Of a stretch of DNA of 64,000 nt, positions 1 through 64,000 are shown in pieces. The stretch comes from Pelagibacterium luteolum. GTDB taxonomy: Bacteria > Pseudomonadota > Alphaproteobacteria > Rhizobiales > Devosiaceae. The notes below the pieces were generated by a model. It worked only from the letters and a program-made list of their open reading frames with translations, was not told the origin of the DNA and did no database searches. Numbering within the stretch: position 1 is the stretch's first letter; each line of letters starts with the position of its first letter. The stretch lies in assembly GCF_900100665.1 (NCBI RefSeq), contig NZ_FNCS01000001.1, forward strand, positions 761,026-825,025. The letters run 5' to 3'. The position numbers and the translations under genes were made by a program.

Positions 1-858
1 AAACACGCCCGCAGCCGCGACCAGAAATAAGATGATGGCGGAATACCCCGCAGCACGCATCAGGATGCGGGGCATGGCCGAAACCTTGAGGTCGCCCACC
101 CACAGCCAGCCGATGAGGAATGCGGCCAGTGCGCCGACGGCGGCAGCCTCTGTCGGGTTTGCGAACCCGCCCATGATCGATCCGACGATTACAAAGGGAA
201 TGAGCAGCGTCGGCAAGCCATCGCGCACGGCACGCAGTCGCGCGGGGAAAGGCTGTGGCTCGTTGACGGGGTAGGGATAAAACAGTCCCAGGATCGCGAT
301 GAGAACCAGAAACGATCCCGCCAGCATCAATCCCGGAACCAACCCCGACAAGAGCATGTCTCCAACCGAGATCTGAGCCAGTACGCTATAGACGACGAAC
401 ATGATCGAGGGCGGAATGATCGGCCCCAGGATGCCTGAATAGACGGTAAGCCCGGCTGCGAAATCGCGCCGATACCCCTGCCGTTCCATCTCTGGCACCA
501 TGACCCGCGACATCACGGCGACCTGCGAGGAGGCCGATCCCATGATGGACGCCACGAACATATTGGCCACCAGGTTGACATAGGCCAGCCCGCCACGCAG
601 CGACCCGACGAAGGCTAGCGCCATGCGAACGATGCGACCGGTGATGCCGCCTTCGTTCATGATGTCACCGATCAGGATGAACAACGGAATGGCGATCAGT
701 CCGTAATTGCCGGCGCTGTCGAACATTTGGGTAGGATAGGAGGCAAAAAGCAGCGTATTGCCTTCTGCATAAAGGAAGATGATCGCTGCGATGCAAAGGC
801 AGATGCCGATCGGCGCACCCACCAACATGGCAAAGAAAAATGTTGCCCCGGTCCACAT
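1..858 (-). CDS. dctM: TRAP transporter large permease (DctM), 3' end outside window
   Basis: Membrane subunit of a TRAP importer, which uses an ion gradient to take up organic acids delivered by a periplasmic receptor. About 286 residues are visible of roughly 430 usual for the family; the C-terminus lies left of the window. The protein opens with MWTGATFFFAMLVGAPIG and is almost entirely hydrophobic helices. Family-typical stretches are a GSASSQVAVMSRVMVPEM segment and GPIIPPSIMF. The ATG overlaps the TGA of the upstream dctQ (TGATG), so the two are translationally coupled. No DctP receptor is visible; it may lie further left. Substrate is unknown. Sharing an operator-like palindrome with the lyase at 2499 suggests it feeds that enzyme's pathway. 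Confidence 0.9.
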   Translation of the reverse strand, partial: MWTGATFFFAMLVGAPIGICLCIAAIIFLYAEGNTLLFASYPTQMFDSAGNYGLIAIPLFILIGDIMNEGGITGRIVRMALAFVGSLRGGLAYVNLVANMFVASIMGSASSQVAVMSRVMVPEMERQGYRRDFAAGLTVYSGILGPIIPPSIMFVVYSVLAQISVGDMLLSGLVPGLMLAGSFLVLIAILGLFYPYPVNEPQPFPARLRAVRDGLPTLLIPFVIVGSIMGGFANPTEAAAVGALAAFLIGWLWVGDLKVSAMPRILMRAAGYSAIILFLVAAAGVF

Positions 859-1463
859 CAGACGGCCTCCTCTTCAAATCCGGACGTAACAGTCCGTTCG
901 ATCAAACCGATTTCTTCAAAGAGATTGGCGATGGCATGGATGACGAGGCACACGGCAAACAGCGGAATGGTCATCATCACCGCCCAGCGCGGCCACTGCA
1001 GGGTCTGGGTGTATTCGGTGTAGAGAAAGTTGAACGAGGTGCCGGCAAAGGCGCGTGCATCAAAGCCTGCCGCCGCGATCCCGATCGGGTCGGCCCAGAT
1101 CCAGCTCATCCAGCCAAGAGCGATGCCGAACGCAATGATCAGGACGATCGACCCCGATCGAATGATCGGCCCCATCCAAACTGGCGCGTTGTCGGCCAGA
1201 AATGTCACGGCAAAATCGAGCTTGAGCCGGGACATGGCCGAGGTGCCGATAAAGGCCAGCCAGACCATCACGAATACCGCCAGCTCGTCGATCAAATAGA
1301 TTGGCGTGCCGACATAGCGGGTGATGACATTGGTCAAGATGATTAAGGCCAGCGCCAGAAGCAGGGCGGCGGCCGCCCGCAATTCGATAAACACCAGCCC
1401 GTTCGAAAACGCCGCCCAGAAGCGAACCGGCGCCGGCGCTGCATGTGATGAACTGGCTGTCAT
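858..1463 (-). CDS. dctQ: TRAP transporter small permease (DctQ)
   Basis: Small membrane subunit of the TRAP importer that pairs with the downstream DctM. About 201 residues with four hydrophobic helices, the normal size and layout. I chose the ATG at 1463 (MTASSSHAAP) because a GGGAG motif lies just upstream; in-frame ATGs further upstream (to 1517) have weaker support. It is the first gene of a leftward operon, and a perfect TTGTCGACAA palindrome lies about 83 bases upstream of its start in the intergenic region shared with the divergent GntR gene. Control by that regulator is inferred from position and the repeated palindrome. Confidence 0.9.
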   Translation of the reverse strand: MTASSSHAAPAPVRFWAAFSNGLVFIELRAAAALLLALALIILTNVITRYVGTPIYLIDELAVFVMVWLAFIGTSAMSRLKLDFAVTFLADNAPVWMGPIIRSGSIVLIIAFGIALGWMSWIWADPIGIAAAGFDARAFAGTSFNFLYTEYTQTLQWPRWAVMMTIPLFAVCLVIHAIANLFEEIGLIERTVTSGFEEEAV

Positions 1464-1545
1464 AGACGCTCCCTCGCTCGTCATCCACTGCCGCCCATTC
1501 CCCCGAAAAGATGGCAAGGCATGACGCTAACAAGTTGCATTCACG

Positions 1546-1555
1546 TTGTCGACAA
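1546..1555. promoter_or_regulatory. Putative GntR/FCD operator, copy 1
   Basis: Perfect 10-base palindrome TTGTCGACAA between the divergent dctQ and GntR genes. An identical palindrome lies upstream of the lyase gene at 2398-2407. FCD-type GntR regulators commonly bind short AT-flanked TTGT...ACAA palindromes. The assignment to this regulator is inference. Confidence 0.55.
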
Positions 1556-1631
1556 ATAAAATAACGACAGTACTCATTCTTTTTTGCGTCGCCGCAAGCT
1601 ATGCATATTCAACGCGATGGAGACCGGGGCG

Positions 1632-2354
1632 ATGAAGCAGACATCGAAGGACAAGGCGAATGGGGAGCAACTGGGTTACCGCCGGGGCTCAGGCGTTGGC
1701 CACGTCTATGAAACCTTGCGCAATGAGATCGTCGAACTTCGCCTCGCCCCGGGCGCGCCTATAGACGAGGTGCAGTTGGCCGAGCGCTTTTCGCTCTCGC
1801 GGACGCCGATCCGCGAGGCGTTGGTGCGACTGGTCGGCGACGGTCTGGTCACGACTTTGCCCAATCGGGCGACCATCGTCGCCAATATCGACTTTCTCAA
1901 CCTGTCCCATTTTTTCGATGCGCTGACTTTGATGTATCGGGTGACGACGCGTCTGGCCGCTGCCAATCACGGCTCTGGCGATCTCGAAGCGATCGCCACG
2001 CATCAGGAAGCCTTCGCAAGGGCCGTCGAGGCCCGCGACGCGATGAGCATGATTTCAACCAATCGCGACTTCCACCGCGCCATCGCTATTGCCGGCCGCA
2101 ACCGATATTATATCGACCTCTTCACCCAGCTCCTCGATGAGGGACGGCGTATCCTGCGGCTCTACTATTCATCCTTCAACGACGAGTTGCCCCGCCGCTA
2201 CGTCACCGAACATGAGGACCTCCTTGCCGCAATCAAGGCGCGTGACGTCGCATTAGCGGATCAGTTGGCCCAAGCCCATGCCGACCAGATCGTGCGCCAG
2301 ATCAAGGGGCTCATCACTGCCGATTCCAACGTCAACACTGCGTTGGCGCTGTGA
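1632..2354 (+). CDS. GntR-family transcriptional regulator, FadR/FCD subfamily
   Basis: DNA-binding regulator of about 240 residues. The N-terminal winged helix holds the GntR signature (GHVYETLRNEIVELRLAPG, then LAERFSLSRTPIREALVRL). The rest is a helical FCD ligand-binding domain whose metal-ligand histidines are plausible in NRDFHRAIA and the C-terminal EHEDLLAAI and AHADQIV stretches. The ATG at 1632 is preceded by GGAG at nine bases; a TTG at 1584 and ATG at 1617 are alternatives. It lies divergent from dctQM and just upstream of the lyase at 2499, both preceded by TTGTCGACAA, so it probably represses both until a pathway ligand is present. Confidence 0.9.
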   Translation: MKQTSKDKANGEQLGYRRGSGVGHVYETLRNEIVELRLAPGAPIDEVQLAERFSLSRTPIREALVRLVGDGLVTTLPNRATIVANIDFLNLSHFFDALTLMYRVTTRLAAANHGSGDLEAIATHQEAFARAVEARDAMSMISTNRDFHRAIAIAGRNRYYIDLFTQLLDEGRRILRLYYSSFNDELPRRYVTEHEDLLAAIKARDVALADQLAQAHADQIVRQIKGLITADSNVNTALAL

Positions 2355-2397
2355 GGTTTGGAACGATGAGGAAAATAATCAGACCTGCCTGCAATTT

Positions 2398-2407
2398 TTG
2401 TCGACAA
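2398..2407. promoter_or_regulatory. Putative GntR/FCD operator, copy 2
   Basis: Second perfect TTGTCGACAA palindrome, flanked by T and A runs, about 92 bases upstream of the lyase start. It matches the copy at 1546-1555 exactly, linking transporter and lyase to one regulator. Confidence 0.55.
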
Positions 2408-2498
2408 AAAAAATACAAGTGCTATTTTGACTGCATGCACTTGGCTACCTCGCGTAGCCGTAAACGCTTTGACCTCTGTTGATGCAAGGACGACACTC

Positions 2499-3461
2499 GT
2501 GACCCAGACCATATTCTCCGGCTGCATCCCGGCTCTGATGACGCCATGCACCAACGACCGGGCGCCTGATTTCGATGCGCTTGTTAAAAAGGGCAAAGAC
2601 CTGATCAATGCCGGTATGTCCGCAGTGGTTTACTGCGGCTCGATGGGTGATTGGCCACTCCTGACCGACGCGCAGCGCATGGAAGGCGTTGAGCGCTTGG
2701 TTGCAGCCGACATTCCGGTGATCGTGGGCACCGGCGCCATCAACACCGGCTCGGCGGTCGCTCTGGCTGCTCATGCCCAGAAGGCCGGCGCCAAGGGCTT
2801 GATGGTCATCCCGCGGGTTCTTTCACGCGGCACATCGTCCGCTGCGCAGCGCCATCACTTCAAAGCAGTTCTCTCGGCAGCGCCCGATCTGCCCGCCGTG
2901 ATCTACAACAGCCCCTACTACGGGTTTGCCACGCGCGCCGAACTCTTCTTCGCTTTGCGTTCCGAGCACAAGAACCTCGTTGGCTTCAAGGAATTTGGCG
3001 GCGCGGCCGATCTGACCTATGCCGCCGAGCACATCACCAGCCAGGACGACAGCGTCTCGCTGATGATCGGGGTGGACACCACTGTGTTCCATGGCTTTGT
3101 CAATTGCGGAGCCACCGGCGCGATCACCGGCATTGGCAATGTCCTGCCCAAGGAAGTGCTTCATCTGTGCGCACTGTCACGCGCCGCCGCCAAGGGCGAT
3201 CCTGATGCGCGCCAGCGTGCGCTTGAACTCGACAGCGCGCTGGCCGTGCTCTCGTCGTTCGACGAAGGCGCAGACCTGGTGCTCTATTATAAATATCTCA
3301 TGGTGCTGAAGGGAAATCCCGAATTCTCGCTGCATTTCATCGAAACCGACGAACTCAGCGCCAGCCAGCGCAATTACGCCAAGGCCCAGCTCGAACTGTT
3401 TGATGCGTGGTATGCCAAGTGGAGCCAGCAAGGCGGCGCGGCGAGCCAATACGCTGCGTGA
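2499..3461 (+). CDS. DHDPS/NAL-superfamily lyase, possibly 1-pyrroline-4-hydroxy-2-carboxylate deaminase
   Basis: Class I (Schiff-base) aldolase-fold enzyme of about 320 residues, the normal family length. The Schiff-base lysine is K164 in VGFKEFGG and the catalytic tyrosine is Y136 in VIYNSPYYG. The phosphate/carboxylate loop reads GSMGDWPLL instead of the GTTGE of true dihydrodipicolinate synthases, so a catabolic role is more likely than lysine synthesis. From memory this loop resembles hydroxyproline-pathway deaminases (HypD type) of rhizobia, but the sequence alone does not prove it. I chose the GTG at 2499, preceded by AAGGA at eight bases; the open frame extends up to 2427. It lies next to a TRAP importer and GntR gene. 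Confidence 0.8.
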   Translation: MTQTIFSGCIPALMTPCTNDRAPDFDALVKKGKDLINAGMSAVVYCGSMGDWPLLTDAQRMEGVERLVAADIPVIVGTGAINTGSAVALAAHAQKAGAKGLMVIPRVLSRGTSSAAQRHHFKAVLSAAPDLPAVIYNSPYYGFATRAELFFALRSEHKNLVGFKEFGGAADLTYAAEHITSQDDSVSLMIGVDTTVFHGFVNCGATGAITGIGNVLPKEVLHLCALSRAAAKGDPDARQRALELDSALAVLSSFDEGADLVLYYKYLMVLKGNPEFSLHFIETDELSASQRNYAKAQLELFDAWYAKWSQQGGAASQYAA

Positions 3462-3605
3462 ACTGATCTCATGGCGGGATCGCCTCGGGGCGGCGCCAAT
3501 GCGCTGGCCCCTTTTGGTTTGGCACGTCCTTGAGACGCGCGCCGAATCTTTCAGCCGGTCTACTAAACCGACTTTGAGACCGCGGATCCTAAGGCGGCAT
3601 TTTGC

Positions 3606-4748
3606 CTAGATCCGCTTTGGTGCGGCAAAGATCCCAACCAGTTCTTTCTGGCTCGACGTGCCGGTCTTTTCCAGCAGTGACGCGACCTGATTACGCACTG
3701 TATGGATGGACGTGTTCCTGTCAGCCGCCAGTTCTTTCAAGCCCTTGCCCTGGACAAGCCCGCTAAGCACTGCGGCTTCGGCCGGGGACAGGCCAAACCG
3801 CGCCTGAGCGGCCTTGAGCATTGGCTGCGAGGAGGAAATGGAGATGATGACCGCTGCGTGGGAGCGGGTGCCCATGAGCTGGTGCATGGTCTGGCGCCCT
3901 TGTGTGCCAAGCGGGATGGCGCGCAAATATCCTGATGGCGTCAGATCGTCGATCGGGACGGCGATGCCATCGCCGAAATCGGAGCTTCCCGCCGCTGCCT
4001 TGGCCACAGCCTCTTGAATGAAATTCGAGCCCGCCTGATGGTTCATCATCAGCGAGCCGCCGAAATCGAGCGTGAGGACGCCCCCATCGAACAGGGCGCG
4101 TGCCTGGCGGTTGACCTCGAGCGGACGCCCCTGTTCGTCAAGGACGAGAAAGGCGGCACGCGCCTCTTCCATGAAGGTCTCTAGGATCGAGGCCTTGTTG
4201 GCCACACGGTGAGCACTCTGATTGAGGCGCAGCGAACGCTGCATATGGGGAACGATCAGCTCGACCACCGCCATCAAATCGTCTGTCGATGGTTCCGCCT
4301 TGGCGCGCGGCAACAGGGCGCTGAAGGTGATGATGCGGTGTTCCTTGTTGGACAGAACCGCCAGCCCGCCCGCATTGAGCTCGCCTTGTGGCTTGAGCCA
4401 CTCCGTATAGAACTTTGAGCGCTCGAGCACATTGGGTGGGACGAGTTCGTCCATCCGCAGCGACGCACCCTCAGGTTTGACGCGCAGGGCCTCGATGAGA
4501 ATGTTGTGTTGATCGTGATGCTGCTTGTAGCTGGCCCATGCAGCGTCGTCATGGCCGGAATAATAGGCGCCGAGGTTGCGGTTGGTGACCAGATCGTGGC
4601 TTGCGATGCAAGCAAAGGCCCCGAAGGCTGCGTGAAACCAGTCGCATACGGTCTGCCATTCGTCGGGCGCGAACGCCGCGTCATACACCGCGTCCATGAG
4701 GACGTTAACCGGTGCGGTGTTCGACGAAAAGGCTGCAGCAGAACGCAT
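3606..4748 (-). CDS. LuxR-type (GerE helix-turn-helix) transcriptional regulator
   Basis: About 380 residues. The C-terminal 65 residues form a LuxR/GerE DNA-binding domain (ARFGLSPAEAAVLSGLVQGK, later SIHTVRNQVASLLEKTGTS). The long N-terminal part has no motif I can name and may sense a small molecule. The ATG at 4748 is preceded by AAGGA at about 11 bases; an extended frame reaches 4856. It is divergent from the curlin at 4973 and adjacent to the curli locus, so it may play a CsgD-like role. CsgD is also a LuxR-type protein but is shorter and has a receiver domain, which is not evident here. Confidence 0.85.
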   Translation of the reverse strand: MRSAAAFSSNTAPVNVLMDAVYDAAFAPDEWQTVCDWFHAAFGAFACIASHDLVTNRNLGAYYSGHDDAAWASYKQHHDQHNILIEALRVKPEGASLRMDELVPPNVLERSKFYTEWLKPQGELNAGGLAVLSNKEHRIITFSALLPRAKAEPSTDDLMAVVELIVPHMQRSLRLNQSAHRVANKASILETFMEEARAAFLVLDEQGRPLEVNRQARALFDGGVLTLDFGGSLMMNHQAGSNFIQEAVAKAAAGSSDFGDGIAVPIDDLTPSGYLRAIPLGTQGRQTMHQLMGTRSHAAVIISISSSQPMLKAAQARFGLSPAEAAVLSGLVQGKGLKELAADRNTSIHTVRNQVASLLEKTGTSSQKELVGIFAAPKRI

Positions 4749-4972
4749 ATAATCTTTTATTCCTTGCCCGGATGACGCGGCGCAGGGCCAGAGGCTCACG
4801 ATCGATCCATCCCGATTGCGGGGATGGAAGCGTGGTACGGGCGTCGCGTCATTCAATTGCGTAAAATTTTATAGTTTGTCGTATCCAAGTTGAAACCACG
4901 TCAATTTGGATCAATTTAATTCGTTTAGGTCATCCTGCAGTCAACTTAGAACAAATAGACAGGCAGGCACCA
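4749..4972. promoter_or_regulatory. Divergent intergenic region between LuxR-type regulator and curlin
   Basis: About 220 bases, clearly more AT-rich than the genes on both sides, including an AT-rich stretch around 4860-4925. It must hold the promoters for both flanking genes. I could not define a convincing -35/-10 pair or operator by eye. Confidence 0.5.
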
Positions 4973-5416
4973 ATGAAAACTCTCCTCGCTTCAGTTCTTC
5001 TTTCAAGTTTGGCTAACGCTGCTTACGCATCGCCAGCCTATATACAGCAGTCACCCTTTCTGGACGCGGCGCCCGCGCTGACCATCGACATGGTCGACTT
5101 CTCCTCCATCGCTGCCCACGTCGACGAGGTGATGCGTCCCCTCTCCCAGGGGAACCTGCCGGCCGCGACGGTCATCCAGACCGGCCTGTTCAACCAGGCC
5201 GACATCACCCAAACGGGAACCGACAATCTCGGCCTCATCGTCCAGCGCGGCACGGCCAACTCGGCGTCTCTGCTGCAGGGCGGCAGCCGCAATATCGGCT
5301 TCGTCCAGCAAGTTGGCTATGGCAACGCCGCTGCGCTCACCCAAGTAGGGTCTGGCCACAATGCCTTCATCTCGCAGCAGGGTCGCGGCAACGTCGCCGT
5401 CGTGCGTCAATACTAG
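4973..5416 (+). CDS. Small curlin-repeat protein (CsgA/CsgB-like)
   Basis: Secreted amyloid subunit of 147 residues with a signal peptide ending near residue 19 (SSLANAAYA). After a linker of about 45 residues come roughly four to five curlin repeats of the Q-x-G-x-x-N type (QTGTDNLG, QRGTANSA, QVGYGNAA, QQGRGNVA). Size matches E. coli CsgA or CsgB; ending on a repeat with an arginine (VVRQY) slightly favours a CsgB-like nucleator or anchor, but this is uncertain. It is transcribed away from the LuxR-type regulator. Its TAG shares the bases CTAG with the stop of the convergent csgF. Confidence 0.9.
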   Translation: MKTLLASVLLSSLANAAYASPAYIQQSPFLDAAPALTIDMVDFSSIAAHVDEVMRPLSQGNLPAATVIQTGLFNQADITQTGTDNLGLIVQRGTANSASLLQGGSRNIGFVQQVGYGNAAALTQVGSGHNAFISQQGRGNVAVVRQY

Positions 5417-5700
5417 TTCGCCCCTTCCGCGCCCGGCCCGCCGGGCACTTCAGGCAGCTCGATCGGGTTGGGATTGGGCTGCAATATGCCCCCGAAGTCG
5501 GGAAAATCGATAACAAAGCTCGGGGAGGTGCCACCGCCACCTTCCGATTGCGCCGTCGCCTGGGAGATGAGCCAATTTCCATTGAGAGGGTTGCCCCCGA
5601 ACGATGGATTGATGGGCTCATAGACGAGGGAAGAGGCCATGGCCGGGGCGCCGGTCAGCGCCAGCGCGCCCATGCATCCCAGGATCATCAATGTTCTCAT
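5413..5700 (-). CDS. csgF: Curli assembly protein CsgF-like, copy 1
   Basis: Extracellular curli assembly factor of about 95 residues. In the known system CsgF caps the CsgG pore and helps attach the nucleator. It has a signal peptide (MRTLMILG through APAMA) and the diagnostic CsgF N-terminal motif SSLVYEPINPSFGGNPLNG followed by NWLISQATAQ. The C-terminal tail is short and proline-rich. The ATG at 5700 has AAGGA at eight bases upstream. It lies 46 bases downstream of a second CsgF-like gene, as the last gene of the leftward curli operon. Confidence 0.9.
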   Translation of the reverse strand: MRTLMILGCMGALALTGAPAMASSLVYEPINPSFGGNPLNGNWLISQATAQSEGGGGTSPSFVIDFPDFGGILQPNPNPIELPEVPGGPGAEGAN

Positions 5701-5746
5701 TGTCGTATCCTTTCCGCCGGCAGGACGAAGCCTGCGCGCCGCTCGA

Positions 5747-6004
5747 TTATTCTTCAGCCGTTGCGTCATCTTCATCGACCGGCTGCTCGCCGCCGCCGAT
5801 CAGACCTAGATCGGGGAAGTCGATGGCAAAGCTGGGCGCGCCGGCGCCCGGTGTCTGCGCCGTCGCCTGGGACAACAGCCACGCGCCATTGAGCGGATCG
5901 CCGCCGAAAGACGGGTTGACCGGCGCGTAAACCATGGACGAAGCCATGGCGGGTGCACTGACGAGAATGGCGGCTGTCGCCAGAGAAATCCGTGAGATTT
6001 TCAT
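5747..6004 (-). CDS. csgF: Curli assembly protein CsgF-like, copy 2
   Basis: Second CsgF paralogue, about 85 residues, with signal peptide (MKISRISL through APAMA) and the motif YAPVNPSFGGDPLNGAWLLS. It matches copy 1 closely through the mature N-terminal motif and diverges in the tail, which is acidic here (DEDDATAEE). GGAGG lies six bases before the ATG. Two CsgF copies beside several curlin subunits of very different size suggest each may serve a different subunit. Confidence 0.9.
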   Translation of the reverse strand: MKISRISLATAAILVSAPAMASSMVYAPVNPSFGGDPLNGAWLLSQATAQTPGAGAPSFAIDFPDLGLIGGGEQPVDEDDATAEE

Positions 6005-6026
6005 TTTTGCCTCCGATGGCATCGAA

Positions 6027-6656
6027 TTATTTGTCGAAGATGTACATGCGGCCAGGGACGATCACGACCACGTGGTTCTGCAGGCCGCCGATGCCGGTGG
6101 GCATGAGATAGCTGCCCGATGCCTGCGTCTGGACGGCCAGCACGGATGAATTGACGCCGCCCACGCTGATGGCGCCGGCAAGGTCGTTGCCGGCCTGGAT
6201 ATAGGCGACTTCGTTGCTGTTTCCCTCGACCCCGACCATCTGCAGATTGTCGTTGCCGATGCTCGCCTGCAGGACGGTGTTGTTTTCGCCACCCTGGTGG
6301 AGCAGCAGGGCATTGCCATTGCCCACCATCGCCTGGACCGCGCGATTGTTGGTGCCGGTCTGGTTGATGTAGGAGAGGTTGGAATTGCCCGTGATGCCCG
6401 ACTGGGCGAACAGATCGTCGCCAAGCTGATTGATCATCGTCGTGTTTGGCGCGCCTTCGGATGTGAAAGGCGAAAGAGCCGACTTCACGCTCTCGAGCAG
6501 CGCGATGCCACCCTCGGTGACCGGCACGTCGTACCAACCAGGCGCCGGCTGGTCGTAAAGGCTGATGATGTCGTCGCCGAGGGCGACCGATACGGTCAGC
6601 GCAATGGCCGCGAGCCCGGCGCCGAGCGCCTGCATCATTTTGGAAAATCTAACCAT
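6027..6656 (-). CDS. Curlin-repeat protein, medium size
   Basis: Secreted curlin-like protein of about 209 residues. A signal peptide of about 27 residues precedes a nonrepetitive segment, then about six repeats with imperfect Q/N spacing (INQTGTNNRA, HQGGENNTV, ASIGNDNLQ, VEGNSNEVA). Repeats are less regular than in the neighbours, which would fit a CsgB-like nucleator. The ATG is preceded by GGAGG and overlaps the end of csgH by eight bases, so the two are co-translated. The C-terminal 25 residues (VVVIVPGRMYIFDK) are nonrepetitive. Confidence 0.85.
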   Translation of the reverse strand: MVRFSKMMQALGAGLAAIALTVSVALGDDIISLYDQPAPGWYDVPVTEGGIALLESVKSALSPFTSEGAPNTTMINQLGDDLFAQSGITGNSNLSYINQTGTNNRAVQAMVGNGNALLLHQGGENNTVLQASIGNDNLQMVGVEGNSNEVAYIQAGNDLAGAISVGGVNSSVLAVQTQASGSYLMPTGIGGLQNHVVVIVPGRMYIFDK

Positions 6657-7053
6657 GCATTCCTCCCGAATGGCTGGTCGAACGCTGGACCAGATGATTG
6701 GCTGGGTGGCTGACCTCGATCGAGCACAGCGCCACGCCATGTGCATCGGTAACCTCGAAACCGGCTTCGATGTGTGCGCCGGTACCGAGCGTGACGGTTG
6801 GGCCATGGACCCGACCCGCGAAAAACCTGTTCGCCTGGCGTGTCACGGACCGTCCGCCATTTGAAACCGAGGTGACCACGAAGCTGTATTCGCCTTCGAC
6901 ATCCTCACCGGCCAGAAAGATCGGCTGCAGGGTCGTCGTTTCGTTGGAAGCCATTTCGATGGCGCAGCGCGTGACACCTGTTGCCAGGACATCGGCTTCG
7001 AAGCTCAGGACTTCGGACGCGACCATCAATGCTACCCCCAGTATCGCAATCAC
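6649..7053 (-). CDS. csgH: Curli assembly chaperone CsgH-like
   Basis: Periplasmic chaperone of about 134 residues including an N-terminal hydrophobic segment (MIAILGVALMVASEVLS). CsgH occurs in alphaproteobacterial curli operons and keeps curlin subunits from polymerising in the periplasm. The beta-rich body carries the pair of cysteines expected (TRCAIEM and ALCSIEV) and the SVSNGGRSVTRQANRF stretch. A GTG start is likely; its ribosome site is weak, so the start is uncertain. It lies 53 bases after the giant curlin gene and overlaps the next curlin, so all belong to one leftward operon. Confidence 0.8.
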   Translation of the reverse strand: MIAILGVALMVASEVLSFEADVLATGVTRCAIEMASNETTTLQPIFLAGEDVEGEYSFVVTSVSNGGRSVTRQANRFFAGRVHGPTVTLGTGAHIEAGFEVTDAHGVALCSIEVSHPANHLVQRSTSHSGGMHG

Positions 7054-7106
7054 CGTTCAAACCTTTTGAGGATGCCGCGCGGGAGAACCCGCGCGGCGCA
7101 GTTTGC

Positions 7107-10100
7107 TTAGTTGCCCTGAACCACGGCAGCCATGTTGCCCTGGCCCCACTGGACCACGGTGGCCGCATTGTGAGCGCCCGACTGGATGACAGCGGCGCGG
7201 TTGGCCTGGGCGAGGGTGTCGCCGGTGCCGACCTGGAAGACGTTGGCCGTCTGGCTTTCGCCGCCCTGGAGGACCAGGGACGCGCTGTAGGAGCCGAATT
7301 GGACAACATTCGCTTCATGACCGCCGGCTCCGCCCTGAAGGATCGCAGCCGTCGAATGATCGGCCGAGGTCAGAATGGTAGCGGCATTGCCATTGCTCGA
7401 CTGGGCGATAAAGGCGCCGTTGTCGCTGCCCGCCTGAACCGTGAGCGCGGTGTTCGCCGATCCGGTCTGGATCGTGATGGCACCATTGCGGTCACCGATC
7501 TGAGCGGTGGTCGAGAGGTCAGCGGCGGCAACCGAGAGACCTCCAAGGCCATCTGCCAACAGCGTTTCAAGGCTGATCGTGCCCGTCTGGCTGGTGGACG
7601 AGAAGTTGCCGTTACCGATCTGGATGGTGCCGGCGGCGACAGCCACTGCAGCTTCCTGATTGGTGAGGGCGACGTTTCCATTGCCCGACTGAACGGTAGC
7701 GGCGAGCGCACCGACGGTCAGTTCCTGGCTCTGGAGGGCAAAGTTGCCGTCTTCGAGCTGGACGATGCCGGCCAGCGAGGCGATCGCACCGGTCTGGCTG
7801 TTGATGGCAAAGTTGTCGTCACCGAGCTGAACGATACCTGCAGCCGAAGCGACGGTCGGGATCGAGAATTCGCCAAGCGGATTGGTGCCACTTACGGATG
7901 TCTCCGTGGATGCGCTTTCTTGGCTCCAAGAGCCAAATAGGCCCAGGAAACCCGCCGGCGTATATTCAGCCCAATACGCAGTCTGCGTTTGGCTGATGGT
8001 ACCCTCGCCCGGCATGATCAGCTTGCCTGCTTGCGCATTGATCGCAGTATTGCTCTCGCCGACCTGCACGACCACTGCCATCGCAGCCTCTGCCGGAGCA
8101 TTTCCGCTGCCGGATATCTCCGAGTCGGCGCCCGCTAGGCCCACACGGAAGCCCGCGATCTCGGTTGTGAGATCAAAATCGAGCATAGACAGGCCGTAAG
8201 TAACGGTCTGCTCTTCGCCCTGCACGTTGAAGGCATTATTGCCCGAACCCACCTGAACGATGGCAGCAAGGACATCCGAGCTTTCGTTCTGCTGCAGGTT
8301 CGCACCCACGTTGCCGACACCGAACTGGCCGATGAACGCCGTGGCGTCTTCGACGTCGTTCTGGGTGTTGAAGGCAAGGTTGAAGCCGCCGGCCTGGATA
8401 GTCGTCGCGGAGCTGCCGTCAGCCTCTGTCTGGCTGTTGGCGGCGCCATTGCCGACGCCGACCTGAACGATCAGCGCATCAGCACCTGCGGTCTCGCCCT
8501 GGACGTTGCCGGCCCAGTTGAAGCCACCGATCTGGAAGATGTCGGCGGAAAGGTTCGAACCATTGGACTGGACGTTGCCTGCGTTGTTGTTGACGCCAGC
8601 CTGGAAGATGGCGGCATCGACGCTCGCAACGTTTTCGACCTGAACATTGCCACCGGCATTGTTGGCGCCGATCTGCGTGACCCGGGCGGTGTTGCCCACG
8701 CCATCAGTCTGGAAGTTGGCACCCGTGTTGTTGAGGCCGTATTGGGCCACGACAGCTTGGTTGCCTTCGCCGCCATCCTGAACGTTCAGACCAGTGTTGT
8801 CGGCGCCGACCTGCAGCACGTTCGCGACCAAAAGCTCGCCCTCGGACTGGAGATTGGTGCCATCGTTGAACGCACCGATCTGTTCGATGCCAGCGGCGTT
8901 GGTGGCGCCATCGGCCTGAACGTTGGTCGCTGCGTTGTCGAGACCTATCTGGTTCACGCTGGCGTGGAGGTCCGTACCGCCCGTCTGCGTGTTGCTGGCT
9001 TCGTTCAGAGCGCCCGCCTGTGTGATGCCAGCGAGACCGTTGGAGCCATTGGTTTGCGCGTTGGCGGCTTCGTTGCCGAAACCGTACTGCACAATGCTGG
9101 CTTCGGCATCCGTGCCACCGGCCTGAGCATTCGAAGCGGTGTTTGCGACACCGTACTGCGCGATACCGGCAGCAAGATTTGATCCGCCAGTTTGCGCATT
9201 CTCGGCCAGATTGAAGGCACCGAATTGGTCGCTGCCAGCATCGTTCCCGATACCGTCGGTCTGCGCATTGCTCGCCTGATTCATAAGGCCGACCTGGTTG
9301 ACGCCAGCGTCGTTGCCGAGCGCAGCGTTGCCGCCATTGGTCTGTGTGTTGGTAGCGAAGTTACCGGCGCCAGCCTGTGAAATCGCGGCTGTGGCCGAGT
9401 AGGGGTTGGTCTGTGTGTTGGTGCCTACGTTTCCAGCGCCAAACTGCTCAATGCTGGCGACGCCCTGGGCGGCACGATCCTGTTCGTTGGCCGCGATATT
9501 GCCGACGCCGACCTGTGCGATCGTTGCCTGGTTGTCGGTGTTGAAATGCGCGGGCGAGCCGGGCAGGTTGGTCTGGGCGTTGGACGCCAGGTTGCCGACG
9601 CCGATCTGTGTGATATCCGCCGACAAGTCGGCGCCGCTATCCTGTGCGTTGGATGCAGCGTTGAAGGCACCGAACTGGGCGACGTTGGTATCGCTCGTGG
9701 TCGTGCGCCACTGCTCATTCTCCGCGGCATTGCCGACACCGGCCTGAACAATGTTGGCCGTGTTCTGTGTCTGCGGCGCAGAGTGATTATTTGAGGATTG
9801 ATCGTTGGTCGCTACGTTGCCCAGGCCGAACTGTGCGATCTCGGCCGAGTTCGAAGTGAAAGTGGGCGAGCCGCTTCCCTGAAGAACCTGGCTATTAGTC
9901 GCCTGATTGGCTGCGCCGACCTGAAGGATCGAAGCATCGTTACCGAGATCATTGCTGACGGCCTGATTGCCGCCACGCTCGGAATAATTGCTGGCCTGAT
10001 TGCCAATACCGAACTGAGCAATTTCCTTCTCATGGCCAGTGCCGCCGTTGTTGGCGTTCTCGGCTTCGTTGCCTGCGCCGACCTGGAGAATTTCGCTCGA

Positions 10101-11066
10101 ATTCGCGCGTCCATCATTCTGCAAATTCGTACCGGTGTTGCCGATGCCGAACTGTGCAATGTCCGCCTGGTTCAAACGATTGTCGTTGCCGCCATGGAAT
10201 GTGCCGGTCTGCGAATTGATAGCCTGATTGGCGACGCCAACCTGATTGATCGAGGCCGTGTTGTCGTGATTTACGCCAGTCGATTGCGTGTTCGACCCAA
10301 CGTTGAACGCGCCGAACTGCGTGACGGATGCGTCGAGCTCCGTGCCGCCCGTCTGGGTGTTCGAGGCGATGTTGCCAGCGCCCTGCGACCAGATGCTGGC
10401 ATCGGCGTCGGGAGCGTTGGTCTGGCTGTTGACGCCGAAATTGCCGGCGCCGAGCTGGACGATGGCCGAATCGGCATTAGCCGAGCTGTCCTGAGCGGAC
10501 ACTGCGAAGTTGGACGTGCCGCCCTGGAAGATGCGGCCGATCTGGTCTGCACCCTGCTGGTTGTTGAAGGCGATGTTGCCGAAGGCTTCCGAGCCGTTAA
10601 TCTGGATGATGCCGCCGTCGTTGCCTTCGCCGTTCTGGATGTTGCTGGCGAGGTTGTAGTTACCGCCCTGGAAGACCGCGCCGCGGTTGTCCACGCCGGT
10701 CTGACGGAATTGGCCGACAGCGTTGCCATTGCCGAACTGGGCGATGGCGCCGACATTGTCTCCGGACTGGTGGAGATTGCCGCCAACGAAGTTGTTGCGG
10801 CCCATCTGATAGACGCCGAGCTCGTTGGTGCCCTGTTGTGCAACGCCGTTCAAGCCGGGTGCGTAGGGCAGGAACACGTTGCTCTCGCCATACTGGTAGA
10901 TGAATCCGGTGTTGCCGGCGGCAGGGCCGGCGGCGATCTGAACGAGGTAGGCCAGGTTGTTTTCGTTGTACTGGCCCACATAGGCCGTGTTCGACGTTTG
11001 CGCCAGGGCGCCGCTGGCGCTCAAGGCAGCCAAGGCCACGCCGGCCATAAGAGTATATCGGGTCAT
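7107..11066 (-). CDS. Giant curlin-repeat protein (about 1,319 aa)
   Basis: Very large predicted functional amyloid subunit. A signal peptide (MTRYTLMAGVALAALS through GALA) is followed by roughly 50 units built on Q-x-G-x-x-N-x-A-x-N-x-Q-T (examples QFGAFNVGSN, QVGVGNIAAN, QIGLDNAATN). Repeat length is about 22 residues, as in CsgA, which has only five. Two nonrepetitive inserts interrupt the array in the C-terminal third, one starting after NAFNVQGEEQ and one around AYWAEYTPAGFLGLFGSW. There is no cysteine-rich or enzymatic domain. GGAGGG precedes the ATG at 11066; the open frame starts at 11090. It leads the operon giant curlin - csgH - curlin - csgF - csgF. Secretion through the CsgG-like pore is inferred. 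Confidence 0.95.
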   Translation of the reverse strand: MTRYTLMAGVALAALSASGALAQTSNTAYVGQYNENNLAYLVQIAAGPAAGNTGFIYQYGESNVFLPYAPGLNGVAQQGTNELGVYQMGRNNFVGGNLHQSGDNVGAIAQFGNGNAVGQFRQTGVDNRGAVFQGGNYNLASNIQNGEGNDGGIIQINGSEAFGNIAFNNQQGADQIGRIFQGGTSNFAVSAQDSSANADSAIVQLGAGNFGVNSQTNAPDADASIWSQGAGNIASNTQTGGTELDASVTQFGAFNVGSNTQSTGVNHDNTASINQVGVANQAINSQTGTFHGGNDNRLNQADIAQFGIGNTGTNLQNDGRANSSEILQVGAGNEAENANNGGTGHEKEIAQFGIGNQASNYSERGGNQAVSNDLGNDASILQVGAANQATNSQVLQGSGSPTFTSNSAEIAQFGLGNVATNDQSSNNHSAPQTQNTANIVQAGVGNAAENEQWRTTTSDTNVAQFGAFNAASNAQDSGADLSADITQIGVGNLASNAQTNLPGSPAHFNTDNQATIAQVGVGNIAANEQDRAAQGVASIEQFGAGNVGTNTQTNPYSATAAISQAGAGNFATNTQTNGGNAALGNDAGVNQVGLMNQASNAQTDGIGNDAGSDQFGAFNLAENAQTGGSNLAAGIAQYGVANTASNAQAGGTDAEASIVQYGFGNEAANAQTNGSNGLAGITQAGALNEASNTQTGGTDLHASVNQIGLDNAATNVQADGATNAAGIEQIGAFNDGTNLQSEGELLVANVLQVGADNTGLNVQDGGEGNQAVVAQYGLNNTGANFQTDGVGNTARVTQIGANNAGGNVQVENVASVDAAIFQAGVNNNAGNVQSNGSNLSADIFQIGGFNWAGNVQGETAGADALIVQVGVGNGAANSQTEADGSSATTIQAGGFNLAFNTQNDVEDATAFIGQFGVGNVGANLQQNESSDVLAAIVQVGSGNNAFNVQGEEQTVTYGLSMLDFDLTTEIAGFRVGLAGADSEISGSGNAPAEAAMAVVVQVGESNTAINAQAGKLIMPGEGTISQTQTAYWAEYTPAGFLGLFGSWSQESASTETSVSGTNPLGEFSIPTVASAAGIVQLGDDNFAINSQTGAIASLAGIVQLEDGNFALQSQELTVGALAATVQSGNGNVALTNQEAAVAVAAGTIQIGNGNFSSTSQTGTISLETLLADGLGGLSVAAADLSTTAQIGDRNGAITIQTGSANTALTVQAGSDNGAFIAQSSNGNAATILTSADHSTAAILQGGAGGHEANVVQFGSYSASLVLQGGESQTANVFQVGTGDTLAQANRAAVIQSGAHNAATVVQWGQGNMAAVVQGN

Positions 11067-11371
11067 GATGCCCTCCGAATGAATCCCCACATAGAGGGGC
11101 GTACCCCTCCCTCAAGCCCCAAAGGTCGCCAGGCCACCTTCGGTTAACAATATGTTAAATCGCTGGGATTAGTTCGAAGCGCAAGTCAAACTTCAAATCA
11201 AATAAGTCTATCGTAAACACGAGTGGTAAACATGTGACTCGATAGCAAGTAATAGTCAAAATCTACTATGGATATTTTCTTGGAGCGTAGTGCATATGCA
11301 CTATGACGGGCGCAGAGCACAAAAAAGGGCGCCTCAGGCGCCCTTTGACGATCGGTGATGTAGAAAATCGG
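11067..11371. promoter_or_regulatory. AT-rich leader of the giant curlin operon
   Basis: About 305 bases without a gene. The left two thirds are AT-rich, unlike the surroundings, and must carry the promoter of the giant curlin operon. A GTAAACA motif occurs twice (near 11213 and 11226). The right end contains the csgG terminator. Confidence 0.45.
11321..11346 (-). terminator. Rho-independent terminator of csgG
   Basis: Perfect inverted repeat AAAGGGCGCC - TCA - GGCGCCCTTT, followed on the minus strand by a run of six T. It lies about 25 bases after the csgG stop and separates csgG from the giant curlin operon. Confidence 0.9.
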
Positions 11372-12211
11372 CTACTGCACTGGCGCCGTGTATTGCTGAT
11401 TGTAGGCGGCGACCAGGGTTGCCTTTGCGCTTGAGTCGCGCAGATCCCATAGGCCGCGCTCCAGCCCCTCGACGACCAATGAGAATACCGCCAGTTCGAT
11501 CGCTTCGCGCACCGCAAGTTGGGTCGGATCGTTACGCGCCATACCGGCTTCGATCTCCAGCAGACGCTGGGGTTCGGCAAAGACATACGCCCCGGCGCGG
11601 TTCATGTAGGAATAGATCTGCTTTGTAGTCGTAGTCGAGGCGAGAACCTCGCCATTCTGTACGCTGACCGCGCGCAGGTTCACGGTGACCGTATCGGACC
11701 GGTATTCCGTATCGGCACCGATGCCGAAATAGCGTGCGCCCGCACCACCGGACATCGTGTCGGCATCATACCCGACGATCCCGCCTTCAAGGATGATGCC
11801 GGCAAAACGGATCGGGGGCAGCGGGCCAACGCCGCCATAGGCGGAATTGGTATTTTCGATCAGCGTGCGTTCCTGGACGAGATTGCGCAACCCGGTGCGT
11901 TCGGCAATGCGGAACCACTGGCCATCGCCGGCCCGCGTCAGGACATCGACGAGGATCTGTGCACCGCCCTGGGTAACGGCACGGCTCGATTCGGCGAAAT
12001 TGGGATTGGGCCGGGCCTGTCCTGTCAGGTCTGCGAATTCGTAGACCGCGACGTCAAGCGGCTGGCGCGGCGGGGGTAGGGTGCGCAACGAAGCGGTGGC
12101 GTGTGTGTCGCTCACGAGTGTCGCCGCGGGCGCATTGGACTGCTGCCCCATCGTGGCGCAGCCCGTAAGAAGAACGGCTGATACCAGCGCGACTGCGATG
12201 CCTCTGAACAT
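11372..12211 (-). CDS. csgG: Curli secretion channel lipoprotein CsgG
   Basis: Outer-membrane pore subunit through which curlin subunits leave the cell. 279 residues, the usual size. A lipoprotein signal ends in the lipobox LTGC with the lipidated cysteine at residue 18. The body matches the CsgG domain: DVAVYEFADLTGQ, the glycine/alanine-rich GGAQILVDVLTRAG, RTGLRNLVQER, and SVQNGEVLASTTTTKQIYS. GGGGGA lies before the ATG. It forms its own leftward unit with a strong terminator. No CsgE adaptor gene accompanies it in the window. Confidence 0.95.
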   Translation of the reverse strand: MFRGIAVALVSAVLLTGCATMGQQSNAPAATLVSDTHATASLRTLPPPRQPLDVAVYEFADLTGQARPNPNFAESSRAVTQGGAQILVDVLTRAGDGQWFRIAERTGLRNLVQERTLIENTNSAYGGVGPLPPIRFAGIILEGGIVGYDADTMSGGAGARYFGIGADTEYRSDTVTVNLRAVSVQNGEVLASTTTTKQIYSYMNRAGAYVFAEPQRLLEIEAGMARNDPTQLAVREAIELAVFSLVVEGLERGLWDLRDSSAKATLVAAYNQQYTAPVQ

Positions 12212-12400
12212 GGTTCCCCCAGAAATTAACCGCCGGTGAACTTCTGCTCCCGGCTTTCGACAGTACTTCTTGGTTAGGCTGGCGCCAAAAGCAAGTTTGC
12301 AAGCTCAATATGATGAATAAGCGGGGAATGTGTGCTCGCCAGGACACAAAGTTGCTGGTTTGGAAAGTCATCGTGCACTATGAAATGCACTATAGATCGG

Positions 12401-12805
12401 CTAGTTGGCGACCGCGCCTGGTCCCACCGATGGCAATTGAGCGACTGTCTGGGGCGTGAGGATAACCGTCACGCCCGCGCCGACCGAAGGCACTGGGTCT
12501 TCGCCAGGCGCTGCAACGATCGGTGCATCATCGGTCACGGTATTCCAGTCCTCGGGCCGCGAAGCGCTTTCGTCAGTAGAGACGAAGGCCTGTGCCACGG
12601 GCTGTTGCACGATGCGGGTCGCGACCGGTTGTGGACGGATTCGCGCCGATGACGGAAGCTGGGTAATGGCGGTCAGCGGTGGCGAGGGCAGCTGCCGAAC
12701 ATGGGTGGCCGGCCCCCGGTCGACTTGGTTTACCCCCACCGGCTGGCCCGAAACCGGCGCCACGGCGCCCAAAAGAATGGCTAGGGCATATACTGCAGGG
12801 CGCAT
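12401..12805 (-). CDS. Small secreted protein of unknown function
   Basis: About 134 residues with a clear signal peptide (MRPAVYALAILLGAVAPVSG) followed by a proline- and valine-rich, low-complexity mature part. I recognise no domain. It lies about 190 bases upstream of csgG in the same direction and may be an accessory curli-locus protein. The upstream ribosome site is weak (GAGAG), and an open frame extends to 12838. Confidence 0.55.
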   Translation of the reverse strand: MRPAVYALAILLGAVAPVSGQPVGVNQVDRGPATHVRQLPSPPLTAITQLPSSARIRPQPVATRIVQQPVAQAFVSTDESASRPEDWNTVTDDAPIVAAPGEDPVPSVGAGVTVILTPQTVAQLPSVGPGAVAN

Positions 12806-12942
12806 GGCGGACTCTCGGTATTGCTGTCGGTTGCCCACTAATACGGGCAGGCTGTCAAAGGCGCAACTGTCGCTTTTCGGTCTGGCAATCGATTAGACAT
12901 CAGTATATTCCATTTCCGATATTTTCGGCAGGGGGAAGACTT

Positions 12943-13626
12943 ATGCGTTTGATTGGCCTGGCTGCGACGGCTTCATTATTGACGGCGTTTGTCGCCGCGC
13001 CTGCATTGGGGCAGGCGAGCGTAGCGGTGCCCCCTTCGCCGCCGCCGCTCATCGACAGCGATCCCGAACCGGAAACCGATCCGGTCGAATTGCCCGGCGG
13101 TCAGCAGCCATCAAGTTCCGAAGTGGCTCCCGCCGCCGCACCCGCGCCACAGCCGGCGCCCGACCCGATCAATGTCGTCAACGCTCCGGTCGAAGGCGCC
13201 GAAACGCAGCAGCATCAGGACTGGGCGCTTGAATGCTTTGAAGAGACCGATACCTGCCAGATCACACATCGCGTCCTGGCGGCCGAAGGCAGCCAGACGG
13301 TGATCGTTGTTGCGCTCTATGCGGCAGAGGACGCCGGCCCCGCCCAATTGCAGATAGCCGTCCCGCTCGGCGTGTCGACCACGGCCGGCGTGCGCCTGGC
13401 GATCGGCCCTGAGTACCAGGCCAATATTCCCATATCGCGGTGCACGCCGCAGGGCTGCCTTGTCGAGGGCACGGCCTCCGACACCTTGCTCGCAGCAATG
13501 CGCCAGGGTCGCCAGGGCCAGCTAAGCGTGGTCAACGACGCCGGCGCGACAATCGATCTGCCATTCTCCCTCATGGGCTTCACAGCTGCCTATGCGAACA
13601 TGATTGGGGGCAATCAGGCGGATTAG
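12943..13626 (+). CDS. Invasion-associated locus B (IalB) family protein
   Basis: Periplasmic or surface protein of about 227 residues. A signal peptide (ending AAPALGQ) is followed by a proline-rich linker of about 65 residues, then an IalB domain with WALECFEETDTCQ and the four cysteines typical of the family (second pair in ISRCTPQGCLVE). IalB proteins were named for a Bartonella invasion locus, but are widespread in nonpathogenic alphaproteobacteria, where their role is unclear. The ATG at 12943 follows GGGGGA. It is divergent from the small secreted protein and borders the curli locus. Confidence 0.85.
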   Translation: MRLIGLAATASLLTAFVAAPALGQASVAVPPSPPPLIDSDPEPETDPVELPGGQQPSSSEVAPAAAPAPQPAPDPINVVNAPVEGAETQQHQDWALECFEETDTCQITHRVLAAEGSQTVIVVALYAAEDAGPAQLQIAVPLGVSTTAGVRLAIGPEYQANIPISRCTPQGCLVEGTASDTLLAAMRQGRQGQLSVVNDAGATIDLPFSLMGFTAAYANMIGGNQAD

Positions 13627-14153
13627 TTTGGGTGGGTGATAGCAGCGTTCTACTGCAGGGCGTTCCGCGCCAACTATATGCACAAGAACGCCCAATACTT
13701 TCGATTAGTGCGTGTTTAAATCCTCGAGCTATCCAATTCTCGTACTCAATATCGTATCGGCGAGTGTTCACGCTGACCATCTGGTTGTGCTCGATTATCT
13801 CTCCGTACGCGGCAATTAATCCCATCAGCTTCTCGGTACGCGGCCCACAGCAGCAGTTATGCAACAGAGACCGGTATCCGACGACCGCCTTTCGCAGAGA
13901 TAGTGGTGTGTTCGCATGGCCTCGTTCTTGCCAACGGCCAGCCCCCGCAACCACCCGGTATCGACGCCCCTGACTAGAGGTTCAACAACGGGCCGCGGGC
14001 CAACTACGACAGTGGCGACATTCCCAACCGACAATGACTACGATCTGACCGATGACGTCGACGTTCGCTCGGTTTTGCAAGTTCAGTCATGCGGTTGCGC
14101 CGTCTTGGCCCGACCTAATGCACGTGCGGGGCGGCCCATGTCCGCAAGTGGAG
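13627..14153. other. Gene-poor 527-base stretch between curli and catabolic regions
   Basis: No convincing gene. Minus-strand frames give short open stretches (for example across 13580-13954 and 13825-14034) whose translations look protein-like in patches (LMGLIAAYGEIIEHNQM) but match nothing I recognise and switch frame. This could be a decayed gene at the boundary of the catabolic region. No terminal repeats, integrase or tRNA were seen. Confidence 0.4.
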
Positions 14154-14732
14154 TCATAGACCGACATCTTTCCAACGTTTGACGACATTAGCGTCGATGT
14201 CAAAAATATCCAGGGCGCGACCTATCGTCTGGCTGATCAGGTCATCAATTGTTTCTGGCTTGTTGTAAAACGCCGGTACTGGCGGCATGACGATGGCGCC
14301 GTTGAGGGTAGCACGCTCCATAAGTGCAATATGGCCCGCATGGAGCGGCGTTTCGCGAAAGAGCAGAACGACGCGTCTGCGCTCTTTAAGACAGACATCG
14401 GCTGCGCGGACGATGAGTTCGTCATTGTAGCAATGCGCGATCCCGCTCAACGTTTTGACTGAGCATGGGGCAACCAACATGCCAAGCGTCTTGAACGAGC
14501 CAGACGAGATGGCGGCGCCGATGTCCTTGGGACTGTGCACATGATCGGCAAGCGCTTTAACGTCGTCGCCACATAAATTCGTTTCCTCCCCGAGCGTGCG
14601 GATGGCTGCAGGGCTAATGACCAGATGGGTTTCGATGTCAGAAACGGCCTTGAGAATTTCCAGGGCGCGGACGCCATAAATGACGCCGGATGCTCCGGAA
14701 ATCCCGATGATCAGTCGTCTCTGAGCAGTCAC
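14154..14732 (-). CDS. ubiX: Flavin prenyltransferase UbiX
   Basis: Makes prenylated FMN, the cofactor of UbiD-type decarboxylases, from FMN and dimethylallyl phosphate. 192 residues, normal length. The FMN-binding GISGASG is at residues 10-16, the conserved proline-cysteine-serine is in LVAPCSVKTL, and RETPLHAGH is the family's C-terminal substrate-binding stretch. The start overlaps the stop of the upstream FAD monooxygenase (ATGA). Its partner is presumably the UbiD-like gene at 24588, about 10 kb away. A dedicated copy here suggests it serves this catabolic cluster and not ubiquinone synthesis. Confidence 0.93.
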   Translation of the reverse strand: MTAQRRLIIGISGASGVIYGVRALEILKAVSDIETHLVISPAAIRTLGEETNLCGDDVKALADHVHSPKDIGAAISSGSFKTLGMLVAPCSVKTLSGIAHCYNDELIVRAADVCLKERRRVVLLFRETPLHAGHIALMERATLNGAIVMPPVPAFYNKPETIDDLISQTIGRALDIFDIDANVVKRWKDVGL

Positions 14733-16360
14733 GCGTAGCGCTCCTTCAGGTTCGCCTGTCGATCAATGGCCACAGCGCGAGCAAGAATGTCTGACGCCTC
14801 TCCTGGCGAAACCGAGTTGCCGGTCCAACTGACGAACTGGTCGGGACGGATAAGAATATAGTGGGCACCATAGAGACCACATTCCCCTTCTCCGTGATCG
14901 GCGATCACCGTGAGGGGAATTCCGAGAATAGAGGCGGCCTGTGCAAATTCTGCTGCAATGAGATTGTCTTCGCCCAGTGCCAAAAGGGTATAGCCGCTGC
15001 CGAGCGCCTCATAAATGTTGCGACCATCGGACAGTGTCTTGGGCGTCAGGTGATGCCCCGGCCGCGCTACGTCGCTGTGAGTGCCATTGGCGTTGCAAAT
15101 AGCGTTGTTGGGGCCAAAAACAATCGACGACCCGGCATAGTTTGGCTCGTAGGCGTTGACTTCCCCGCGCGCACCCGAGCCCCGCGACGTCCATTCGGCC
15201 TCAAATGCGGCCCGGTCATGTTTAGGATTGAAAGCCGCCAGGAACGCCTTGTCGTTTTCGATAGATTTTTCGATGAAGTCCTTGGCGGTGGAGGCAAATA
15301 CCGGCCGGCGTTCTTCGTCATAGGTCGCCAGTAATTCTTCGCCGGCCCACCCCTTGATCGTCGCCGCCAGTTTCCAACCGAGATTTCGCGCGTCTTCGAG
15401 ACCAGTGTTGATGCCGTATCCACCATAGGGAGGATGGCTATGTGCGGCGTCGCCGGCAATAAAGATGCGGCCTTTGTTGTAATTGCGGGCGATGGCCACC
15501 CGCAAATCCCAAAAGCCGATATGGTCGAACGACACGTCGAATTCCGCACCAACCGCCTTGTGCAGATAAGAGGCGAAATCGAAATTGTCCTCTGTGGTGC
15601 CGAGAGGGACAGGGGCATGGAAGAACCACGTATCGCCGAGATCAACGCGGCCGAAAAACTGCCAATAGCCTTCGAGATCTGGGTGCAGGACGTTGTAGAA
15701 TGACTTGCCTGGAAACCGGGCCAAAAGGTCGTGCAATGTCTTGGACTTGAAGACCAGCAGGACCATCAGTCGGTCGTGATCAGATCGATCCTGAACGATC
15801 CCTGCGCTTTCGCGCACTACCGATTTGGATCCGTCGCAGCCGACCAGATAGAGAGCGCTAACAATCTTTTGCTCGCCAGTTTCGCGGTTGACGATTGTCG
15901 CACTTGCGCTTGCTGCGTTTTGCTCGGTCTCGATGCACGACCACCCAAACAAGGTTGTGACTGAGGGCAATTGTGCGGCCCGGGCGCGCAACACAGCCTC
16001 GGTCGCGTACTGAGGCAGACGCTCATTGTCGGTGTAATAATAGGGCCTCACCAGTTCCCGCTGCAGCCAATCATAATGATAGTCGCCCAGCAGCGTGCCG
16101 TAGGCGGTCAGGCCGCCGATACCGTAGTCCCTCGGTATGGTGCGGGCCGCTCGCAACTGGTCCTCGATGCCCCAGAAATGGAAGTGTTCCATCGTTCGCT
16201 GCGTCAAGTTCTGCCCCTTGGGAACGGGCTGAGGCGAGGGGTATTTTTCGACAACCAGCACCGTGATGCCACGCTGCCCCAATTCGATGGCCAACCCCAT
16301 GCCGACCGGGCCGCCACCCACGATCAGGACTTCGGCACTCGCCCGCGACTGAGCCGTCAT
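14729..16360 (-). CDS. FAD-dependent aromatic monooxygenase (PHBH-fold, TfdB/PheA type)
   Basis: Predicted flavin hydroxylase of 543 residues that would add a hydroxyl group to a phenolic ring using NAD(P)H and oxygen. The N-terminal dinucleotide fold is VLIVGGGPVGMGLAIELG, the DG motif is LVGCDGSKSVVRES, and the FAD-ribityl motif is IAGDAAHSHPPYGGYGINTG. The C-terminal thioredoxin-like domain of larger phenol hydroxylases appears to be present. GGAGGAG precedes the ATG. It is coupled to ubiX and follows a LysR gene in the same direction. The exact substrate cannot be read from sequence. Confidence 0.88.
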   Translation of the reverse strand: MTAQSRASAEVLIVGGGPVGMGLAIELGQRGITVLVVEKYPSPQPVPKGQNLTQRTMEHFHFWGIEDQLRAARTIPRDYGIGGLTAYGTLLGDYHYDWLQRELVRPYYYTDNERLPQYATEAVLRARAAQLPSVTTLFGWSCIETEQNAASASATIVNRETGEQKIVSALYLVGCDGSKSVVRESAGIVQDRSDHDRLMVLLVFKSKTLHDLLARFPGKSFYNVLHPDLEGYWQFFGRVDLGDTWFFHAPVPLGTTEDNFDFASYLHKAVGAEFDVSFDHIGFWDLRVAIARNYNKGRIFIAGDAAHSHPPYGGYGINTGLEDARNLGWKLAATIKGWAGEELLATYDEERRPVFASTAKDFIEKSIENDKAFLAAFNPKHDRAAFEAEWTSRGSGARGEVNAYEPNYAGSSIVFGPNNAICNANGTHSDVARPGHHLTPKTLSDGRNIYEALGSGYTLLALGEDNLIAAEFAQAASILGIPLTVIADHGEGECGLYGAHYILIRPDQFVSWTGNSVSPGEASDILARAVAIDRQANLKERYA

Positions 16361-16463
16361 ATTCAGTACTCCTCCGGATGGCGGTTTTTCCGCCCATCGA
16401 TATTTGGACCAGCGGTCCGGTTCAACATGACCAAATCAATGTCGTCCGAACCTCTGGGGAGGC

Positions 16464-17423
16464 TCAGGCGATCAGTTTGGCGGTGTTTTCGGCGTCCTGC
16501 TGGCGCCAGTGGAAATCGCCGAGCGCGATGTGCTCGGAGACCAAAGGTTTGACCATTTCGAATAGGCGGCTGACGGCGACCGCAGGCATCTTGCGATTGA
16601 GCGCCAGGCACATGGTTCGCGATACGGTCGGATTAACGACGCGACGGCAACTGATCTGGCCGTTCTGGATGTCGCTCAAGAATAATCCGTAAGGCGCGAT
16701 CGTGCAGTAATCGTAGTGAATAAGAAACTCGCGCTTGAGCCCGATCAGTTCGAGTTCGACAACCGGGGCGATCGTAACCGCCGTCTCGCGCGCTCGCGCC
16801 TCTATCATTTCACGGAGATAATTTGGGCGTGGGCTGAGAACGAGAGGAAGCCCGCGCAGCGCGGAAAATTCGATTGCGGATTTATCGGTCCCGATCACTG
16901 AAGACGGGCCGACCAAACACAAATCCTCGGTGTAGAGAGGGGTGATGGCCAGCATCTGTTCGGGCGCCGGATCGTAGCAGAACGCACAATCGAGGTCTCC
17001 AACGGACACCATGTGAATCAGCTTGTCCGATACGCCTTCTTCGCAATCGACGCGCATGGCGATGTCGGGCTGGGCAGCCCTGTGCATCATGTGGGCGAGA
17101 ATGGTGCGTCCGATGGTCGGGGTAATCCCGAGCCGCAATGAAATCGGCTGATTGCCCCGAAAACTTGCCATAGCAAGCTCGGCCTCTTCGAGCTCCCGCA
17201 ACATGACTTCGGCATGTTTGAGATACGCCCTGCCTGCGGGCGTAATATCCACACCGCGAGAATGGCGGTCAAAAAGGGGGAGGCCGAGACGGTCCTCGAG
17301 GAATTTGACCTGCAGCCCGACGGCGGGCTGGGACACGTGCAGTGCTTCCGCCGCGGCTGTGAAGCTGCCCGTGTTGGCAACGGCCACGAAATAGCGGATT
17401 TGTCGAAGCGAACTGGCTGTCAT
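16464..17423 (-). CDS. LysR-type transcriptional regulator
   Basis: 319 residues. The N-terminal helix-turn-helix is canonical (LRQIRYFVAVANTGSFTAAA, then VSQPAVGLQVKFLEDRLG), followed by a periplasmic-binding-fold effector domain. It is divergent from the Rieske ferredoxin/oxygenase operon at 17673 and lies upstream of the leftward monooxygenase-ubiX pair, so it may control both. LysR regulators of aromatic catabolism usually activate with a pathway intermediate as inducer; that role is inferred. No strong ribosome site precedes the ATG. Confidence 0.92.
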   Translation of the reverse strand: MTASSLRQIRYFVAVANTGSFTAAAEALHVSQPAVGLQVKFLEDRLGLPLFDRHSRGVDITPAGRAYLKHAEVMLRELEEAELAMASFRGNQPISLRLGITPTIGRTILAHMMHRAAQPDIAMRVDCEEGVSDKLIHMVSVGDLDCAFCYDPAPEQMLAITPLYTEDLCLVGPSSVIGTDKSAIEFSALRGLPLVLSPRPNYLREMIEARARETAVTIAPVVELELIGLKREFLIHYDYCTIAPYGLFLSDIQNGQISCRRVVNPTVSRTMCLALNRKMPAVAVSRLFEMVKPLVSEHIALGDFHWRQQDAENTAKLIA

Positions 17424-17515
17424 CGCACTTTGTGAGGTTGGCGTTCGCGCGTTTTGGGAACACGCGTAACGGCGTGGATCGGCGCAGGTTGGCTCCCGAG
17501 CTCACCTGCTTGCTT

Positions 17516-17532
17516 AGCATTGAACGCATGCT
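17516..17532. promoter_or_regulatory. Possible LysR operator in the divergent promoter
   Basis: Inverted repeat AGCAT - seven bases - ATGCT in the 249-base divergent region between the LysR gene and the Rieske ferredoxin. The 17-base size and dyad fit LysR recognition sites. Assigned by eye only. Confidence 0.35.
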
Positions 17533-17672
17533 GCCACAGGCAACAAATCCCACACTAAGACATAAGGAAAACTCATAGCAAGTCACAGCACACGGTATTT
17601 GCAGGTGGCAGGCGCCCAAGGGTAACCGTTTGAAGGGAGCAAAAATCGAATTGACGTCAAGGGAGCGAGACA

Positions 17673-18029
17673 TTGAGTCGAGATGTGATCTGTCAGGTGG
17701 ACGACCTCGCTCCGGGTGAGCCGCTCAAGATCGAGATTGGCGGCAGGGAACTGGCGGTGTTCAGGGTCGCTGACGAGGTCTATGTGATTGATGACCAATG
17801 CACACACGGGCCGGGTTCGCTCTCAGAAGGCGAGTTGGACGGTTACGTCATCGAGTGCGATTTCCATCAGGGCGGCTTTGATATCCGGACGGGTGAGGCC
17901 GTAATCCCGCCTTGTATGGTACCTGTGCGCACCTATGCGGTGGAACTCGTAGACGGAGCAGTGATCGTCGATTTCGACCAGGCGGCGGTGGCTTGTGCCA
18001 ACAAGGTCAGGGCGGAAGCGGGCGCCTGA
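17673..18029 (+). CDS. Rieske [2Fe-2S] ferredoxin
   Basis: Small electron carrier of 118 residues that would pass electrons from a reductase to the Rieske oxygenase encoded next. Cluster ligands are C43-x-H45 (QCTHGPG) and C62-x2-H65 (ECDFHQGGFD), the standard ring-hydroxylating dioxygenase ferredoxin pattern. The start is a TTG at 17673 with GGGAG seven bases upstream; the first in-frame ATG is too far inside. It is the first gene of a rightward operon controlled from the LysR divergent region. Confidence 0.92.
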   Translation: MSRDVICQVDDLAPGEPLKIEIGGRELAVFRVADEVYVIDDQCTHGPGSLSEGELDGYVIECDFHQGGFDIRTGEAVIPPCMVPVRTYAVELVDGAVIVDFDQAAVACANKVRAEAGA

Positions 18030-18071
18030 GAGCCCCGCCTTCACAACACGTATCAAGAGGAGGCGGCGCGC

Positions 18072-19352
18072 ATGGCGAGCCAGGAACAGAACGAACTGCT
18101 GACCCGTACCGGACCCGAGACGCCGATGGGCGCGCTGATGCGGCGGTACTGGATTCCGATCATGCTATCGGAAGAACTGCCTGAGCCCGATTGCCCTCCC
18201 GTCCGGATCAAGATCCTGTCCGAACGCCTCATCGCTTTCCGGGACACCAATGGCGAACTGGGGCTGATCGACGAGTTCTGCGCGCACCGGGGTGTGTCGC
18301 TCTGGTTTGGCCGCAACGAAGAAGGCGGCATCCGCTGCCCCTATCATGGCTGGAAATACAATACTAAGGGCGAGTGCCTCGAAGTACCTTCCGAGCCGGC
18401 AGAGAGCGGGTTCTGCCAGCGTATCAAGCTGACCGCCTATACCCTGAAGGAAAAGGGTGGGATCATCTGGGCCTACATGGGCAATGCAGACGACGAGCCC
18501 GAATTGCCTGGGTTCGAATGGATGGATCTGCCAGCCAGCCATGTCTACATTTCCAAGCGCTGGCAGGAAAGCAATTACCTCCAAGCCATGGAAGGCGGGA
18601 TCGACTCGGCACACGTGTCCTTCCTGCACTCAGGCGAATTGGTGACCGACAAACTGCATCAAGGCACCAAGGGTGCACAGTACCAACGCGATCGCATGCC
18701 GAAGTTCGAGGTCGTCGATTCATCGGGCGGATTGTTTATCGGTGCGCGGCGGAATGGCGAGAACGACAGTTACTATTGGCGGATCACGCAATGGATTATG
18801 CCCTGGTACACGATGGTGCCGCCCTATGGCGACAACGCCCTCAACGGTCATGCCTGGGTCCCGATCGACGACGAAAACAATTTCGCCTGGACCTTCACCT
18901 ACCATCCGACCCGTCCGCTGACCGACGAGGAAGTGGAGACGATGAAGGCCGGAGGCGGCATTCACACCAACCTCATTCCCGGCACGTTCCAGCCCGTGCT
19001 CAACATGCGCAACGATTATGGCATGGATCGCCAGGCGCAAAAGGAGGGTCGCTATTACAGCGGCATTCCGGGTATCGCCATGCAGGATGCCTCACTGCAG
19101 GAAAGCATGGGGCCGATCCAGGACCGTACGAAGGAAAATCTAACTTCGACGGATAACGCAATCATCATGGCACGCCAGCGCCTGCGCAAAGCGGCCAAGG
19201 CGCTCGAAAAGGGTGCGCTGCCCCCGGGGCGCGAACCTAACTGCCACAAGGTGCGATCTGCCTCGTTCGTTTTGCCTGTAGGCGAGGCGTTTCAGGATAC
19301 CATGATGGATGCGCTCACCGCGCGTCCTGGCATTCATCACACCTCGATATGA
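18072..19352 (+). CDS. Rieske non-heme iron oxygenase, large subunit (phthalate 4,5-dioxygenase-like)
   Basis: Terminal oxygenase of 426 residues. The Rieske cluster is held by C70-x-H72 and C89-x2-H92 (CAHRGVSL, CPYHGWKY). The catalytic iron site is visible as D178, H181 and H186 in GGIDSAHVSFLHSG. The N-terminus (NELLTRTGPETPMGALMRRY) strongly resembles phthalate 4,5-dioxygenase and similar alpha-only oxygenases. No beta subunit is present, as expected for that class. Those enzymes normally use a fused reductase alone, whereas here a Rieske ferredoxin precedes the gene and a reductase is encoded at 21849. GAGGAGG lies before the ATG. Substrate is probably a carboxylated aromatic, but this is inference. 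Confidence 0.92.
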   Translation: MASQEQNELLTRTGPETPMGALMRRYWIPIMLSEELPEPDCPPVRIKILSERLIAFRDTNGELGLIDEFCAHRGVSLWFGRNEEGGIRCPYHGWKYNTKGECLEVPSEPAESGFCQRIKLTAYTLKEKGGIIWAYMGNADDEPELPGFEWMDLPASHVYISKRWQESNYLQAMEGGIDSAHVSFLHSGELVTDKLHQGTKGAQYQRDRMPKFEVVDSSGGLFIGARRNGENDSYYWRITQWIMPWYTMVPPYGDNALNGHAWVPIDDENNFAWTFTYHPTRPLTDEEVETMKAGGGIHTNLIPGTFQPVLNMRNDYGMDRQAQKEGRYYSGIPGIAMQDASLQESMGPIQDRTKENLTSTDNAIIMARQRLRKAAKALEKGALPPGREPNCHKVRSASFVLPVGEAFQDTMMDALTARPGIHHTSI

Positions 19353-19360
19353 GAGGCCCC

Positions 19361-20470
19361 ATGATACAGGCTGCAGTATCCTACGATGCGCGCGCCACCG
19401 AAATCCGCGAATTTGAGCAACCGGAGCTGCCCAATGACGGAGGGCTGCTTAAGGTCGAACTGACGGGAGTCTGCGGGAGCGATTGGCCCTACTACTTGAA
19501 GTATCCCAAATCAAAGGGGCCGCTCATACTTGGTCACGAGGCGGTGGGCCATGTCGACAAACTCGGCAAGGATGCACAGCGGCGGTTCGGGTTCAAAGAG
19601 GGTGATCGCGTTGCGCTCGAAGAATATCTGCCGTGTGGTCATTGTTCTTTCTGCCGAACCGGCGAATTCAGGCTGTGCAAGGAGACTGACACCCTCAATC
19701 GCCAGGGCACCGTTCGCTACGGCTCCACCCCGATTTCGGTCGCTCCATCTCTTTGGGGCGGGTACAGCCAGTACCAGTATCTCCATCCCAATGCCGTCAT
19801 GCACAAGGTGCCCGACAATGTGCCCGCCAAGCTCGCGACGCTCGCTCTCCCGTTAGGGAACGGCGTCGAATGGGCCTATCTTCAAGGGAAGGTCTCGCTT
19901 GGCGAAGTCGTTGTCATTCAAGGTCCTGGGCAGCAGGGCCTGTCTTGCGTAATCGCGGCCAAGGAGGCCGGGGCAGGGCTTATCATCGTCACGGGACTTT
20001 CGACGCCTGCCGACAAGGCTCGCCTCGAACTGGCCAAGGTTTTCGGCGCTGACCATACCATCATGGTGGACCAGGACGATTTGCTCGAAAAGGTCGCCGA
20101 CTACACCAATGGCGAGATGGCCGACCTCGTCATCGATTGCGCGTCGGGCGGTCCCGCTACCGTGGTTTCGGCCATGCAACTGGCTCGCACCGCAGGGCGG
20201 GTGATCCTGGGGGGGCGGAAATTCCAGCCCATACCGGACTTCGACAGCGACCTGATGATCACCCGGTTCTTGACCGTGAAGGGCATGCGCGGCCACAGTT
20301 TCGAGGCCGTCGAGCTTGCGATCGGCATGATTGCTTCAGGGAAATATCCGCTCGAAAAGATGTGCACGCATCTGTTCGGGCTCGATGAGGTCGACGAGGC
20401 CTTGAAGACGGTCGGAGGGGAAGGCCAGCAGGGCGCGATTCATTGTACGGTGGACCCATGGAAATCTTGA
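19361..20470 (+). CDS. Zinc-dependent alcohol dehydrogenase (MDR family)
   Basis: About 369 residues. The catalytic zinc residues C38 (GVCGSDW) and H59-E60 (LGHEAVGH) and four structural-zinc cysteines at 92, 95, 98 and 106 are present. The nucleotide fold is at VVVIQGPGQQGLSCVIAAKE, slightly unlike the usual GxGxxG. I favour the ATG at 19361, which has GAGAGG upstream; the ATG at 19349 overlaps the previous stop but has no ribosome site. It probably oxidises an alcohol or cis-diol formed from the oxygenase product. It is cotranscribed with the oxygenase. Confidence 0.88.
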   Translation: MIQAAVSYDARATEIREFEQPELPNDGGLLKVELTGVCGSDWPYYLKYPKSKGPLILGHEAVGHVDKLGKDAQRRFGFKEGDRVALEEYLPCGHCSFCRTGEFRLCKETDTLNRQGTVRYGSTPISVAPSLWGGYSQYQYLHPNAVMHKVPDNVPAKLATLALPLGNGVEWAYLQGKVSLGEVVVIQGPGQQGLSCVIAAKEAGAGLIIVTGLSTPADKARLELAKVFGADHTIMVDQDDLLEKVADYTNGEMADLVIDCASGGPATVVSAMQLARTAGRVILGGRKFQPIPDFDSDLMITRFLTVKGMRGHSFEAVELAIGMIASGKYPLEKMCTHLFGLDEVDEALKTVGGEGQQGAIHCTVDPWKS

Positions 20471-20904
20471 GCTCCCTTGCCAACGCGAACCCGGCCCACC
20501 GTATCCAACGTCCAAATTCCATCCCGCGCAGTATTGCGATTTTCGGCCTTGGGGTAGAGGGCACGCGCTTGGCGGAGAATGCCGTCGCCAGCGGGGTCGC
20601 GGTGACGCCGCTCAGCCTTGCTGCAATCGCCAGGGACACTCGGCCCGCTGAACTGTCGAAACTCAATTCGGTCGTGATCGTCGGGCGCCCCGATGAGGAA
20701 ACTGGCGGCACGGCAGCACGAATCTATCAGTGGGCCGGCAAGATTGGCGTGCTGGTCACGGCGGTCGTCGTATCGCGAGACCAGACCGGTCTGGCCATCG
20801 GTGCCAACGTTCACACGATGCGGACCAATGCCGATCTCATCACCATGACGACCGACGAGGATTATCTGCCAACCATGCTTCAGTGGATCGGTCGCACGGG
20901 CTAG
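20458..20904 (+). CDS. Small protein with FtsZ/tubulin-like sequence pattern, function unknown
   Basis: 149 residues, overlapping the previous gene's end and four bases before the CobW-type gene, so certainly in the operon. I know no family for it. The pattern follows the FtsZ GTPase domain in order: a first strand-loop-helix (IAIFGLGVEGTRLAENAVASG), then VVIVGRPDEETGGTAARIYQ where FtsZ has its GGGTGTG loop, then GVLVTAVVVSRDQ, and NADLITMTTDEDYL where FtsZ has VDTLIVIPNDRLL. The GGGTGTG loop is degraded to DEETGGT, the segment between first helix and loop is shortened, and the C-terminal tubulin domain is missing. Alternatively it is an unrelated small Rossmann-like domain. Confidence 0.5.
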   Translation: MEILSSLANANPAHRIQRPNSIPRSIAIFGLGVEGTRLAENAVASGVAVTPLSLAAIARDTRPAELSKLNSVVIVGRPDEETGGTAARIYQWAGKIGVLVTAVVVSRDQTGLAIGANVHTMRTNADLITMTTDEDYLPTMLQWIGRTG

Positions 20905-20907
20905 ACG

Positions 20908-21852
20908 ATGCGCGTCGAACCCATCCCCATCGTCCTGCTCACGGGTTTTCTGGGAAGCGGAAAGACGACGCTCCTCGCGCAGGCGCTGTCAGACCCGGCC
21001 ATGGGTGACGCGCTTGTGCTCGTCAACGAACTCGGGTCGGTTGGCCTTGACCACGATCTGCTTTGGGCGGGTGGAGAGGTTGCGTTGTCGCTCGACAATG
21101 GCTGCATCTGCTGCTCGGTCAGCGATGACCTCATTACATTACTCAGAGATCTGTTTTGGAAGCGGCTCCATCGTTCCATTACGCGGTTCTCTCGGGTCGT
21201 GATCGAAACCACGGGGATTGCTGACCCCTATGGCATCCTTACGGCGCTTCAGACGAACCCGCTGGTCGCGGACCGTTACCGTTATGCCGGCACGGTGACG
21301 GTGATCGACGCGCACAAGGGCATGGAGCTCATTCGGAAGCACGATGAGGCGCTGGCGCAGGCAGCGATCGCAGATCGTATCGTTCTCAGTCATGCCGACG
21401 CGACCCCGCAAGATGTGCGGGATCGGTTGCGCCGCGATCTCCAAGCGCTGAATGGATTTGCAGACATTGTCGAGAGTGAGCGCGGTAGCGCTGGGAACGC
21501 TGGGCTGTTCGATGTCGCGTCCAAGGTCCCCACAAAACTCACGCCCCACACTCATGCCGGGCACCGACACATCGACACCTTCGCAATCGCCTTGCGAGCG
21601 GACCGTGATCTCGCAACTGTGCATGCGGCGTTGGAGGCCCTGGGGCAAGCGGGTGGACCGAATCTGCTTCGGGCCAAGGGACTTGTTCTGATCGATGACC
21701 AGCTTTTTGTCATTCAAATGGTGGGGAAAGTCATCACGTCTCTCGATCCAGTCAATGGGCCGGTCGATCACGAGGGATTTCTTGTCGTGATTGGCAAGGG
21801 GATGGACGTGGCTGCGACGAGGGCCGTGCTGGCGGGTATCACGCACGATTAA
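20908..21852 (+). CDS. CobW/COG0523-family GTPase, putative metallochaperone
   Basis: 314 residues. The P-loop GFLGSGKT is at residues 13-20, the family's metal-binding CxCC is C66-I-C68-C69 (NGCICCS), and the switch region is ETTGIADP. COG0523 proteins deliver metals to enzymes, so this one may supply iron or zinc to the Rieske oxygenase or the zinc dehydrogenase of the operon. The usual guanine-specificity motif NKxD reads SHAD here, which may weaken GTP specificity. The C-terminal CobW_C domain is present. Its stop overlaps the stop of the convergent reductase by three bases. Confidence 0.88.
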   Translation: MRVEPIPIVLLTGFLGSGKTTLLAQALSDPAMGDALVLVNELGSVGLDHDLLWAGGEVALSLDNGCICCSVSDDLITLLRDLFWKRLHRSITRFSRVVIETTGIADPYGILTALQTNPLVADRYRYAGTVTVIDAHKGMELIRKHDEALAQAAIADRIVLSHADATPQDVRDRLRRDLQALNGFADIVESERGSAGNAGLFDVASKVPTKLTPHTHAGHRHIDTFAIALRADRDLATVHAALEALGQAGGPNLLRAKGLVLIDDQLFVIQMVGKVITSLDPVNGPVDHEGFLVVIGKGMDVAATRAVLAGITHD

Positions 21853-22850
21853 TAGAACTCGTCATAGTGAACCTGCTCTTGCGGTACGCCGCGCTCGAAG
21901 AGCAGTTTCTTGATCGCCCCGGCCATGGGCGGCGGGCCGGCGAAGTAAATCTCGAAATTGCCGAGTTCGTCGCCAAATTTTTCCGAGATCGCTTCGTGGA
22001 CATATCCTCTGGCTCCCGTCCAGCCGTCCGGATCATCGATCGGGTGGTTGGAGAGGACCGGCCAATAGTGAAGGCGGTGGCCATAGCCTGGAAGGGTCTC
22101 CAGCATCGGTTGGCCGCACAGATCTCTGATCATGCGCCCGCCATAGACGAAGTGAATGGTCCGACCCGTCAGCTCGGGAGAATGCGCGGCGGCTCGCGTG
22201 ATCGAAATCATGGGCGAAAGCCCCGATCCGCCAGCGATGCACAAGATGTCGCGCGGTGCCTCTGGCCGCAAAAAGGCAGTCCCATAGGGGCCGTCGATTC
22301 CGACATTTGCGGCTGGTTCAAGCGCACCAAGTGCTGCAGAGCCCGCGCCGCCCGGCACGAGCTTGATCTGGAAGGACCAGATGTCCCCGCCTTGCGAAAT
22401 CTCGCACATGGAATACGCGCGAGGCATGTCCATGCCTGGGAGATAGATGAGAGCGTATTGGCCGGGGAGCGCTTGCATGGGCGCATCCAGCGCGAATGAA
22501 AATTCGAAAATATCGTGGGTAATCTGAGTAGCGTGCACAAATTTTGACGCCATGCGTCGAGGCTTGTGCATTGGCTCGTACGATCGATCGAGGCGAAGCT
22601 TGATTGTGCAGTCACTTTGTGGAACGGCTTGGCAGCCCATCCAGCGGTTTTTCTTCAGGTCCCGCTCAGACCAGGCGGGGGGCGGCGATGCATGGGTGAT
22701 CGAACCCTCGACCAGCGTAAAACGGCAATTGCCGCATGACCCAGTGTTGCACGCATAGGGGAATCCCAAACCAGCACGGAGGGCTGCGCGAAGGATCGTA
22801 TCACCCTCGCAGGGGAACGATGTGTGGTCGCCTTCAAGGATAATGTTCAC
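21849..22850 (-). CDS. Oxidoreductase: plant-type [2Fe-2S] ferredoxin fused to FAD/NAD reductase
   Basis: Electron-transfer component of 333 residues. The N-terminal ferredoxin domain has cluster cysteines C34, C39, C42 and C73 (ACNTGSCGNC, MGCQAVP). The FAD-binding motif is RAYS at 144-147, and the NAD-binding motif GGSGLSPMIS is near residue 220. The domain order matches benzoate and phenol hydroxylase reductases. It probably moves electrons from NADH to the Rieske ferredoxin at 17673, or directly to the oxygenase. It starts with GTG at 22850, six bases after GGAGG, and is downstream of the aldehyde dehydrogenase gene in the same direction. Confidence 0.92.
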   Translation of the reverse strand: MNIILEGDHTSFPCEGDTILRAALRAGLGFPYACNTGSCGNCRFTLVEGSITHASPPPAWSERDLKKNRWMGCQAVPQSDCTIKLRLDRSYEPMHKPRRMASKFVHATQITHDIFEFSFALDAPMQALPGQYALIYLPGMDMPRAYSMCEISQGGDIWSFQIKLVPGGAGSAALGALEPAANVGIDGPYGTAFLRPEAPRDILCIAGGSGLSPMISITRAAAHSPELTGRTIHFVYGGRMIRDLCGQPMLETLPGYGHRLHYWPVLSNHPIDDPDGWTGARGYVHEAISEKFGDELGNFEIYFAGPPPMAGAIKKLLFERGVPQEQVHYDEFY

Positions 22851-22941
22851 TGTTGCCTCCCGGATTTTTTCCGACGCTAGGACGCGCGCGGTGGCGGGAG
22901 AAGAATCGTCACAAGACCTGAGTCATTAGAAAAACTTACAC

Positions 22942-24369
22942 CTAGGAGTGTTGAAGGAAGGTGTGCTTGGTTTCCATGAAATCGGACAATCCCTCGACCC
23001 CATGCAACCGCCCCAGGCCGCTTTCGCCAAACCCGCCGACTTCGGCCTCCGCAAATTGTCGCCGATGGCAGTTGAGCCAGACAGTGCCGAAGCGCAGGCG
23101 TCTTGCCATGCGGTGCCCGCGTTCGAGGTTGCTGGTGTGGACGCTGGCGGCTAGGCCGTAAACGGTGGCGTGGGCTTTGCGTAACGCTTCCTCTTCGGAT
23201 GCGAAGGTCTCAAAGGTGATGATGGGGCCGAACAGTTCGTCCTGAACAAGATGCGATCCTGGATTGTCGACGGAGACGAGAGTGGGCGTGAGGAAACTGC
23301 CGTTCCCCTCCAGCGGGCGGCCCGATACGATCAATTCTCCGTCTTGATGGGCGCCGCGGATCAGGCCCAATAGCCTTTGGCGATTTGCCTCGTCGATGAC
23401 GGGTCCCATCTGACTTTCAGCGTTAGATGCCGGGCCGACACGGAGTGCGGCGAAACGCTCGGCCAGTCGCCGCTTGAGCTCGTTTTGGACGTCCCGATGC
23501 ACGAGGAAGCGGCTTGCGCACATGCAGAATTGGCCGGCCACCGAAAGCGCGCCGAAGGTCAGTTCAGCCACCGCCCGCTCAAGATCGGCATCGGGAAAGA
23601 CGATAGCGGGCGATTTGCCTCCAAGTTCGAGCGACAGACGCTTCATGGTCGGCGCCGCCGCGACCATTATGGCCTTGCCTGTGCGTGAGGATCCGGTGAA
23701 GCTGATGACATGCACATTGCTCGAGGCGACTAGCGCTTGACCAACTTCGGTGCCGCGTTCGTTGACGATATTGATGACGCCCTTCGGTATTTCCGGGTCC
23801 GCGAGAAGGGCATCAAGGATGGCGCGGTTGATGAGGGCTGTCTGATTGGCGGGTTTGATAACCACCGTGCAGCCAGCGGCAAGCGCCGGGGCAAGCGAGC
23901 GCACCAGCAGCGTGACCGGAGCATTCCATGGAACGATGATGGCGGCAACGCCAGCCGCTTCACGCGATAAGATCGATAACCCGCCCGGGATAACTTCGCT
24001 ACTCCGACCATGCGGCACGCGGGCGACGCCGGCATAGAACCTGGCTTCGGAGATTGCCGAGATCAGTTCGCCCTTTGCTTCGTGCTTGAGCTTCCCGTTC
24101 TCAAGTGAGAGCAGGGCGACTAGTTCGTCGCTGCGGGCTTCCAGCCGGTCGGCGAACCTGCGCAGGATGCCCTCTCGCAGGCGGGCGTCAGACGACCAAG
24201 TGGTGTCGAAAAAGGCCCTGCTGGCTGCCGCTGCGGCTTCCTCTGCCATCTCAGTATCGCCCGGCGCGTAGCGGGCGATCGCAGCCCCTGTTGCCGGGTC
24301 GATGCTATCGATCCAGGTGTTATCTTGTGCAGCCCGGTCGGCCCCTGCGATATGATTGAGTGCGTCCAT
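22942..24369 (-). CDS. NAD(P)-dependent aldehyde dehydrogenase
   Basis: About 475 residues, typical length. The catalytic glutamate is E248 (LSLELGGKSP) and the catalytic cysteine is C282 in GQFCMCASR. The cofactor-binding VPWNAPVTLL and FTGSSRTGKAI are present. The ATG at 24369 has GGGAGG upstream; the frame extends to 24399. It would oxidise an aldehyde to an acid, likely downstream of the alcohol dehydrogenase at 19361. It is divergent from the UbiD operon and leads the two-gene unit with the reductase. Confidence 0.92.
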   Translation of the reverse strand: MDALNHIAGADRAAQDNTWIDSIDPATGAAIARYAPGDTEMAEEAAAAASRAFFDTTWSSDARLREGILRRFADRLEARSDELVALLSLENGKLKHEAKGELISAISEARFYAGVARVPHGRSSEVIPGGLSILSREAAGVAAIIVPWNAPVTLLVRSLAPALAAGCTVVIKPANQTALINRAILDALLADPEIPKGVINIVNERGTEVGQALVASSNVHVISFTGSSRTGKAIMVAAAPTMKRLSLELGGKSPAIVFPDADLERAVAELTFGALSVAGQFCMCASRFLVHRDVQNELKRRLAERFAALRVGPASNAESQMGPVIDEANRQRLLGLIRGAHQDGELIVSGRPLEGNGSFLTPTLVSVDNPGSHLVQDELFGPIITFETFASEEEALRKAHATVYGLAASVHTSNLERGHRMARRLRFGTVWLNCHRRQFAEAEVGGFGESGLGRLHGVEGLSDFMETKHTFLQHS

Positions 24370-24587
24370 GCCCATCCTCCCACGGCGCTGAAGCTGCAAT
24401 CATCGTATCGGCAGCCATAAGGAACGCGCATACCGAAAGGTATTGGCTGCTGAAATGAATTCTTTCTTGTGGTTTAGCTCCCCCGGCTTAGCCTTTCATG
24501 CAACATCGCTCATACTGCGAGTGACGCGGCAAGCGTGCGAAAAACGGTGGAGGACCGTCCGCATGCAGATTGCCCTTGGGAGGATAT

Positions 24588-26036
24588 ATGACCGAACACG
24601 AGCCGGCCTGGCGCCATCAGGATTTGCGCGATCTCATTGAACGCTTCGAGGAGATGGGCGAGCTTGCCCACGTCGACGGCGCCGATTGGGATCTTGAAAT
24701 CGGTGCCGTGGCAGAGATGGTTGCCCAACATACGCCGGGTCGTTCTCCGGCCGTGCTGTTCGACAACGTCAAGGGATATCCTGAGGGATTTCGTGTTCTC
24801 TCAGGGGCTGCCAATTCGTTTCGGCGCCTGGCGACGGTCCTTGGCCTTCCAATGCCCAAGGATGAGACGGACCTAGTCTTGTCTTATCGCAACTGGCTCA
24901 ACAGCGATTTCAGGCTGATCCCCCCCGTCGAGGTCGAGGACGGCCCGATCCTCGAAAATATCATCGAAGGCGATGATATCGACCTGTTCAAATTCCCGGT
25001 GCCGAAAGTGCACGAACTCGACGGAAATCGTTACATCGGGACCGACGATATGATCGTGATGCGCGATCCCGAGACCGGCTACATCAATCTGGGAACCTAC
25101 AGGATCGCCGTACATGATCGGAACACTGTCGGCATCTGGATCAGTCCCGGCAAGCACGGCCGCTTCATACGCGACAAGTACTTCGCCAAGGGCGAGCCTT
25201 GCCCGGTTCTGATCTCGTGTGGTCAGGACCCGCTGTTGTTTTTGGCGAGCCATCAGGAGATCAAGGGCGGCGTCTCAGAACTCGACTACGCCGGTGGCCA
25301 GCGTGGCCGCCCGTTCGAGGTCATTCCGTCCAAAACCCATGGCCTTCCGATTCCCGCTAATGCGGAGATCGTTCTGGAGGGCTGGATACACCCGGGCGAT
25401 GAGATGCTCGAAGGGCCGTTCGGGGAGTTTATGGGCTATTATGCCTCTGAAGCCTCGATGCAACCTGTCGTGCGCATCGAACGTGTGTATCACCGTAACA
25501 ATCCAATTCTGACTCTCGCCGTCCCATCACGGCCACCGGAAAACTTCACGTTCGCGCGCTCGGCCATCAAATCGGCGATGATCTGGGACGAAGTGGAAAA
25601 GGCAGGCTTGGCCGGCGTGACAGGTGTCTGGTGTCATGAGGCAGGAGCGGGACGCTTGTTCAACGTCATTTCGATCAAACAGAACTACCCAGGCCATGCC
25701 ATTCAGGCAGGCATGCTGGCCGCCAATTGCAGGGCCGGAAATTATGCAGGCCGCTGGACGATCGTCGTCGATGACGACATCAATCCCGTTGAGATCAACG
25801 ACGTGATCTGGGCCATGTCGACGCGATGCGATCCGGTCGAGGATATCGATTTCATCCGGAGGGCATGGTCCACGCCGCTCGATCCCATGCTTCCCAGCGG
25901 GCCCTGGGAGTCTAACCGCGCAGTGGTCAATGCCTGTAAGCCGTACGGGCGTCTCTCGACGTTCCCGATTACCGCGGAGGCGAGCCCGGACCTGAGGAGG
26001 ACCGTTCGGGATAAATGGCCGGATCTGTTCCGGTAG
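24588..26036 (+). CDS. ubiD: UbiD-family prenyl-FMN-dependent (de)carboxylase
   Basis: Decarboxylates, or in reverse carboxylates, aromatic or unsaturated acids using prenylated FMN. 482 residues, normal length. The active-site triad known from Fdc1 (R173-E277-E282) corresponds to R172 (GTYRIAVHDRNT), E275 and E280 (LEGPFGEFMGYY), so the enzyme looks catalytically intact. The ATG at 24588 follows GGGAGGAT. The cofactor is presumably provided by the UbiX at 14154. It leads a rightward operon with a TAXI receptor, a TRAP permease and a ThDP enzyme, so the imported acid may be its substrate or the precursor of it. Confidence 0.93.
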   Translation: MTEHEPAWRHQDLRDLIERFEEMGELAHVDGADWDLEIGAVAEMVAQHTPGRSPAVLFDNVKGYPEGFRVLSGAANSFRRLATVLGLPMPKDETDLVLSYRNWLNSDFRLIPPVEVEDGPILENIIEGDDIDLFKFPVPKVHELDGNRYIGTDDMIVMRDPETGYINLGTYRIAVHDRNTVGIWISPGKHGRFIRDKYFAKGEPCPVLISCGQDPLLFLASHQEIKGGVSELDYAGGQRGRPFEVIPSKTHGLPIPANAEIVLEGWIHPGDEMLEGPFGEFMGYYASEASMQPVVRIERVYHRNNPILTLAVPSRPPENFTFARSAIKSAMIWDEVEKAGLAGVTGVWCHEAGAGRLFNVISIKQNYPGHAIQAGMLAANCRAGNYAGRWTIVVDDDINPVEINDVIWAMSTRCDPVEDIDFIRRAWSTPLDPMLPSGPWESNRAVVNACKPYGRLSTFPITAEASPDLRRTVRDKWPDLFR

Positions 26037-26073
26037 ACGAGCAGTCAATCAGATCGTCATAAGGGAGGAACAC

Positions 26074-27084
26074 ATGTCGATCACACTCAACCGCCGCCAG
26101 ATGTTGGCAGCACTCGGCGCTTCAACCGCCGTTCTCGGTTTGCCGAATTCTGTTTTTGCTCAAACACAGGCCGTTCGCATCGGCACGTCGAGCGTGGGCT
26201 CGGTCTTTTATACGCTCGCCATCGGCGCCGGCGAGATCATCACCGACTACGCCGGCATCAACAGCACGGTGGAACCGGTGGGCGGGTCCGCGGCCAATAT
26301 CAATGGCCTCGTACAGAACAACATCGATCTGTCGATCAACAATTCGTTCTCCTCTTATTCCGGATTGACCGGACAATATGGATTCCCCGAGCCTATCGAC
26401 GTCCGCCTTCTGGTGCAGGGCCAGCCGAGCTATCGTTGGATTTTCGTGCGCCCAGGCGCAGGTATCGAAACGCCTGCCGACCTGAACGGCCGGACGATCA
26501 TCGGCGAACGTCGGGCCCTTCCTGAACTCCGCATTCTGCTGGACGCGTTCATCACCCATTTTGGTCTCGATGAGTCCTCGATGAATATCGTCGAAACCAA
26601 CGAGACCACCGAGGCCATCGAAGCCATTCGCGTGGGCAGCGTCGATGCCGTAATTCTACCCTTCAGCCCGCGGGCTGGTCAGGTGGAAGAGCCCATGCTG
26701 GGCGGCGCCATGGAGTTTTTGCAGATTTCTCCAGAAGATCGGGATGCCTTGCTCGAGCTACTTCCGGCTGCGTTCTATGGGGTCGATCAACCAGCCGACG
26801 ATTTCTCCAATCAGCCCGAAATCGTACCACTCACATCGCTCAACACATACCTTATCTCGCATGCCAACCTCGACGAGGAGATAGCCTATCAGGTGACCAA
26901 GGCGCTCTTCGATAACCACGAGGACTTTGTGTCGTACCACGGCACCGCGCGAGATTGGACGGTCGAGAATACGCTTGCTTCACCGGCCATTCCCTTCCAT
27001 CCGGGCGCAATTCGATATTTCGAAGAGACCGGCGTCTGGACTGAGGAGCTGGCGGCGCTGCAGGAAGAACTGCTCGCAATCTAA
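26074..27084 (+). CDS. TAXI-family TRAP transporter solute receptor
   Basis: Periplasmic receptor of 336 residues for a TRAP importer. The N-terminus NRRQMLAALGASTAVLG resembles a twin-arginine signal peptide. The mature part starts VRIGTSSVGSVFYTLAIGAG and includes VEPVGGSAANINGLVQNN, both characteristic of TAXI receptors. GGGAGG lies before the ATG. The partner permease at 27152 follows after a strong hairpin. The ligand is unknown; the operon suggests an aromatic or other unsaturated carboxylate. Confidence 0.93.
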   Translation: MSITLNRRQMLAALGASTAVLGLPNSVFAQTQAVRIGTSSVGSVFYTLAIGAGEIITDYAGINSTVEPVGGSAANINGLVQNNIDLSINNSFSSYSGLTGQYGFPEPIDVRLLVQGQPSYRWIFVRPGAGIETPADLNGRTIIGERRALPELRILLDAFITHFGLDESSMNIVETNETTEAIEAIRVGSVDAVILPFSPRAGQVEEPMLGGAMEFLQISPEDRDALLELLPAAFYGVDQPADDFSNQPEIVPLTSLNTYLISHANLDEEIAYQVTKALFDNHEDFVSYHGTARDWTVENTLASPAIPFHPGAIRYFEETGVWTEELAALQEELLAI

Positions 27085-27097
27085 CCGGCTTGTACTT

Positions 27098-27127
27098 GCG
27101 CCGCCTTCTTCCATGTGGAGGCGGCGC
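27098..27127 (+). promoter_or_regulatory. Intercistronic hairpin between TAXI receptor and TRAP permease
   Basis: Perfect nine-base stem GCGCCGCCT / AGGCGGCGC with a 12-base loop, no T run. Such hairpins after receptor genes protect the upstream mRNA end or reduce read-through, giving more receptor than permease. Confidence 0.7.
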
Positions 27128-27151
27128 GCCCCTTTGGCGAGGAACGTTTCG

Positions 27152-29089
27152 ATGAAGCCCCTGGATCGTATTAGCTTATCCTCAGGTATATTGCTGACCC
27201 TGACCACGATTACGGCCATATGGCATCTGGTCATGATCGCGCAGTTGCCCACCTGGTTTGGTATCTTTATCCCCCAGGGCTCCGTGCGTGCCATAAGTCT
27301 CGTCCTTGCGGTGCTGTTGATCTTCATCACCCTCAACAACAAGCACAGTGACACCGATGAGGTGCATGCCGACAAAGTGGAGCTTAAGTGGTACGATGCC
27401 TTGCTCTGGTTGGCACTTGCTGTCAGTTGCGGTTTCGTCGTCTTTTTCAACGATCGAGTGCAAGATTACGGCTTTTACGGCACGCTAGACACATTCGGCG
27501 TGATTATGGCGCTATGTCTCGTTATCCCTGTACTCGAGGCCGTGCGCCGAAAAACAGGGATTGTGCTGCCGATCATCATTCTGACATTCGTGGCTATCGC
27601 GATGTTCCAGCGCTATTTGCCTGGCGTCTTGTATGGGCAGGGGTACTCTCTCGAACGCCTGCTCTATAGCGCGATGGTCAGCAATGCCGGCGTGTTCGGA
27701 ATGCCCTTGGGCATCGCTGTCAGCATCGTCATCGTTTTTCTGGTGTTCGGCGCGCTGATGGAACGGGCCGGGGCCAGTCGCTGGTTCATGGACCTTGCTC
27801 TCTGCCTGACGGGCTGGTCACGTGGCGGGCCGGCCAAGGCTGCGGTTCTGTCTTCGGCGATGTTCGGATCGATCTCGGGATCGCCATCCGCAAATGCAGC
27901 GACCACCGGCGTTTTCACAATCCCGATGATGAAAAAGGTTGGCTACAAGCCGGAATTTGCAGCCGGTGTGGAGGCTGTCGCCTCGACGGGTGGAATGATC
28001 CTGCCGCCCGTGATGGGCGCCATTGCGTTTCTGATGGCTGAGTGGATCGGTCGCCCCTATGTCGAGGTCGTTGGTGCGGCGCTGTTGCCGGCTATCCTTT
28101 ACTTTCTCATTGTCTTCTTTTCGGTACATTTTGAAGCACGGCGGAATGGCATCAAGGCCATTCCGAAGGCCGACTTGCCCAATCTCTGGCTCACACTGAA
28201 AACCGGTTGGTACAATGTGATCCCGATCGCAGCATTGGTCGTGTTCCTCATCGTTTTGGCGATGCCTCCGGGCATGGCCGGGATTTATGCCTCGCTTGTC
28301 GTCTTCGCCTGCAGTTTTCTGTCCAAGGACAAAAACAATTGGTTGTTGCCGATGCCGATTATCCTGGCGCTTCGCGACGCCGTGATGCGTTGGTTGGTGA
28401 TCGTCGCCATTACCGCGGCAGTTGGCATCATGATCGGTGCTTTGGAGCTGTCGGGCGTTGGTATCAACGTTTCGCGCTTTATAGTCGATCTCGGCGGTGG
28501 CAATTTGCTGTTCACACTGATCCTTGTTGGACTGGTCAGCCTGATCGTCGGGATGGGCCTTGATGCAACGCCCGCCTATGTGACACTCGCTACCCTTATG
28601 GCACCCGCACTTATTCGGCTCGGGGTGCCTGATATCGCCGCGCATCTCTACGTTATTTACTGGGGCCTTGCATCGTTCTTTACACCCCCGACCTGCATCG
28701 CGATTTTCGTCACTGCACCGATCGCGGGCGCGACGATTTGGGGCAGTGGCTGGCAGGCCGTACGGCTCGGCATTGCCGCGTTCCTTGTCCCCATAGCGTT
28801 CGCGCTCAATCCTGCGCTGCTTATGCAGGGTGACGATATTGTCGCTATTGTTCATGTCGCGAGCACGGCGTTGGTCGGGTCGGTTCTTGTTGCTGCCGGC
28901 CTGCGCGGCTTTGCCTTCACAATGCTGTCGATGCCGTCGCGCATTTTGATAGCGGTCGGTGGAGCGCTTCTGATTATGCCTGTGCTGTATGCCGAACTGA
29001 TCGGTGCAGCCCTCGCTCTGGTGGGGTTGGCGCTCGCCAGCCTCCCGATCCCAGGTCTCGCAGCCGCCGCGCCGCGCCGGGAGCCGTGA
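27152..29089 (+). CDS. Fused TRAP transporter permease (DctQM type)
   Basis: Integral membrane protein of about 645 residues with many hydrophobic segments, matching fused 4TM/12TM TRAP permeases that work with TAXI receptors. The DctM-like core includes FGSISGSPSANAATTGVFTI and GGMILPPVMGAIAFLMAE; a second gating motif is GMGLDATPAYVTLATLMAPA. A C-terminal extension of about 120 residues, also hydrophobic, is typical of the fused type. GAGGAA precedes the ATG at 27152; the open frame extends upstream inside the receptor gene. The next gene starts two bases after its stop. Confidence 0.93.
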   Translation: MKPLDRISLSSGILLTLTTITAIWHLVMIAQLPTWFGIFIPQGSVRAISLVLAVLLIFITLNNKHSDTDEVHADKVELKWYDALLWLALAVSCGFVVFFNDRVQDYGFYGTLDTFGVIMALCLVIPVLEAVRRKTGIVLPIIILTFVAIAMFQRYLPGVLYGQGYSLERLLYSAMVSNAGVFGMPLGIAVSIVIVFLVFGALMERAGASRWFMDLALCLTGWSRGGPAKAAVLSSAMFGSISGSPSANAATTGVFTIPMMKKVGYKPEFAAGVEAVASTGGMILPPVMGAIAFLMAEWIGRPYVEVVGAALLPAILYFLIVFFSVHFEARRNGIKAIPKADLPNLWLTLKTGWYNVIPIAALVVFLIVLAMPPGMAGIYASLVVFACSFLSKDKNNWLLPMPIILALRDAVMRWLVIVAITAAVGIMIGALELSGVGINVSRFIVDLGGGNLLFTLILVGLVSLIVGMGLDATPAYVTLATLMAPALIRLGVPDIAAHLYVIYWGLASFFTPPTCIAIFVTAPIAGATIWGSGWQAVRLGIAAFLVPIAFALNPALLMQGDDIVAIVHVASTALVGSVLVAAGLRGFAFTMLSMPSRILIAVGGALLIMPVLYAELIGAALALVGLALASLPIPGLAAAAPRREP

Positions 29090-29090
29090 T

Positions 29091-30776
29091 ATGCCGGTGA
29101 CGCTGAACAATCTTACAGTCGCAGAGGCTTACCTGCGTCTGCTCAAACTGCGTGGTATCGACTATCTCTTCGCCAATGCCGGTACCGATTTCGCTCCCAT
29201 CATCGAAGCTTTTGCGAGTGCGGGATCGGACACCAACATCATGCCGGAACCGATTCTGGTTCCGCACGAAAATGTGGCCGTGGCGATGGCGATGGGCCAT
29301 ACGCTGGTCAGCGGCAAGCCACAGGCGGTTATGGTTCACGTCAATGTTGGTACCGCCAACGCGCTTTGCGGGATCATGAACGCCAACCGCATCCAGATTC
29401 CCATGCTTTTCACTGCCGGACGAACCCCGATATTGGAAGAAGGGGCCCCCGGCGCTCGGTCGGGGTTCATCCACTGGCCGCAGGAAATGTACGACCAAGG
29501 TGGGATCGTGCGCGAGATGGTGCGCTGGGACTATGAGCTTCGCGATGCGCGCCAATTGGAGGCGGTTGTCGACAGAGCCCTGGCAATGTCCGGATCGACT
29601 CCAGCCGGACCGGTTTATCTGACCTTGCCTCGAGAAGTTCTGGCCGAAAAGATCGAGTCGATTACTTTTGCTGACATGGCAAGTATGCGGCCGGTGGTCG
29701 CTGGCTTGCCGCCATCCGACGCGCTAGATGAGGTCGCTGAATGGCTGAGCGAAGCAAAACGCCCCGTTCTCGTGACCTCAGCGACAGGGCGTACCCAGGC
29801 TGCGCTCGACGCCGTTCAAAATTTTGCCGAGACATTTGCGATCCCAGTGATCCCGTTCAATCCGCGGTTCGTCGAGATTTCGCATGATCATCCCATGAAC
29901 ATGGGGGCTGACCTCGGCAAGTTTCTCCCGGATGCCGATCTGGTTTTTGTGTCTGAGGCTATAGCGCCGTGGATACCGAGCCAGGTTCGGCCTGGAGATG
30001 GTGCGCGTATCGTTCACATCGGTGAGGATCCGTTGTTTGGCGATCTGCCCATGCGTTCGTTTGCCGCCCACGGCACGCTAGCCGGAGCACCGGCTGCCAT
30101 TTTCCGCGAACTCATCAAGCGCGCCAAGGTTTCCGACACTGTCGAAATACGGCGCGCCAAACTCCACTCAGAGAAAGTGCCCACCGCGTTCACCAACGCC
30201 AGTGATCCAGCGGAGATGCCCACGCCCCGCCAGGTTACACAAGCCATCGCCCGCATCTGCAAGGGGGCGCTCATGTTCAAAGAGTCTCCCGCTTTGCTCG
30301 ATGACTTTGGTCTGGATGCGGCCGGTCAGTTCTTTTTTGCCGGAGCTGCCGGCGGACTCGGGTGGAGCATGGGCGCCGCAATGGGGGCCTCTCTCGCGAA
30401 CGGCCGCCAGCCGGTTGTAGTTACCGTGGGCGACGGATCTTACATGTTCAACACCCCGCTGGCGGCCCACCACGTCGCTGCTTCCCAGGCAATCCCAATG
30501 TTGACCGTTATCTATAACAATTGTGCATGGCATGCGGTGCGTCGGTCGACGCATGGGATGTATCCATCCGGTCATGCCAAGGCAGCGCCGCGTGAACCCC
30601 TGACCGACTTCGGCGTGGATTTTGACTATGTTCATATGATGGATGTTGCAGGCGGATACGGCGAGCGAGTGGATCGCTTTGAACAATTGGTGCCGGCACT
30701 TGAAAGGGCGATGGCCAATCTTCAGGAGGGGCGACAGGCCCTACTCGACGTCAGGATAGCTGCTGGTCGGAAGTAG
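29091..30776 (+). CDS. Thiamine diphosphate-dependent enzyme (acetolactate synthase/benzoylformate decarboxylase-like)
   Basis: 561 residues with the three-domain ThDP layout: an N-terminal PYR domain with the activating glutamate in PHENVAVAMAMGH, a middle domain, and a C-terminal PP domain with the ThDP motif starting GDGSYMFNTPLAA and ending IYNN. Family members decarboxylate 2-oxo acids such as benzoylformate or ligate two of them. Sequence alone does not settle which. GGGAG precedes the ATG, two bases after the permease stop. Being cotranscribed with UbiD and an importer suggests it acts on the side chain of the same compound. Confidence 0.88.
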   Translation: MPVTLNNLTVAEAYLRLLKLRGIDYLFANAGTDFAPIIEAFASAGSDTNIMPEPILVPHENVAVAMAMGHTLVSGKPQAVMVHVNVGTANALCGIMNANRIQIPMLFTAGRTPILEEGAPGARSGFIHWPQEMYDQGGIVREMVRWDYELRDARQLEAVVDRALAMSGSTPAGPVYLTLPREVLAEKIESITFADMASMRPVVAGLPPSDALDEVAEWLSEAKRPVLVTSATGRTQAALDAVQNFAETFAIPVIPFNPRFVEISHDHPMNMGADLGKFLPDADLVFVSEAIAPWIPSQVRPGDGARIVHIGEDPLFGDLPMRSFAAHGTLAGAPAAIFRELIKRAKVSDTVEIRRAKLHSEKVPTAFTNASDPAEMPTPRQVTQAIARICKGALMFKESPALLDDFGLDAAGQFFFAGAAGGLGWSMGAAMGASLANGRQPVVVTVGDGSYMFNTPLAAHHVAASQAIPMLTVIYNNCAWHAVRRSTHGMYPSGHAKAAPREPLTDFGVDFDYVHMMDVAGGYGERVDRFEQLVPALERAMANLQEGRQALLDVRIAAGRK

Positions 30777-31002
30777 CGCGTAAATTAGGCCAATATTCTG
30801 GGCATCTTTTCACTTGCCAGACCAATCTGATCAGCGGTTCTTTTAGGCAGCCAGTGACGTCGATTTCGGCGCCGCCGACCGAACGGTGCGAAGCCACAAT
30901 ATCGCGGCATGCATCGCCGTTTATATCGTCGAAGACTTTGTATCGATCAAAAATGGCAGCCACGCCCGTCTTGTAGCGAACGTAGCCTGCCGTCACGATC
31001 AC
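30751..31002 (-). CDS. Small ORF, possible degenerate antibiotic-biosynthesis-monooxygenase (ABM) domain
   Basis: 83 residues starting with GTG, 13 bases after the FAD monooxygenase stop and in the same direction. The first residues (MIVTAGYVRYKTG) look like the opening strand of ABM-domain proteins, but the rest does not keep the family pattern. It overlaps the 3' end of the convergent ThDP gene by 26 bases. It may be a decayed gene or chance frame. Confidence 0.3.
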   Translation of the reverse strand: MIVTAGYVRYKTGVAAIFDRYKVFDDINGDACRDIVASHRSVGGAEIDVTGCLKEPLIRLVWQVKRCPEYWPNLRATSDQQLS

Positions 31003-31015
31003 TTGTGCTGCACGT

Positions 31016-32659
31016 TTACGCTGCGTGAGATCTCGACATGTTGGAAACAGGAAACCCTGTGACCAACGCAGCTAGAGTTTCGGGGTTTTCGGGCAACTCA
31101 TTGCCACGCCAAGCGATATGCAAATCGGGCCGGATGAGAAAGTAGTTGGCTCCATAAAGATCGCGGAAACGATCTTGGGAGAACTCAAAGGCAGCGATCG
31201 GCGCACCAATGTCTTGAAAAGCCTTGACGATGGCGTCGACCGGTTCGGTCTTGGTCCCCATCCGCAATATGGCATAGGAACGTCCCATGAGGTCATGGAT
31301 CGAAAGTTCTGGCTCGACCCAAATATGGGGTAGGCGAACCCCGGTCCAGGCCGTTGGGTCGTATGTGCGGAACAATTGCTCTGGGCCACCTGGCTCATCC
31401 CAGATCAGAGGGCTGTCGACATAGCGATACCCAAGTTCGGCACCGATCATCTCATTGGTCTTGCGCTGTTCGACGTCGGCAACCTGGGCCAGATTGGCAC
31501 GCAGGCTTTCGCCCTCAGGCGTCTCGTCATTAAAGCCTGGTGCCCATTGTCCACGCCATCTGCGACGGCCAAGCGAAGCGTAGCGCGAGGCACCGATATT
31601 GCGATCACCCACTTGACGGCGTTCGATCTCATAGGATTGCAGCAGCAAGGGGCCGCCCCAACCCGCAAGCGTGGCTGCGAGTTTCCATGACAAATCAATG
31701 GCATCTCCGACGCCTGTGTTCATGCCCAAACCGCCGGTCGGAATAACGAGGTGGGCGGCATCGCCGGCCAGGAACACACGGCCCTCGCCGTAACGGTCGG
31801 CCAAAAGGAGGTTTTGCTTCCATTCGCCCACATAGAGCATCTCGTAATCCACCGGCGTGCCTACGATTTTTTCGAATTGGGTGGCCATTGCGGCGTCGTC
31901 TTCGACGACTGCGTGCAGGGTCCAGTGCTTTGTCGAATCCTGCATGATCAGGAAAGAAGCTTGGTTATCGGCGACGTGGTAATGGCGACCATGACCAGGT
32001 CCATCGCCCAGCGGGAGACGATCAAAGAGTTCGTCACAGCGATAAAGAGCCTGCCGGAGTTTTAAGAGATTGCCTTCGCCACGCAGGGAAATGTCTAGCG
32101 CCTTGCGTACGCGGCTGGCGCCGCCATCGCAGCCGGCCATGTAGTCGGACCGAATTGTGAGAACCTCGCCGTCGAGCCGTCGAACAGTTGTCGATACGCC
32201 GGCTTCATCTTGAACAAAGGATTCAAATTCGGTCCCGTACATTACGGTCACTGACGGCAAGCTTTCAGCAACGGCTTTTAGCACAGGCTCGAGCGTGTAT
32301 TGGGAAACAAGCTGGTAGGATTCTGCGGGCTGCGAGGTGTCTTCAGACGCCGCGATTTCGGCTTGGGCGGCATTGACCGAGGCGTATGGGAGATGCAGCA
32401 GCGGGGGCTCAGTCATCTTCGTCACGACATAGACATCCATGGGCACTTCGCCATCAAGGCCAGCGTCGCGAATGCGCCCCGCGATGCCGAGGCGACGATA
32501 GATTTCCATCGTGCGGGCATTGCAGCGTTCCATCTTAGGCAGAAACTCGGGCGCTTCTTTTTTCTCGATCAGCACACAGCGGACGCCCTGCTTCCCCAAA
32601 TCGATTGCCAAGGTGAGGCCAACCGGCCCGGCTCCGACGATGAGTATCTGAGTGTCCAT
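31016..32659 (-). CDS. FAD-dependent aromatic monooxygenase (PHBH fold), second copy
   Basis: 547 residues. The N-terminal fold is ILIVGAGPVGLTLAIDLGKQ, the DG motif is MAGCDGGASRVRKAL, and the FAD-ribityl motif is LAGDAAHLVIPTGGLGMNTG. It is clearly related to the monooxygenase at 14729 but diverged, so it probably acts on another intermediate. It is convergent with the ThDP gene and divergent from the IclR regulator, across a 244-base promoter region. Flavin hydroxylases controlled by a divergent IclR protein are familiar from aromatic catabolism (PobA/PobR). Confidence 0.9.
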   Translation of the reverse strand: MDTQILIVGAGPVGLTLAIDLGKQGVRCVLIEKKEAPEFLPKMERCNARTMEIYRRLGIAGRIRDAGLDGEVPMDVYVVTKMTEPPLLHLPYASVNAAQAEIAASEDTSQPAESYQLVSQYTLEPVLKAVAESLPSVTVMYGTEFESFVQDEAGVSTTVRRLDGEVLTIRSDYMAGCDGGASRVRKALDISLRGEGNLLKLRQALYRCDELFDRLPLGDGPGHGRHYHVADNQASFLIMQDSTKHWTLHAVVEDDAAMATQFEKIVGTPVDYEMLYVGEWKQNLLLADRYGEGRVFLAGDAAHLVIPTGGLGMNTGVGDAIDLSWKLAATLAGWGGPLLLQSYEIERRQVGDRNIGASRYASLGRRRWRGQWAPGFNDETPEGESLRANLAQVADVEQRKTNEMIGAELGYRYVDSPLIWDEPGGPEQLFRTYDPTAWTGVRLPHIWVEPELSIHDLMGRSYAILRMGTKTEPVDAIVKAFQDIGAPIAAFEFSQDRFRDLYGANYFLIRPDLHIAWRGNELPENPETLAALVTGFPVSNMSRSHAA

Positions 32660-32736
32660 GCTCTTGTTCCGCTTTGGAGTTTTGATTTGACCGAAAACGT
32701 ATCGACGCTACTTCAGGGCGTCAACAAAAAATCTCA

Positions 32737-32750
32737 TTTTGTGCGACAAA
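32737..32750. promoter_or_regulatory. Possible IclR operator
   Basis: Dyad TTTGT - GCG - ACAAA in the divergent region between the FAD monooxygenase and IclR genes. The core resembles TCGCATAA-type sequences found near 33741 and 33789 upstream of the aldolase operon. Assigned by eye. Confidence 0.3.
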
Positions 32751-32903
32751 TTGAAATTGTGGATTCTGCTGCGAAGACGCGCAGCGGGGATTTCGTGTGT
32801 GGTTACATTGCGACGCCAGCAGCAGGGCGGTATAGGAGGATGTGGGGCGACGACAGCGACGCGGGGTCGCAAAAGACGATACGGCGCAAAGGTTGGAGCG
32901 GAT

Positions 32904-33641
32904 ATGCTTAGTCACGAACGAATGCTTAGCGTGCTCGACTTGTTCGACCTTGAGCATCCTGAATGGACGTTCGATACGATGTATGCCCGGCTGGGTTTTT
33001 CGCGTTCCACGCTCTACCGCTACCTGAAGACGCTAACTGATGCCGGCTTTCTGACAACGTTTCCCGGGAGAGGCTATACGTTGGGCCCACGAGTTATCGA
33101 GCTCGACTATCAGATCATGACGACCGATCCACTGATCCATGTGGCGCGTCCTGTAATGAACGAATTGGTAACCGGATATTCGTGCATCAGCCTTTTGTGC
33201 CGGCGCTACAAACAGAAGGTGCTCTGCGTTCATCAGGAGACCAGTACCAGCCAGTTCCGCAGCACTTATGAGCGCGGCAAGGCGCGGCCACTGCTTTTGG
33301 GAGCGGCGTCTCTGGCAATCCTGGCGTATTTTTCGACCTATCAGCTCACCAAGCTTTTTGAAGAGCAGGGCGAGGAATTCAGGGCTGCCGGCCTAGGCGA
33401 TACGCTGCCAGCAGTCCGGGAGACCCTTAAGCGCATTCGGCAAAAGGGTTGGGTGCATACCGAAGGGCAGGTCACATCCGGCGTGACGGGCGTGGCGGCG
33501 CCGATCTTTGATGCCAAGGAAGAGATCATCGGTAGTTTAAGCTTGACCTTGCCCGAGACGGGGCTGGCTAACGACAAGGTCGATGGCATCGGGGAGCGCG
33601 TGCAGTTCTGCGCGAGAATCATCTCGAAATCGCTCGAGTAG
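32904..33641 (+). CDS. IclR-family transcriptional regulator
   Basis: About 245 residues. The N-terminal winged helix (MLSVLDLFDLEHPEWTFDTM, then GFSRSTLYRYLKTLTDAGFL) is followed by the IclR effector domain (KARPLLLGAASLAILAYFS, GVTGVAAPIFDAKEEIIGSL). The ATG at 32904 is preceded by GGAG; the frame runs open from 32739. It is divergent from a flavin monooxygenase and upstream of the long aldolase-ThDP-Tct operon, and is the likely regulator of one or both. Confidence 0.9.
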   Translation: MLSHERMLSVLDLFDLEHPEWTFDTMYARLGFSRSTLYRYLKTLTDAGFLTTFPGRGYTLGPRVIELDYQIMTTDPLIHVARPVMNELVTGYSCISLLCRRYKQKVLCVHQETSTSQFRSTYERGKARPLLLGAASLAILAYFSTYQLTKLFEEQGEEFRAAGLGDTLPAVRETLKRIRQKGWVHTEGQVTSGVTGVAAPIFDAKEEIIGSLSLTLPETGLANDKVDGIGERVQFCARIISKSLE

Positions 33642-33942
33642 CGCGCGGACTATATCATTTCGGTACGAATTCTCCCCTGCTGCGGCGCCTTCGCGGCACG
33701 ATCCATTGCGCGCCCATTATGCTCGTTGCAGAGTAGTTTCGTCGCATAATATAGGATTATTGACAGTTAATTCTTGACACGCTGTGCCGCATAACAATAG
33801 CCTTGCCTCGTTATGAGCGGCGTACGGCCATCATCGCGTTTGTTGGGATGATTGCCGCTCGACGCCTCGGCCGGAAGGCGGAGCGGGAATTGCGGCGGGA
33901 TCCGCGCCAGAAGCACCGAAAGGTGCAGGGGAGGACTATTCG
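33642..33942. promoter_or_regulatory. 301-base promoter region of the aldolase-Tct operon
   Basis: No gene. Two TTGACA elements lie near 33759 and 33774, and two related sequences occur, GTCGCATAATATAG (33741) and GCCGCATAACAATAG (33786). They share GYCGCATAAnA and could be regulator sites. No clear -10 could be fixed. Confidence 0.4.
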
Positions 33943-34683
33943 GTGATGACACACGACGATCTGCTGGACGACATGATTGCGGCCAATCGTATTCTGGCCT
34001 CGCAGGGCGTTTGCGATGCCTTTGGGCATGTGAGTGTGCGTAACCCGGACAATCCCAAAACGTATTTTCTCTCATGCGCAAAGGCTCCGCAGCTCGTTGG
34101 GCGCGAGGACATCATGGAGTTTGCGTTTGATGGAACGCCGGTCGGAGGTGACACCCGTAAGCCGTTCCTGGAGCGCTTCATTCACGGGTCTTTGTATGAG
34201 AGCCGGCCCGACGTCAATTCGGTGGTACATAGCCACTCGCGCAGCGTCATACCGTTTACCGTGACAGAGGCAAAGTTGCGTCCGGTGGTTCATAGCTGCG
34301 CGACGATCGGCCATGATGTGCCGGTGTGGGACGCGCAGACCCAGTTTGGCGACACGAATCTTTTGATCGCCAATGTCGATATGGGCCGCGATTTTGCCGG
34401 TGTGCTTGCCGATGGTCGGAGCGCGCTTATGCGTGGACATGGCTCCACCGTGGTCGGGTCTTCAATCCGCGAGGCGGTTTACACAGCGGTCTATCTGGAA
34501 GTGAACGCCAATCTGCAGATGCAGGCGGCAACGCTTGGGCCGATCAAGTTCCTCAGCGAGGGTGAGATCGAGCTGATCCAGTCGCGACTGGCGGATGGCA
34601 AGCCGGGAGAAGGTTATGATCGCGCATGGGCCTATTGGTGCCAACAGGCAGGCATCGAAGCGCGCAAGATCGCGGCGAGCTAA
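33943..34683 (+). CDS. Class II aldolase/adducin-family enzyme, copy 1
   Basis: About 246 residues, normal for this zinc-dependent lyase fold. Metal histidines are seen in VVHSHSRSV and in MRGHGSTVVG, and the phosphate/substrate loop region is CDAFGHVSVRNP. Members include L-fuculose-phosphate aldolase and decarboxylases such as 3,4-dihydroxyphthalate decarboxylase; a decarboxylase or retro-aldolase role fits the aromatic context. GGGGAGGA precedes a GTG (33943) and ATG (33946); either could be the start. First gene of a long rightward operon. Confidence 0.85.
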   Translation: MMTHDDLLDDMIAANRILASQGVCDAFGHVSVRNPDNPKTYFLSCAKAPQLVGREDIMEFAFDGTPVGGDTRKPFLERFIHGSLYESRPDVNSVVHSHSRSVIPFTVTEAKLRPVVHSCATIGHDVPVWDAQTQFGDTNLLIANVDMGRDFAGVLADGRSALMRGHGSTVVGSSIREAVYTAVYLEVNANLQMQAATLGPIKFLSEGEIELIQSRLADGKPGEGYDRAWAYWCQQAGIEARKIAAS

Positions 34684-34688
34684 CCGGC

Positions 34689-36479
34689 ATGCACCGCAAA
34701 TTGCCTAAGACCGATGTCGAGCAGCCCGAAGGCGTCCCGGCCAATGCCCCCCAGTTCGGATCGGATGTGATCGCACAGACGATACGCGATCTGGGCATTG
34801 ACTATATTGCGCTCAATCCAGGAGCGAGCTTTCGGGGACTGCATGACAGTCTCGTCAATTATCTTGGAAATAGCGATCCACAGATGTTGCTGTGCCTGCA
34901 CGAAGAGCACGCAGTGGCGATTGCACATGGTTATGCCAAGGTTACCGGCAGGGCCATGGCGGCTGCCGTTCATTCCAATGTTGGTTTGATGCACGCGACG
35001 ATGGCGATCTTTAACGCCTGGTGTGACCGCATGCCAGTCGTGGTGCTTGGCGCGACCGGGCCGGTGGATGCCGATCGGAGGCGACCATGGATCGACTGGA
35101 TCCATACCGCTGCCGACCAAGGCGCGCTGGTGCGCAATTATGTGAAGTGGGACAATCAACCAGCTTCGGCTGCTGCCGCGCGCGAGGCATTGCTACGGGG
35201 CGCCTGGATCGCGCAGACCGCGCCCAAGGGTCCGGTCTATATCAATTTCGACGCGGAAATGCAGGAAGCCGAACTCATGGCGGCATTGCCCGAGATCGAC
35301 GGGGCTCGCTATAGCGCGGCGCCGCAGAGCGGGGTGGATGCGCGAGTACTGGACGAGATTGTCGGGCTGGTGCGTGTGGCGAAACGGCCCGTGGTGTTGG
35401 CCGGGCGTGTGTCGCGTGACATATCGGACTGGAGCCGGCGTATCGCGGTTATCGAGGCTTTGGGCGCGAAAGTGATTTCCGATCTCAAGGTCGCGACATC
35501 GTTTCCGACCGGGCATCCTGCGTATGCAGGCGATCTGCGTGGTAAGGGCGGCCGTGGGACGCTTGAGGTATTGCGCGAAGCCGACCTGATCATCGCGCTC
35601 GATTCGGTCGATCTCAACGGAGCCCTCACGGCAGCGTTCGGAGATATCGGCCCTGCATGCAAGGTGGTGCGCGTGACGCTCGACCATCATATCCACAATG
35701 GATGGTCGATGGACCATCAGGCCCATCCCCTGGCTGACGTCGTGGTCGGGTGCGACCCCGACGTTTTTATCCGAGCCCTGGGCGATGTGCTCAACGTCGA
35801 CGCGCGAGGCCGCGAGGTTCTGCCCGGTTCATTGCCGGAGGCGTTGCCGGGCGGCGAGGTCATTGCCGTCGAGGAGATCGCGATTGCGTTGCGGCGGTCG
35901 CTTGGTGACGCGACGGCGTGCCTCACCCATGTGACATTGTCTTGGGATGGCAGTTTTTGGCCGTTCAATCATCCGCACGACTATCTAGGCTCAGACGGCG
36001 GGGGTGGTATCGGGGCCGGGCCAGGACATGCTGTGGGAGCGGCCTTGGCGCTGCGCGACATCGGTTCGGACCGCATTCCGATCGCGATCTGTGGCGATGG
36101 CGATCTCGTGATGGGGATCACCGCGCTTTGGACGGCTGTTCACTACTCCATTCCGCTGCTTGTGGTCGTCGCCAACAACCGCTCGTTTTTCAATGACGAA
36201 GTGCATCAGGAAAAAGTGGCGCGTATGCGCGGTCGCGAAGTGTCCAACAAATGGATCGGTATGCGCATGAGCGAACCCGAGATCGCCATCGCCGACATGG
36301 CCAAGGCGCAGGGCTGCGTGAGCTTCGGTCCCATCAAGGACGGCAAGACTATGGAGGCTGCGTTCGCTCAGGCGATTGCCGCGGTCAAGTCGGGCAAAGT
36401 GGCCGTGGTCGAAATCATCACCGATGCGAGCTATCCGGCATCGCTGGTAGCGGCGCTGACACCGGATGCCAAACACTAA
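34689..36479 (+). CDS. Thiamine diphosphate-dependent enzyme, second copy
   Basis: About 596 residues. The PYR-domain glutamate is in LCLHEEHAVAIAHGYAK, and the PP-domain ThDP motif runs from GDGDLVMGITALW to VVANN. A conserved-looking HIHNGWSMDHQAHPLADVV segment lies in the middle domain. It is distinct from the ThDP enzyme at 29091, with different N-terminus and middle domain, so the cluster contains two separate 2-oxo acid or carboligation steps. It begins five bases after the aldolase stop without a strong ribosome site, suggesting translational coupling. Confidence 0.87.
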   Translation: MHRKLPKTDVEQPEGVPANAPQFGSDVIAQTIRDLGIDYIALNPGASFRGLHDSLVNYLGNSDPQMLLCLHEEHAVAIAHGYAKVTGRAMAAAVHSNVGLMHATMAIFNAWCDRMPVVVLGATGPVDADRRRPWIDWIHTAADQGALVRNYVKWDNQPASAAAAREALLRGAWIAQTAPKGPVYINFDAEMQEAELMAALPEIDGARYSAAPQSGVDARVLDEIVGLVRVAKRPVVLAGRVSRDISDWSRRIAVIEALGAKVISDLKVATSFPTGHPAYAGDLRGKGGRGTLEVLREADLIIALDSVDLNGALTAAFGDIGPACKVVRVTLDHHIHNGWSMDHQAHPLADVVVGCDPDVFIRALGDVLNVDARGREVLPGSLPEALPGGEVIAVEEIAIALRRSLGDATACLTHVTLSWDGSFWPFNHPHDYLGSDGGGGIGAGPGHAVGAALALRDIGSDRIPIAICGDGDLVMGITALWTAVHYSIPLLVVVANNRSFFNDEVHQEKVARMRGREVSNKWIGMRMSEPEIAIADMAKAQGCVSFGPIKDGKTMEAAFAQAIAAVKSGKVAVVEIITDASYPASLVAALTPDAKH

Positions 36480-36518
36480 AGTGAGGAGGCGGCAATCATG
36501 CCGCAAAGGGAGAAGACC

Positions 36519-37577
36519 ATGACCAAGACAAAAGGCCAGGCAAATAAGTCCCGCCGCGCATTTCTGGCTTCGGCGGCCGCTATCGGCCTGTTTACCGCCG
36601 GCTATGGCGGATCTGCCATGGCGCAGTCCGTGGAGGAGTTTTATGCCGGCAACACGGTGACAATCTATGTGGGGTTCGGACCGGGCGGAGGATATGACCT
36701 CTATGCGCGGCTGGCATCGGAATTTTTGGGACGGCACATTCCCGGCAATCCCGAAGTGATCGTCGAGAACATGCCGGGAGCGGGGGGACGGACGGCGGCG
36801 ATGTACCTTTACAGCATCGCAGCCCAGGACGGCACAGCACTGAGCGTGCCTGTGCAGTCGATCGCGCTCGACAGCCTGCTCAACGTTTTGCCAGGCGACC
36901 TCGACGCCCGCAATTTTATCGCTATCGGGCGCATGACGCCCGAATACGAACTGGGCATGGTCTGGAACACCGTCGAAGCCGATACGCTCGAAGAGATTAT
37001 GGAAACGCCGGTGACTTTTGCATCGACAGGGGCGGGCTCGGCGTCGAGCTTCGTACCGCTGATGCTCAACGATATGATCGGGACGCAGTTTCAGGTGATC
37101 CAGGGCTATCAAGGCGCCAATGCCGCAATGCTGGCGATCGAAACCGGCGAGGTCGATGCTGCGATGCAGGGTTTGGCAGGAATGACGGTTTCAAAGCCGG
37201 ACTGGATACCTGAGGGCATCGTAGATGTTGTCTGGCAGCTTGGCGTGACACCGCATCAGCAACTACCGGACGTACCCGCCATCGGCCAGTTGGGAAACAA
37301 CGATCTCGATAAAGCCTCGCTGCGGCTGGTTGCCAGTGCAGCCGAGATCGGGCGGGCGTTGATCACGACCCCCAACGTGCCCGAGGACCGCGTCGCGGCT
37401 TTGCGCACTGCCTTCGATGCCATGGTTGCCGATCCAGAATTCATCGCGGCTGCCGAAACGCGTAACCATTTGCTCGACCCCATGACCGGGCAGGAGCTGC
37501 AGGACGAAATCGCCGCCCAGATGGACGTGCCCCAAGAGGTCATCGATCGCGTCATGCCTTACGTGGTTGCACAATAA
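36519..37577 (+). CDS. TctC/Bug-family solute receptor, copy 1 (tandem pair)
   Basis: Periplasmic receptor of a tripartite tricarboxylate-type transporter, about 352 residues. The signal SRRAFLASAAA is a good twin-arginine motif. The mature part starts near EEFYAGNTVTIYVGFGPGGG and contains NPEVIVENMPGAGG, hallmarks of the family. GGGAG precedes the ATG at 36519. It is closely similar to the next gene over the whole length, evidently a tandem duplication. The permease partner is probably the fused TctA-TctB at 43402. Confidence 0.9.
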   Translation: MTKTKGQANKSRRAFLASAAAIGLFTAGYGGSAMAQSVEEFYAGNTVTIYVGFGPGGGYDLYARLASEFLGRHIPGNPEVIVENMPGAGGRTAAMYLYSIAAQDGTALSVPVQSIALDSLLNVLPGDLDARNFIAIGRMTPEYELGMVWNTVEADTLEEIMETPVTFASTGAGSASSFVPLMLNDMIGTQFQVIQGYQGANAAMLAIETGEVDAAMQGLAGMTVSKPDWIPEGIVDVVWQLGVTPHQQLPDVPAIGQLGNNDLDKASLRLVASAAEIGRALITTPNVPEDRVAALRTAFDAMVADPEFIAAAETRNHLLDPMTGQELQDEIAAQMDVPQEVIDRVMPYVVAQ

Positions 37578-37602
37578 GCTTGGAATTCCAGGGAGAGAAA
37601 GC

Positions 37603-38652
37603 ATGACTTCAACATCTGCCAAGATAGCGCGCCGTGGCGTGCTTGTGGCCATGGCGGCAGGACTGTGTGCCAGCCTTGTGCCGGTGTCTGCGATGGCACA
37701 GGACGCCGCAGAATTTTATGCGGGAAAGACTGTGACGATCTATGTCGGGTTCGGCCCTGGTGGCGGTTACGACCTATATGGTCGACTGGTTGCCGAATTC
37801 CTGGGCGAGCATATCCCAGGCAATCCCGACATCATCGTCGAGAACATGCCGGGTGCCGGCGGGCGACTTGCGGCGCAGAGCATGTATGCCGTGGCACCCC
37901 AGGACGGGACCGCGCTGAGTGTGGTCGTACAGTCGGTCGCGATGGACAGTGCCATCGGGGCTATTCCAGGTGACATCGATGCGTCCGAGTTCAATGCAGT
38001 GGGTCGCTTAACGGCCAATTACGAACTGGGCATCTCCTGGAATGAAACGGGTATCGAAACGTTCGAAGACACCCTGACCAATCCAGTCGCCTTCGCGTCG
38101 ACCGGCGCTGGATCGGCCTCGGCGTTCGTGCCGCTGATGCTCAACGATCTTGAGGGCGCCCAGTACAATGTGATCCAGGGTTATGAAGGCGTAGCCCCGG
38201 CGCGGCTGGCGCTCGAAAGTGGGGAAGTGGACGCGATGATGGCCGGGCTTGCCGGTTTGCAGTCGTCCAATCCTGAGTGGATCGAAGACGGTATAGTCAA
38301 TGTCTTGTGGCAGTTGTCCACCGAGCCGCATCCCGATTTCCCCGATGTGCCCGCAATCGGGCAACTGGGTGAAACCGAGGACGAACAGGCGATGTACCGT
38401 CTCGTCGCAGGTGCCGCAGATATCGGGCGCTCGTTGATCACGACGCCGAATGTGCCCGAAGACCGGCTTGCCGCTCTGCGCGAAGCGTTTGATGCCATGG
38501 TGGCCGATCCTGCGTTCATCGAGGCGGCCGCACAGCGCAATCTGGACCTCGATATCTTGTCGGGAGAGGAACTGCAGGCGGTGATGGACAGCCAGGTCAA
38601 CGTTTCCGACGCAGCGATCGAGATGACCCGCTCGTATGTGATGGCGCAATAA
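37603..38652 (+). CDS. TctC/Bug-family solute receptor, copy 2 (tandem pair)
   Basis: About 349 residues, paralogue of the preceding gene (shared FYAGKTVTIYVGFGPGGGYD region and GSASAFVPLMLND). Twin arginines in KIARRGVLVAM suggest Tat or Sec export. GGGAG lies upstream of the ATG at 37603. Two similar receptors side by side suggest one importer handles two related ligands, such as isomers of an aromatic dicarboxylate; that is inference. Confidence 0.9.
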   Translation: MTSTSAKIARRGVLVAMAAGLCASLVPVSAMAQDAAEFYAGKTVTIYVGFGPGGGYDLYGRLVAEFLGEHIPGNPDIIVENMPGAGGRLAAQSMYAVAPQDGTALSVVVQSVAMDSAIGAIPGDIDASEFNAVGRLTANYELGISWNETGIETFEDTLTNPVAFASTGAGSASAFVPLMLNDLEGAQYNVIQGYEGVAPARLALESGEVDAMMAGLAGLQSSNPEWIEDGIVNVLWQLSTEPHPDFPDVPAIGQLGETEDEQAMYRLVAGAADIGRSLITTPNVPEDRLAALREAFDAMVADPAFIEAAAQRNLDLDILSGEELQAVMDSQVNVSDAAIEMTRSYVMAQ

Positions 38653-38670
38653 TACCCTCCCGCGCCCTTG

Positions 38671-38708
38671 TGACGGAGCGGTCGAGGCAATTGCCGCCCG
38701 CTCCGTCA
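38671..38708 (+). promoter_or_regulatory. Intercistronic hairpin after TctC copy 2
   Basis: Perfect 11-base stem TGACGGAGCGG / CCGCTCCGTCA with a 16-base loop, between the second receptor gene and the aldehyde dehydrogenase. No T run, so more likely an mRNA stabiliser or attenuator than a full terminator. Confidence 0.7.
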
Positions 38709-38738
38709 GACGCAATTCCCGACGATCAAGGACATGCC

Positions 38739-40217
38739 ATGACGGTCGATTTCGCACGCCTAGACGATCTGATCCCCAACCGCGCGCTCTATTATGGTGG
38801 AGAATGGCATGCGCCGCTCGGTGGCGGCATGACCGAGACTATCGATCCTTCGACCGGAAAAATTCTGGGGCACGTGCCGCTGGCCATGCAAGCAGACGCC
38901 GAAGCGGCGATCGCCGCGGCGTGCGAGGGCTTCAAGGTTTGGCGCAGGGTGGCGCCCATCGAGCGGGCCAAGGTTCTGCGCGAGATCGCACGGATCATCC
39001 GCGATAACATCGACGATCTGGCGCTAATCGACGCCATGGATGGCGGAAACCCGATCACCAAGGTTCGGGCCGATGTGCTGCAGGGTGCAGCGCGGTTTGA
39101 TTATTTCGCCGGGCTGATCACCGAAATGAAGGGCGATTCCATTCCTGGACGCGATGGGACGCTGACGTTTACCCAGCGCGAGCCGCTGGGAGTGGTGGCA
39201 CGGATCGTCGCGTACAATCACCCCTTCATGTTTTCGTCTAGCCGCATGGCGGCGCCTCTGGCGGCGGGCAATGCGTGCATCATCAAGCCGCCGGAACAGG
39301 CGCCGCTGTCGGGTTTGAAGCTTGCAGAACTCGTGGGGCACTTGCTGCCTGCGGGAGCGTTTTCGCTTTTGACGGGCGGGCGCGAGGTTGGAGAGGCGCT
39401 GGCCACCCACGACGACGTCGCGATGATTGGGCTGGTAGGCAGCGTTCCCACTGGCAAGGCGGTGATGCGGGCTGCGTCGGGCAATCTCAAACATGTGTTG
39501 CTCGAATTGGGCGGCAAGAATGCGCTTGTGGCGTTTCCAGATGCCGACCCCGATGCCGTAGCCGACGCGATGATCGATGGAATGAATTTCACCTGGTGCG
39601 GCCAGAGTTGTGGCTCGACGAGCCGGGCATTCCTGCACCGCGATATTCACGACGATGTACTGGCCAAGGTAGTCGACAAGATCGGCAAGGTCCGGCCGGG
39701 ATTGCCGACGGATCCCGCGACCTCGATGGGGGCGCTGATCAACAGGGCTCAGTATGACCGGGTGATGGATTTCATCGCGGGAGCGAAAGCCGAGGGTGCG
39801 CGACTTTTGGTTGGCGGAAAGCATCCCAAAGCAGCGGAGCTAGCGGATGGGTGCTTTATCGAACCCACAGTGTTTGCTGATGTCACCCCCGCAATGCGGA
39901 TAGCTCGCGAAGAGATTTTCGGACCCGTTCTGTCGGTGCTGAAATGGGACGACGAAGATGCGGTGCTTACAGAGGTCAACGCTCTTGATTTCGGACTGAC
40001 CTGTGCGATCTGGACGAACGATCTGGCCAAAGCACATCGTATGGCCGCCTCCGTGGAGGCTGGATACGTGTGGATAAATGAAGTTTCCAAGCATTTTGCT
40101 GGTGCGCCTTTCGGGGGCTACAAGCTCTCGGGCGTCGGACGCGAAGAATGCCTGGGCGAATTGATGGAATTTACGCAGGAAAAGACGATCCATGTGAATT
40201 TTTCCGGCCACCGATAA
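38739..40217 (+). CDS. Aldehyde dehydrogenase
   Basis: About 492 residues. The catalytic glutamate lies in LLELGGKNALVAF and the catalytic cysteine in WCGQSCGSTSRAF. The cofactor region is IVAYNHPFMFSSSRMAAPL, with H replacing the usual W-N pair (WNFP to YNHP), an uncommon but known variant. The ATG at 38739 is preceded by AAGGA. It sits between receptor genes and AbrB in the rightward operon, and may remove the aldehyde released by the ThDP or aldolase step. Confidence 0.9.
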   Translation: MTVDFARLDDLIPNRALYYGGEWHAPLGGGMTETIDPSTGKILGHVPLAMQADAEAAIAAACEGFKVWRRVAPIERAKVLREIARIIRDNIDDLALIDAMDGGNPITKVRADVLQGAARFDYFAGLITEMKGDSIPGRDGTLTFTQREPLGVVARIVAYNHPFMFSSSRMAAPLAAGNACIIKPPEQAPLSGLKLAELVGHLLPAGAFSLLTGGREVGEALATHDDVAMIGLVGSVPTGKAVMRAASGNLKHVLLELGGKNALVAFPDADPDAVADAMIDGMNFTWCGQSCGSTSRAFLHRDIHDDVLAKVVDKIGKVRPGLPTDPATSMGALINRAQYDRVMDFIAGAKAEGARLLVGGKHPKAAELADGCFIEPTVFADVTPAMRIAREEIFGPVLSVLKWDDEDAVLTEVNALDFGLTCAIWTNDLAKAHRMAASVEAGYVWINEVSKHFAGAPFGGYKLSGVGREECLGELMEFTQEKTIHVNFSGHR

Positions 40218-40231
40218 GAAGGTACGGCCCG

Positions 40232-41302
40232 TTGAGGTGGAGCGATCGGTACAAAGGGCTCGACTACAAGCGCATGGCTTTGGCGCTTGGGCTTGGCGTG
40301 CTTGGTGGCAGCGTCTTCACCTTGTTGGGTACGCCCATGCCGTGGATGCTCGGACCGCTGTTTGCCTGCCTCCTTGCGTCGCTGTTCAGCGTTCCACTTG
40401 AATCGCCGGTTTCGTTTCGCGCGCCCATGACGGCGATGATCGGGGTGATGATGGGGGCAGGCTATTCCCCGGCTCTCTTCGGGCAGATCGGGAGTTGGTG
40501 GGCGACGATCCTGGGACTGGTGGTGTTTATGGCCGTCGCCGGCGCGGCCTGCGTCACCTATTTCCGGTTCGTGGCCGGATATGATTTCAAGACAGCATAT
40601 TTCTGCGGCATGCCGGGCGGACTTGTGGAAATGGTCATGCTCGGCGACCAGAGTGGTGCAGATATGCGCAAGGTAGCGCTGATCCATGCGGCGCGTATCG
40701 TCTTTACTGTATTTTCGATCCCCTTTGTCGTGCAGTGGCTCGAAGGCGGCGATATCGCAACTGGCACCATCGATAGCGTATCGCTAATGGAAATGGATCC
40801 GGGCGCGTTCGGGTGGCTGGCCTTTACGTTGGTCGGCGGGTTGCTGCTGGGGCGATACGTCAAGATGCCGGCTCGCTACCTTATGGGACCGCTGATTGTC
40901 AGCGTTTTCGTGCACATTACCGGGCTGTCCAACTTCAAGGCGCCCTGGGAGCTTGTGGTGATCGCACAGTTGGTGCTGGGAACCACGATCGGTTGTCGCT
41001 TTGCGGGCAGCCGGACGCGGGAAATTCTCGGGATACTGCTGATTTCGGTAGGCTCGACCATCATCCTGCTCAGCCTTAGTATCGGCGCTGCGCTGATCGT
41101 TTCCAACCTCACTCAATATTCGCTGACCGAACTGTTGCTGGCATATTCGCCGGGCGGTCTGGCGGAGATGGGGCTGCTGGCCCTGGCGTTACATCTGGAA
41201 GTGGCCCTGGTCTCGACCCACCACATCCTGCGGATATTCTTTGTGGTTTTCGGCGCTTCTACACTCATGCCATTATTCGGGATTGCGAAGCGAAAAGTTT
41301 GA
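40232..41302 (+). CDS. AbrB-family integral membrane protein
   Basis: About 356 residues with about ten hydrophobic helices arranged as two similar halves, matching the AbrB duplication family (not the DNA-binding AbrB). Repeat cores are GTPMPWMLGPLFACLL near the N-terminus and MPARYLMGPLIVSV in the second half. Members are thought to be transporters or regulators of unknown substrate. A TTG at 40232 with AGAAGG upstream is the most likely start; the open frame extends back into the dehydrogenase. It often travels with Tct systems and may export or import an intermediate. Confidence 0.82.
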   Translation: MRWSDRYKGLDYKRMALALGLGVLGGSVFTLLGTPMPWMLGPLFACLLASLFSVPLESPVSFRAPMTAMIGVMMGAGYSPALFGQIGSWWATILGLVVFMAVAGAACVTYFRFVAGYDFKTAYFCGMPGGLVEMVMLGDQSGADMRKVALIHAARIVFTVFSIPFVVQWLEGGDIATGTIDSVSLMEMDPGAFGWLAFTLVGGLLLGRYVKMPARYLMGPLIVSVFVHITGLSNFKAPWELVVIAQLVLGTTIGCRFAGSRTREILGILLISVGSTIILLSLSIGAALIVSNLTQYSLTELLLAYSPGGLAEMGLLALALHLEVALVSTHHILRIFFVVFGASTLMPLFGIAKRKV

Positions 41303-41541
41303 TCGCTAAACGCTCCTATCCATGCGCAACTCAAAAATAATCCTACAAAAACAATAAAATAGCGCGGATACACGTGCCAGGTATCTGAGATAGAAATTCT
41401 CGTGACCGTTTAAAGTTTTATCCCACAATAAGAGATTTTTTGCGATTTGGCTTGACGGCCCGCGCTGGTTGGGCACTACTGTCGGCCGGAGGGTAGGGCC
41501 GGGAACGGGATGATCGGCGCGGCCACACCGAGGAGGAGAAC
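41303..41541. promoter_or_regulatory. Intergenic region before TctC copy 3
   Basis: About 240 bases, AT-rich in the middle (around 41330-41445), with a TTGACG element near 41450. Probably an internal promoter for the TctC-aldolase-TctAB part of the operon. No clear operator seen. Confidence 0.4.
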
Positions 41542-42567
41542 ATGAAGACACATATGAGGCTTATGGGGTTTGGCGTTCTGCCCGCCGCCCTGCTGGCTGG
41601 CGCACCAGTCATGGCGCAGGGGAGCGTCGAAGAGTTTTACGCGGGTAAGACGATCGATATGATCATCGGCTACTCGCCCGGTGGCGGGTATGACCAGTAT
41701 GCGCGGCTCGTTGCGCGGCATCTGGGCAATTATATTCCGGGCAATCCCGAAATCGTGCCGCGCAACATGCCGGGTGCGTCGAGCCGGCTGGCTGCCGGAT
41801 ACATCTACAATGTCGCGCCGCAGGATGGCACGGTTTTGGGGACCGCGGATCAGTCGCTTGCCGTCGCGCAGGCGATGGGTGATGAGGCGCTCGAACTCGA
41901 TGCCAGCGGTTTTGGCTATATCGGCAGCCCGGCCATGGAAAACAATGTGCTGATCACTTGGCATGAATCGGGGGTTGAGACCGTCGACGATGCCAAAGAG
42001 ACAGCAATCCCGATCGGGGCCACCGGCGGTTCGACGTCCTCGCAATACCCGACGATCATGAATGAATTGCTCGGCACCAGGTTCGAGATCATTACCGGCT
42101 ACCCAGGTGGTAATGACATCAACTTTGCCATGGAGTCCGGAGAAGTGTCTGGACGCGGTAGCGTCAATTGGGCCTCGGTCAAGCCCTTGGGTTGGTACGA
42201 AGAGGGCCTGATAAACGTACTTGTGCAGATCGGGCTGCAAAGTGAAGCTGATCTGACAGACGTTCCACTGCTCTACGAGTTGACCGAGAACGAGGAAGAC
42301 GAGCAGTTGCTGCGTCTTCTCTCGGCGCCGACGGCGATTGGTCGCCCAATCTTTACGACACCGAATGTGCCGGAAGAGCGGCTGCAAGCGCTGCGAGACG
42401 CATTCGACGAAATGGTGGCTGATCCGGCTTTCATCGAGGCCGCGGCAAATGAAGGACTGGGCGTGATCCCGGTTTCCGGTGAGCAGCTTCAGGCGACCGT
42501 AGATGAAATCCTGGCCACCTCGCCTGAGGTCGCAGCGCGTCTTGGCGAGTTCATCGTCGCTGAATAG
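41542..42567 (+). CDS. TctC/Bug-family solute receptor, copy 3
   Basis: 341 residues with a Sec-type signal (MKTHMRLMGFGVLPAALLAG, cleavage after VMA). The mature part EEFYAGKTIDMIIGYSPGGG and NPEIVPRNMPGASS place it in the TctC family, but it is less similar to copies 1 and 2 than those are to each other. GAGGAGGAG precedes the ATG. It begins a sub-operon with an aldolase-family gene and the fused permease, so it is the best candidate for the permease's cognate receptor. Confidence 0.92.
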   Translation: MKTHMRLMGFGVLPAALLAGAPVMAQGSVEEFYAGKTIDMIIGYSPGGGYDQYARLVARHLGNYIPGNPEIVPRNMPGASSRLAAGYIYNVAPQDGTVLGTADQSLAVAQAMGDEALELDASGFGYIGSPAMENNVLITWHESGVETVDDAKETAIPIGATGGSTSSQYPTIMNELLGTRFEIITGYPGGNDINFAMESGEVSGRGSVNWASVKPLGWYEEGLINVLVQIGLQSEADLTDVPLLYELTENEEDEQLLRLLSAPTAIGRPIFTTPNVPEERLQALRDAFDEMVADPAFIEAAANEGLGVIPVSGEQLQATVDEILATSPEVAARLGEFIVAE

Positions 42568-42576
42568 GCGGCAATC

Positions 42577-42602
42577 GTCCGCGCACCATCGGGTGCGCGG
42601 AC
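42577..42602 (+). promoter_or_regulatory. Intercistronic hairpin after TctC copy 3
   Basis: Perfect 11-base stem GTCCGCGCACC / GGTGCGCGGAC with a four-base loop, no T run. Lies directly after the receptor stop, before the aldolase gene. Confidence 0.75.
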
Positions 42603-42629
42603 CAGTCTGGACAGTAGGAAAAAACAACA

Positions 42630-43355
42630 ATGAGCGCAGTTGACCAGGGCCGGTTGGCCGAACAGATCGCGGCAGGCACCCGCATGCTGGTGATGGAGGG
42701 GATCCTGGACTACAGCGGCCATATATCAGCGCGCGTTCCCGGGACGGATCACGTGATGATCCAGTCGGCGTCCGATTCCAGGGCGGAGCTCGATCCCGCC
42801 CGTATCCTTACCGTCGACATGGATGGCAATGTGGTACGGGGCGATCTAAAGCCGCCCTTGGAACTTGCTCTGCATCTCGAAATTCTCAGGGCGCGACCGG
42901 ATGTCGAAGCGGTGCTGCACTGCCATATGGAGTTGGCGATCGCGTTCACCCTCATGAAGGGCGTCACGCTCCAGCCGATGCGGGCGCGTGCCTCACGTTG
43001 GGCGAGCGGAATCCCCACGCATCCCTTTCCCAGCCTGATCAGAACCACAGAACAGGCACAGGATCTGGCCAAGACGTTGGGCGAGCATCATGCGGCACTG
43101 ATCCGATCGCATGGCATGGTGTTGGTCGCTGAATCAGTTCCCGGACTGTTCGTCGACGCGGTCCATTTTCTTGAGAACGCCAACCAGCACATGATGGTGC
43201 TCCAAGCTGGGCAAGAGCCATTGCCGCTGACCGACGAAGAAATCGCGATTATCTCCGGGCCGCGCGATTTCCACATCGCCAAGCTGTGGAACTATTACGT
43301 GCGTCAGGGGCAGTCCAAGGGACTGATCCCTGAGGACTGGAACACCACGGTTTAA
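42630..43355 (+). CDS. Class II aldolase/adducin-family enzyme, copy 2
   Basis: 241 residues. Metal histidines are in LHCHMELAIAF and IRSHGMVLVAE; the loop region is LDYSGHISARVPG. It is only distantly similar to copy 1 at 33943, so the two likely handle different substrates. AGGA lies about ten bases before the ATG. It sits between a receptor and the Tct permease. A decarboxylase or aldolase role is possible; the exact reaction cannot be assigned. Confidence 0.85.
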   Translation: MSAVDQGRLAEQIAAGTRMLVMEGILDYSGHISARVPGTDHVMIQSASDSRAELDPARILTVDMDGNVVRGDLKPPLELALHLEILRARPDVEAVLHCHMELAIAFTLMKGVTLQPMRARASRWASGIPTHPFPSLIRTTEQAQDLAKTLGEHHAALIRSHGMVLVAESVPGLFVDAVHFLENANQHMMVLQAGQEPLPLTDEEIAIISGPRDFHIAKLWNYYVRQGQSKGLIPEDWNTTV

Positions 43356-43401
43356 ACGCCTCCGACGAGCGCAAATTTAGGTCAACAGGACACTTTTGAT
43401 C

Positions 43402-45450
43402 ATGGAAGTTAGTATTCTAGGTGCTGCCGGGGACGCGTTCCTGACACTTATGGATCCGTTCCGTCTGATGATGTTGAGCGGCGGCGTGTTGTTGGGGCTG
43501 TTTCTCGGTATTGTACCCGGGATTGGCGGGCTGGCCGGAATGGCTTTGCTGCTGCCCTTCACCTTCACGATGGACTCTTATGCCGCTTTCGCCATGCTCC
43601 TGGGCATGTCTGCGGTGACCGGGACCTCCGATACCATTCCGGCGGTGCTGTTCGGGGTCCCCGGGTCAGCCGGCGCACAGGCCACGGTCATGGATGGCAA
43701 TCCAATGGCCAAGAAGGGTGAAGCCGGTCGCGCCTTGAGTGCTGCCTACACCGCATCGCTTATCGGCGGTTTGGTTGGAGCGCTCATTCTGGCCCTGACG
43801 ATACCGGTCCTGCGGCCGGTGATGCTTCACGTCGGGTCTCCGGAGTTGCTTGGCTTCTCCGTCTTTGGGATAGCGATGGTCGCCGTGCTCTCCGGCACTG
43901 CGCCGCTGCGCGGTCTCGTGGCTGCGGGCCTCGGCATCCTTCTATCGATGATCGGTGCAGATCCCCAGACGGGTACTCTTCGTTACACCATGGGAACGTT
44001 TTATCTTTGGGATGGTCTGCCGATTGTCCCACTGGTGCTCGGGCTTTTTGCATTACCCGAACTTGCCGATCTCGCCATCAAGAAGATGGCTATTACGGAC
44101 AAATCCAAGTTCGACGTGCGGTCCGGCATGAAGACCGGTTTCATGGATGCCATTAGGAATTGGTGGCTTGTGGTGCGAGGCGGGGCGTTGGGCGCCGGTG
44201 TTGGCGCAGTTCCTGGCCTCGGTTCTTCTGTTGTCGACTGGATTGCGTATGGCTGGGCAGCCCAATCGATCAAGGGCTCGGACAAGACGTTCGGTAAGGG
44301 CGACGTGCGGGGCGTGATTGCGCCGGAATCCGCCAACAACGCTATCACCGCAGGCGCTCTGGTTCCCACCATTGCTTTCGGTGTCCCAGGGTCGGCATCC
44401 ATGGCGATCCTGTTGAGCGTTTTCCTGATCCATGGCCTGGTCCCGGGACCGGAAATGCTGACCACGAACCTGTCCATCAGCTACGCGATGGTCTGGTCGA
44501 TCGCGATCGCCAATATTCTTGGCGCAGGCATTTGCTTTATGTTCTCGGGCCAACTCGCCAAGATCGCTACACTGCGTTACACGCTCATTCTGCCTGCGGT
44601 ACTGATCTTCGTTTATGTGGGCGCGTTCCAGTCATCGCGTAACTGGGGCGACCTTTATGCCTTGCTCGGCTTTGCGGTGCTCGGCTGGGTCATGAAACAG
44701 CTTAAATGGCCACGTCCGCCTTTGATGTTGGGCTTCGTGCTTGGTGCACTTATCGAGCGCTACATGTTCATCTCGACATCGCGCTATGGGCTGGATTGGT
44801 TGACGCGTCCGCTGGTCGTTGTGTTGTTCTCGCTGGCCGCGCTGCTGCTGCTTGGTCCGCTTTACAAGCAGATCAAGGGCTATGGCGGCTTGAAAGGTCT
44901 GGCGAGCTATATCGGCAAACCGCAGTTCCGCACGGGTGACCTTTTTTACATCGCCATTATAGGGATCGTAGGTTACGCGCTGGTCATGGCGATGTCCTGG
45001 CCCTGGGGCGCTCGCGTTGGGCCCATGGTGGTCGGTATTGCGATCATCGGCTTCTGTTCGGTCAGCCTCATCAACCAGGTCTTCTCCCGCTCCATAGTGG
45101 AGGCGCGTGAGGCGGCCGGGGAGGTTCGCCAGGGCATCCATATGGACACGGTGGTCGATCACAGCGAGATCGGCACCAAGACCATGCTCGTGCGATCCGC
45201 CATCTTCATGGGATATCTCGTCCTGTTCATGGCGCTCATGGCCACCATCGGACTCATTCCCACGATCCCCATCTTCGTGGCCGCCTATATGTGGTTCGAG
45301 GGGCGAGAGAAGTGGCCATTGATCCTTGGGCAGGCAGTCGTGCTGACCCTGGTGGTCTACGTCATCTTCGATCAGTTGCTGCGTATTCCGTGGCCACAAA
45401 CCTACCTTGGTCAGTGGGTCCCCGCACTCACGTTCATCCCCACGGTTTAA
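43402..45450 (+). CDS. Fused TctA-TctB tripartite tricarboxylate-type permease
   Basis: About 682 residues. The first 500 form a TctA permease with its signature GIVPGIGGLAGMALLLPFTF, GVPGSAGAQATVMDGNPM and, in the second half, VPGLGSSVVDWIAYGWA and APESANNAITAGALVPT. The last 180 residues add about four hydrophobic helices (from TGDLFYIAIIGIVGYALVM) like the small TctB subunit, so both membrane subunits are on one chain. An ATG at 43402 or TTG at 43396 follows AGGA. Together with three TctC receptors it imports an organic acid, likely the cluster's growth substrate. Confidence 0.9.
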   Translation: MEVSILGAAGDAFLTLMDPFRLMMLSGGVLLGLFLGIVPGIGGLAGMALLLPFTFTMDSYAAFAMLLGMSAVTGTSDTIPAVLFGVPGSAGAQATVMDGNPMAKKGEAGRALSAAYTASLIGGLVGALILALTIPVLRPVMLHVGSPELLGFSVFGIAMVAVLSGTAPLRGLVAAGLGILLSMIGADPQTGTLRYTMGTFYLWDGLPIVPLVLGLFALPELADLAIKKMAITDKSKFDVRSGMKTGFMDAIRNWWLVVRGGALGAGVGAVPGLGSSVVDWIAYGWAAQSIKGSDKTFGKGDVRGVIAPESANNAITAGALVPTIAFGVPGSASMAILLSVFLIHGLVPGPEMLTTNLSISYAMVWSIAIANILGAGICFMFSGQLAKIATLRYTLILPAVLIFVYVGAFQSSRNWGDLYALLGFAVLGWVMKQLKWPRPPLMLGFVLGALIERYMFISTSRYGLDWLTRPLVVVLFSLAALLLLGPLYKQIKGYGGLKGLASYIGKPQFRTGDLFYIAIIGIVGYALVMAMSWPWGARVGPMVVGIAIIGFCSVSLINQVFSRSIVEAREAAGEVRQGIHMDTVVDHSEIGTKTMLVRSAIFMGYLVLFMALMATIGLIPTIPIFVAAYMWFEGREKWPLILGQAVVLTLVVYVIFDQLLRIPWPQTYLGQWVPALTFIPTV

Positions 45451-45550
45451 GACTGGGCGGCTCCGCCTGCCACTATCAAGTTCTGGTTCCGACCCGGCTG
45501 CCGGGGCGGAGACGGGCCAAAATTACCCTTTGATGCGAAAGAGAGCAGAC

Positions 45551-46564
45551 ATGCAGTATATCGACGCCTTCAACCACTTCTTCCCCAAGCCGCTCTGGGA
45601 GAAGATCCAGACCTTCGAAGGAGCCGGTAAGAATATCGGTAAGCGGATGCAGAACATTCCGTGCATCTTCGATCTCGATGAGCGCTTCACGGTAATGGAC
45701 CGGTTCGAGAACTACCGTCAGGTGCTGTCGCTCGGCATGCCTCCGGTGGAGGCTATGGGGACACCAGAAGCAACGCCGGAACTGGCGCGGCTGGGCAATG
45801 AAGGCTTTGCGGAACTCTGCGCAAAGTATCCCGGGCGCTTTCCGGGCTATCTTGCGGCGCTGCCCATGAACAATCCCGAAGCGGCGGTCAAGGAACTCGA
45901 GCGGGTTTTCTCGGCCAATGACGGCGCGGTAGGCGTGCAGATCCACACCAATGTCAACGGCGCGCCGCTCGATGACGAGCAGTTCTTCGGTATTTTTGAA
46001 ACCGCAGCCAAGTTCGACCGCCCCGTGTTCCTGCACCCGTCACGCGGGGAGGAAATGCCGGATTATGCTACCGAAGACAAATCGCGGTATGAGATCTGGT
46101 GGACATTCGGCTGGCCCTACGAAACCAGCGCGGCGATGGCGCGGATCGTTCTTTCGGGGATGATGGACAAGCTGCCGAATTTGAAACTGCTCGCCCACCA
46201 TCTGGGCGCCATGGTTCCTTACTTCGAGGGCCGCGTCGGGCCCGGGCAGGACCAGTTGGGCAAGCGGACGTCGACCGAGGATCTGAGCCATGTGCTCCAA
46301 AATCTAAAGAAGCGCCCGTTCGATTACTTCAAGGATTTTTATGCCGATACAGCGGTGTTCGGGTCGCGCCCGGCAACAGTGTGCGGGCTTGAGTTCTATG
46401 GCGTCGATAAGGTTTTGTTTGCGTCCGACAGCCCGTTCGATCCTGAGAAAGGGCCGGGCTATATTCGCGACACCATTGCAGTGCTCAACTCGCTCGAGCT
46501 CCCGCAGGGCGACATGGAAAAGATTTGCTTTAAGAACGCGCAGAAGCTGTTCCGTATCGAGTAG
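45551..46564 (+). CDS. Amidohydrolase-2 family enzyme (ACMSD/resorcylate decarboxylase-like)
   Basis: About 337 residues, TIM-barrel metal enzyme. The N-terminal metal motif reads DAFNHFFP, with phenylalanine in place of the first histidine of the usual HxH, as also seen in nonhydrolytic members. Other expected residues are present: FLHPSR, LLAHHLGAMVP and the aspartate in FASDSPFDPEKG. Relatives are decarboxylases (ACMSD, gamma-resorcylate decarboxylase) or C-C hydrolases, fitting the aromatic-acid context. The ATG at 45551 is the most likely start. Last gene of the operon, followed by a terminator. Confidence 0.87.
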   Translation: MQYIDAFNHFFPKPLWEKIQTFEGAGKNIGKRMQNIPCIFDLDERFTVMDRFENYRQVLSLGMPPVEAMGTPEATPELARLGNEGFAELCAKYPGRFPGYLAALPMNNPEAAVKELERVFSANDGAVGVQIHTNVNGAPLDDEQFFGIFETAAKFDRPVFLHPSRGEEMPDYATEDKSRYEIWWTFGWPYETSAAMARIVLSGMMDKLPNLKLLAHHLGAMVPYFEGRVGPGQDQLGKRTSTEDLSHVLQNLKKRPFDYFKDFYADTAVFGSRPATVCGLEFYGVDKVLFASDSPFDPEKGPGYIRDTIAVLNSLELPQGDMEKICFKNAQKLFRIE

Positions 46565-46594
46565 CCTTGATTTCGAGTATTGGTAGATGTGCAA

Positions 46595-46619
46595 GGGTCG
46601 GCCAAAGCCGACCCTTTTT
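46595..46619 (+). terminator. Rho-independent terminator of the Tct operon
   Basis: Perfect eight-base stem GGGTCGGC / GCCGACCC with loop CAAA, followed by five T. It lies 30 bases after the amidohydrolase stop. The stem may also act for the convergent permease genes. Confidence 0.9.
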
Positions 46620-47118
46620 ATTGCAGTAAACCCGTGCCCAACGTAAGCGCCAGAAAGCCAGCCAATATAGGCAACAGCCCGGACGAGAGCAGGCGCAGCA
46701 CAACAAACCTCCCTCCAAGAAGTGGCAACTCGTATGAGATGACTCTGTGGATTGCGAAAATCGACCAGGAGGCCAGAAGGGACACCATCTGCGCGTCACC
46801 GGCGCCCGCACGCCAGATGACGAGTGCCAAGGGAAATGTCAAAATGGGGCCTCCGGGGATGAAGGCTCCAAATACAGTTGCGATCAGGATACCGACCCAA
46901 CCGCTTGAGTCCCCGATATAGGGTCCGACGAGGTCCACCGGGACCAGCTGAGAAACAAAGGCCGCAGCAAGAAGCGCTATGGGTAGCCGCAGTCCAAACG
47001 TAAGCAGTTGCTGGCGCATGTCGACAACAGCACCGGGAATCTCGCTGGGTCGGCGCAGTGCCACGAGTATCGTCATGGCGGTGGCGAGGCAGAACAGGAT
47101 GATGAGGCTGGTCGTCAT
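46618..47118 (-). CDS. Half-size membrane permease (UPF0718/YraQ-like), C-terminal partner
   Basis: 166 residues, four to five hydrophobic helices. The motif GAFIPGGPILTFPLAL is the same kind as GTLMPAGPFASFPLVL in the upstream neighbour, so the two are paralogous halves. Full-length members of this permease family are usually a single chain of about 300 residues with two such repeats. The ATG follows the neighbour's TAA directly (TAAATG). Possible metal or organoarsenical-type export as in ArsP relatives is only a guess. Confidence 0.7.
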   Translation of the reverse strand: MTTSLIILFCLATAMTILVALRRPSEIPGAVVDMRQQLLTFGLRLPIALLAAAFVSQLVPVDLVGPYIGDSSGWVGILIATVFGAFIPGGPILTFPLALVIWRAGAGDAQMVSLLASWSIFAIHRVISYELPLLGGRFVVLRLLSSGLLPILAGFLALTLGTGLLQ

Positions 47119-47679
47119 TTAAGAACCGTGCCAATCCGTCCGCAGTCCGGAGACGTTGCGTGATAGTCGCTCAGCAACAAACCCCGCTATGATCGGAAGA
47201 GGTAAGCTGGTCAGAAAGCGGAGAAGGGAGAATTCGGCTCCCATGAATGGAAGCTCCCATATTATGAGACGGTTAAGACCTACGGTAGCCCACGCGGTGA
47301 GGAAAGCTATGAGTGGGCCGATTGAAGCACCTGACCGACCAAGAGCGAGAACTAGAGGGAACGAAGCGAACGGTCCCGCGGGCATAAGTGTCCCGATAAT
47401 GGTGGCGAGCCAAATTCCCCGGGCACCGGCCTGTCGACCAAGATAGCGTGAAACGATCTTGCGGGGGACAATCACTGTGAACAGCGTGCCTACAACGACC
47501 CCTAGAGCAATCATCGGCACAATAAGGATGAGATCCGAAAGTACAATTTCGATCGCGATCTGAATGGCTTCCAGCCCATTGAGCCAAACCGCCAGCGCAC
47601 CGGTCACAACAGCCAGCCCGAGCAGAAATGCCAAGGCGCCATCCAACACTGGAGCTTTTTTTGCCTTGTTGCTGCTCAT
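47119..47679 (-). CDS. Half-size membrane permease (UPF0718/YraQ-like), N-terminal partner
   Basis: About 186 residues with about five hydrophobic helices. Motifs VPMIALGVVVGTLFTVIVPR and GTLMPAGPFASFPLVLALGRSG are typical of the permease family. The ATG at 47679 (MSSNKAKK) is the likely start; a TTG at 47700 extends it. It is the first of two coupled genes that together give the two-repeat architecture. Function unknown; the pair is convergent with the Tct operon. Confidence 0.7.
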   Translation of the reverse strand: MSSNKAKKAPVLDGALAFLLGLAVVTGALAVWLNGLEAIQIAIEIVLSDLILIVPMIALGVVVGTLFTVIVPRKIVSRYLGRQAGARGIWLATIIGTLMPAGPFASFPLVLALGRSGASIGPLIAFLTAWATVGLNRLIIWELPFMGAEFSLLRFLTSLPLPIIAGFVAERLSRNVSGLRTDWHGS

Positions 47680-48034
47680 TTTGCCAGATGCCTCTTTCAA
47701 TACCCCGCAGTCACAATCTCATAATATGAAAAATCATACCATCGCAACCGCGCGTGTCATAGCTGGGTTGCCAAGAGCCATATCTCGGGTGCTGGAGGCC
47801 TTCTAAAACGCACCTCTATCCACGTTAGTTTTGGGTGACCTTGCCCGGTGCTCCTCGGTAGCGTGTAGCGCGTTGAGCTTGGGCGTCCAGCAGCTTTGGT
47901 TCGGTTGAGGCTCTGCGATAACGCCCCCCACGATCCCAATAAGCCCCGGCAGCACACAAATCGCGCCGCATGGTTTGGCCACAGCCAGCTTTAACGCGGC
48001 CCGAACAATCCCATCCTTCAGCTAGTCGCTCACC
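47680..48034. other. 355-base intergenic stretch without a gene
   Basis: Holds the promoter of the half-permease pair at its left end. A minus-strand open frame at 47757-47957 has no recognisable protein pattern or ribosome site. No repeat or RNA signature seen. Confidence 0.4.
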
Positions 48035-48958
48035 TCAACCGCCTGCCCCCGCGCTGAGGCAGTTTCGGGCTTCGAAATCGGCGGCGATAGTTTCGGCAAA
48101 TTTGGCGGCTGCGACCGAGAGGCTTCGGTTGTGCAATTGGCAAAGGATCAAGGGGGCGAGCGTGCCGTCGCGCTCGGCAAGCGGGCGGGTCGTGACCTCG
48201 CCCTCTGTCCCGGGTTCGGGCGTGCCGATCTCGATCTGCATCGAAAGCGCATCGCCCTTGCCAACCAGCCCGCGCAGCAGCTCAAATGAGTCAGATTCGA
48301 CAGCGATCGAAAACTTGATGCGCCGTCGTGCGGCGACATCATCAAGCAGACGGCGCGCGCCATAGCGCGCGTCCGGCATCGCCAGAGGGTAGTGCGCCAT
48401 ATCTGAGATCCGCACTTCACTCTGGCGGGCCAGGGGATGATCGTGCGGCATGAGCACCATGATCCTCTGGGGCAGCACCGCCAGTTCTCTGATCATGGGC
48501 GATGGTGAGGGGTTGTAGGCGATCGCAAGGTCGACGTCATAGGCCAGGAGGGCGTTGACCGCCTGATCGTGGTCGGAAACCTTGGTCGAGAAATTGACGA
48601 GCGGATTGATCGCCTGGAACTTGGCGATCTGGCTCGGTAGATAGTGAAAGATCAACGCTTGGCTGCAGGCGATTGACACATGCCCGCGCTTTAAACCGCG
48701 CAAATCCTCAAGACGGGATTGAATGCGCGTGCTGTGATCCAATTGGTCCCGCGCAAATCTGACGAACAATTCTCCCGCCGAGGTCAATCGCACCCCGCGC
48801 GCCCAGCGCTCGAACAGTTCGGTCTGGAGTTCCGCTTCAAGATCCTGAATGCGCCGGTTAAGCGCCGAGGCTGTGATGTTGAGCCGATCGGCTGCTCGCC
48901 GCATCGAGCCGGTGCGCGCAACTTCCAGAACATAGCGCAGGATAATCTGATGACGCAT
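48035..48958 (-). CDS. LysR-type transcriptional regulator
   Basis: About 307 residues. The winged helix (LRYVLEVARTGSMRRAADRL, ITASALNRRIQDLEAEL) and the effector domain with LAIAYNPSPSP and LLRGLVGKGDALSM are canonical. The ATG at 48958 has GGGAG about 11 bases upstream; the frame extends to 49006. It is divergent from the isochorismatase operon, and a clear dyad at 49040-49056 lies between them, so it is the likely regulator of that operon. Confidence 0.92.
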   Translation of the reverse strand: MRHQIILRYVLEVARTGSMRRAADRLNITASALNRRIQDLEAELQTELFERWARGVRLTSAGELFVRFARDQLDHSTRIQSRLEDLRGLKRGHVSIACSQALIFHYLPSQIAKFQAINPLVNFSTKVSDHDQAVNALLAYDVDLAIAYNPSPSPMIRELAVLPQRIMVLMPHDHPLARQSEVRISDMAHYPLAMPDARYGARRLLDDVAARRRIKFSIAVESDSFELLRGLVGKGDALSMQIEIGTPEPGTEGEVTTRPLAERDGTLAPLILCQLHNRSLSVAAAKFAETIAADFEARNCLSAGAGG

Positions 48959-49039
48959 CGCGACGATCGCTCCCTTTTTTGCATCGCTCAGGTGCAAAAC
49001 GAGCAATATCGCACCGCACTCTCATTGCCTAGCATTGGG

Positions 49040-49056
49040 TCAGATAATTGATCTGA
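49040..49056. promoter_or_regulatory. Likely LysR operator of the N-heterocycle operon
   Basis: Perfect inverted repeat TCAGAT - AATTG - ATCTGA, overlapped by a second dyad ATAAT - seven bases - ATTAT (49044-49060). It lies in the 126-base region between the LysR gene and the isochorismatase gene. Confidence 0.6.
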
Positions 49057-49084
49057 TTATTATTTGGGCAGAAAGGAGCGTCGG

Positions 49085-49825
49085 ATGGAGAGCCGGATCA
49101 GTCTTGTTCGCTCCCGCAAGCCAGAGCGCCGCGTTTCCGTCCCATCCCTGCCTTTTGCCGTCGAAGTCGATTTGGCACGCACGGCAATTCTCATCATCGA
49201 TATGCAAAATGACTTTGCCCACGAGGATGGCTGGTTTGGAGCGCGCGGGGTTCCGACCGCGCAAGCTGTCGCGTTGGTGCCGCAGATAAATGCGCTGACA
49301 GCCACGTTGCGGGCTCACGAGGTGCCGATCGTCTGGCTCAACTGGGGGGTGCGCGCGGACCTTGCGGAATTGCCCGATACGCTCCTTGCGCGTGGCGCAC
49401 AATATGCCGGTCGGGCCACCTATGGCGACCGCTCGCCGACTGGGAATGGTCGCATTCTCGTCGCGGACGAATGGGGCGCCCAGCTACTCTCGGACCTCAA
49501 GACCGAAGCTCAAGATCTGCACGTCTCGAAGGTTCGATTTTCCGGCTTTGCCCACACCACGCTCGATACGATCTTACGGAAAATGGACGTCACGACCGTG
49601 CTGTTTGCCGGCGTCAATACCGATCGGTGCGTGTTTGCAACGCTCCAGGATGCAGGGTCTCTAGGCTACGACTGCGTCCTGCTCTCCGATGTGACGGCAA
49701 CGTCCTCCGATCAAACCGCCACAGCTGTAATCCATGATCTCGTCATGCGCCTGTACGGCGTCGTGGCCAGCTCTGCCGATCTCCTGTCAGCCCTTCCATC
49801 CCCATCAACCGAGGTGAACTCATGA
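49085..49825 (+). CDS. Isochorismatase-family cysteine hydrolase
   Basis: About 246 residues with the catalytic triad D39 (IIDMQNDF), K149 (HVSKVRFSG) and C182 (NTDRCVFATLQDAG), so an active amidase such as ureidoacrylate, N-carbamoylsarcosine or biuret amidohydrolase. The N-terminus has a longer lead than usual. AAGGAG precedes the ATG. Neighbouring cyclic amidohydrolase and amidohydrolase genes suggest it removes ammonia or carbamate from a ring-opening product. The next gene overlaps it by four bases. Confidence 0.9.
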   Translation: MESRISLVRSRKPERRVSVPSLPFAVEVDLARTAILIIDMQNDFAHEDGWFGARGVPTAQAVALVPQINALTATLRAHEVPIVWLNWGVRADLAELPDTLLARGAQYAGRATYGDRSPTGNGRILVADEWGAQLLSDLKTEAQDLHVSKVRFSGFAHTTLDTILRKMDVTTVLFAGVNTDRCVFATLQDAGSLGYDCVLLSDVTATSSDQTATAVIHDLVMRLYGVVASSADLLSALPSPSTEVNS

Positions 49826-50859
49826 CCAAAATTCCCGTTCTCAAGATCGCCGGTCTGGCGGCTCTGTTTCTCGGCACGGTCTCGCCAGCCATGGCCCAGA
49901 CCACGCAGCTCAATATGGTGCTGAACTGGAAATACCAGGGACCGCAGGGCTGGTTCTTTCTCGCCGAGGACCGTGGCTATTTCGCCGAAGAAGGCATCGA
50001 ACTGCTGATGGACCAGGGCAATGGTTCGGGCGCAGCGGTGCCGCTGGTGGCCAATGGCACCTATGACGTCGGCTTTGGGGACATCAACGCCCTTGTCGAG
50101 CTGACCGCGACACAAGAGGGCAACATGCCCAAGGCTGTCTTCATGCTCTACAACCAGCCCCCTTTTGCCATCGCGGTCAAATCCGATAGCGACATCATGT
50201 CGGCCGATGATCTTAACGGCCGCATGCTCGGCGGCCCGGCCAGCGACGGGGCGCTTAAACTCTTTCCAGCCTTCTGCGATCTCGCCGATCTCGATTGCGA
50301 CAGCATCGAAGTCACCAACATGCAGCCCAATCTGCGCGAGCAGATGCTCATGAACGAGCAGATCGAGGGCGCGTTCGGTTACGTCAACACGCTCCGGTTC
50401 GGCGCGATGGCAATGGGCGTAAACGTCGATGAGGATTTGCGCTTCATTCGCTACGGCGATTTCGGCATGGACCTTTACTCCAATGCCATCATCGTCTCGG
50501 CCGATCTCATTGAAAACCAGCCAGAGGTTGTCGAAGGCCTCGTGCGTGCGATCAATCGCGGCGTCAAGGATGCCTTGGCCGATCCGCAAGCCGCCGTCGA
50601 AGCCGTAGCGGACCGCGAGCCACTGATCGACTTCGATCTCGAACTCGCTCGCTTCAACGCCACTGTCGAAGACGAAATGGCGCATCCCGAAATCGCCGAG
50701 ATTGGCCTCGGTGCCGTGGACATGGATCGCCTGGCCGAGTCCATCGACATCCTCGTTGCTGCCAATGAGCTGCCGCGCACCCCGGAAGCCGAGGCCATCT
50801 TCGATCCCTCCTTCCTGCCCCCGATCGAAGACCGTCTCACCTCCGTGTCGATCGATTGA
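49822..50859 (+). CDS. ABC transporter substrate-binding protein (NMT1/THI5-like), copy 1
   Basis: 345 residues with a signal peptide ending PAMAQ. The fold signature LNMVLNWKYQGPQGWFFLAE and YDVGFGDINALVEL matches NMT1/THI5-like receptors, which often bind pyrimidine-like or other small N-containing compounds. It is similar to the receptor at 54797 throughout. Cotranslated with the isochorismatase (ATGA). The ATPase and permease follow three genes later. Confidence 0.9.
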   Translation: MTKIPVLKIAGLAALFLGTVSPAMAQTTQLNMVLNWKYQGPQGWFFLAEDRGYFAEEGIELLMDQGNGSGAAVPLVANGTYDVGFGDINALVELTATQEGNMPKAVFMLYNQPPFAIAVKSDSDIMSADDLNGRMLGGPASDGALKLFPAFCDLADLDCDSIEVTNMQPNLREQMLMNEQIEGAFGYVNTLRFGAMAMGVNVDEDLRFIRYGDFGMDLYSNAIIVSADLIENQPEVVEGLVRAINRGVKDALADPQAAVEAVADREPLIDFDLELARFNATVEDEMAHPEIAEIGLGAVDMDRLAESIDILVAANELPRTPEAEAIFDPSFLPPIEDRLTSVSID

Positions 50860-50866
50860 TCTTGGC

Positions 50867-50883
50867 GCTCCCGCCGCGGGAGC
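50867..50883 (+). promoter_or_regulatory. Hairpin after receptor copy 1
   Basis: GC-rich inverted repeat GCTCCC - GCCGC - GGGAGC immediately after the receptor stop, no T run. Same position relative to the receptor as the other hairpins in the window. Confidence 0.6.
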
Positions 50884-50922
50884 CCGCCCCCGCGGCATAA
50901 AAATCAAGGAAAAACCGCACCA

Positions 50923-51714
50923 ATGAATCTCGACCTCCAAGACAAGACCGTTCTCATCACTGGCCCGGCCAAGGGCATGGGCGCCGCAATCAGTCGGGCA
51001 TTTGCCGCCGAAGGCTGCAAGCTCGCGCTTGTCGGTCGCGACGTCGAAGCGATCGCGCCTTTGGCAAAAGACCTCGAGGGCCAAGGCACCACACTCCGCG
51101 TCCTTCAATGCGATCTGACCGATGCGGAGCGCTGCACGACAGTTGCAGCAGAAGCGTTCGAAGCGTTGGGCGCCATTGATGTCCTCGTAAACGTGGCAGG
51201 CGGTTCGGGACCCATCGGCAAGACAGGTGTCGAGACCACGGCCGAAGAGTTCGACGACATCATTACGATCAACATGAACGGCTGCTTTCACATGATGCGT
51301 GCCGTCGTCCCGCACATGGTCGCCAGCCGTTACGGCAAGATCGTCAATGTCGGGGGCACGTTCGGACTACGCGGCAGGGCAGGGCGCATGGCCTACTCCG
51401 CCTCCAAATGGGGATTGCGCGGCATCACCAAGAGCTTCGCCCTCGAATTCGGGGCCGACAACATCAACGTCAACTATGTCGCCCCGGGCATGGTCGATGG
51501 GCCGCGCTTCAGGGACAAGGTGTGCGCCAACATGGCGCGCGAACTCTCGATCACCCCCGAGGAAGCCGCCGAGCGGCACGCAGCGGACTACGCCCTGCGC
51601 CGCATCACTCAGGACACTGACATCGCCAATGCATGTCTGTTTTTGGCCAGTGACGTCTCGCGTCAGATCACCGGTGTCGACCTCCCGGTCGATGGCGGTT
51701 GGGCAGCACTTTGA
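50923..51714 (+). CDS. Short-chain dehydrogenase/reductase
   Basis: 263 residues. Cofactor loop TGPAKGMG at residues 14-21, strand motif VNVAGG, and catalytic YSASK around residues 157-161 are intact. The loop carries a basic/polar follow-up that does not clearly settle NAD or NADP. It lies between a receptor and the cyclic amidohydrolase in the operon and probably oxidises a hydroxyl group of a pathway intermediate. The start has AAGGAAA about 12 bases upstream. Confidence 0.9.
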   Translation: MNLDLQDKTVLITGPAKGMGAAISRAFAAEGCKLALVGRDVEAIAPLAKDLEGQGTTLRVLQCDLTDAERCTTVAAEAFEALGAIDVLVNVAGGSGPIGKTGVETTAEEFDDIITINMNGCFHMMRAVVPHMVASRYGKIVNVGGTFGLRGRAGRMAYSASKWGLRGITKSFALEFGADNINVNYVAPGMVDGPRFRDKVCANMARELSITPEEAAERHAADYALRRITQDTDIANACLFLASDVSRQITGVDLPVDGGWAAL

Positions 51715-51725
51715 AGGGGCGCACC

Positions 51726-53159
51726 ATGAGCAATACCAACGCAGACCTCGTTATCGTCAACGGACGGATCGTAACAGCCGATCTCGATTTTGTCGGCGCT
51801 ATCGCGGTGAGAGACGGCGTGATCGTCGCGATCGGCGAGGCAGCCGATATGCCACCCGCCACTGAAACGCTCGATGCCGCGGGCCTTGCAATTTTGCCAG
51901 GCGCCATCGATGTCCATGTCCATTTCCGCGACCCCGGATACGATCACAAGGAAGACTGGGAAAGCGGCACCGTCGCCGCGGCGTTTGGCGGCGTGACCAC
52001 GGTATTTGACATGCCCAACACGGTTCCGACGGTCGATAACCCTGAAGCGCTTGCGCAAAAGCACGCCATCGCCGCATCCAAGGCGCATGTCGATTATGGG
52101 CTCTACGCGGTCCTCGGAGAGAGCTCGCTTGATCACGTCGAAACGCTCGCAGACGCGGGCATCATCGGGTTCAAGCTCTATATGGGCAATACCTTTGGCC
52201 GCATCGCTTCGCCCTCGACCGGCGCGATGCTCGAATTGTTCGAAAAGGTCGCCCCGACAGGCAAGCGGGTAAGCCTGCATGCCGAAACCAATTCGGTTAT
52301 GGAGCGGCGCGAAACAGCGCTCAAGGCGGCCAACCGCAACGCGCCGCTCGATCATCTAGCCTCCCGACCGGCCGTCGTTGCCATCGAGGCGGTAGAGCGG
52401 GCCGCAACGCTGGCTGAATGGACCGGCGCGCGAATCCATATCCTTCACATATCTTCGGCCGATGAGCTGCGTCCATTGGCCGATGCCAAGGCACGCGGTG
52501 TCGATGTTACAGGCGAGACCGGCCCCCACTACCTCATGCTCGGCACCGACGATTACGCTCGGTTCAAGGGTGTCATCCGGGTCAATCCACCGGTCCGCGA
52601 GGCGTCAAATCAAGACCCGCTGTGGCGCGCCCTTCAAAGCGGTCTCATCGATATGGTCGCAACCGATCACGCCCCCCATACGCCGGAGGAAAAACAGCGC
52701 GAAAACATCTGGGACGTCGACTGCGGGTTTCCCGGCGTGGAAACGCAGATGCCCTTGATGCTGACCGCTGTCGCCGAGGGAAAGCTGGGCTTTCAGGACT
52801 ATGTCCGCGTGAGCTCTCTGGCACCGGCCAGGGCGTTTGGACTCTACCCGCAAAAGGGCGTGATCGCTCCGGGTTCGGATGCCGATTTTGCGCTTGTCGA
52901 TCTCGGCGCGGAGTGGACGCTCGATGATGCCCAACTTCATTCCCGCTCGCGCATCAGCCCGTTCGATGGGCGTCAGGTCAAGGGGCAAGTGCGCCACACC
53001 ATCGTGCGCGGCCGCTTCATCGTGCGGGACGGGGCGCTGGTGCCCGACAGCAAGGGCACGGGGCGCTCGGTGCATGCGATCCAGCACATGCCCGAACCGC
53101 GCCCACTCAATCGCGACAAGACCCTCGACGCAGTCACGGGCAAAGGAGAAGTCTTATGA
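51726..53159 (+). CDS. Cyclic amidohydrolase (allantoinase/dihydroorotase/hydantoinase-like)
   Basis: 477 residues. The binuclear metal site is complete: H64 and H66 (DVHVHFRDPG), carboxylated lysine K150 (GFKLYMGNT), H185 (LHAETN), H241 (ILHISS) and D314 (ATDHAPH). This opens cyclic amides such as hydantoins, allantoin or dihydropyrimidines. The HFRDPG and DMPNT motifs lean to the allantoinase/dihydroorotase side. AAGGGG precedes the ATG. No other purine or pyrimidine synthesis gene is present, so a catabolic role is likely. Its end overlaps the ABC ATPase start. Confidence 0.9.
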   Translation: MSNTNADLVIVNGRIVTADLDFVGAIAVRDGVIVAIGEAADMPPATETLDAAGLAILPGAIDVHVHFRDPGYDHKEDWESGTVAAAFGGVTTVFDMPNTVPTVDNPEALAQKHAIAASKAHVDYGLYAVLGESSLDHVETLADAGIIGFKLYMGNTFGRIASPSTGAMLELFEKVAPTGKRVSLHAETNSVMERRETALKAANRNAPLDHLASRPAVVAIEAVERAATLAEWTGARIHILHISSADELRPLADAKARGVDVTGETGPHYLMLGTDDYARFKGVIRVNPPVREASNQDPLWRALQSGLIDMVATDHAPHTPEEKQRENIWDVDCGFPGVETQMPLMLTAVAEGKLGFQDYVRVSSLAPARAFGLYPQKGVIAPGSDADFALVDLGAEWTLDDAQLHSRSRISPFDGRQVKGQVRHTIVRGRFIVRDGALVPDSKGTGRSVHAIQHMPEPRPLNRDKTLDAVTGKGEVL

Positions 53160-54001
53160 ACGCCGCCAACTGGCCCGACGCACCGAGCAGCACAACTGAA
53201 AAGCTGTTCCAGCTCGAAAACGTTCGAGTGACCTTTGGGTCTGGCGAGCGCGAGGTGACCGCCCTTGCAGACACCGATCTCAAATTGACCAAGGGCGAAT
53301 TCGTAGCGCTTGTCGGGCCGTCTGGCTGCGGCAAGTCCACGATCCTCAAGCTTGCCGCCGGAACCCTTCGCGCCTCCCAAGGCGTGGTCTATGTGGCCGG
53401 GCGGGAGATCGGAGCAAATCCTATCCGTATCGGCATGGCGTTCCAGAACCCTACGCTTTTGCCGTGGCTCAACATCCGCGACAACGTCATGCTGCCGCTC
53501 AAGATCGTCCCGCCCTATCGCCATCAGTACCGCAGCAAGCGCCGCACCGAATATAAGGACAAGGTCGAGGCGCTGCTTGAGCAGGTCGGCCTCAAGGGTT
53601 TCGCCGACAGCTTTCCATGGCAGCTTTCTGGCGGCATGCAGCAAAGGGCATCGCTCTGCCGCGCCCTGATCCACGAACCCAATCTCCTGCTCCTGGACGA
53701 ACCGTTCGGAGCGCTCGACCAGTTCACCCGCGAGGAATTGTGGGAGGTCATGCAAAACCTGTGGCTGGCCACGAAACCTACGGTGCTGCTGGTCACCCAT
53801 GACCTCACCGAAGCGGCGTATCTGGCGTCACGCATCTGCATCATGCAGGCCCGCCCGGGACGTATCATCGACGACCGCCCGGTGGGCTTTGCGCGTCCGC
53901 GCACTGTCGAAATGACCGCTGATCCGAAGTTTGTAAGCCTGCGCGAAAACCTTCGCACCGCCATCGTCACCGCTCGCCATTCATTGGGAGACACCAAATG
54001 A
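53156..54001 (+). CDS. ABC transporter ATPase (SsuB/TauB type)
   Basis: 281 residues. Walker A GPSGCGKST at 54-62, Q-loop AFQNPTLLPW, signature LSGGMQQRAS, Walker B LLLLDEPFGALD, and H-loop LVTHDL. The type matches ATPases of nitrate/sulfonate/taurine/pyrimidine importers, which pair with NMT1-like receptors. It overlaps both flanking genes by four bases, so the set is translationally coupled. Confidence 0.95.
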   Translation: MNAANWPDAPSSTTEKLFQLENVRVTFGSGEREVTALADTDLKLTKGEFVALVGPSGCGKSTILKLAAGTLRASQGVVYVAGREIGANPIRIGMAFQNPTLLPWLNIRDNVMLPLKIVPPYRHQYRSKRRTEYKDKVEALLEQVGLKGFADSFPWQLSGGMQQRASLCRALIHEPNLLLLDEPFGALDQFTREELWEVMQNLWLATKPTVLLVTHDLTEAAYLASRICIMQARPGRIIDDRPVGFARPRTVEMTADPKFVSLRENLRTAIVTARHSLGDTK

Positions 54002-54777
54002 ACGAGTCTCAACGCAGGCGGCTGATGTCGCTTGGCTTCATCCTGCTCTTTTTCGTGCTTTGGGAGCTGATTTGCCTGGTTTTCGGCGTTAGCCAGCTGG
54101 TCCTTCCCCGCCCCAGCGTCATCATCGCAACCTTCATCGATCGCTTCCCTGCGATCATGCCGCACGCGATCCAGACCATCTACACAACGCTTCTCGGATT
54201 TGGCTTCGGCATTCTGATCGGACTGTCGCTTGGGATGCTGATCGGCTCCTCACGACTGGCTTTCGATGTTGCCTATCCTTTGCTTGTCGGCTTTTCGTCG
54301 ATCCCAAAAGTGGCCGTCGTCCCGATCTTTGTCCTCTGGTTCGGGGCGGGCACGGTGCCTGCGGTGCTCACCGCCATGATCATGTCGGTGTTTCCTATCG
54401 TCGTGAACGTCGCGACGGGCCTCGCCACAACCGAACCCGAGCTTGAAGATGTAATGAAGACCTTGGGTGCGAAAAAGCACGAGATTTTGTGGAATGTCTC
54501 GCTACCCCGCACCATGCCGTTCTTTTTCGCCTCGCTGAAGGTCTCGGTCACCCTGGCGTTCGTCGGAACTGTGATTGCCGAAACGGTCGCGTCCAACCGC
54601 GGCATCGGCAACCTGATGATGATTGCCTCCTCGAGCTTTGACGTGCCGCTGGTCTTTGCCGGGCTGTTCGTTCTCGCCGCACTCGGCGTGAGCCTCTACG
54701 TCATTTTCTCCTTCATCGAATCCCGCGTGACCGGCTGGACAAAGCGCCAGGACGGTCTCTCCGTCGCCTCCCACTGA
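53998..54777 (+). CDS. ABC transporter permease (SsuC type)
   Basis: 259 residues with about six hydrophobic helices. The EAA-like loop is recognisable around EDVMKTLGAKKHEILWNVSL. It would form a homodimer with two copies of the ATPase at 53156. Only one permease gene is present although two receptor genes flank the unit, so both receptors probably dock on this permease. Confidence 0.93.
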   Translation: MNESQRRRLMSLGFILLFFVLWELICLVFGVSQLVLPRPSVIIATFIDRFPAIMPHAIQTIYTTLLGFGFGILIGLSLGMLIGSSRLAFDVAYPLLVGFSSIPKVAVVPIFVLWFGAGTVPAVLTAMIMSVFPIVVNVATGLATTEPELEDVMKTLGAKKHEILWNVSLPRTMPFFFASLKVSVTLAFVGTVIAETVASNRGIGNLMMIASSSFDVPLVFAGLFVLAALGVSLYVIFSFIESRVTGWTKRQDGLSVASH

Positions 54778-54796
54778 CACCACCAAGGAACGAGAC

Positions 54797-55837
54797 ATGC
54801 CATCGCATAAAGTTTTTATATCTGCACTTTTGGGCTGTGCGGCCATCGCGACGTCCGCCGCCAGTCCGGTTTTTGCTCAAGACATGACCCCAATTCGCTT
54901 CACACTCGACTGGAAGTACCAGGGCATTCACGCCTTTGTATTCTGGGCCGAAGAGAACGGCTATTTCGACGCCGAGGGGCTAGACGTCACGATCGACCAG
55001 GGCGATGGCTCGGCCGCAACCGTAACCCGCATCATCTCGGGCACCTATGATGCCGGCCTTGGCGACGTCAACGCCATCATTCAGCTGGCCGGGCAGGGTG
55101 AGCCCAACACCCCTGTGATGACCTATATGCTCTACAACTCAGCCCCTTTCGCCCTGATTTCCAAGGCCGATGGTCCAATCCAGGACTTGGCGGATTTGGA
55201 AGACCATCGGCTCGGCGTGCCGCCAGGCTCGGCTGCCGGCACTCTCTTTCCGGCTTTGGCGGAAGCCAATGGCATCGATGAGGCGAGCGTCGAGATCACC
55301 AACATGCAGCCTAATCTGCAAGAGCAGATGTTGTTGACCGACCAAGTGGACGCTTCGGCAGTCTTCACGGTTACCAGCTATGCGAACCTTATCGGTCAGG
55401 GCATTGATCCGGACGCCGACATTAACTGGTTTCTCTATTCCGACTTTGGAATCGAACTCTATTCCAACGGCCTGATGGTTTCGCGGCAGCTGGCCGACAA
55501 CAATCCCGACGCCGTGGAAGGACTGACACGTGCTCTCAACAGGGCGCTTATCGAAGTTGCCAATGATCCGGACGCCGCTATTGCCTTGTTGATGGCGCAG
55601 GAGCCGCTGCTAGATGCCGAGCTCGAAAAACTGCGGTTGATGTATGCGCTGGAAACCCACTTCGTTACTCCGGAAACCGATGAGCTGGGCATGGGCGCGA
55701 TCGATCCCGAGCGCATGGCAACGGCGATAGATGTGCTCGTGCAGACGTACGAATTGGCTGAAACGCCAACCGTCGAGCATGTGTTCGACAGCAGCTTTCT
55801 CCCACCCGTCCAAGAGCGTGCCCTTTCGCTCGACTAA
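54797..55837 (+). CDS. ABC transporter substrate-binding protein (NMT1/THI5-like), copy 2
   Basis: 346 residues with signal peptide ending SPVFAQ. It shares LDWKYQG, YDAGLGDVNAIIQL and ITNMQPNLQEQMLL with copy 1 at 49822. A predicted hairpin with a T/C-rich tail lies in the short gap after the stop (around 55851-55880). Difference in binding-site residues suggests a second, related ligand. Confidence 0.9.
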   Translation: MPSHKVFISALLGCAAIATSAASPVFAQDMTPIRFTLDWKYQGIHAFVFWAEENGYFDAEGLDVTIDQGDGSAATVTRIISGTYDAGLGDVNAIIQLAGQGEPNTPVMTYMLYNSAPFALISKADGPIQDLADLEDHRLGVPPGSAAGTLFPALAEANGIDEASVEITNMQPNLQEQMLLTDQVDASAVFTVTSYANLIGQGIDPDADINWFLYSDFGIELYSNGLMVSRQLADNNPDAVEGLTRALNRALIEVANDPDAAIALLMAQEPLLDAELEKLRLMYALETHFVTPETDELGMGAIDPERMATAIDVLVQTYELAETPTVEHVFDSSFLPPVQERALSLD

Positions 55838-55897
55838 GCGCAAAAGGAGCCGGCGGATATCGTCGGCTTCTTCTCCTTCAAGCCTAAAGGTGTCGCC

Positions 55898-57337
55898 ATG
55901 CAAACCCGAACAATTGACGCTGCCCACTTCCTCCCCTCAGCCGAAGCGGACATTCAACGCGAGGTGCGGCTCACCATAGACAATGGTCACATCAAATCGG
56001 TTTCACCAATTGAACCGGGAACCGGCAATGACTTCGTGTTGCCCGCGTTTGTGGATGCGCATGACCACGCCCGCGTTGCGCGCCTCAGCCAGGTCGGCAG
56101 CTACGATACGCAGCTGGAAGCATGGTTGCCTTATCTGACGCTTATTCCGGCGGTAGATCCCTATCTGTCGTCGACCGTCGCTTTCGGTCGGGTGGCGACC
56201 AGCGGTGTTGCGAGCGTGATGGCCCACTATACCCGCGTACAGGGCCTCACCGATCTCCCCACTGAAGCCGCCGAAGTCGCAAGAGCGGCGCGCGATGTCG
56301 GCGTCAAACTGGCGCTTGCTCTCCATTGTCGCGATCTGAACCCGCTGGTTTATGGCGACCACTCAAGTGTGCTGAACGCACTTACGCCGACATCACGCGA
56401 AACGATCTCGCGTCGTTTCCTCAAGGACCCCTTGAGTGTGGAGCGACAGGTTGAGCAGGTCGAAGAGATTGCGGCCCAGATAGAAGGGGATGGCGTCACC
56501 ATCCAATATGGCCCTGCCGGTGTTCAATGGTGTTCTGACGCCATGCTCAGGGCCATTTCCAAACGGTCGGCCCAGACGGGGCGGCGGGTGCATATGCATC
56601 TGCTCGAAACGCGATATCAACGCGCTTGGGCAGACCGCACATTTCCGCAAGGCATAGTGACCTATTTGGATGAGATCGGACTGCTCAACGACCGGGTGTC
56701 GTTCGCCCATTGCGTGCATTTGCGGCCAGACGAGATGGATCTGATCGCCGAGCGGGGCGCCACGATCATTACCAATATCAGCTCGAACCTTCTCGTTGCT
56801 TCGGGCATGCCGCCTGTTGGTGAAATGGTTCGCCGCGGCTGCCGCGTGGCCATGGGGCTCGATGGGCTGGCATTTGACGAAGACGAGGACCAGTTCCGAG
56901 AGATGCGACTGGTCTATAATGGTCAAAAGGCGCTGGGCTTTGATCGTTCGCTGACACCGGGCAAAATGCTCGATATCGCCGTTTCTGCCGGGCACGCAGT
57001 CAACGAAGGCAATTTTTCTGGCGGCACTTTGGCTGTCGGCCAACCGGCAGATTTAATGGTGCTGGACTGGTCCGCCATGAGCGCCGACCTCGTCGAGCGC
57101 GATGTGTCACCACTTCAGCTTTTGATGGCCAAAGGCACAAAGCGTGTCCTGAAATCCCTGGTTGTCGGTGGCCGGACGGTCTTTGCGGATAACCGCCTGA
57201 CCGGTGTGGACCTTGCTGGCAACGAAGCTGCGCTGCTCGATACGATGCGCGCTGCCCATGACCAGGTTACCGATGTGCGCGCCGCCATGCCCGAGCTCAA
57301 GGCCGCGCTCGAGGCCTTCTACGTTTCCCAAAACTAA
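55898..57337 (+). CDS. Amidohydrolase/deaminase (ATZ/TRZ-like)
   Basis: 479 residues, metal-dependent TIM barrel. Metal residues: H55 and H57 (DAHDHARV), a further histidine in HMHLLETR, one in FAHCVHL, and aspartate in GLDGLAFDED. This pattern belongs to the deaminase/chlorohydrolase branch (guanine and cytosine deaminases, atrazine enzymes). It probably removes an amino group from the imported heterocycle before ring opening. It is 60 bases after the receptor and 15 bases before the DUF3830 gene. Confidence 0.87.
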   Translation: MQTRTIDAAHFLPSAEADIQREVRLTIDNGHIKSVSPIEPGTGNDFVLPAFVDAHDHARVARLSQVGSYDTQLEAWLPYLTLIPAVDPYLSSTVAFGRVATSGVASVMAHYTRVQGLTDLPTEAAEVARAARDVGVKLALALHCRDLNPLVYGDHSSVLNALTPTSRETISRRFLKDPLSVERQVEQVEEIAAQIEGDGVTIQYGPAGVQWCSDAMLRAISKRSAQTGRRVHMHLLETRYQRAWADRTFPQGIVTYLDEIGLLNDRVSFAHCVHLRPDEMDLIAERGATIITNISSNLLVASGMPPVGEMVRRGCRVAMGLDGLAFDEDEDQFREMRLVYNGQKALGFDRSLTPGKMLDIAVSAGHAVNEGNFSGGTLAVGQPADLMVLDWSAMSADLVERDVSPLQLLMAKGTKRVLKSLVVGGRTVFADNRLTGVDLAGNEAALLDTMRAAHDQVTDVRAAMPELKAALEAFYVSQN

Positions 57338-57352
57338 GAAAGAATTTTCAGA

Positions 57353-57766
57353 ATGGACACACTCATCGTCACTATCGGCGATCTCACCTTCAACGCCCGT
57401 CTCGAAGAAAAGCTCGCGCCCAAGACCTCCGCGGTCATGCGCGATCTGCTGCCCTATACGGGAAAGCTCGTCCACGTCCGCTGGAGCGGGGAGGGCGTAT
57501 GGATACCTCTGGGCGACACCAAATTCGGCGTGGACTACGAAAACCACACCAGCCACCCGGCGCCTGGCCACATGATCCTTTATCCCGGCGGCATCAGCGA
57601 GACTGAACTTCTCCTCGCTTACGGCGGCGTCGATTTCTCATCAAAGATGGGCCAGTTGGCCGGTAATCACTTCCTCACGCTCACGAGCAATCTCGATGCC
57701 TTGCCAGAAGTCGGCCGCCGCTGCCTCTGGGAAGGGGCGCAGGACATCCGGATAGAGGCCGCATGA
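57353..57766 (+). CDS. DUF3830 family protein (cyclophilin-like fold)
   Basis: 137 residues. The opening VTIGDLTFNARLEEKLAPKT and the later VHVRWSGEGVWIPLGD and NHTSHPAPGHMILYPGG are typical of DUF3830 proteins, which have a cyclophilin-like beta barrel and often sit beside amidohydrolases in N-compound operons. The biochemical role is not known. Last gene of the operon, convergent with the GntR gene with only six bases between stops. Confidence 0.85.
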   Translation: MDTLIVTIGDLTFNARLEEKLAPKTSAVMRDLLPYTGKLVHVRWSGEGVWIPLGDTKFGVDYENHTSHPAPGHMILYPGGISETELLLAYGGVDFSSKMGQLAGNHFLTLTSNLDALPEVGRRCLWEGAQDIRIEAA

Positions 57767-57772
57767 CCATCC

Positions 57773-58468
57773 TCACTCGAACAAATCGAGGTTCTCCGCT
57801 TCGATCTGCGGCAGATCGGTGATGATGCCTTCGAGATGGGCCTTCATGACGCGCTCGGCGCGGTCGGCGTCGCGCGCGTCGACTGCTTCCATGATGGCGT
57901 GATGCTCGGCGATCAGCGTGCCCATGGAATCGGGCTTGCGCAGCTGCAGATTGCATACCCGGTCGATATGCGCCTTGATGTCGGCGATCACGCTCCAGGC
58001 CATGGCACACCCGGCGCCGCTGGCCAGCGCCATATGGAACTGCTCGTCTTCGCGGCGAAACCTGTTGTAGTCCTGCGCTTCGCGCGCCGCCGCCTGACGC
58101 TTTAAAATCCCGTCGACAGCCGTTCGGCTCCAGGGATCGAATGTCGCGCAGGCGCGCCGCACGACAGCCGTCTCGATAGCCTCGCGCACGAACCGCGCCT
58201 CCATCATCTCCCGCGCCGAAATCTTGACCACATAGGTGCCGCGCTTCGAGCGCACCTCGACGAGTTTCGATTTGCCGAGCGCGATCAGCGCCTCGCGCAC
58301 CGGCTGGCGCGACACGCCAAGACGGTCGGCAATGTCCTGCTCGGAGAGCCGCGTTCCGGGCAACAGGTCGAGACGAATGATCGCCTCGCGCAGGTCGCGC
58401 TCCACCTGCGAGGCCGTGCTGGAGCCGCTATCGGCCCATTTTTCTTTTCTCAGCGATTCGATGCTCAT
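57773..58468 (-). CDS. GntR-family transcriptional regulator, FCD subfamily
   Basis: 231 residues. The winged helix is clear (QVERDLREAIIRLDLLPGTR, IADRLGVSRQPVREALIAL), followed by a helical FCD domain with candidate metal ligands in EDEQFHMALA and LIAEHHAIMEA. It is divergent from the aldehyde dehydrogenase-sugar importer-kduI operon, whose promoter carries three TACCATAC repeats. A role as hexuronate-responsive repressor (UxuR/ExuR/KdgR-like) is inferred. Confidence 0.92.
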   Translation of the reverse strand: MSIESLRKEKWADSGSSTASQVERDLREAIIRLDLLPGTRLSEQDIADRLGVSRQPVREALIALGKSKLVEVRSKRGTYVVKISAREMMEARFVREAIETAVVRRACATFDPWSRTAVDGILKRQAAAREAQDYNRFRREDEQFHMALASGAGCAMAWSVIADIKAHIDRVCNLQLRKPDSMGTLIAEHHAIMEAVDARDADRAERVMKAHLEGIITDLPQIEAENLDLFE

Positions 58469-58473
58469 CCACC

Positions 58474-58520
58474 TACCATACGCGTTGACATCTAGAATGT
58501 ACTACCATACTGTACCATAC
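58474..58520 (+). promoter_or_regulatory. Promoter with overlapping repeated operator elements
   Basis: A sigma-70-type promoter TTGACA (58485-58490), 17-base spacer, TACTGT (58508-58513), pointing to the aldehyde dehydrogenase. Three exact TACCATAC copies overlap it (58474, 58503, 58513), the last two spaced ten bases apart. Binding there would block the promoter. The regulator is probably the divergent GntR protein. Confidence 0.6.
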
Positions 58521-58556
58521 AACAAGTAAAATGACGCACCATGTCACCAGGAGGAG

Positions 58557-60098
58557 ATGGCGGAACGCCCTTTGCCCATGACTCAAGCAGCCAATTACAT
58601 CCAACCCGACCTCTCCGATGCCCGCCTTGCCGCCCCACGCCGCTACCAGATGCTGATCGGCGGCAAATCGGTCGATGCCCAATCGGGCAAAGTGATCGAG
58701 CGCGAAAGCCCCGGCCATGCCGGCAAGATCGTCGGTGTGTGGCCCGAGGCCTCGGCAGAGGACGTCAAGCTCGCCATTGGCGCTGCCCGCGAGGCCTTCG
58801 ACAATGGCCCCTGGCCGCGCATGTCCGGCGCCGAGCGCTCGACGATCATGTATAAAATCGCCCAGAACATCGTCGCCCACGCCGACGAACTGGCGCTGGC
58901 CGAATGCTTGGAGGTGGGCAAGCCCATCTCGCAAGCCAAGGGCGAAATCCTCTATTGCGCCGACCTCTGGACCTACGCCGCCGGCCAGGCCCGCGCGCTG
59001 GAAGGCCAGAGCCACAATAATATCGGCGACGACCGCCTCGGCCTCGTCTTGCGCGAGCCCGTCGGGGTCGTGGGCATCATCACGCCGTGGAATTTCCCCT
59101 TCATCATCGCGTCCGAGCGCGTACCCTGGTCCATCGGGGCGGGCTGCACCGTCGTGCTCAAACCGTCCGAATTGACCTCGGGCACCTCGATCATGATGGC
59201 CGAAATCGCCCGCGAGGCCGGCCTGCCCGACGGCGTCTTCAACGTCGTCACCGGCTATGGCGATCCCGCCGGCCAGACGCTCGCCGAAGACCCGCGCACC
59301 GATATGGTGGCCTTCACGGGCTCGGTCCGTGTCGGCACCAAGCTTGCGGAAATCGCCGCGCGTCAGGTCAAGCGCGTCGGCCTCGAACTCGGCGGCAAAG
59401 GCCCCCAGATCGTCTTCGCCGATGCCGATCTCGACGCCGCCGCCGATGGCATCGCCTATGGCGTTTATCACAATGCCGGCCAGTGCTGCATTTCGGGCAG
59501 CCGGCTCCTGGTCCATGACGATATCCGCGACGATCTTCTGGCCCGCGTCCTCGACATTTCCCGCCGCGTGCCGTTTGGCGATCCGCTCAACCAACGCACA
59601 AAAATCGGCGCCATGATTTCGCGTGCGCACCTCGACAAGGTCGATGGCTACGTCAAGGCCGGCCGCGCCGACGGCGCCGAGGTGCTGATTGGCGGTGGCG
59701 CCGAGGCCGAGCACGGCCTGTTCTTCCAGCCCACGGTATTTCAGGGCGTCAGACCGGACATGTCGATCGCCCGCGAGGAGATTTTCGGCCCCGTGCTCTC
59801 GACCATCGGCTTTAAGACGGCAGAGGAGGCCGTCGCTCTGGCCAATGACAGCGAATACGGGCTCTCGGCCAGCGTCTGGTCGAGAAATCTCGAAAACGCC
59901 ATGCAGACCATCCGCCGCGTCAAGGCGGGCCGCTGCTGGATCAATTCGGTGATCGACGGCACAGCCGAACTGCCCATCGGCGGCTACAAGAAAAGCGGGC
60001 TCGGCCGCGAGCTCGGTCGCTACGGCTTTGATGAATACAGCCAGTTCAAGGGCGTCCACGTCACCTTCGGCAAGCCGCCAGCATGGTTTGCCGGCTAA
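58557..60098 (+). CDS. Aldehyde dehydrogenase (possible 2,5-dioxovalerate or similar semialdehyde)
   Basis: Up to 513 residues. The catalytic glutamate is in GLELGGKGPQIV and the catalytic cysteine in NAGQCCISGSR; WNFPFIIASERVP is the cofactor region. The start is uncertain: the ATG at 58557 is only two bases after AGGAGG, and the ATG at 58578 (MTQAANYI) has no clear ribosome site of its own. Association with kduI and a sugar importer suggests a uronate-pathway aldehyde such as alpha-ketoglutarate semialdehyde, but this is inference. Confidence 0.88.
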   Translation: MAERPLPMTQAANYIQPDLSDARLAAPRRYQMLIGGKSVDAQSGKVIERESPGHAGKIVGVWPEASAEDVKLAIGAAREAFDNGPWPRMSGAERSTIMYKIAQNIVAHADELALAECLEVGKPISQAKGEILYCADLWTYAAGQARALEGQSHNNIGDDRLGLVLREPVGVVGIITPWNFPFIIASERVPWSIGAGCTVVLKPSELTSGTSIMMAEIAREAGLPDGVFNVVTGYGDPAGQTLAEDPRTDMVAFTGSVRVGTKLAEIAARQVKRVGLELGGKGPQIVFADADLDAAADGIAYGVYHNAGQCCISGSRLLVHDDIRDDLLARVLDISRRVPFGDPLNQRTKIGAMISRAHLDKVDGYVKAGRADGAEVLIGGGAEAEHGLFFQPTVFQGVRPDMSIAREEIFGPVLSTIGFKTAEEAVALANDSEYGLSASVWSRNLENAMQTIRRVKAGRCWINSVIDGTAELPIGGYKKSGLGRELGRYGFDEYSQFKGVHVTFGKPPAWFAG

Positions 60099-60143
60099 GG
60101 CGGTTCGAACGCGCGACGAGGAAGGACTTGAAATATCGGGAGG

Positions 60144-60177
60144 GGTTTTGGCGGCACGTGGAGACACCGCCAAAACC
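60144..60177 (+). promoter_or_regulatory. Hairpin between aldehyde dehydrogenase and sugar receptor
   Basis: Perfect 11-base stem GGTTTTGGCGG / CCGCCAAAACC with a 12-base loop, 35 bases before the receptor start. Could attenuate read-through or act as a 5' stabiliser for receptor mRNA. Confidence 0.7.
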
Positions 60178-60212
60178 GGAAACGTTTGATTGACACCTAG
60201 GGAGGAACTCAC

Positions 60213-61181
60213 ATGTCATTCAAGGGACTGAAATTTGCCATCGCCGGCCTTGCCGGAGCGTCGCTGCTCTGTTCGACCGCGCTCGCACAGAGCGTGGGAG
60301 AAGACGAGCAGGTCACGGCGACCATGATCATCTATCTCGACCCCAGCGTACAATTCTTCAATCCCGTCGTGCGCGGCGCCGAAGATGCCGCCGCGGCCTT
60401 TAACGTCAGCCTCGACGTGCAATACGCCAACAACGACCCGGTGCGTCAGAACGATTTGATCGATAGTGCCGCAGCCGCTGGCGTCGACGGCATCGCCGTC
60501 GCCATTTCCTCGTCCGATGCGTTCGACGAATCCATCTGCAACGCCGTCGATCAGGGCATCATCGTCATCGGGTTCAACAATGACGATCTCGAAGGCGCCG
60601 CCGGCAATTGCCGCCAGGCCTATGTCGGCATGGACGAAGAAGCCTCGGGCTACGAACTCGGCCAGCGCATGATCGCCGAATTCGGCCTTGAGGAAGGCGA
60701 TGTCGTCTTCAACCCGCGCGAAATTCCCGAAGCCACTTTTGCCGTGGCGCGTGGTGGCGGCATCGAGCGCGCCATGGACGAAGTCGGCATCACCGTCGAA
60801 ACCGTCCGTGCCGGCCTCGATCCTGCCGAAGCGCAAAACATCATGACCCAGTTCCTGATCGCCAACCCCGACGTGAAAGCCGTCTTCGGCACCGGTTCGG
60901 TCACCTCGACCGTCGGCGCCGCGGCCATCCGCGATGCGGAAATCGATGTGCCGTTTGCCGGCTTCGACCTCGCCGTCGAGATCGCCAACGCCGTGGAATC
61001 GGGCGAAATGTTCGCCACCATGGACCAGCAGCCCTATCTGCAGGGCTACCACCCGATCGCCCAGATCGCTCTCGCTGCGCGCTACGGCCTCACCCCGACC
61101 GACGTCGACACCGGTCAGGGCGCCTTCCTTGACCAATCGCGCATCACAGCGATCAAGGATCTGATCGGGACATACAGGTAA
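60213..61181 (+). CDS. Sugar ABC transporter substrate-binding protein (RbsB/FrcB type)
   Basis: 322 residues with signal peptide ending STALAQ. The periplasmic-binding fold of the ribose/galactose type is clear: FFNPVVRGAEDAAAAFNVSL, then DGIAVAISSSDAF, and VFGTGSVTSTVGAAAIRDAE. GGGAGG precedes the ATG. It is separated from the permease by 554 bases that hold a hairpin and a duplicated repeat. With kduI downstream, a uronate or related acid sugar is the likely ligand. Confidence 0.93.
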   Translation: MSFKGLKFAIAGLAGASLLCSTALAQSVGEDEQVTATMIIYLDPSVQFFNPVVRGAEDAAAAFNVSLDVQYANNDPVRQNDLIDSAAAAGVDGIAVAISSSDAFDESICNAVDQGIIVIGFNNDDLEGAAGNCRQAYVGMDEEASGYELGQRMIAEFGLEEGDVVFNPREIPEATFAVARGGGIERAMDEVGITVETVRAGLDPAEAQNIMTQFLIANPDVKAVFGTGSVTSTVGAAAIRDAEIDVPFAGFDLAVEIANAVESGEMFATMDQQPYLQGYHPIAQIALAARYGLTPTDVDTGQGAFLDQSRITAIKDLIGTYR

Positions 61182-61201
61182 GGGCCGCCACAACCGCTTA
61201 A

Positions 61202-61254
61202 GGCCCTCACCCTCTCCCCCAGGGCAGAGGGTGGGCGGCAGCCGGTGAGGGGCC
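61202..61254 (+). promoter_or_regulatory. Competing-hairpin region after the sugar receptor
   Basis: An outer repeat GGCCCTCACC / GGTGAGGGGCC (one extra G) encloses an inner perfect ACCCTCT / AGAGGGT stem; the two share bases and cannot both be fully formed. No T run. Typical position for reducing permease relative to receptor expression. Confidence 0.6.
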
Positions 61255-61297
61255 CTTGAGCACCATGATAACCACCCGCCCTGCCCAACCCAACCCC

Positions 61298-61395
61298 GTC
61301 ATCCCGGGCAAAGACCCGGGACCCAGTATGCTCCGTGTCTGCGGTCATCCCGCGCATTCGGAGCATACTGGACCCCAGCTCAAGGCCGGGGCGAC
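61298..61395. repeat. Palindromic intergenic element, tandem copy 1
   Basis: 98-base element bounded by GTCATCCCGGG and GGCCGGGGCGAC. The core has a perfect 13-base stem CCAGTATGCTCCG / CGGAGCATACTGG. It is repeated 183 bases downstream. Such GTCATCCCGGG-type palindromic elements are common between genes in Hyphomicrobiales genomes. Confidence 0.75.
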
Positions 61396-61480
61396 AGCTC
61401 GGGACGAAGGCACGGCAGGGCGGACGGATCACCGACCTTGAGCACCAATGATGTCACTAAACCCTGCCAAACCCATCGCC

Positions 61481-61578
61481 GTCATCCCGGGCAGAGACCC
61501 GGGACCCAGTATGCTCCGTGTTTGCGGTCATCCCGCGCATTCGAAGCATACTGGACCCTGGCTCAAGGCCCGGGCGAC
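61481..61578. repeat. Palindromic intergenic element, tandem copy 2
   Basis: 98 bases, same length and boundaries as copy 1, with few substitutions. The stem has one mismatch (CGAAGCATACTGG on the right arm). The flanking TTGAGCACC also repeats (61257 and 61438), so the duplicated unit is about 183 bases. No gene is seen in 61182-61735 apart from these elements. Confidence 0.75.
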
Positions 61579-61735
61579 ATTGAGGGTAAGGCACACTGCG
61601 TGGCCCGGCCGAACCGCCAGCCCGGCCCTTTTTTCCTTCTTCTCTGGTGGGAGACGGATGAGGGGGCGCTGAGCTTCAACATACACAGTCCGGGCAATTG
61701 TCCGGACCAACCACCAACAACAGGGAGCCAGCTCC

Positions 61736-62752
61736 ATGATCACCGCCACCGATAGCGGCTCCGCCCCGCCCCGCCACGGCCCGGCCCATTATCTCCGCCG
61801 CTTTCTCGCCAATCCCGCCGGATCGATCATTCTCGTCTTCGGCCTGATCCAGATCGCCTGCATCATTTGGGCTCTGCTCAACCCCAACGATTTCCGCTAC
61901 CTCTCGCCGCAAAATCTCGCCATCCTGATGCGCGCGGTTCCGGTTCTGGGCTGCCTTGCCCTGGGCGTCGGCGTTCTGATGATCGCGGGCGAATTCGATC
62001 TTTCCGTGGGCTCGGTCTATGCCCTCACCGCCATCGTCATGGCCGTTCAGGTCACCGCCGGCATGAGCGGCTTTCTCGCCGCCGGCATCGCCATTGCCAT
62101 AGGCGTCGCCATCGGTGTCCTCAACGGCCTGATCACCCTGCGCTTTAACCTGCCCTCCTTCATCGTGACCCTGGGCGGTTTGCTGTTCTGGCGCGGCGCG
62201 GTGCTGCTTTATAATGGCGCGGTGCAGGTCCGCTTCGATCCGGAACCTGCCTTCACCGCCATTTTCGCCGGCACGATCTTTGGCCTCAACGCCGCCTTCC
62301 TGTGGTTTTTAGGCCTAACCTTTGCCTTTTACATGCTCTTGCACCACCACCGTTTCGGCAACCACGTCTTTGCCACCGGCGGCAACCGCGCGGCGGCAAC
62401 GGCGATCGGCATCAATACCGGTCGCGTGAAAATCATCGCCTTTGCCATCGCTGGCGGCATGGCCGCCGTCGCCGGCATCCTCGCCACTGCTCGCGTTGGC
62501 TCGGTTCAGCCCGGACAGGGGACCGGCCTCGAACTCCAGGCCATTGCCGCCTGCGTCATCGGCGGCCTGTCGCTCCGCGGCGGGCGGGGCTCGATGATCG
62601 GCGTGTTTTTGGGCGTCCTGCTCATCCACACCATCACCAATGTGCTCCTGCTCATCCGCGCGCCGGGCTTTTACCTCGAAATGTTCATCGCCGTCCTCAT
62701 CGTAGGCGCATCCATTCTCAACCAGTTGATAGACCGCCGGGGGAGGGCATGA
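61736..62752 (+). CDS. Sugar ABC transporter permease (RbsC/FrcC type)
   Basis: 338 residues, about eight to ten hydrophobic helices. Family motifs: VGVLMIAGEFDLSVGSVYAL and, near the end, GLSLRGGRGSMIGVFLGVLL. FATGGNRAAATAIGINTGRV is the cytoplasmic coupling region. Its TGA overlaps the ATPase start. It pairs with the ATPase at 62752 and the receptor at 60213. Confidence 0.94.
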   Translation: MITATDSGSAPPRHGPAHYLRRFLANPAGSIILVFGLIQIACIIWALLNPNDFRYLSPQNLAILMRAVPVLGCLALGVGVLMIAGEFDLSVGSVYALTAIVMAVQVTAGMSGFLAAGIAIAIGVAIGVLNGLITLRFNLPSFIVTLGGLLFWRGAVLLYNGAVQVRFDPEPAFTAIFAGTIFGLNAAFLWFLGLTFAFYMLLHHHRFGNHVFATGGNRAAATAIGINTGRVKIIAFAIAGGMAAVAGILATARVGSVQPGQGTGLELQAIAACVIGGLSLRGGRGSMIGVFLGVLLIHTITNVLLLIRAPGFYLEMFIAVLIVGASILNQLIDRRGRA

Positions 62753-63486
62753 TGGCCGCACCGCTTCTCGAACTGCACGGCATTACAAAGCGCTTCGGCG
62801 CGCTCACGGCGCTCAAGGATCTCAGCTTCCATATCGGTGAAGGCGAAGTCATCGGCCTTCTCGGCGATAATGGCGCCGGCAAATCGACCACCGTCAATCT
62901 GATCTCGGGCATCCACAAACCGACATCGGGGCATCTGTCGGTCGATGGCAAGCAGACGCTCTTTACCTGCCGTACCGATTCCGCCGACGCCGGCATAGAA
63001 ACCATCTACCAGAACACCGCGCTGGTCGACGATCTCTCGATCACCCGCAACATCTTTATGGGACGCGAGCGCACCAATGCCTTGGGTTTCCTCAAGGAAG
63101 GCGAGATGCGCGAAATCGCCATGGAGGTGCTTAATTCCGCCGTCCATATTTCAGGCATCGACAGCCCCGACAAACTGGTCGGCGATTTGTCCGGCGGCCA
63201 GAAACAGGCCGTCGCCATCGCCCGCGCCGTCTATTTCAAGCGCCGTATCCTGATGCTCGACGAACCGACATCGGCCCTTTCGGTACGCGAAACCGAAGCG
63301 CTCTTGAGCCAGGTCCTCAAGCTCAAGGCCGAAAACGTTTCGAGCGTTCTGGTCACCCACAACATCTACCACGCCTATCAGGTTTGCGACCGCTTCGTGA
63401 TCATGAGTCACGGCACCAAGGTCTTCGACGTCGCCAAGGCTGATACCGACATCGCCCAACTCACCGAATATGTGGTGCTGACATGA
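62752..63486 (+). CDS. Sugar ABC transporter ATPase (FrcA type, single domain)
   Basis: 244 residues. Walker A GDNGAGKST, signature LSGGQKQAVA, Walker B ILMLDEPTSAL, H-loop LVTHNI. Unlike RbsA it carries one nucleotide-binding domain, like the Sinorhizobium fructose importer FrcA. The ATG at 62752 is five bases after GGGAGG; a second ATG at 62749 directly precedes it. Overlaps kduI start by four bases. Confidence 0.93.
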   Translation: MAAPLLELHGITKRFGALTALKDLSFHIGEGEVIGLLGDNGAGKSTTVNLISGIHKPTSGHLSVDGKQTLFTCRTDSADAGIETIYQNTALVDDLSITRNIFMGRERTNALGFLKEGEMREIAMEVLNSAVHISGIDSPDKLVGDLSGGQKQAVAIARAVYFKRRILMLDEPTSALSVRETEALLSQVLKLKAENVSSVLVTHNIYHAYQVCDRFVIMSHGTKVFDVAKADTDIAQLTEYVVLT

Positions 63487-64000
63487 CAACCAATTTCACC
63501 GAACGCCACGCCATTTCGCCAACCGAGGCCAAGGGATTCGATACCGAGCAACTGCGCGCAAACTTCCTCATCGACGATCTGTTCATCTCCGGCCAGATTT
63601 CGCTCACCTACACGCAATATGATCGCATGATCGTCGGCGGTGCCATGCCTGCCGGCGGCGCGCTGCCGCTCGATCCGATCAAGCCGACGGGCACCGAAAA
63701 CGTCCTCGATCGCCGCGAACTCATCGCCGTCAATATCGGTGGCGCGGGCAGTGTTTCGGTCGATGGCGAGGGCTTCGATCTCGGCCCCCGCGACATGATC
63801 TATATCGGTCGCGGCGCATCGGTGTCCTTTGCCTCGGCCGATGCCGGCATCCCGGCGAAGTTCTACATTCTCAGCGCCCCGGCCCACGCGACCTATCCCA
63901 CCAAGCTGATCAGGATTGGCGATGCCAAGCGCATCGATCTTGGCGCATCGGAAACCTGCAATGAGCGCTCGATCTTCCAGTTCTCCGCCGCCATCGAAAC
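63483..64000 (+). CDS. kduI: 5-dehydro-4-deoxy-D-glucuronate isomerase KduI, 3' end outside window
   Basis: Converts 5-keto-4-deoxyuronate (from unsaturated pectin or other uronic acid oligomers) to 3-deoxy-D-glycero-2,5-hexodiulosonate. About 172 of some 278 residues are visible. The cupin-fold N-terminal half is typical: FTERHAISPTEAKGFDTEQL, YTQYDRMIVGGAMPAGGALP, and LDRRELIAVNIGGAGSVSVDG. The start overlaps the ATPase stop (ATGA), so it is expressed with the importer. It is the strongest hint that the operon handles uronic acids. Confidence 0.95.
   Translation, partial: MTTNFTERHAISPTEAKGFDTEQLRANFLIDDLFISGQISLTYTQYDRMIVGGAMPAGGALPLDPIKPTGTENVLDRRELIAVNIGGAGSVSVDGEGFDLGPRDMIYIGRGASVSFASADAGIPAKFYILSAPAHATYPTKLIRIGDAKRIDLGASETCNERSIFQFSAAIE

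Follow-up and report, generated by a model that had tools for sequence, protein, structure and literature searches.

A curlin-type protein of 45 scored coils with an asparagine column and paired inserts in the curli gene cluster of Pelagibacterium luteolum

The minus strand of the window (the whole 64,000-nucleotide stretch of DNA analysed) carries, within a curli gene cluster, a frame for a curlin-type protein of 1,319 residues, here called the giant curlin. Most of its repeats have asparagine at position 16, and its repeat array is followed by two nonrepetitive inserts set one coil apart. We consider it probable (roughly 0.7) that the product is a CsgA-type curlin that forms a long beta-solenoid, is secreted through CsgG and, in an amyloid fibre outside the cell, likely serves as the major subunit.

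The curli gene cluster

The initial annotation had placed the frame at the coordinates below, which were confirmed, and had not given a strand, which is minus. It had also listed CsgH, another curlin and two CsgF proteins as neighbors; all were found, as were CsgG and a third curlin, so that the giant curlin is encoded with csgG, csgF and csgH. Its reading of the protein, a subunit of curlin type encoded among curli genes, is supported.

3606..4856, minus: LuxR-type regulator adjoining the cluster, a candidate curli link only (Pfam GerE 23.5 bits, at cut-off)
4973..5416, plus: third curlin, 147 aa, convergent (Curlin_rpt 51.1 bits; 6 full repeats)
5413..5775, minus: second CsgF, limited to its N-terminal part (Pfam CsgF, positions 7-47 of 132)
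5747..6022, minus: CsgF, N-terminal part only (Pfam CsgF positions 6-47 of 132)
6027..6656, minus: second curlin, degenerate and nonrepetitive at its C-terminus (Curlin_rpt 17.7 bits, below the cut-off of 20.7)
6649..7053, minus: CsgH (NCBIfam chap_CsgH_alph 47.4 bits, cut-off 35)
7073..7098, minus: GC-rich hairpin in the gap between the giant curlin gene and csgH (folding z -3.89)
7107..11066, minus (11066..7107): giant curlin gene, 1,319 aa from the ATG
11324..11346, minus: terminator-like hairpin with a T run, in the gap between csgG and the giant curlin gene
11372..12211, minus: CsgG secretion channel, upstream of the giant curlin gene (Pfam CsgG 176.6 bits)

The ATG of the giant curlin gene is directly preceded by GGAGGGCATC. 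Against the Pfam CsgH model, the CsgH frame scores 26.5, marginally below the cut-off of 27. Outside the cluster, contig C37 of the genome has a 163-aa frame that contains a further curlin. The N-terminal segment of CsgF sits in CsgG. An interaction of CsgF with CsgB is mentioned in PMC10192328. That the CsgF proteins are short is absent from the initial annotation, as are the asparagine column and the conserved insert-coil-insert layout.

That annotation had made the giant curlin the first gene of an operon. This is plausible given the terminator-like site that follows csgG (11346..11324), but shuffling the region yields sites of this kind about as often (9 in the region itself against a shuffle mean of 7.1, sd 3.1). 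No sigma-70-like promoter was found between 4800 and 12900 (shuffle mean 2.1), and Rfam gave no match at gathering score.

Two orthologs were available for comparison. One, in another genus (G175), has 1,299 aa, 45 coils and 41% identity to the giant curlin; a frame broken in relatives had initially been named as grounds for rejection, and here the frame is intact. The other, in another family (G081), has 717 aa and 24 coils and lies in a csg cluster with the same gene order. The degenerate curlin is 55% identical to its counterpart in the first locus and 47% to that in the second.

Repeat architecture and predicted fold

The giant curlin begins with a signal-peptide-like segment, MTRYTLMAGVALAALSASGALAQ, judged by eye on the translation, and divides into the following regions.

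10998..11066, minus: signal-peptide-like N-terminus, residues 1-23 (by eye; 17/23 identical to the G175 ortholog)
10476..10997, minus: irregular-coil N-terminal region, residues 24-197 (91/174 identical to the G175 ortholog; 4 scored coils)
8220..10475, minus: asparagine-core array of 31 scored coils, residues 198-949
8085..8219, minus: insert 1, nonrepetitive, residues 950-994 (approximate limits)
8028..8084, minus: lone coil separating insert 1 from insert 2, residues 995-1013 (position-matrix segmentation)
7848..8027, minus: insert 2, nonrepetitive, residues 1014-1073 (approximate limits)
7110..7847, minus: C-terminal domain (9 scored coils)

The motif QxGxxN occurs 47 times (mean 2.17 and maximum 9 in 1,000 residue shuffles) and the longer QxGxxNx5Q 41 times (mean 0.22, maximum 3). 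A position matrix trained on the strict repeats of four curlins, the giant curlin among them, scored 45 coils, where 50 shuffles averaged 0.8 and never exceeded 4. The large array proposed at the outset thus stands, with a count of 45 to 47 in place of roughly 50, and the two nonrepetitive inserts claimed with it are present. The protein accordingly has the QX10Q coils of about 23 residues and the N/Q ladders of a curlin; within the asparagine-core array the pitch is mostly 23 residues, with several gaps of 27-31. It matches curated curlin models, with 25.6 bits for Pfam PF07012 Curlin_rpt (cut-off 20.7) and 168.3 bits for the NCBIfam CsgA model NF007470 (cut-off 160); NCBIfam CsgB gave 151 bits, below its cut-off of 165.

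A non-solenoid prediction, which had been put forward as a possible refutation, was not obtained. AlphaFold2, run on an 8-coil piece (8 of the 45 coils) with an alignment built from non-overlapping pieces of the giant curlin, returned a beta-solenoid with a pLDDT of 85.6 that resembles solved curlins (matched to 8c50 and 8enq). The chain as a whole would form a long rod.

The suggestion that the protein is far longer than any CsgA was not supported. Curlins of 4 to 62 repeats are described in PMC10192328 and of 3-52 repeats in PMC12822426, and Dueholm 2012 (PMC3521004) had reported up to 22 repeats in 529 residues; because 4-62 repeats are already published, size alone is nothing new. In repeats per chain the giant curlin is like these long curlins, of which the 62-repeat WP_189563214.1 (PMC10192328) was counted by HMM hits, is compared here by count alone, and may be a relative of the giant curlin or the giant curlin itself. 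By contrast, the CsgA of Pontibacter korlensis (R15.5; PDB 8c50) has 15.5 coils (PMC10192328) against 45.

An asparagine column at position 16

Of the 45 scored coils, 34 have Asn at position 16, compared with only 12 of 633 coils pooled from the other curlins of the comparison set. The column extends over 33 consecutive scored coils, with starts from 198 to 1074; in the C-terminal domain the same position is T, I or V in seven of nine coils. In PMC10192328 the curlin kernel is described with A, I, V, L, F, S or T at the Psi positions 3, 5, 14 and 16, as is the case for the P. korlensis CsgA, so that Asn at Psi position 16 puts the giant curlin outside the CS and NCS kernels of that paper. Because of these 34 coils, we file it as a curlin variant rather than a CS or NCS curlin. 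It resembles the curlin-like proteins with a Ser/Thr core (Sinorhizobium fredii A0A249PTX6, PMC10192328), which also have polar Psi residues; those residues are Ser/Thr and the proteins are reported outside a csg operon, whereas the giant curlin has Asn at one position and lies inside a csg cluster. Position 16 would face the core, and the Asn column, which is outside the published repeat motif, looks new: a literature search covering parts of the main articles found no paper on Asn at this position. An Asn at a Psi position over 33 consecutive scored coils would amount to a natural experiment on the cohesion of an amyloid solenoid.

Paired inserts and a fixed layout

Both inserts come after motif b, with coil-start gaps of 63 and 79. 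Together with the several gaps of 27-31, these are coils lengthened by insertion, as in the D-class curlins of PMC10192328 (arc-2 insertions, Sediminicola sp. YIK13), where insertions likewise follow motif b. Unlike in that class as described there, the two long inserts are exactly one coil apart, and four proteins (the giant curlin, its two orthologs and G195) share one layout: a variable array, an insert, one coil, an insert and a C-terminal domain of 7-9 coils. This fixed layout looks new, since the same search of article main text, in part, returned no paper with two inserts so arranged.

Insert 1 resembles that of the G081 ortholog (22/44 identical, z 7.5) and that of the G175 ortholog (17/37, z 3.8). 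Insert 2 matches its G081 counterpart more strongly (33/60, z 15.6) and shows no detectable similarity to that of G175 (z 1.1). The corresponding insert 1 stretch of P0004 gave z 0.5 against the giant curlin, 3.7 against G081 and 3.0 against G175. For the G195 inserts similarity to those of the giant curlin was not detectable (z -1.0 and 0.5), and we do not claim common descent for them despite the same layout.

Conservation and age of the array

The C-terminal domain is identical to that of the G175 ortholog at 137 of 245-246 positions and to that of G081 at 101 of 205; within the array, the corresponding counts for G175 are 146/378 and 101/286. Identity to G175 is 80% at the core-set positions and 19% at the remaining ones. 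The DNA of the giant curlin gene contains no tandem repeat (0 rows), and 33 coil cores average 55% DNA identity. Because the core set is kept and the DNA shows no tandem repetition, the array is old and maintained by selection.

Ahead of insert 1 there are 35 scored coils in the giant curlin and 15 in the G081 ortholog. Variation in curlin length is known, and this twofold difference between orthologs whose C-terminal ends are related makes the purpose of length a testable question.

In the G175 genome there was no csgG match, and no csgG remnant in the 19-kb stretch around the ortholog (best tblastn E 0.11). An IS3-like transposase pair, recognized by eye, lies upstream of that ortholog.

A probable fibre subunit and its alternatives

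As a CsgG-secreted major subunit, the giant curlin would pass through the outer membrane in unfolded form, and its chains would stack end to end. At the 4.8 A coil spacing of PMC10192328, each chain of 45 coils would add about 22 nm to the fibre, and a CsgA of 5 repeats about 2.4 nm. The Asn16 side chains may form an extra hydrogen-bonded ladder that replaces part of the hydrophobic core. Because both inserts follow motif b and lie a single coil apart, they would jut from one shared edge of the rod, close to its C-terminal end.

We hold it unlikely that the giant curlin is instead a scarce scaffold, anchor or nucleator, with a smaller curlin (the 147-aa protein at 4973..5416 or the 163-aa frame on C37) as major subunit. 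A regular 6-repeat curlin does adjoin it and another is encoded elsewhere in the genome, and its ends are better kept than its array relative to G175, as expected of ends with a binding task. The hairpin between the giant curlin gene and csgH, however, has equivalents in G175 (z -4.24) and G081 (z -4.46), that is, in 3/3 loci examined; it may favor the giant curlin over the downstream product, which would fit a higher output of the former.

It is distinctly unlikely, and offered tentatively, that the Asn-laddered array is a fixed-length spacer and the paired inserts a lateral knob, repeat number setting the knob spacing and the polar Asn ladder replacing one of the four Psi columns. If so, knobs would be spaced about 22 nm apart with 45 coils (giant curlin and G175) and about 12 nm with 24 coils (G081).

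It is very unlikely that the giant curlin forms no amyloid and is a large adhesin or a surface layer protein with borrowed curlin-type repeats. Four very large Shewanella adhesins have regularly spaced curli-like repeats (Dueholm 2012, PMC3521004) and the inserts could bind a ligand, but a Pfam scan at E 0.01 found Curlin_rpt alone and no adhesin domain, and both the giant curlin and its G081 ortholog lie in a csg cluster. Hardly credible is a repeat gene in decay, or one expanded selfishly, with no present function, which the patchy spread (csgG is found in 1 of 13 genomes of the genus, namely the present one) and the G175 locus, with its transposase pair and without a csgG match, might suggest, and against which stand the diverged coil DNA and the conserved core set.

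Distribution

Protein database searches returned one relative among 7,997 scored candidates with the whole protein as query, two among 7,997 with a two-sequence profile (E <= 10), and two among 7,992 with a 347-aa piece (E <= 1); being repeat-biased and restricted to scored candidates, they are weak evidence of rarity. Frames of 1,171 and 1,165 aa in G348 and G334 were considered as further giants and not confirmed, the curlin-like frames fetched having 175-623 aa. A scan of genome contigs with CsgG gave two loci, both in Nitratireductor, where a 319-aa frame contains a curlin. Among plasmids, P0004 as query had no match, and the giant curlin matched 10 of 72,556 records, with a best coverage of 76% at 30.9% identity.

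The csg cluster encodes a giant curlin

The initial annotation placed a curlin protein of about 1,319 residues at 7107..11066, in a cluster with CsgH, another curlin and two CsgF proteins. All of these are present, together with csgG and a third curlin convergent with the minus-strand csg genes. The minus-strand order is csgG, terminator-like hairpin, giant, GC-rich hairpin, csgH, degenerate curlin and two csgF genes.

12211..11372, minus: csgG, encoding the secretion channel
11346..11324, minus: terminator-like hairpin between csgG and the giant
11066..7107, minus: giant curlin, 1,319 residues
4973..5416, plus: third curlin

The giant scores above the cut-offs of curlin models in both Pfam and NCBIfam. 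It carries 47 QxGxxN and 41 QxGxxNx5Q motifs (maxima of 9 and 3 in 1,000 residue shuffles). The proposed figure of roughly 50 repeats becomes 45 to 47, with 45 coils (scored repeats of about 23 residues) by segmentation with a matrix trained on strict repeats from four curlins, the giant among them (mean 0.8 and maximum 4 in 50 shuffles). The description "far longer than any CsgA" is not supported, since this length falls inside the ranges given in the available text of PMC10192328 (4 to 62 repeats) and PMC12822426 (3 to 52). WP_189563214.1, the 62-repeat protein, may be a relative of the giant, or the giant itself. The protein is of interest to amyloid specialists and is not a new kind of system; in the curlin literature searched, as far as its available text extends, we met no description of its fixed two-insert layout or its Asn16 column.

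An asparagine column at an inward position

The kernel in the accessible part of PMC10192328 is N-$-Psi1-$-Psi2-$-Q, twice, where Psi is A, I, V, L, F, S or T and faces inward at positions 3, 5, 14 and 16. Of the giant's 45 coils, 34 have Asn at position 16, unbroken across 33 scored coils (starts 198 to 1074); the rest of the C-terminal domain reads Q, T, T, T, I, I, V, V. Asn16 occupies 33/45 coils in the ortholog from G175, a genome of another genus, without interruption from the array up to and including the first coil past insert 2, and 14/24 in that from G081, a genome of another family. In the curlin of a further genome, G195, it occupies 0/27, and T and V mostly alternate. That curlin (791 aa, L090:8907-11294) has coil gaps of 22 and 25 and a two-coil super-repeat (V/T at 16). 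For comparison, 633 distinct strict coils were pooled from other frames that contain three or more of them in the loci fetched; position 16 is Asn in 12, Thr in 137 and Ser in 32. This pool is no measure of curlins at large because it is mostly from the same order; it omits both orthologs together with fifteen loci from the window's genome and retains L077, the third curlin of that genome. Polar cores are already reported for Ser/Thr-core curlins, outside csg operons, in the available text of PMC10192328.

The giant's sequence class, gene context and conservation pattern are established. A solenoid fold is predicted for 8 of its coils; were the whole chain to stack, 45 x 4.8 A would give about 22 nm. 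The Asn residues would form a ladder.

The array is old

Tandem Repeats Finder reported no tandem array in the giant's DNA, and its 33 coil cores (18 codons each) average 55% DNA identity, with a maximum of 78%. Across 31 array coils compared with G175, with gapped cells dropped, 210/264 cells are identical in the core set (positions 1, 3, 5, 7, 9, 12, 14, 16 and 18, including Gly9, an arc residue) and 51/264 in the remainder, where arc residues 8, 10 and 11 are scored. Asn16 is shared in 29 of 30 array coils. On sequence grounds, the array is old and retained for its coil, and neither recent expansion nor misassembly accounts for it.

A two-insert layout reaches further than its insert sequences

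Two nonrepetitive inserts had been noted, and both are present; what the initial annotation lacked is that one coil separates them and that four proteins share the order: array, the two inserts on either side of that coil, then the C-terminal domain.

Layout of the four proteins (scored coils from matrix segmentation)
Giant: coil-start gaps at inserts 63 and 79; 35 coils before insert 1, 9 after insert 2
G175: gaps 63 and 98; 35 before, 9 after
G081: gaps 75 and 81; 15 before, 8 after
G195: gaps 82 and 80; 19 before, 7 after

The giant resembles G081 in insert 1 (22/44, z 7.5) and insert 2 (33/60, z 15.6), and G175 in insert 1 (17/37, z 3.8); similarity to G175 was not detectable in insert 2 (z 1.1), nor to G195 in either insert. 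The layout is therefore spread more widely than the insert sequences, since all four proteins keep the order and insert similarity covers fewer. Long arc-2 insertions are already a known curlin class (PMC10192328, available text); here the inserts would project from the fibre. P0004, a 283-aa database protein, has seven Asn coils and sequence resembling the flanks of insert 1, and looks from this like part of another member of the giant's group; its insert 1 stretch has no detectable similarity to the giant's (z 0.5).

Relatives and gene neighborhood

Full-length matches to the giant occur in 2/136 genomes of the family (the window's and G175), in the same two of 397 in the order sample, and in 1/385 of the class sample, the window itself. 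The G175 ortholog has 1,299 aa (BLASTP, 41.4% identity over 1,370 columns; MAFFT, 47%), and its frame, which might have proved broken in relatives, is intact. It is followed 3' by a weak csgH match (21%), a degenerate curlin (55%) and csgF; no CsgG match was found in this one-contig genome, which retains csgF. By eye, an IS3-like transposase pair (L023:2664-4965) lies upstream of its csg cluster. G081, from the order sample and the only one of 20 genomes of its family with a giant match, encodes a 717-aa ortholog (start chosen by eye). CsgG (60% identical) lies upstream of this ortholog, which is followed by csgH, a curlin, csgF and a convergent curlin.

Within the genus, csgG is confined to the window's own genome (1/13); curlin repeats occur in six other genomes, and a CsgG match in 0/12. 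CsgA/B with CsgH is listed as a common cluster composition in the available text of PMC12822426. Eight of 136 family genomes have a CsgG match. Two are weak (G022, G473), and no curlin-like frames were found in the stretches fetched from them. Besides the window's own genome, five have strong matches: G023, G419, G489 and G442 have two to four nearby curlin frames each (438-614 aa), and the frames in G437 measure 352 and 286 aa. Among the csgG-bearing family members apart from the window's genome, two have three and four mid-size curlin frames (438-577 aa) in tandem, at L036:11496-16062 and L038:8825-14698, and no single giant. An unrooted FastTree of 13 CsgG sequences sets the window and G081 apart from 11 others (support 0.996), 7 of them from the window's own family, which points to transfer or an old separate lineage. 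The giant would be secreted through CsgG and would be the major subunit.

A GC-rich hairpin occupies the giant/csgH interval in 3/3 loci examined (window 7073-7098, L023:8886-8936, L088:10867-10928). Stem sequences differ among the three (folding z -3.89, -4.24 and -4.46), as if position rather than sequence mattered. The degenerate second curlins (window 6027-6656; G175, L023:9291-10001) share a nonrepetitive C-terminal stretch, MPTGIxGLxNxVVVIVPGRMYxF, a candidate cap or anchor. Upstream of csgG, a 145-aa minus-strand frame with a signal-like start (12401-12838) matched neither Pfam nor NCBIfam models, and a comparison with eight loci at E 1e-3 gave no relative.

Short CsgF proteins

The window's csgF pair (5413-6022) overlaps, and its products are alike, each short at the C-terminal end; both match one single frame in G175, and likewise in G081. 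They align to the 132-position Pfam CsgF model at 6-47 and 7-47 only and, by eye, retain the N-terminal VYxPxNPSFGGxPLN before a short tail. Also by eye, short-tailed CsgF occurs in G175, G081 and Nitratireductor (L008), and a longer C-terminal part is present in other family members (L035, L036, L037). The short forms may point to less reliance on CsgF-held nucleation. They are not peculiar to giants, because Nitratireductor pairs a short CsgF with a curlin of ordinary size.
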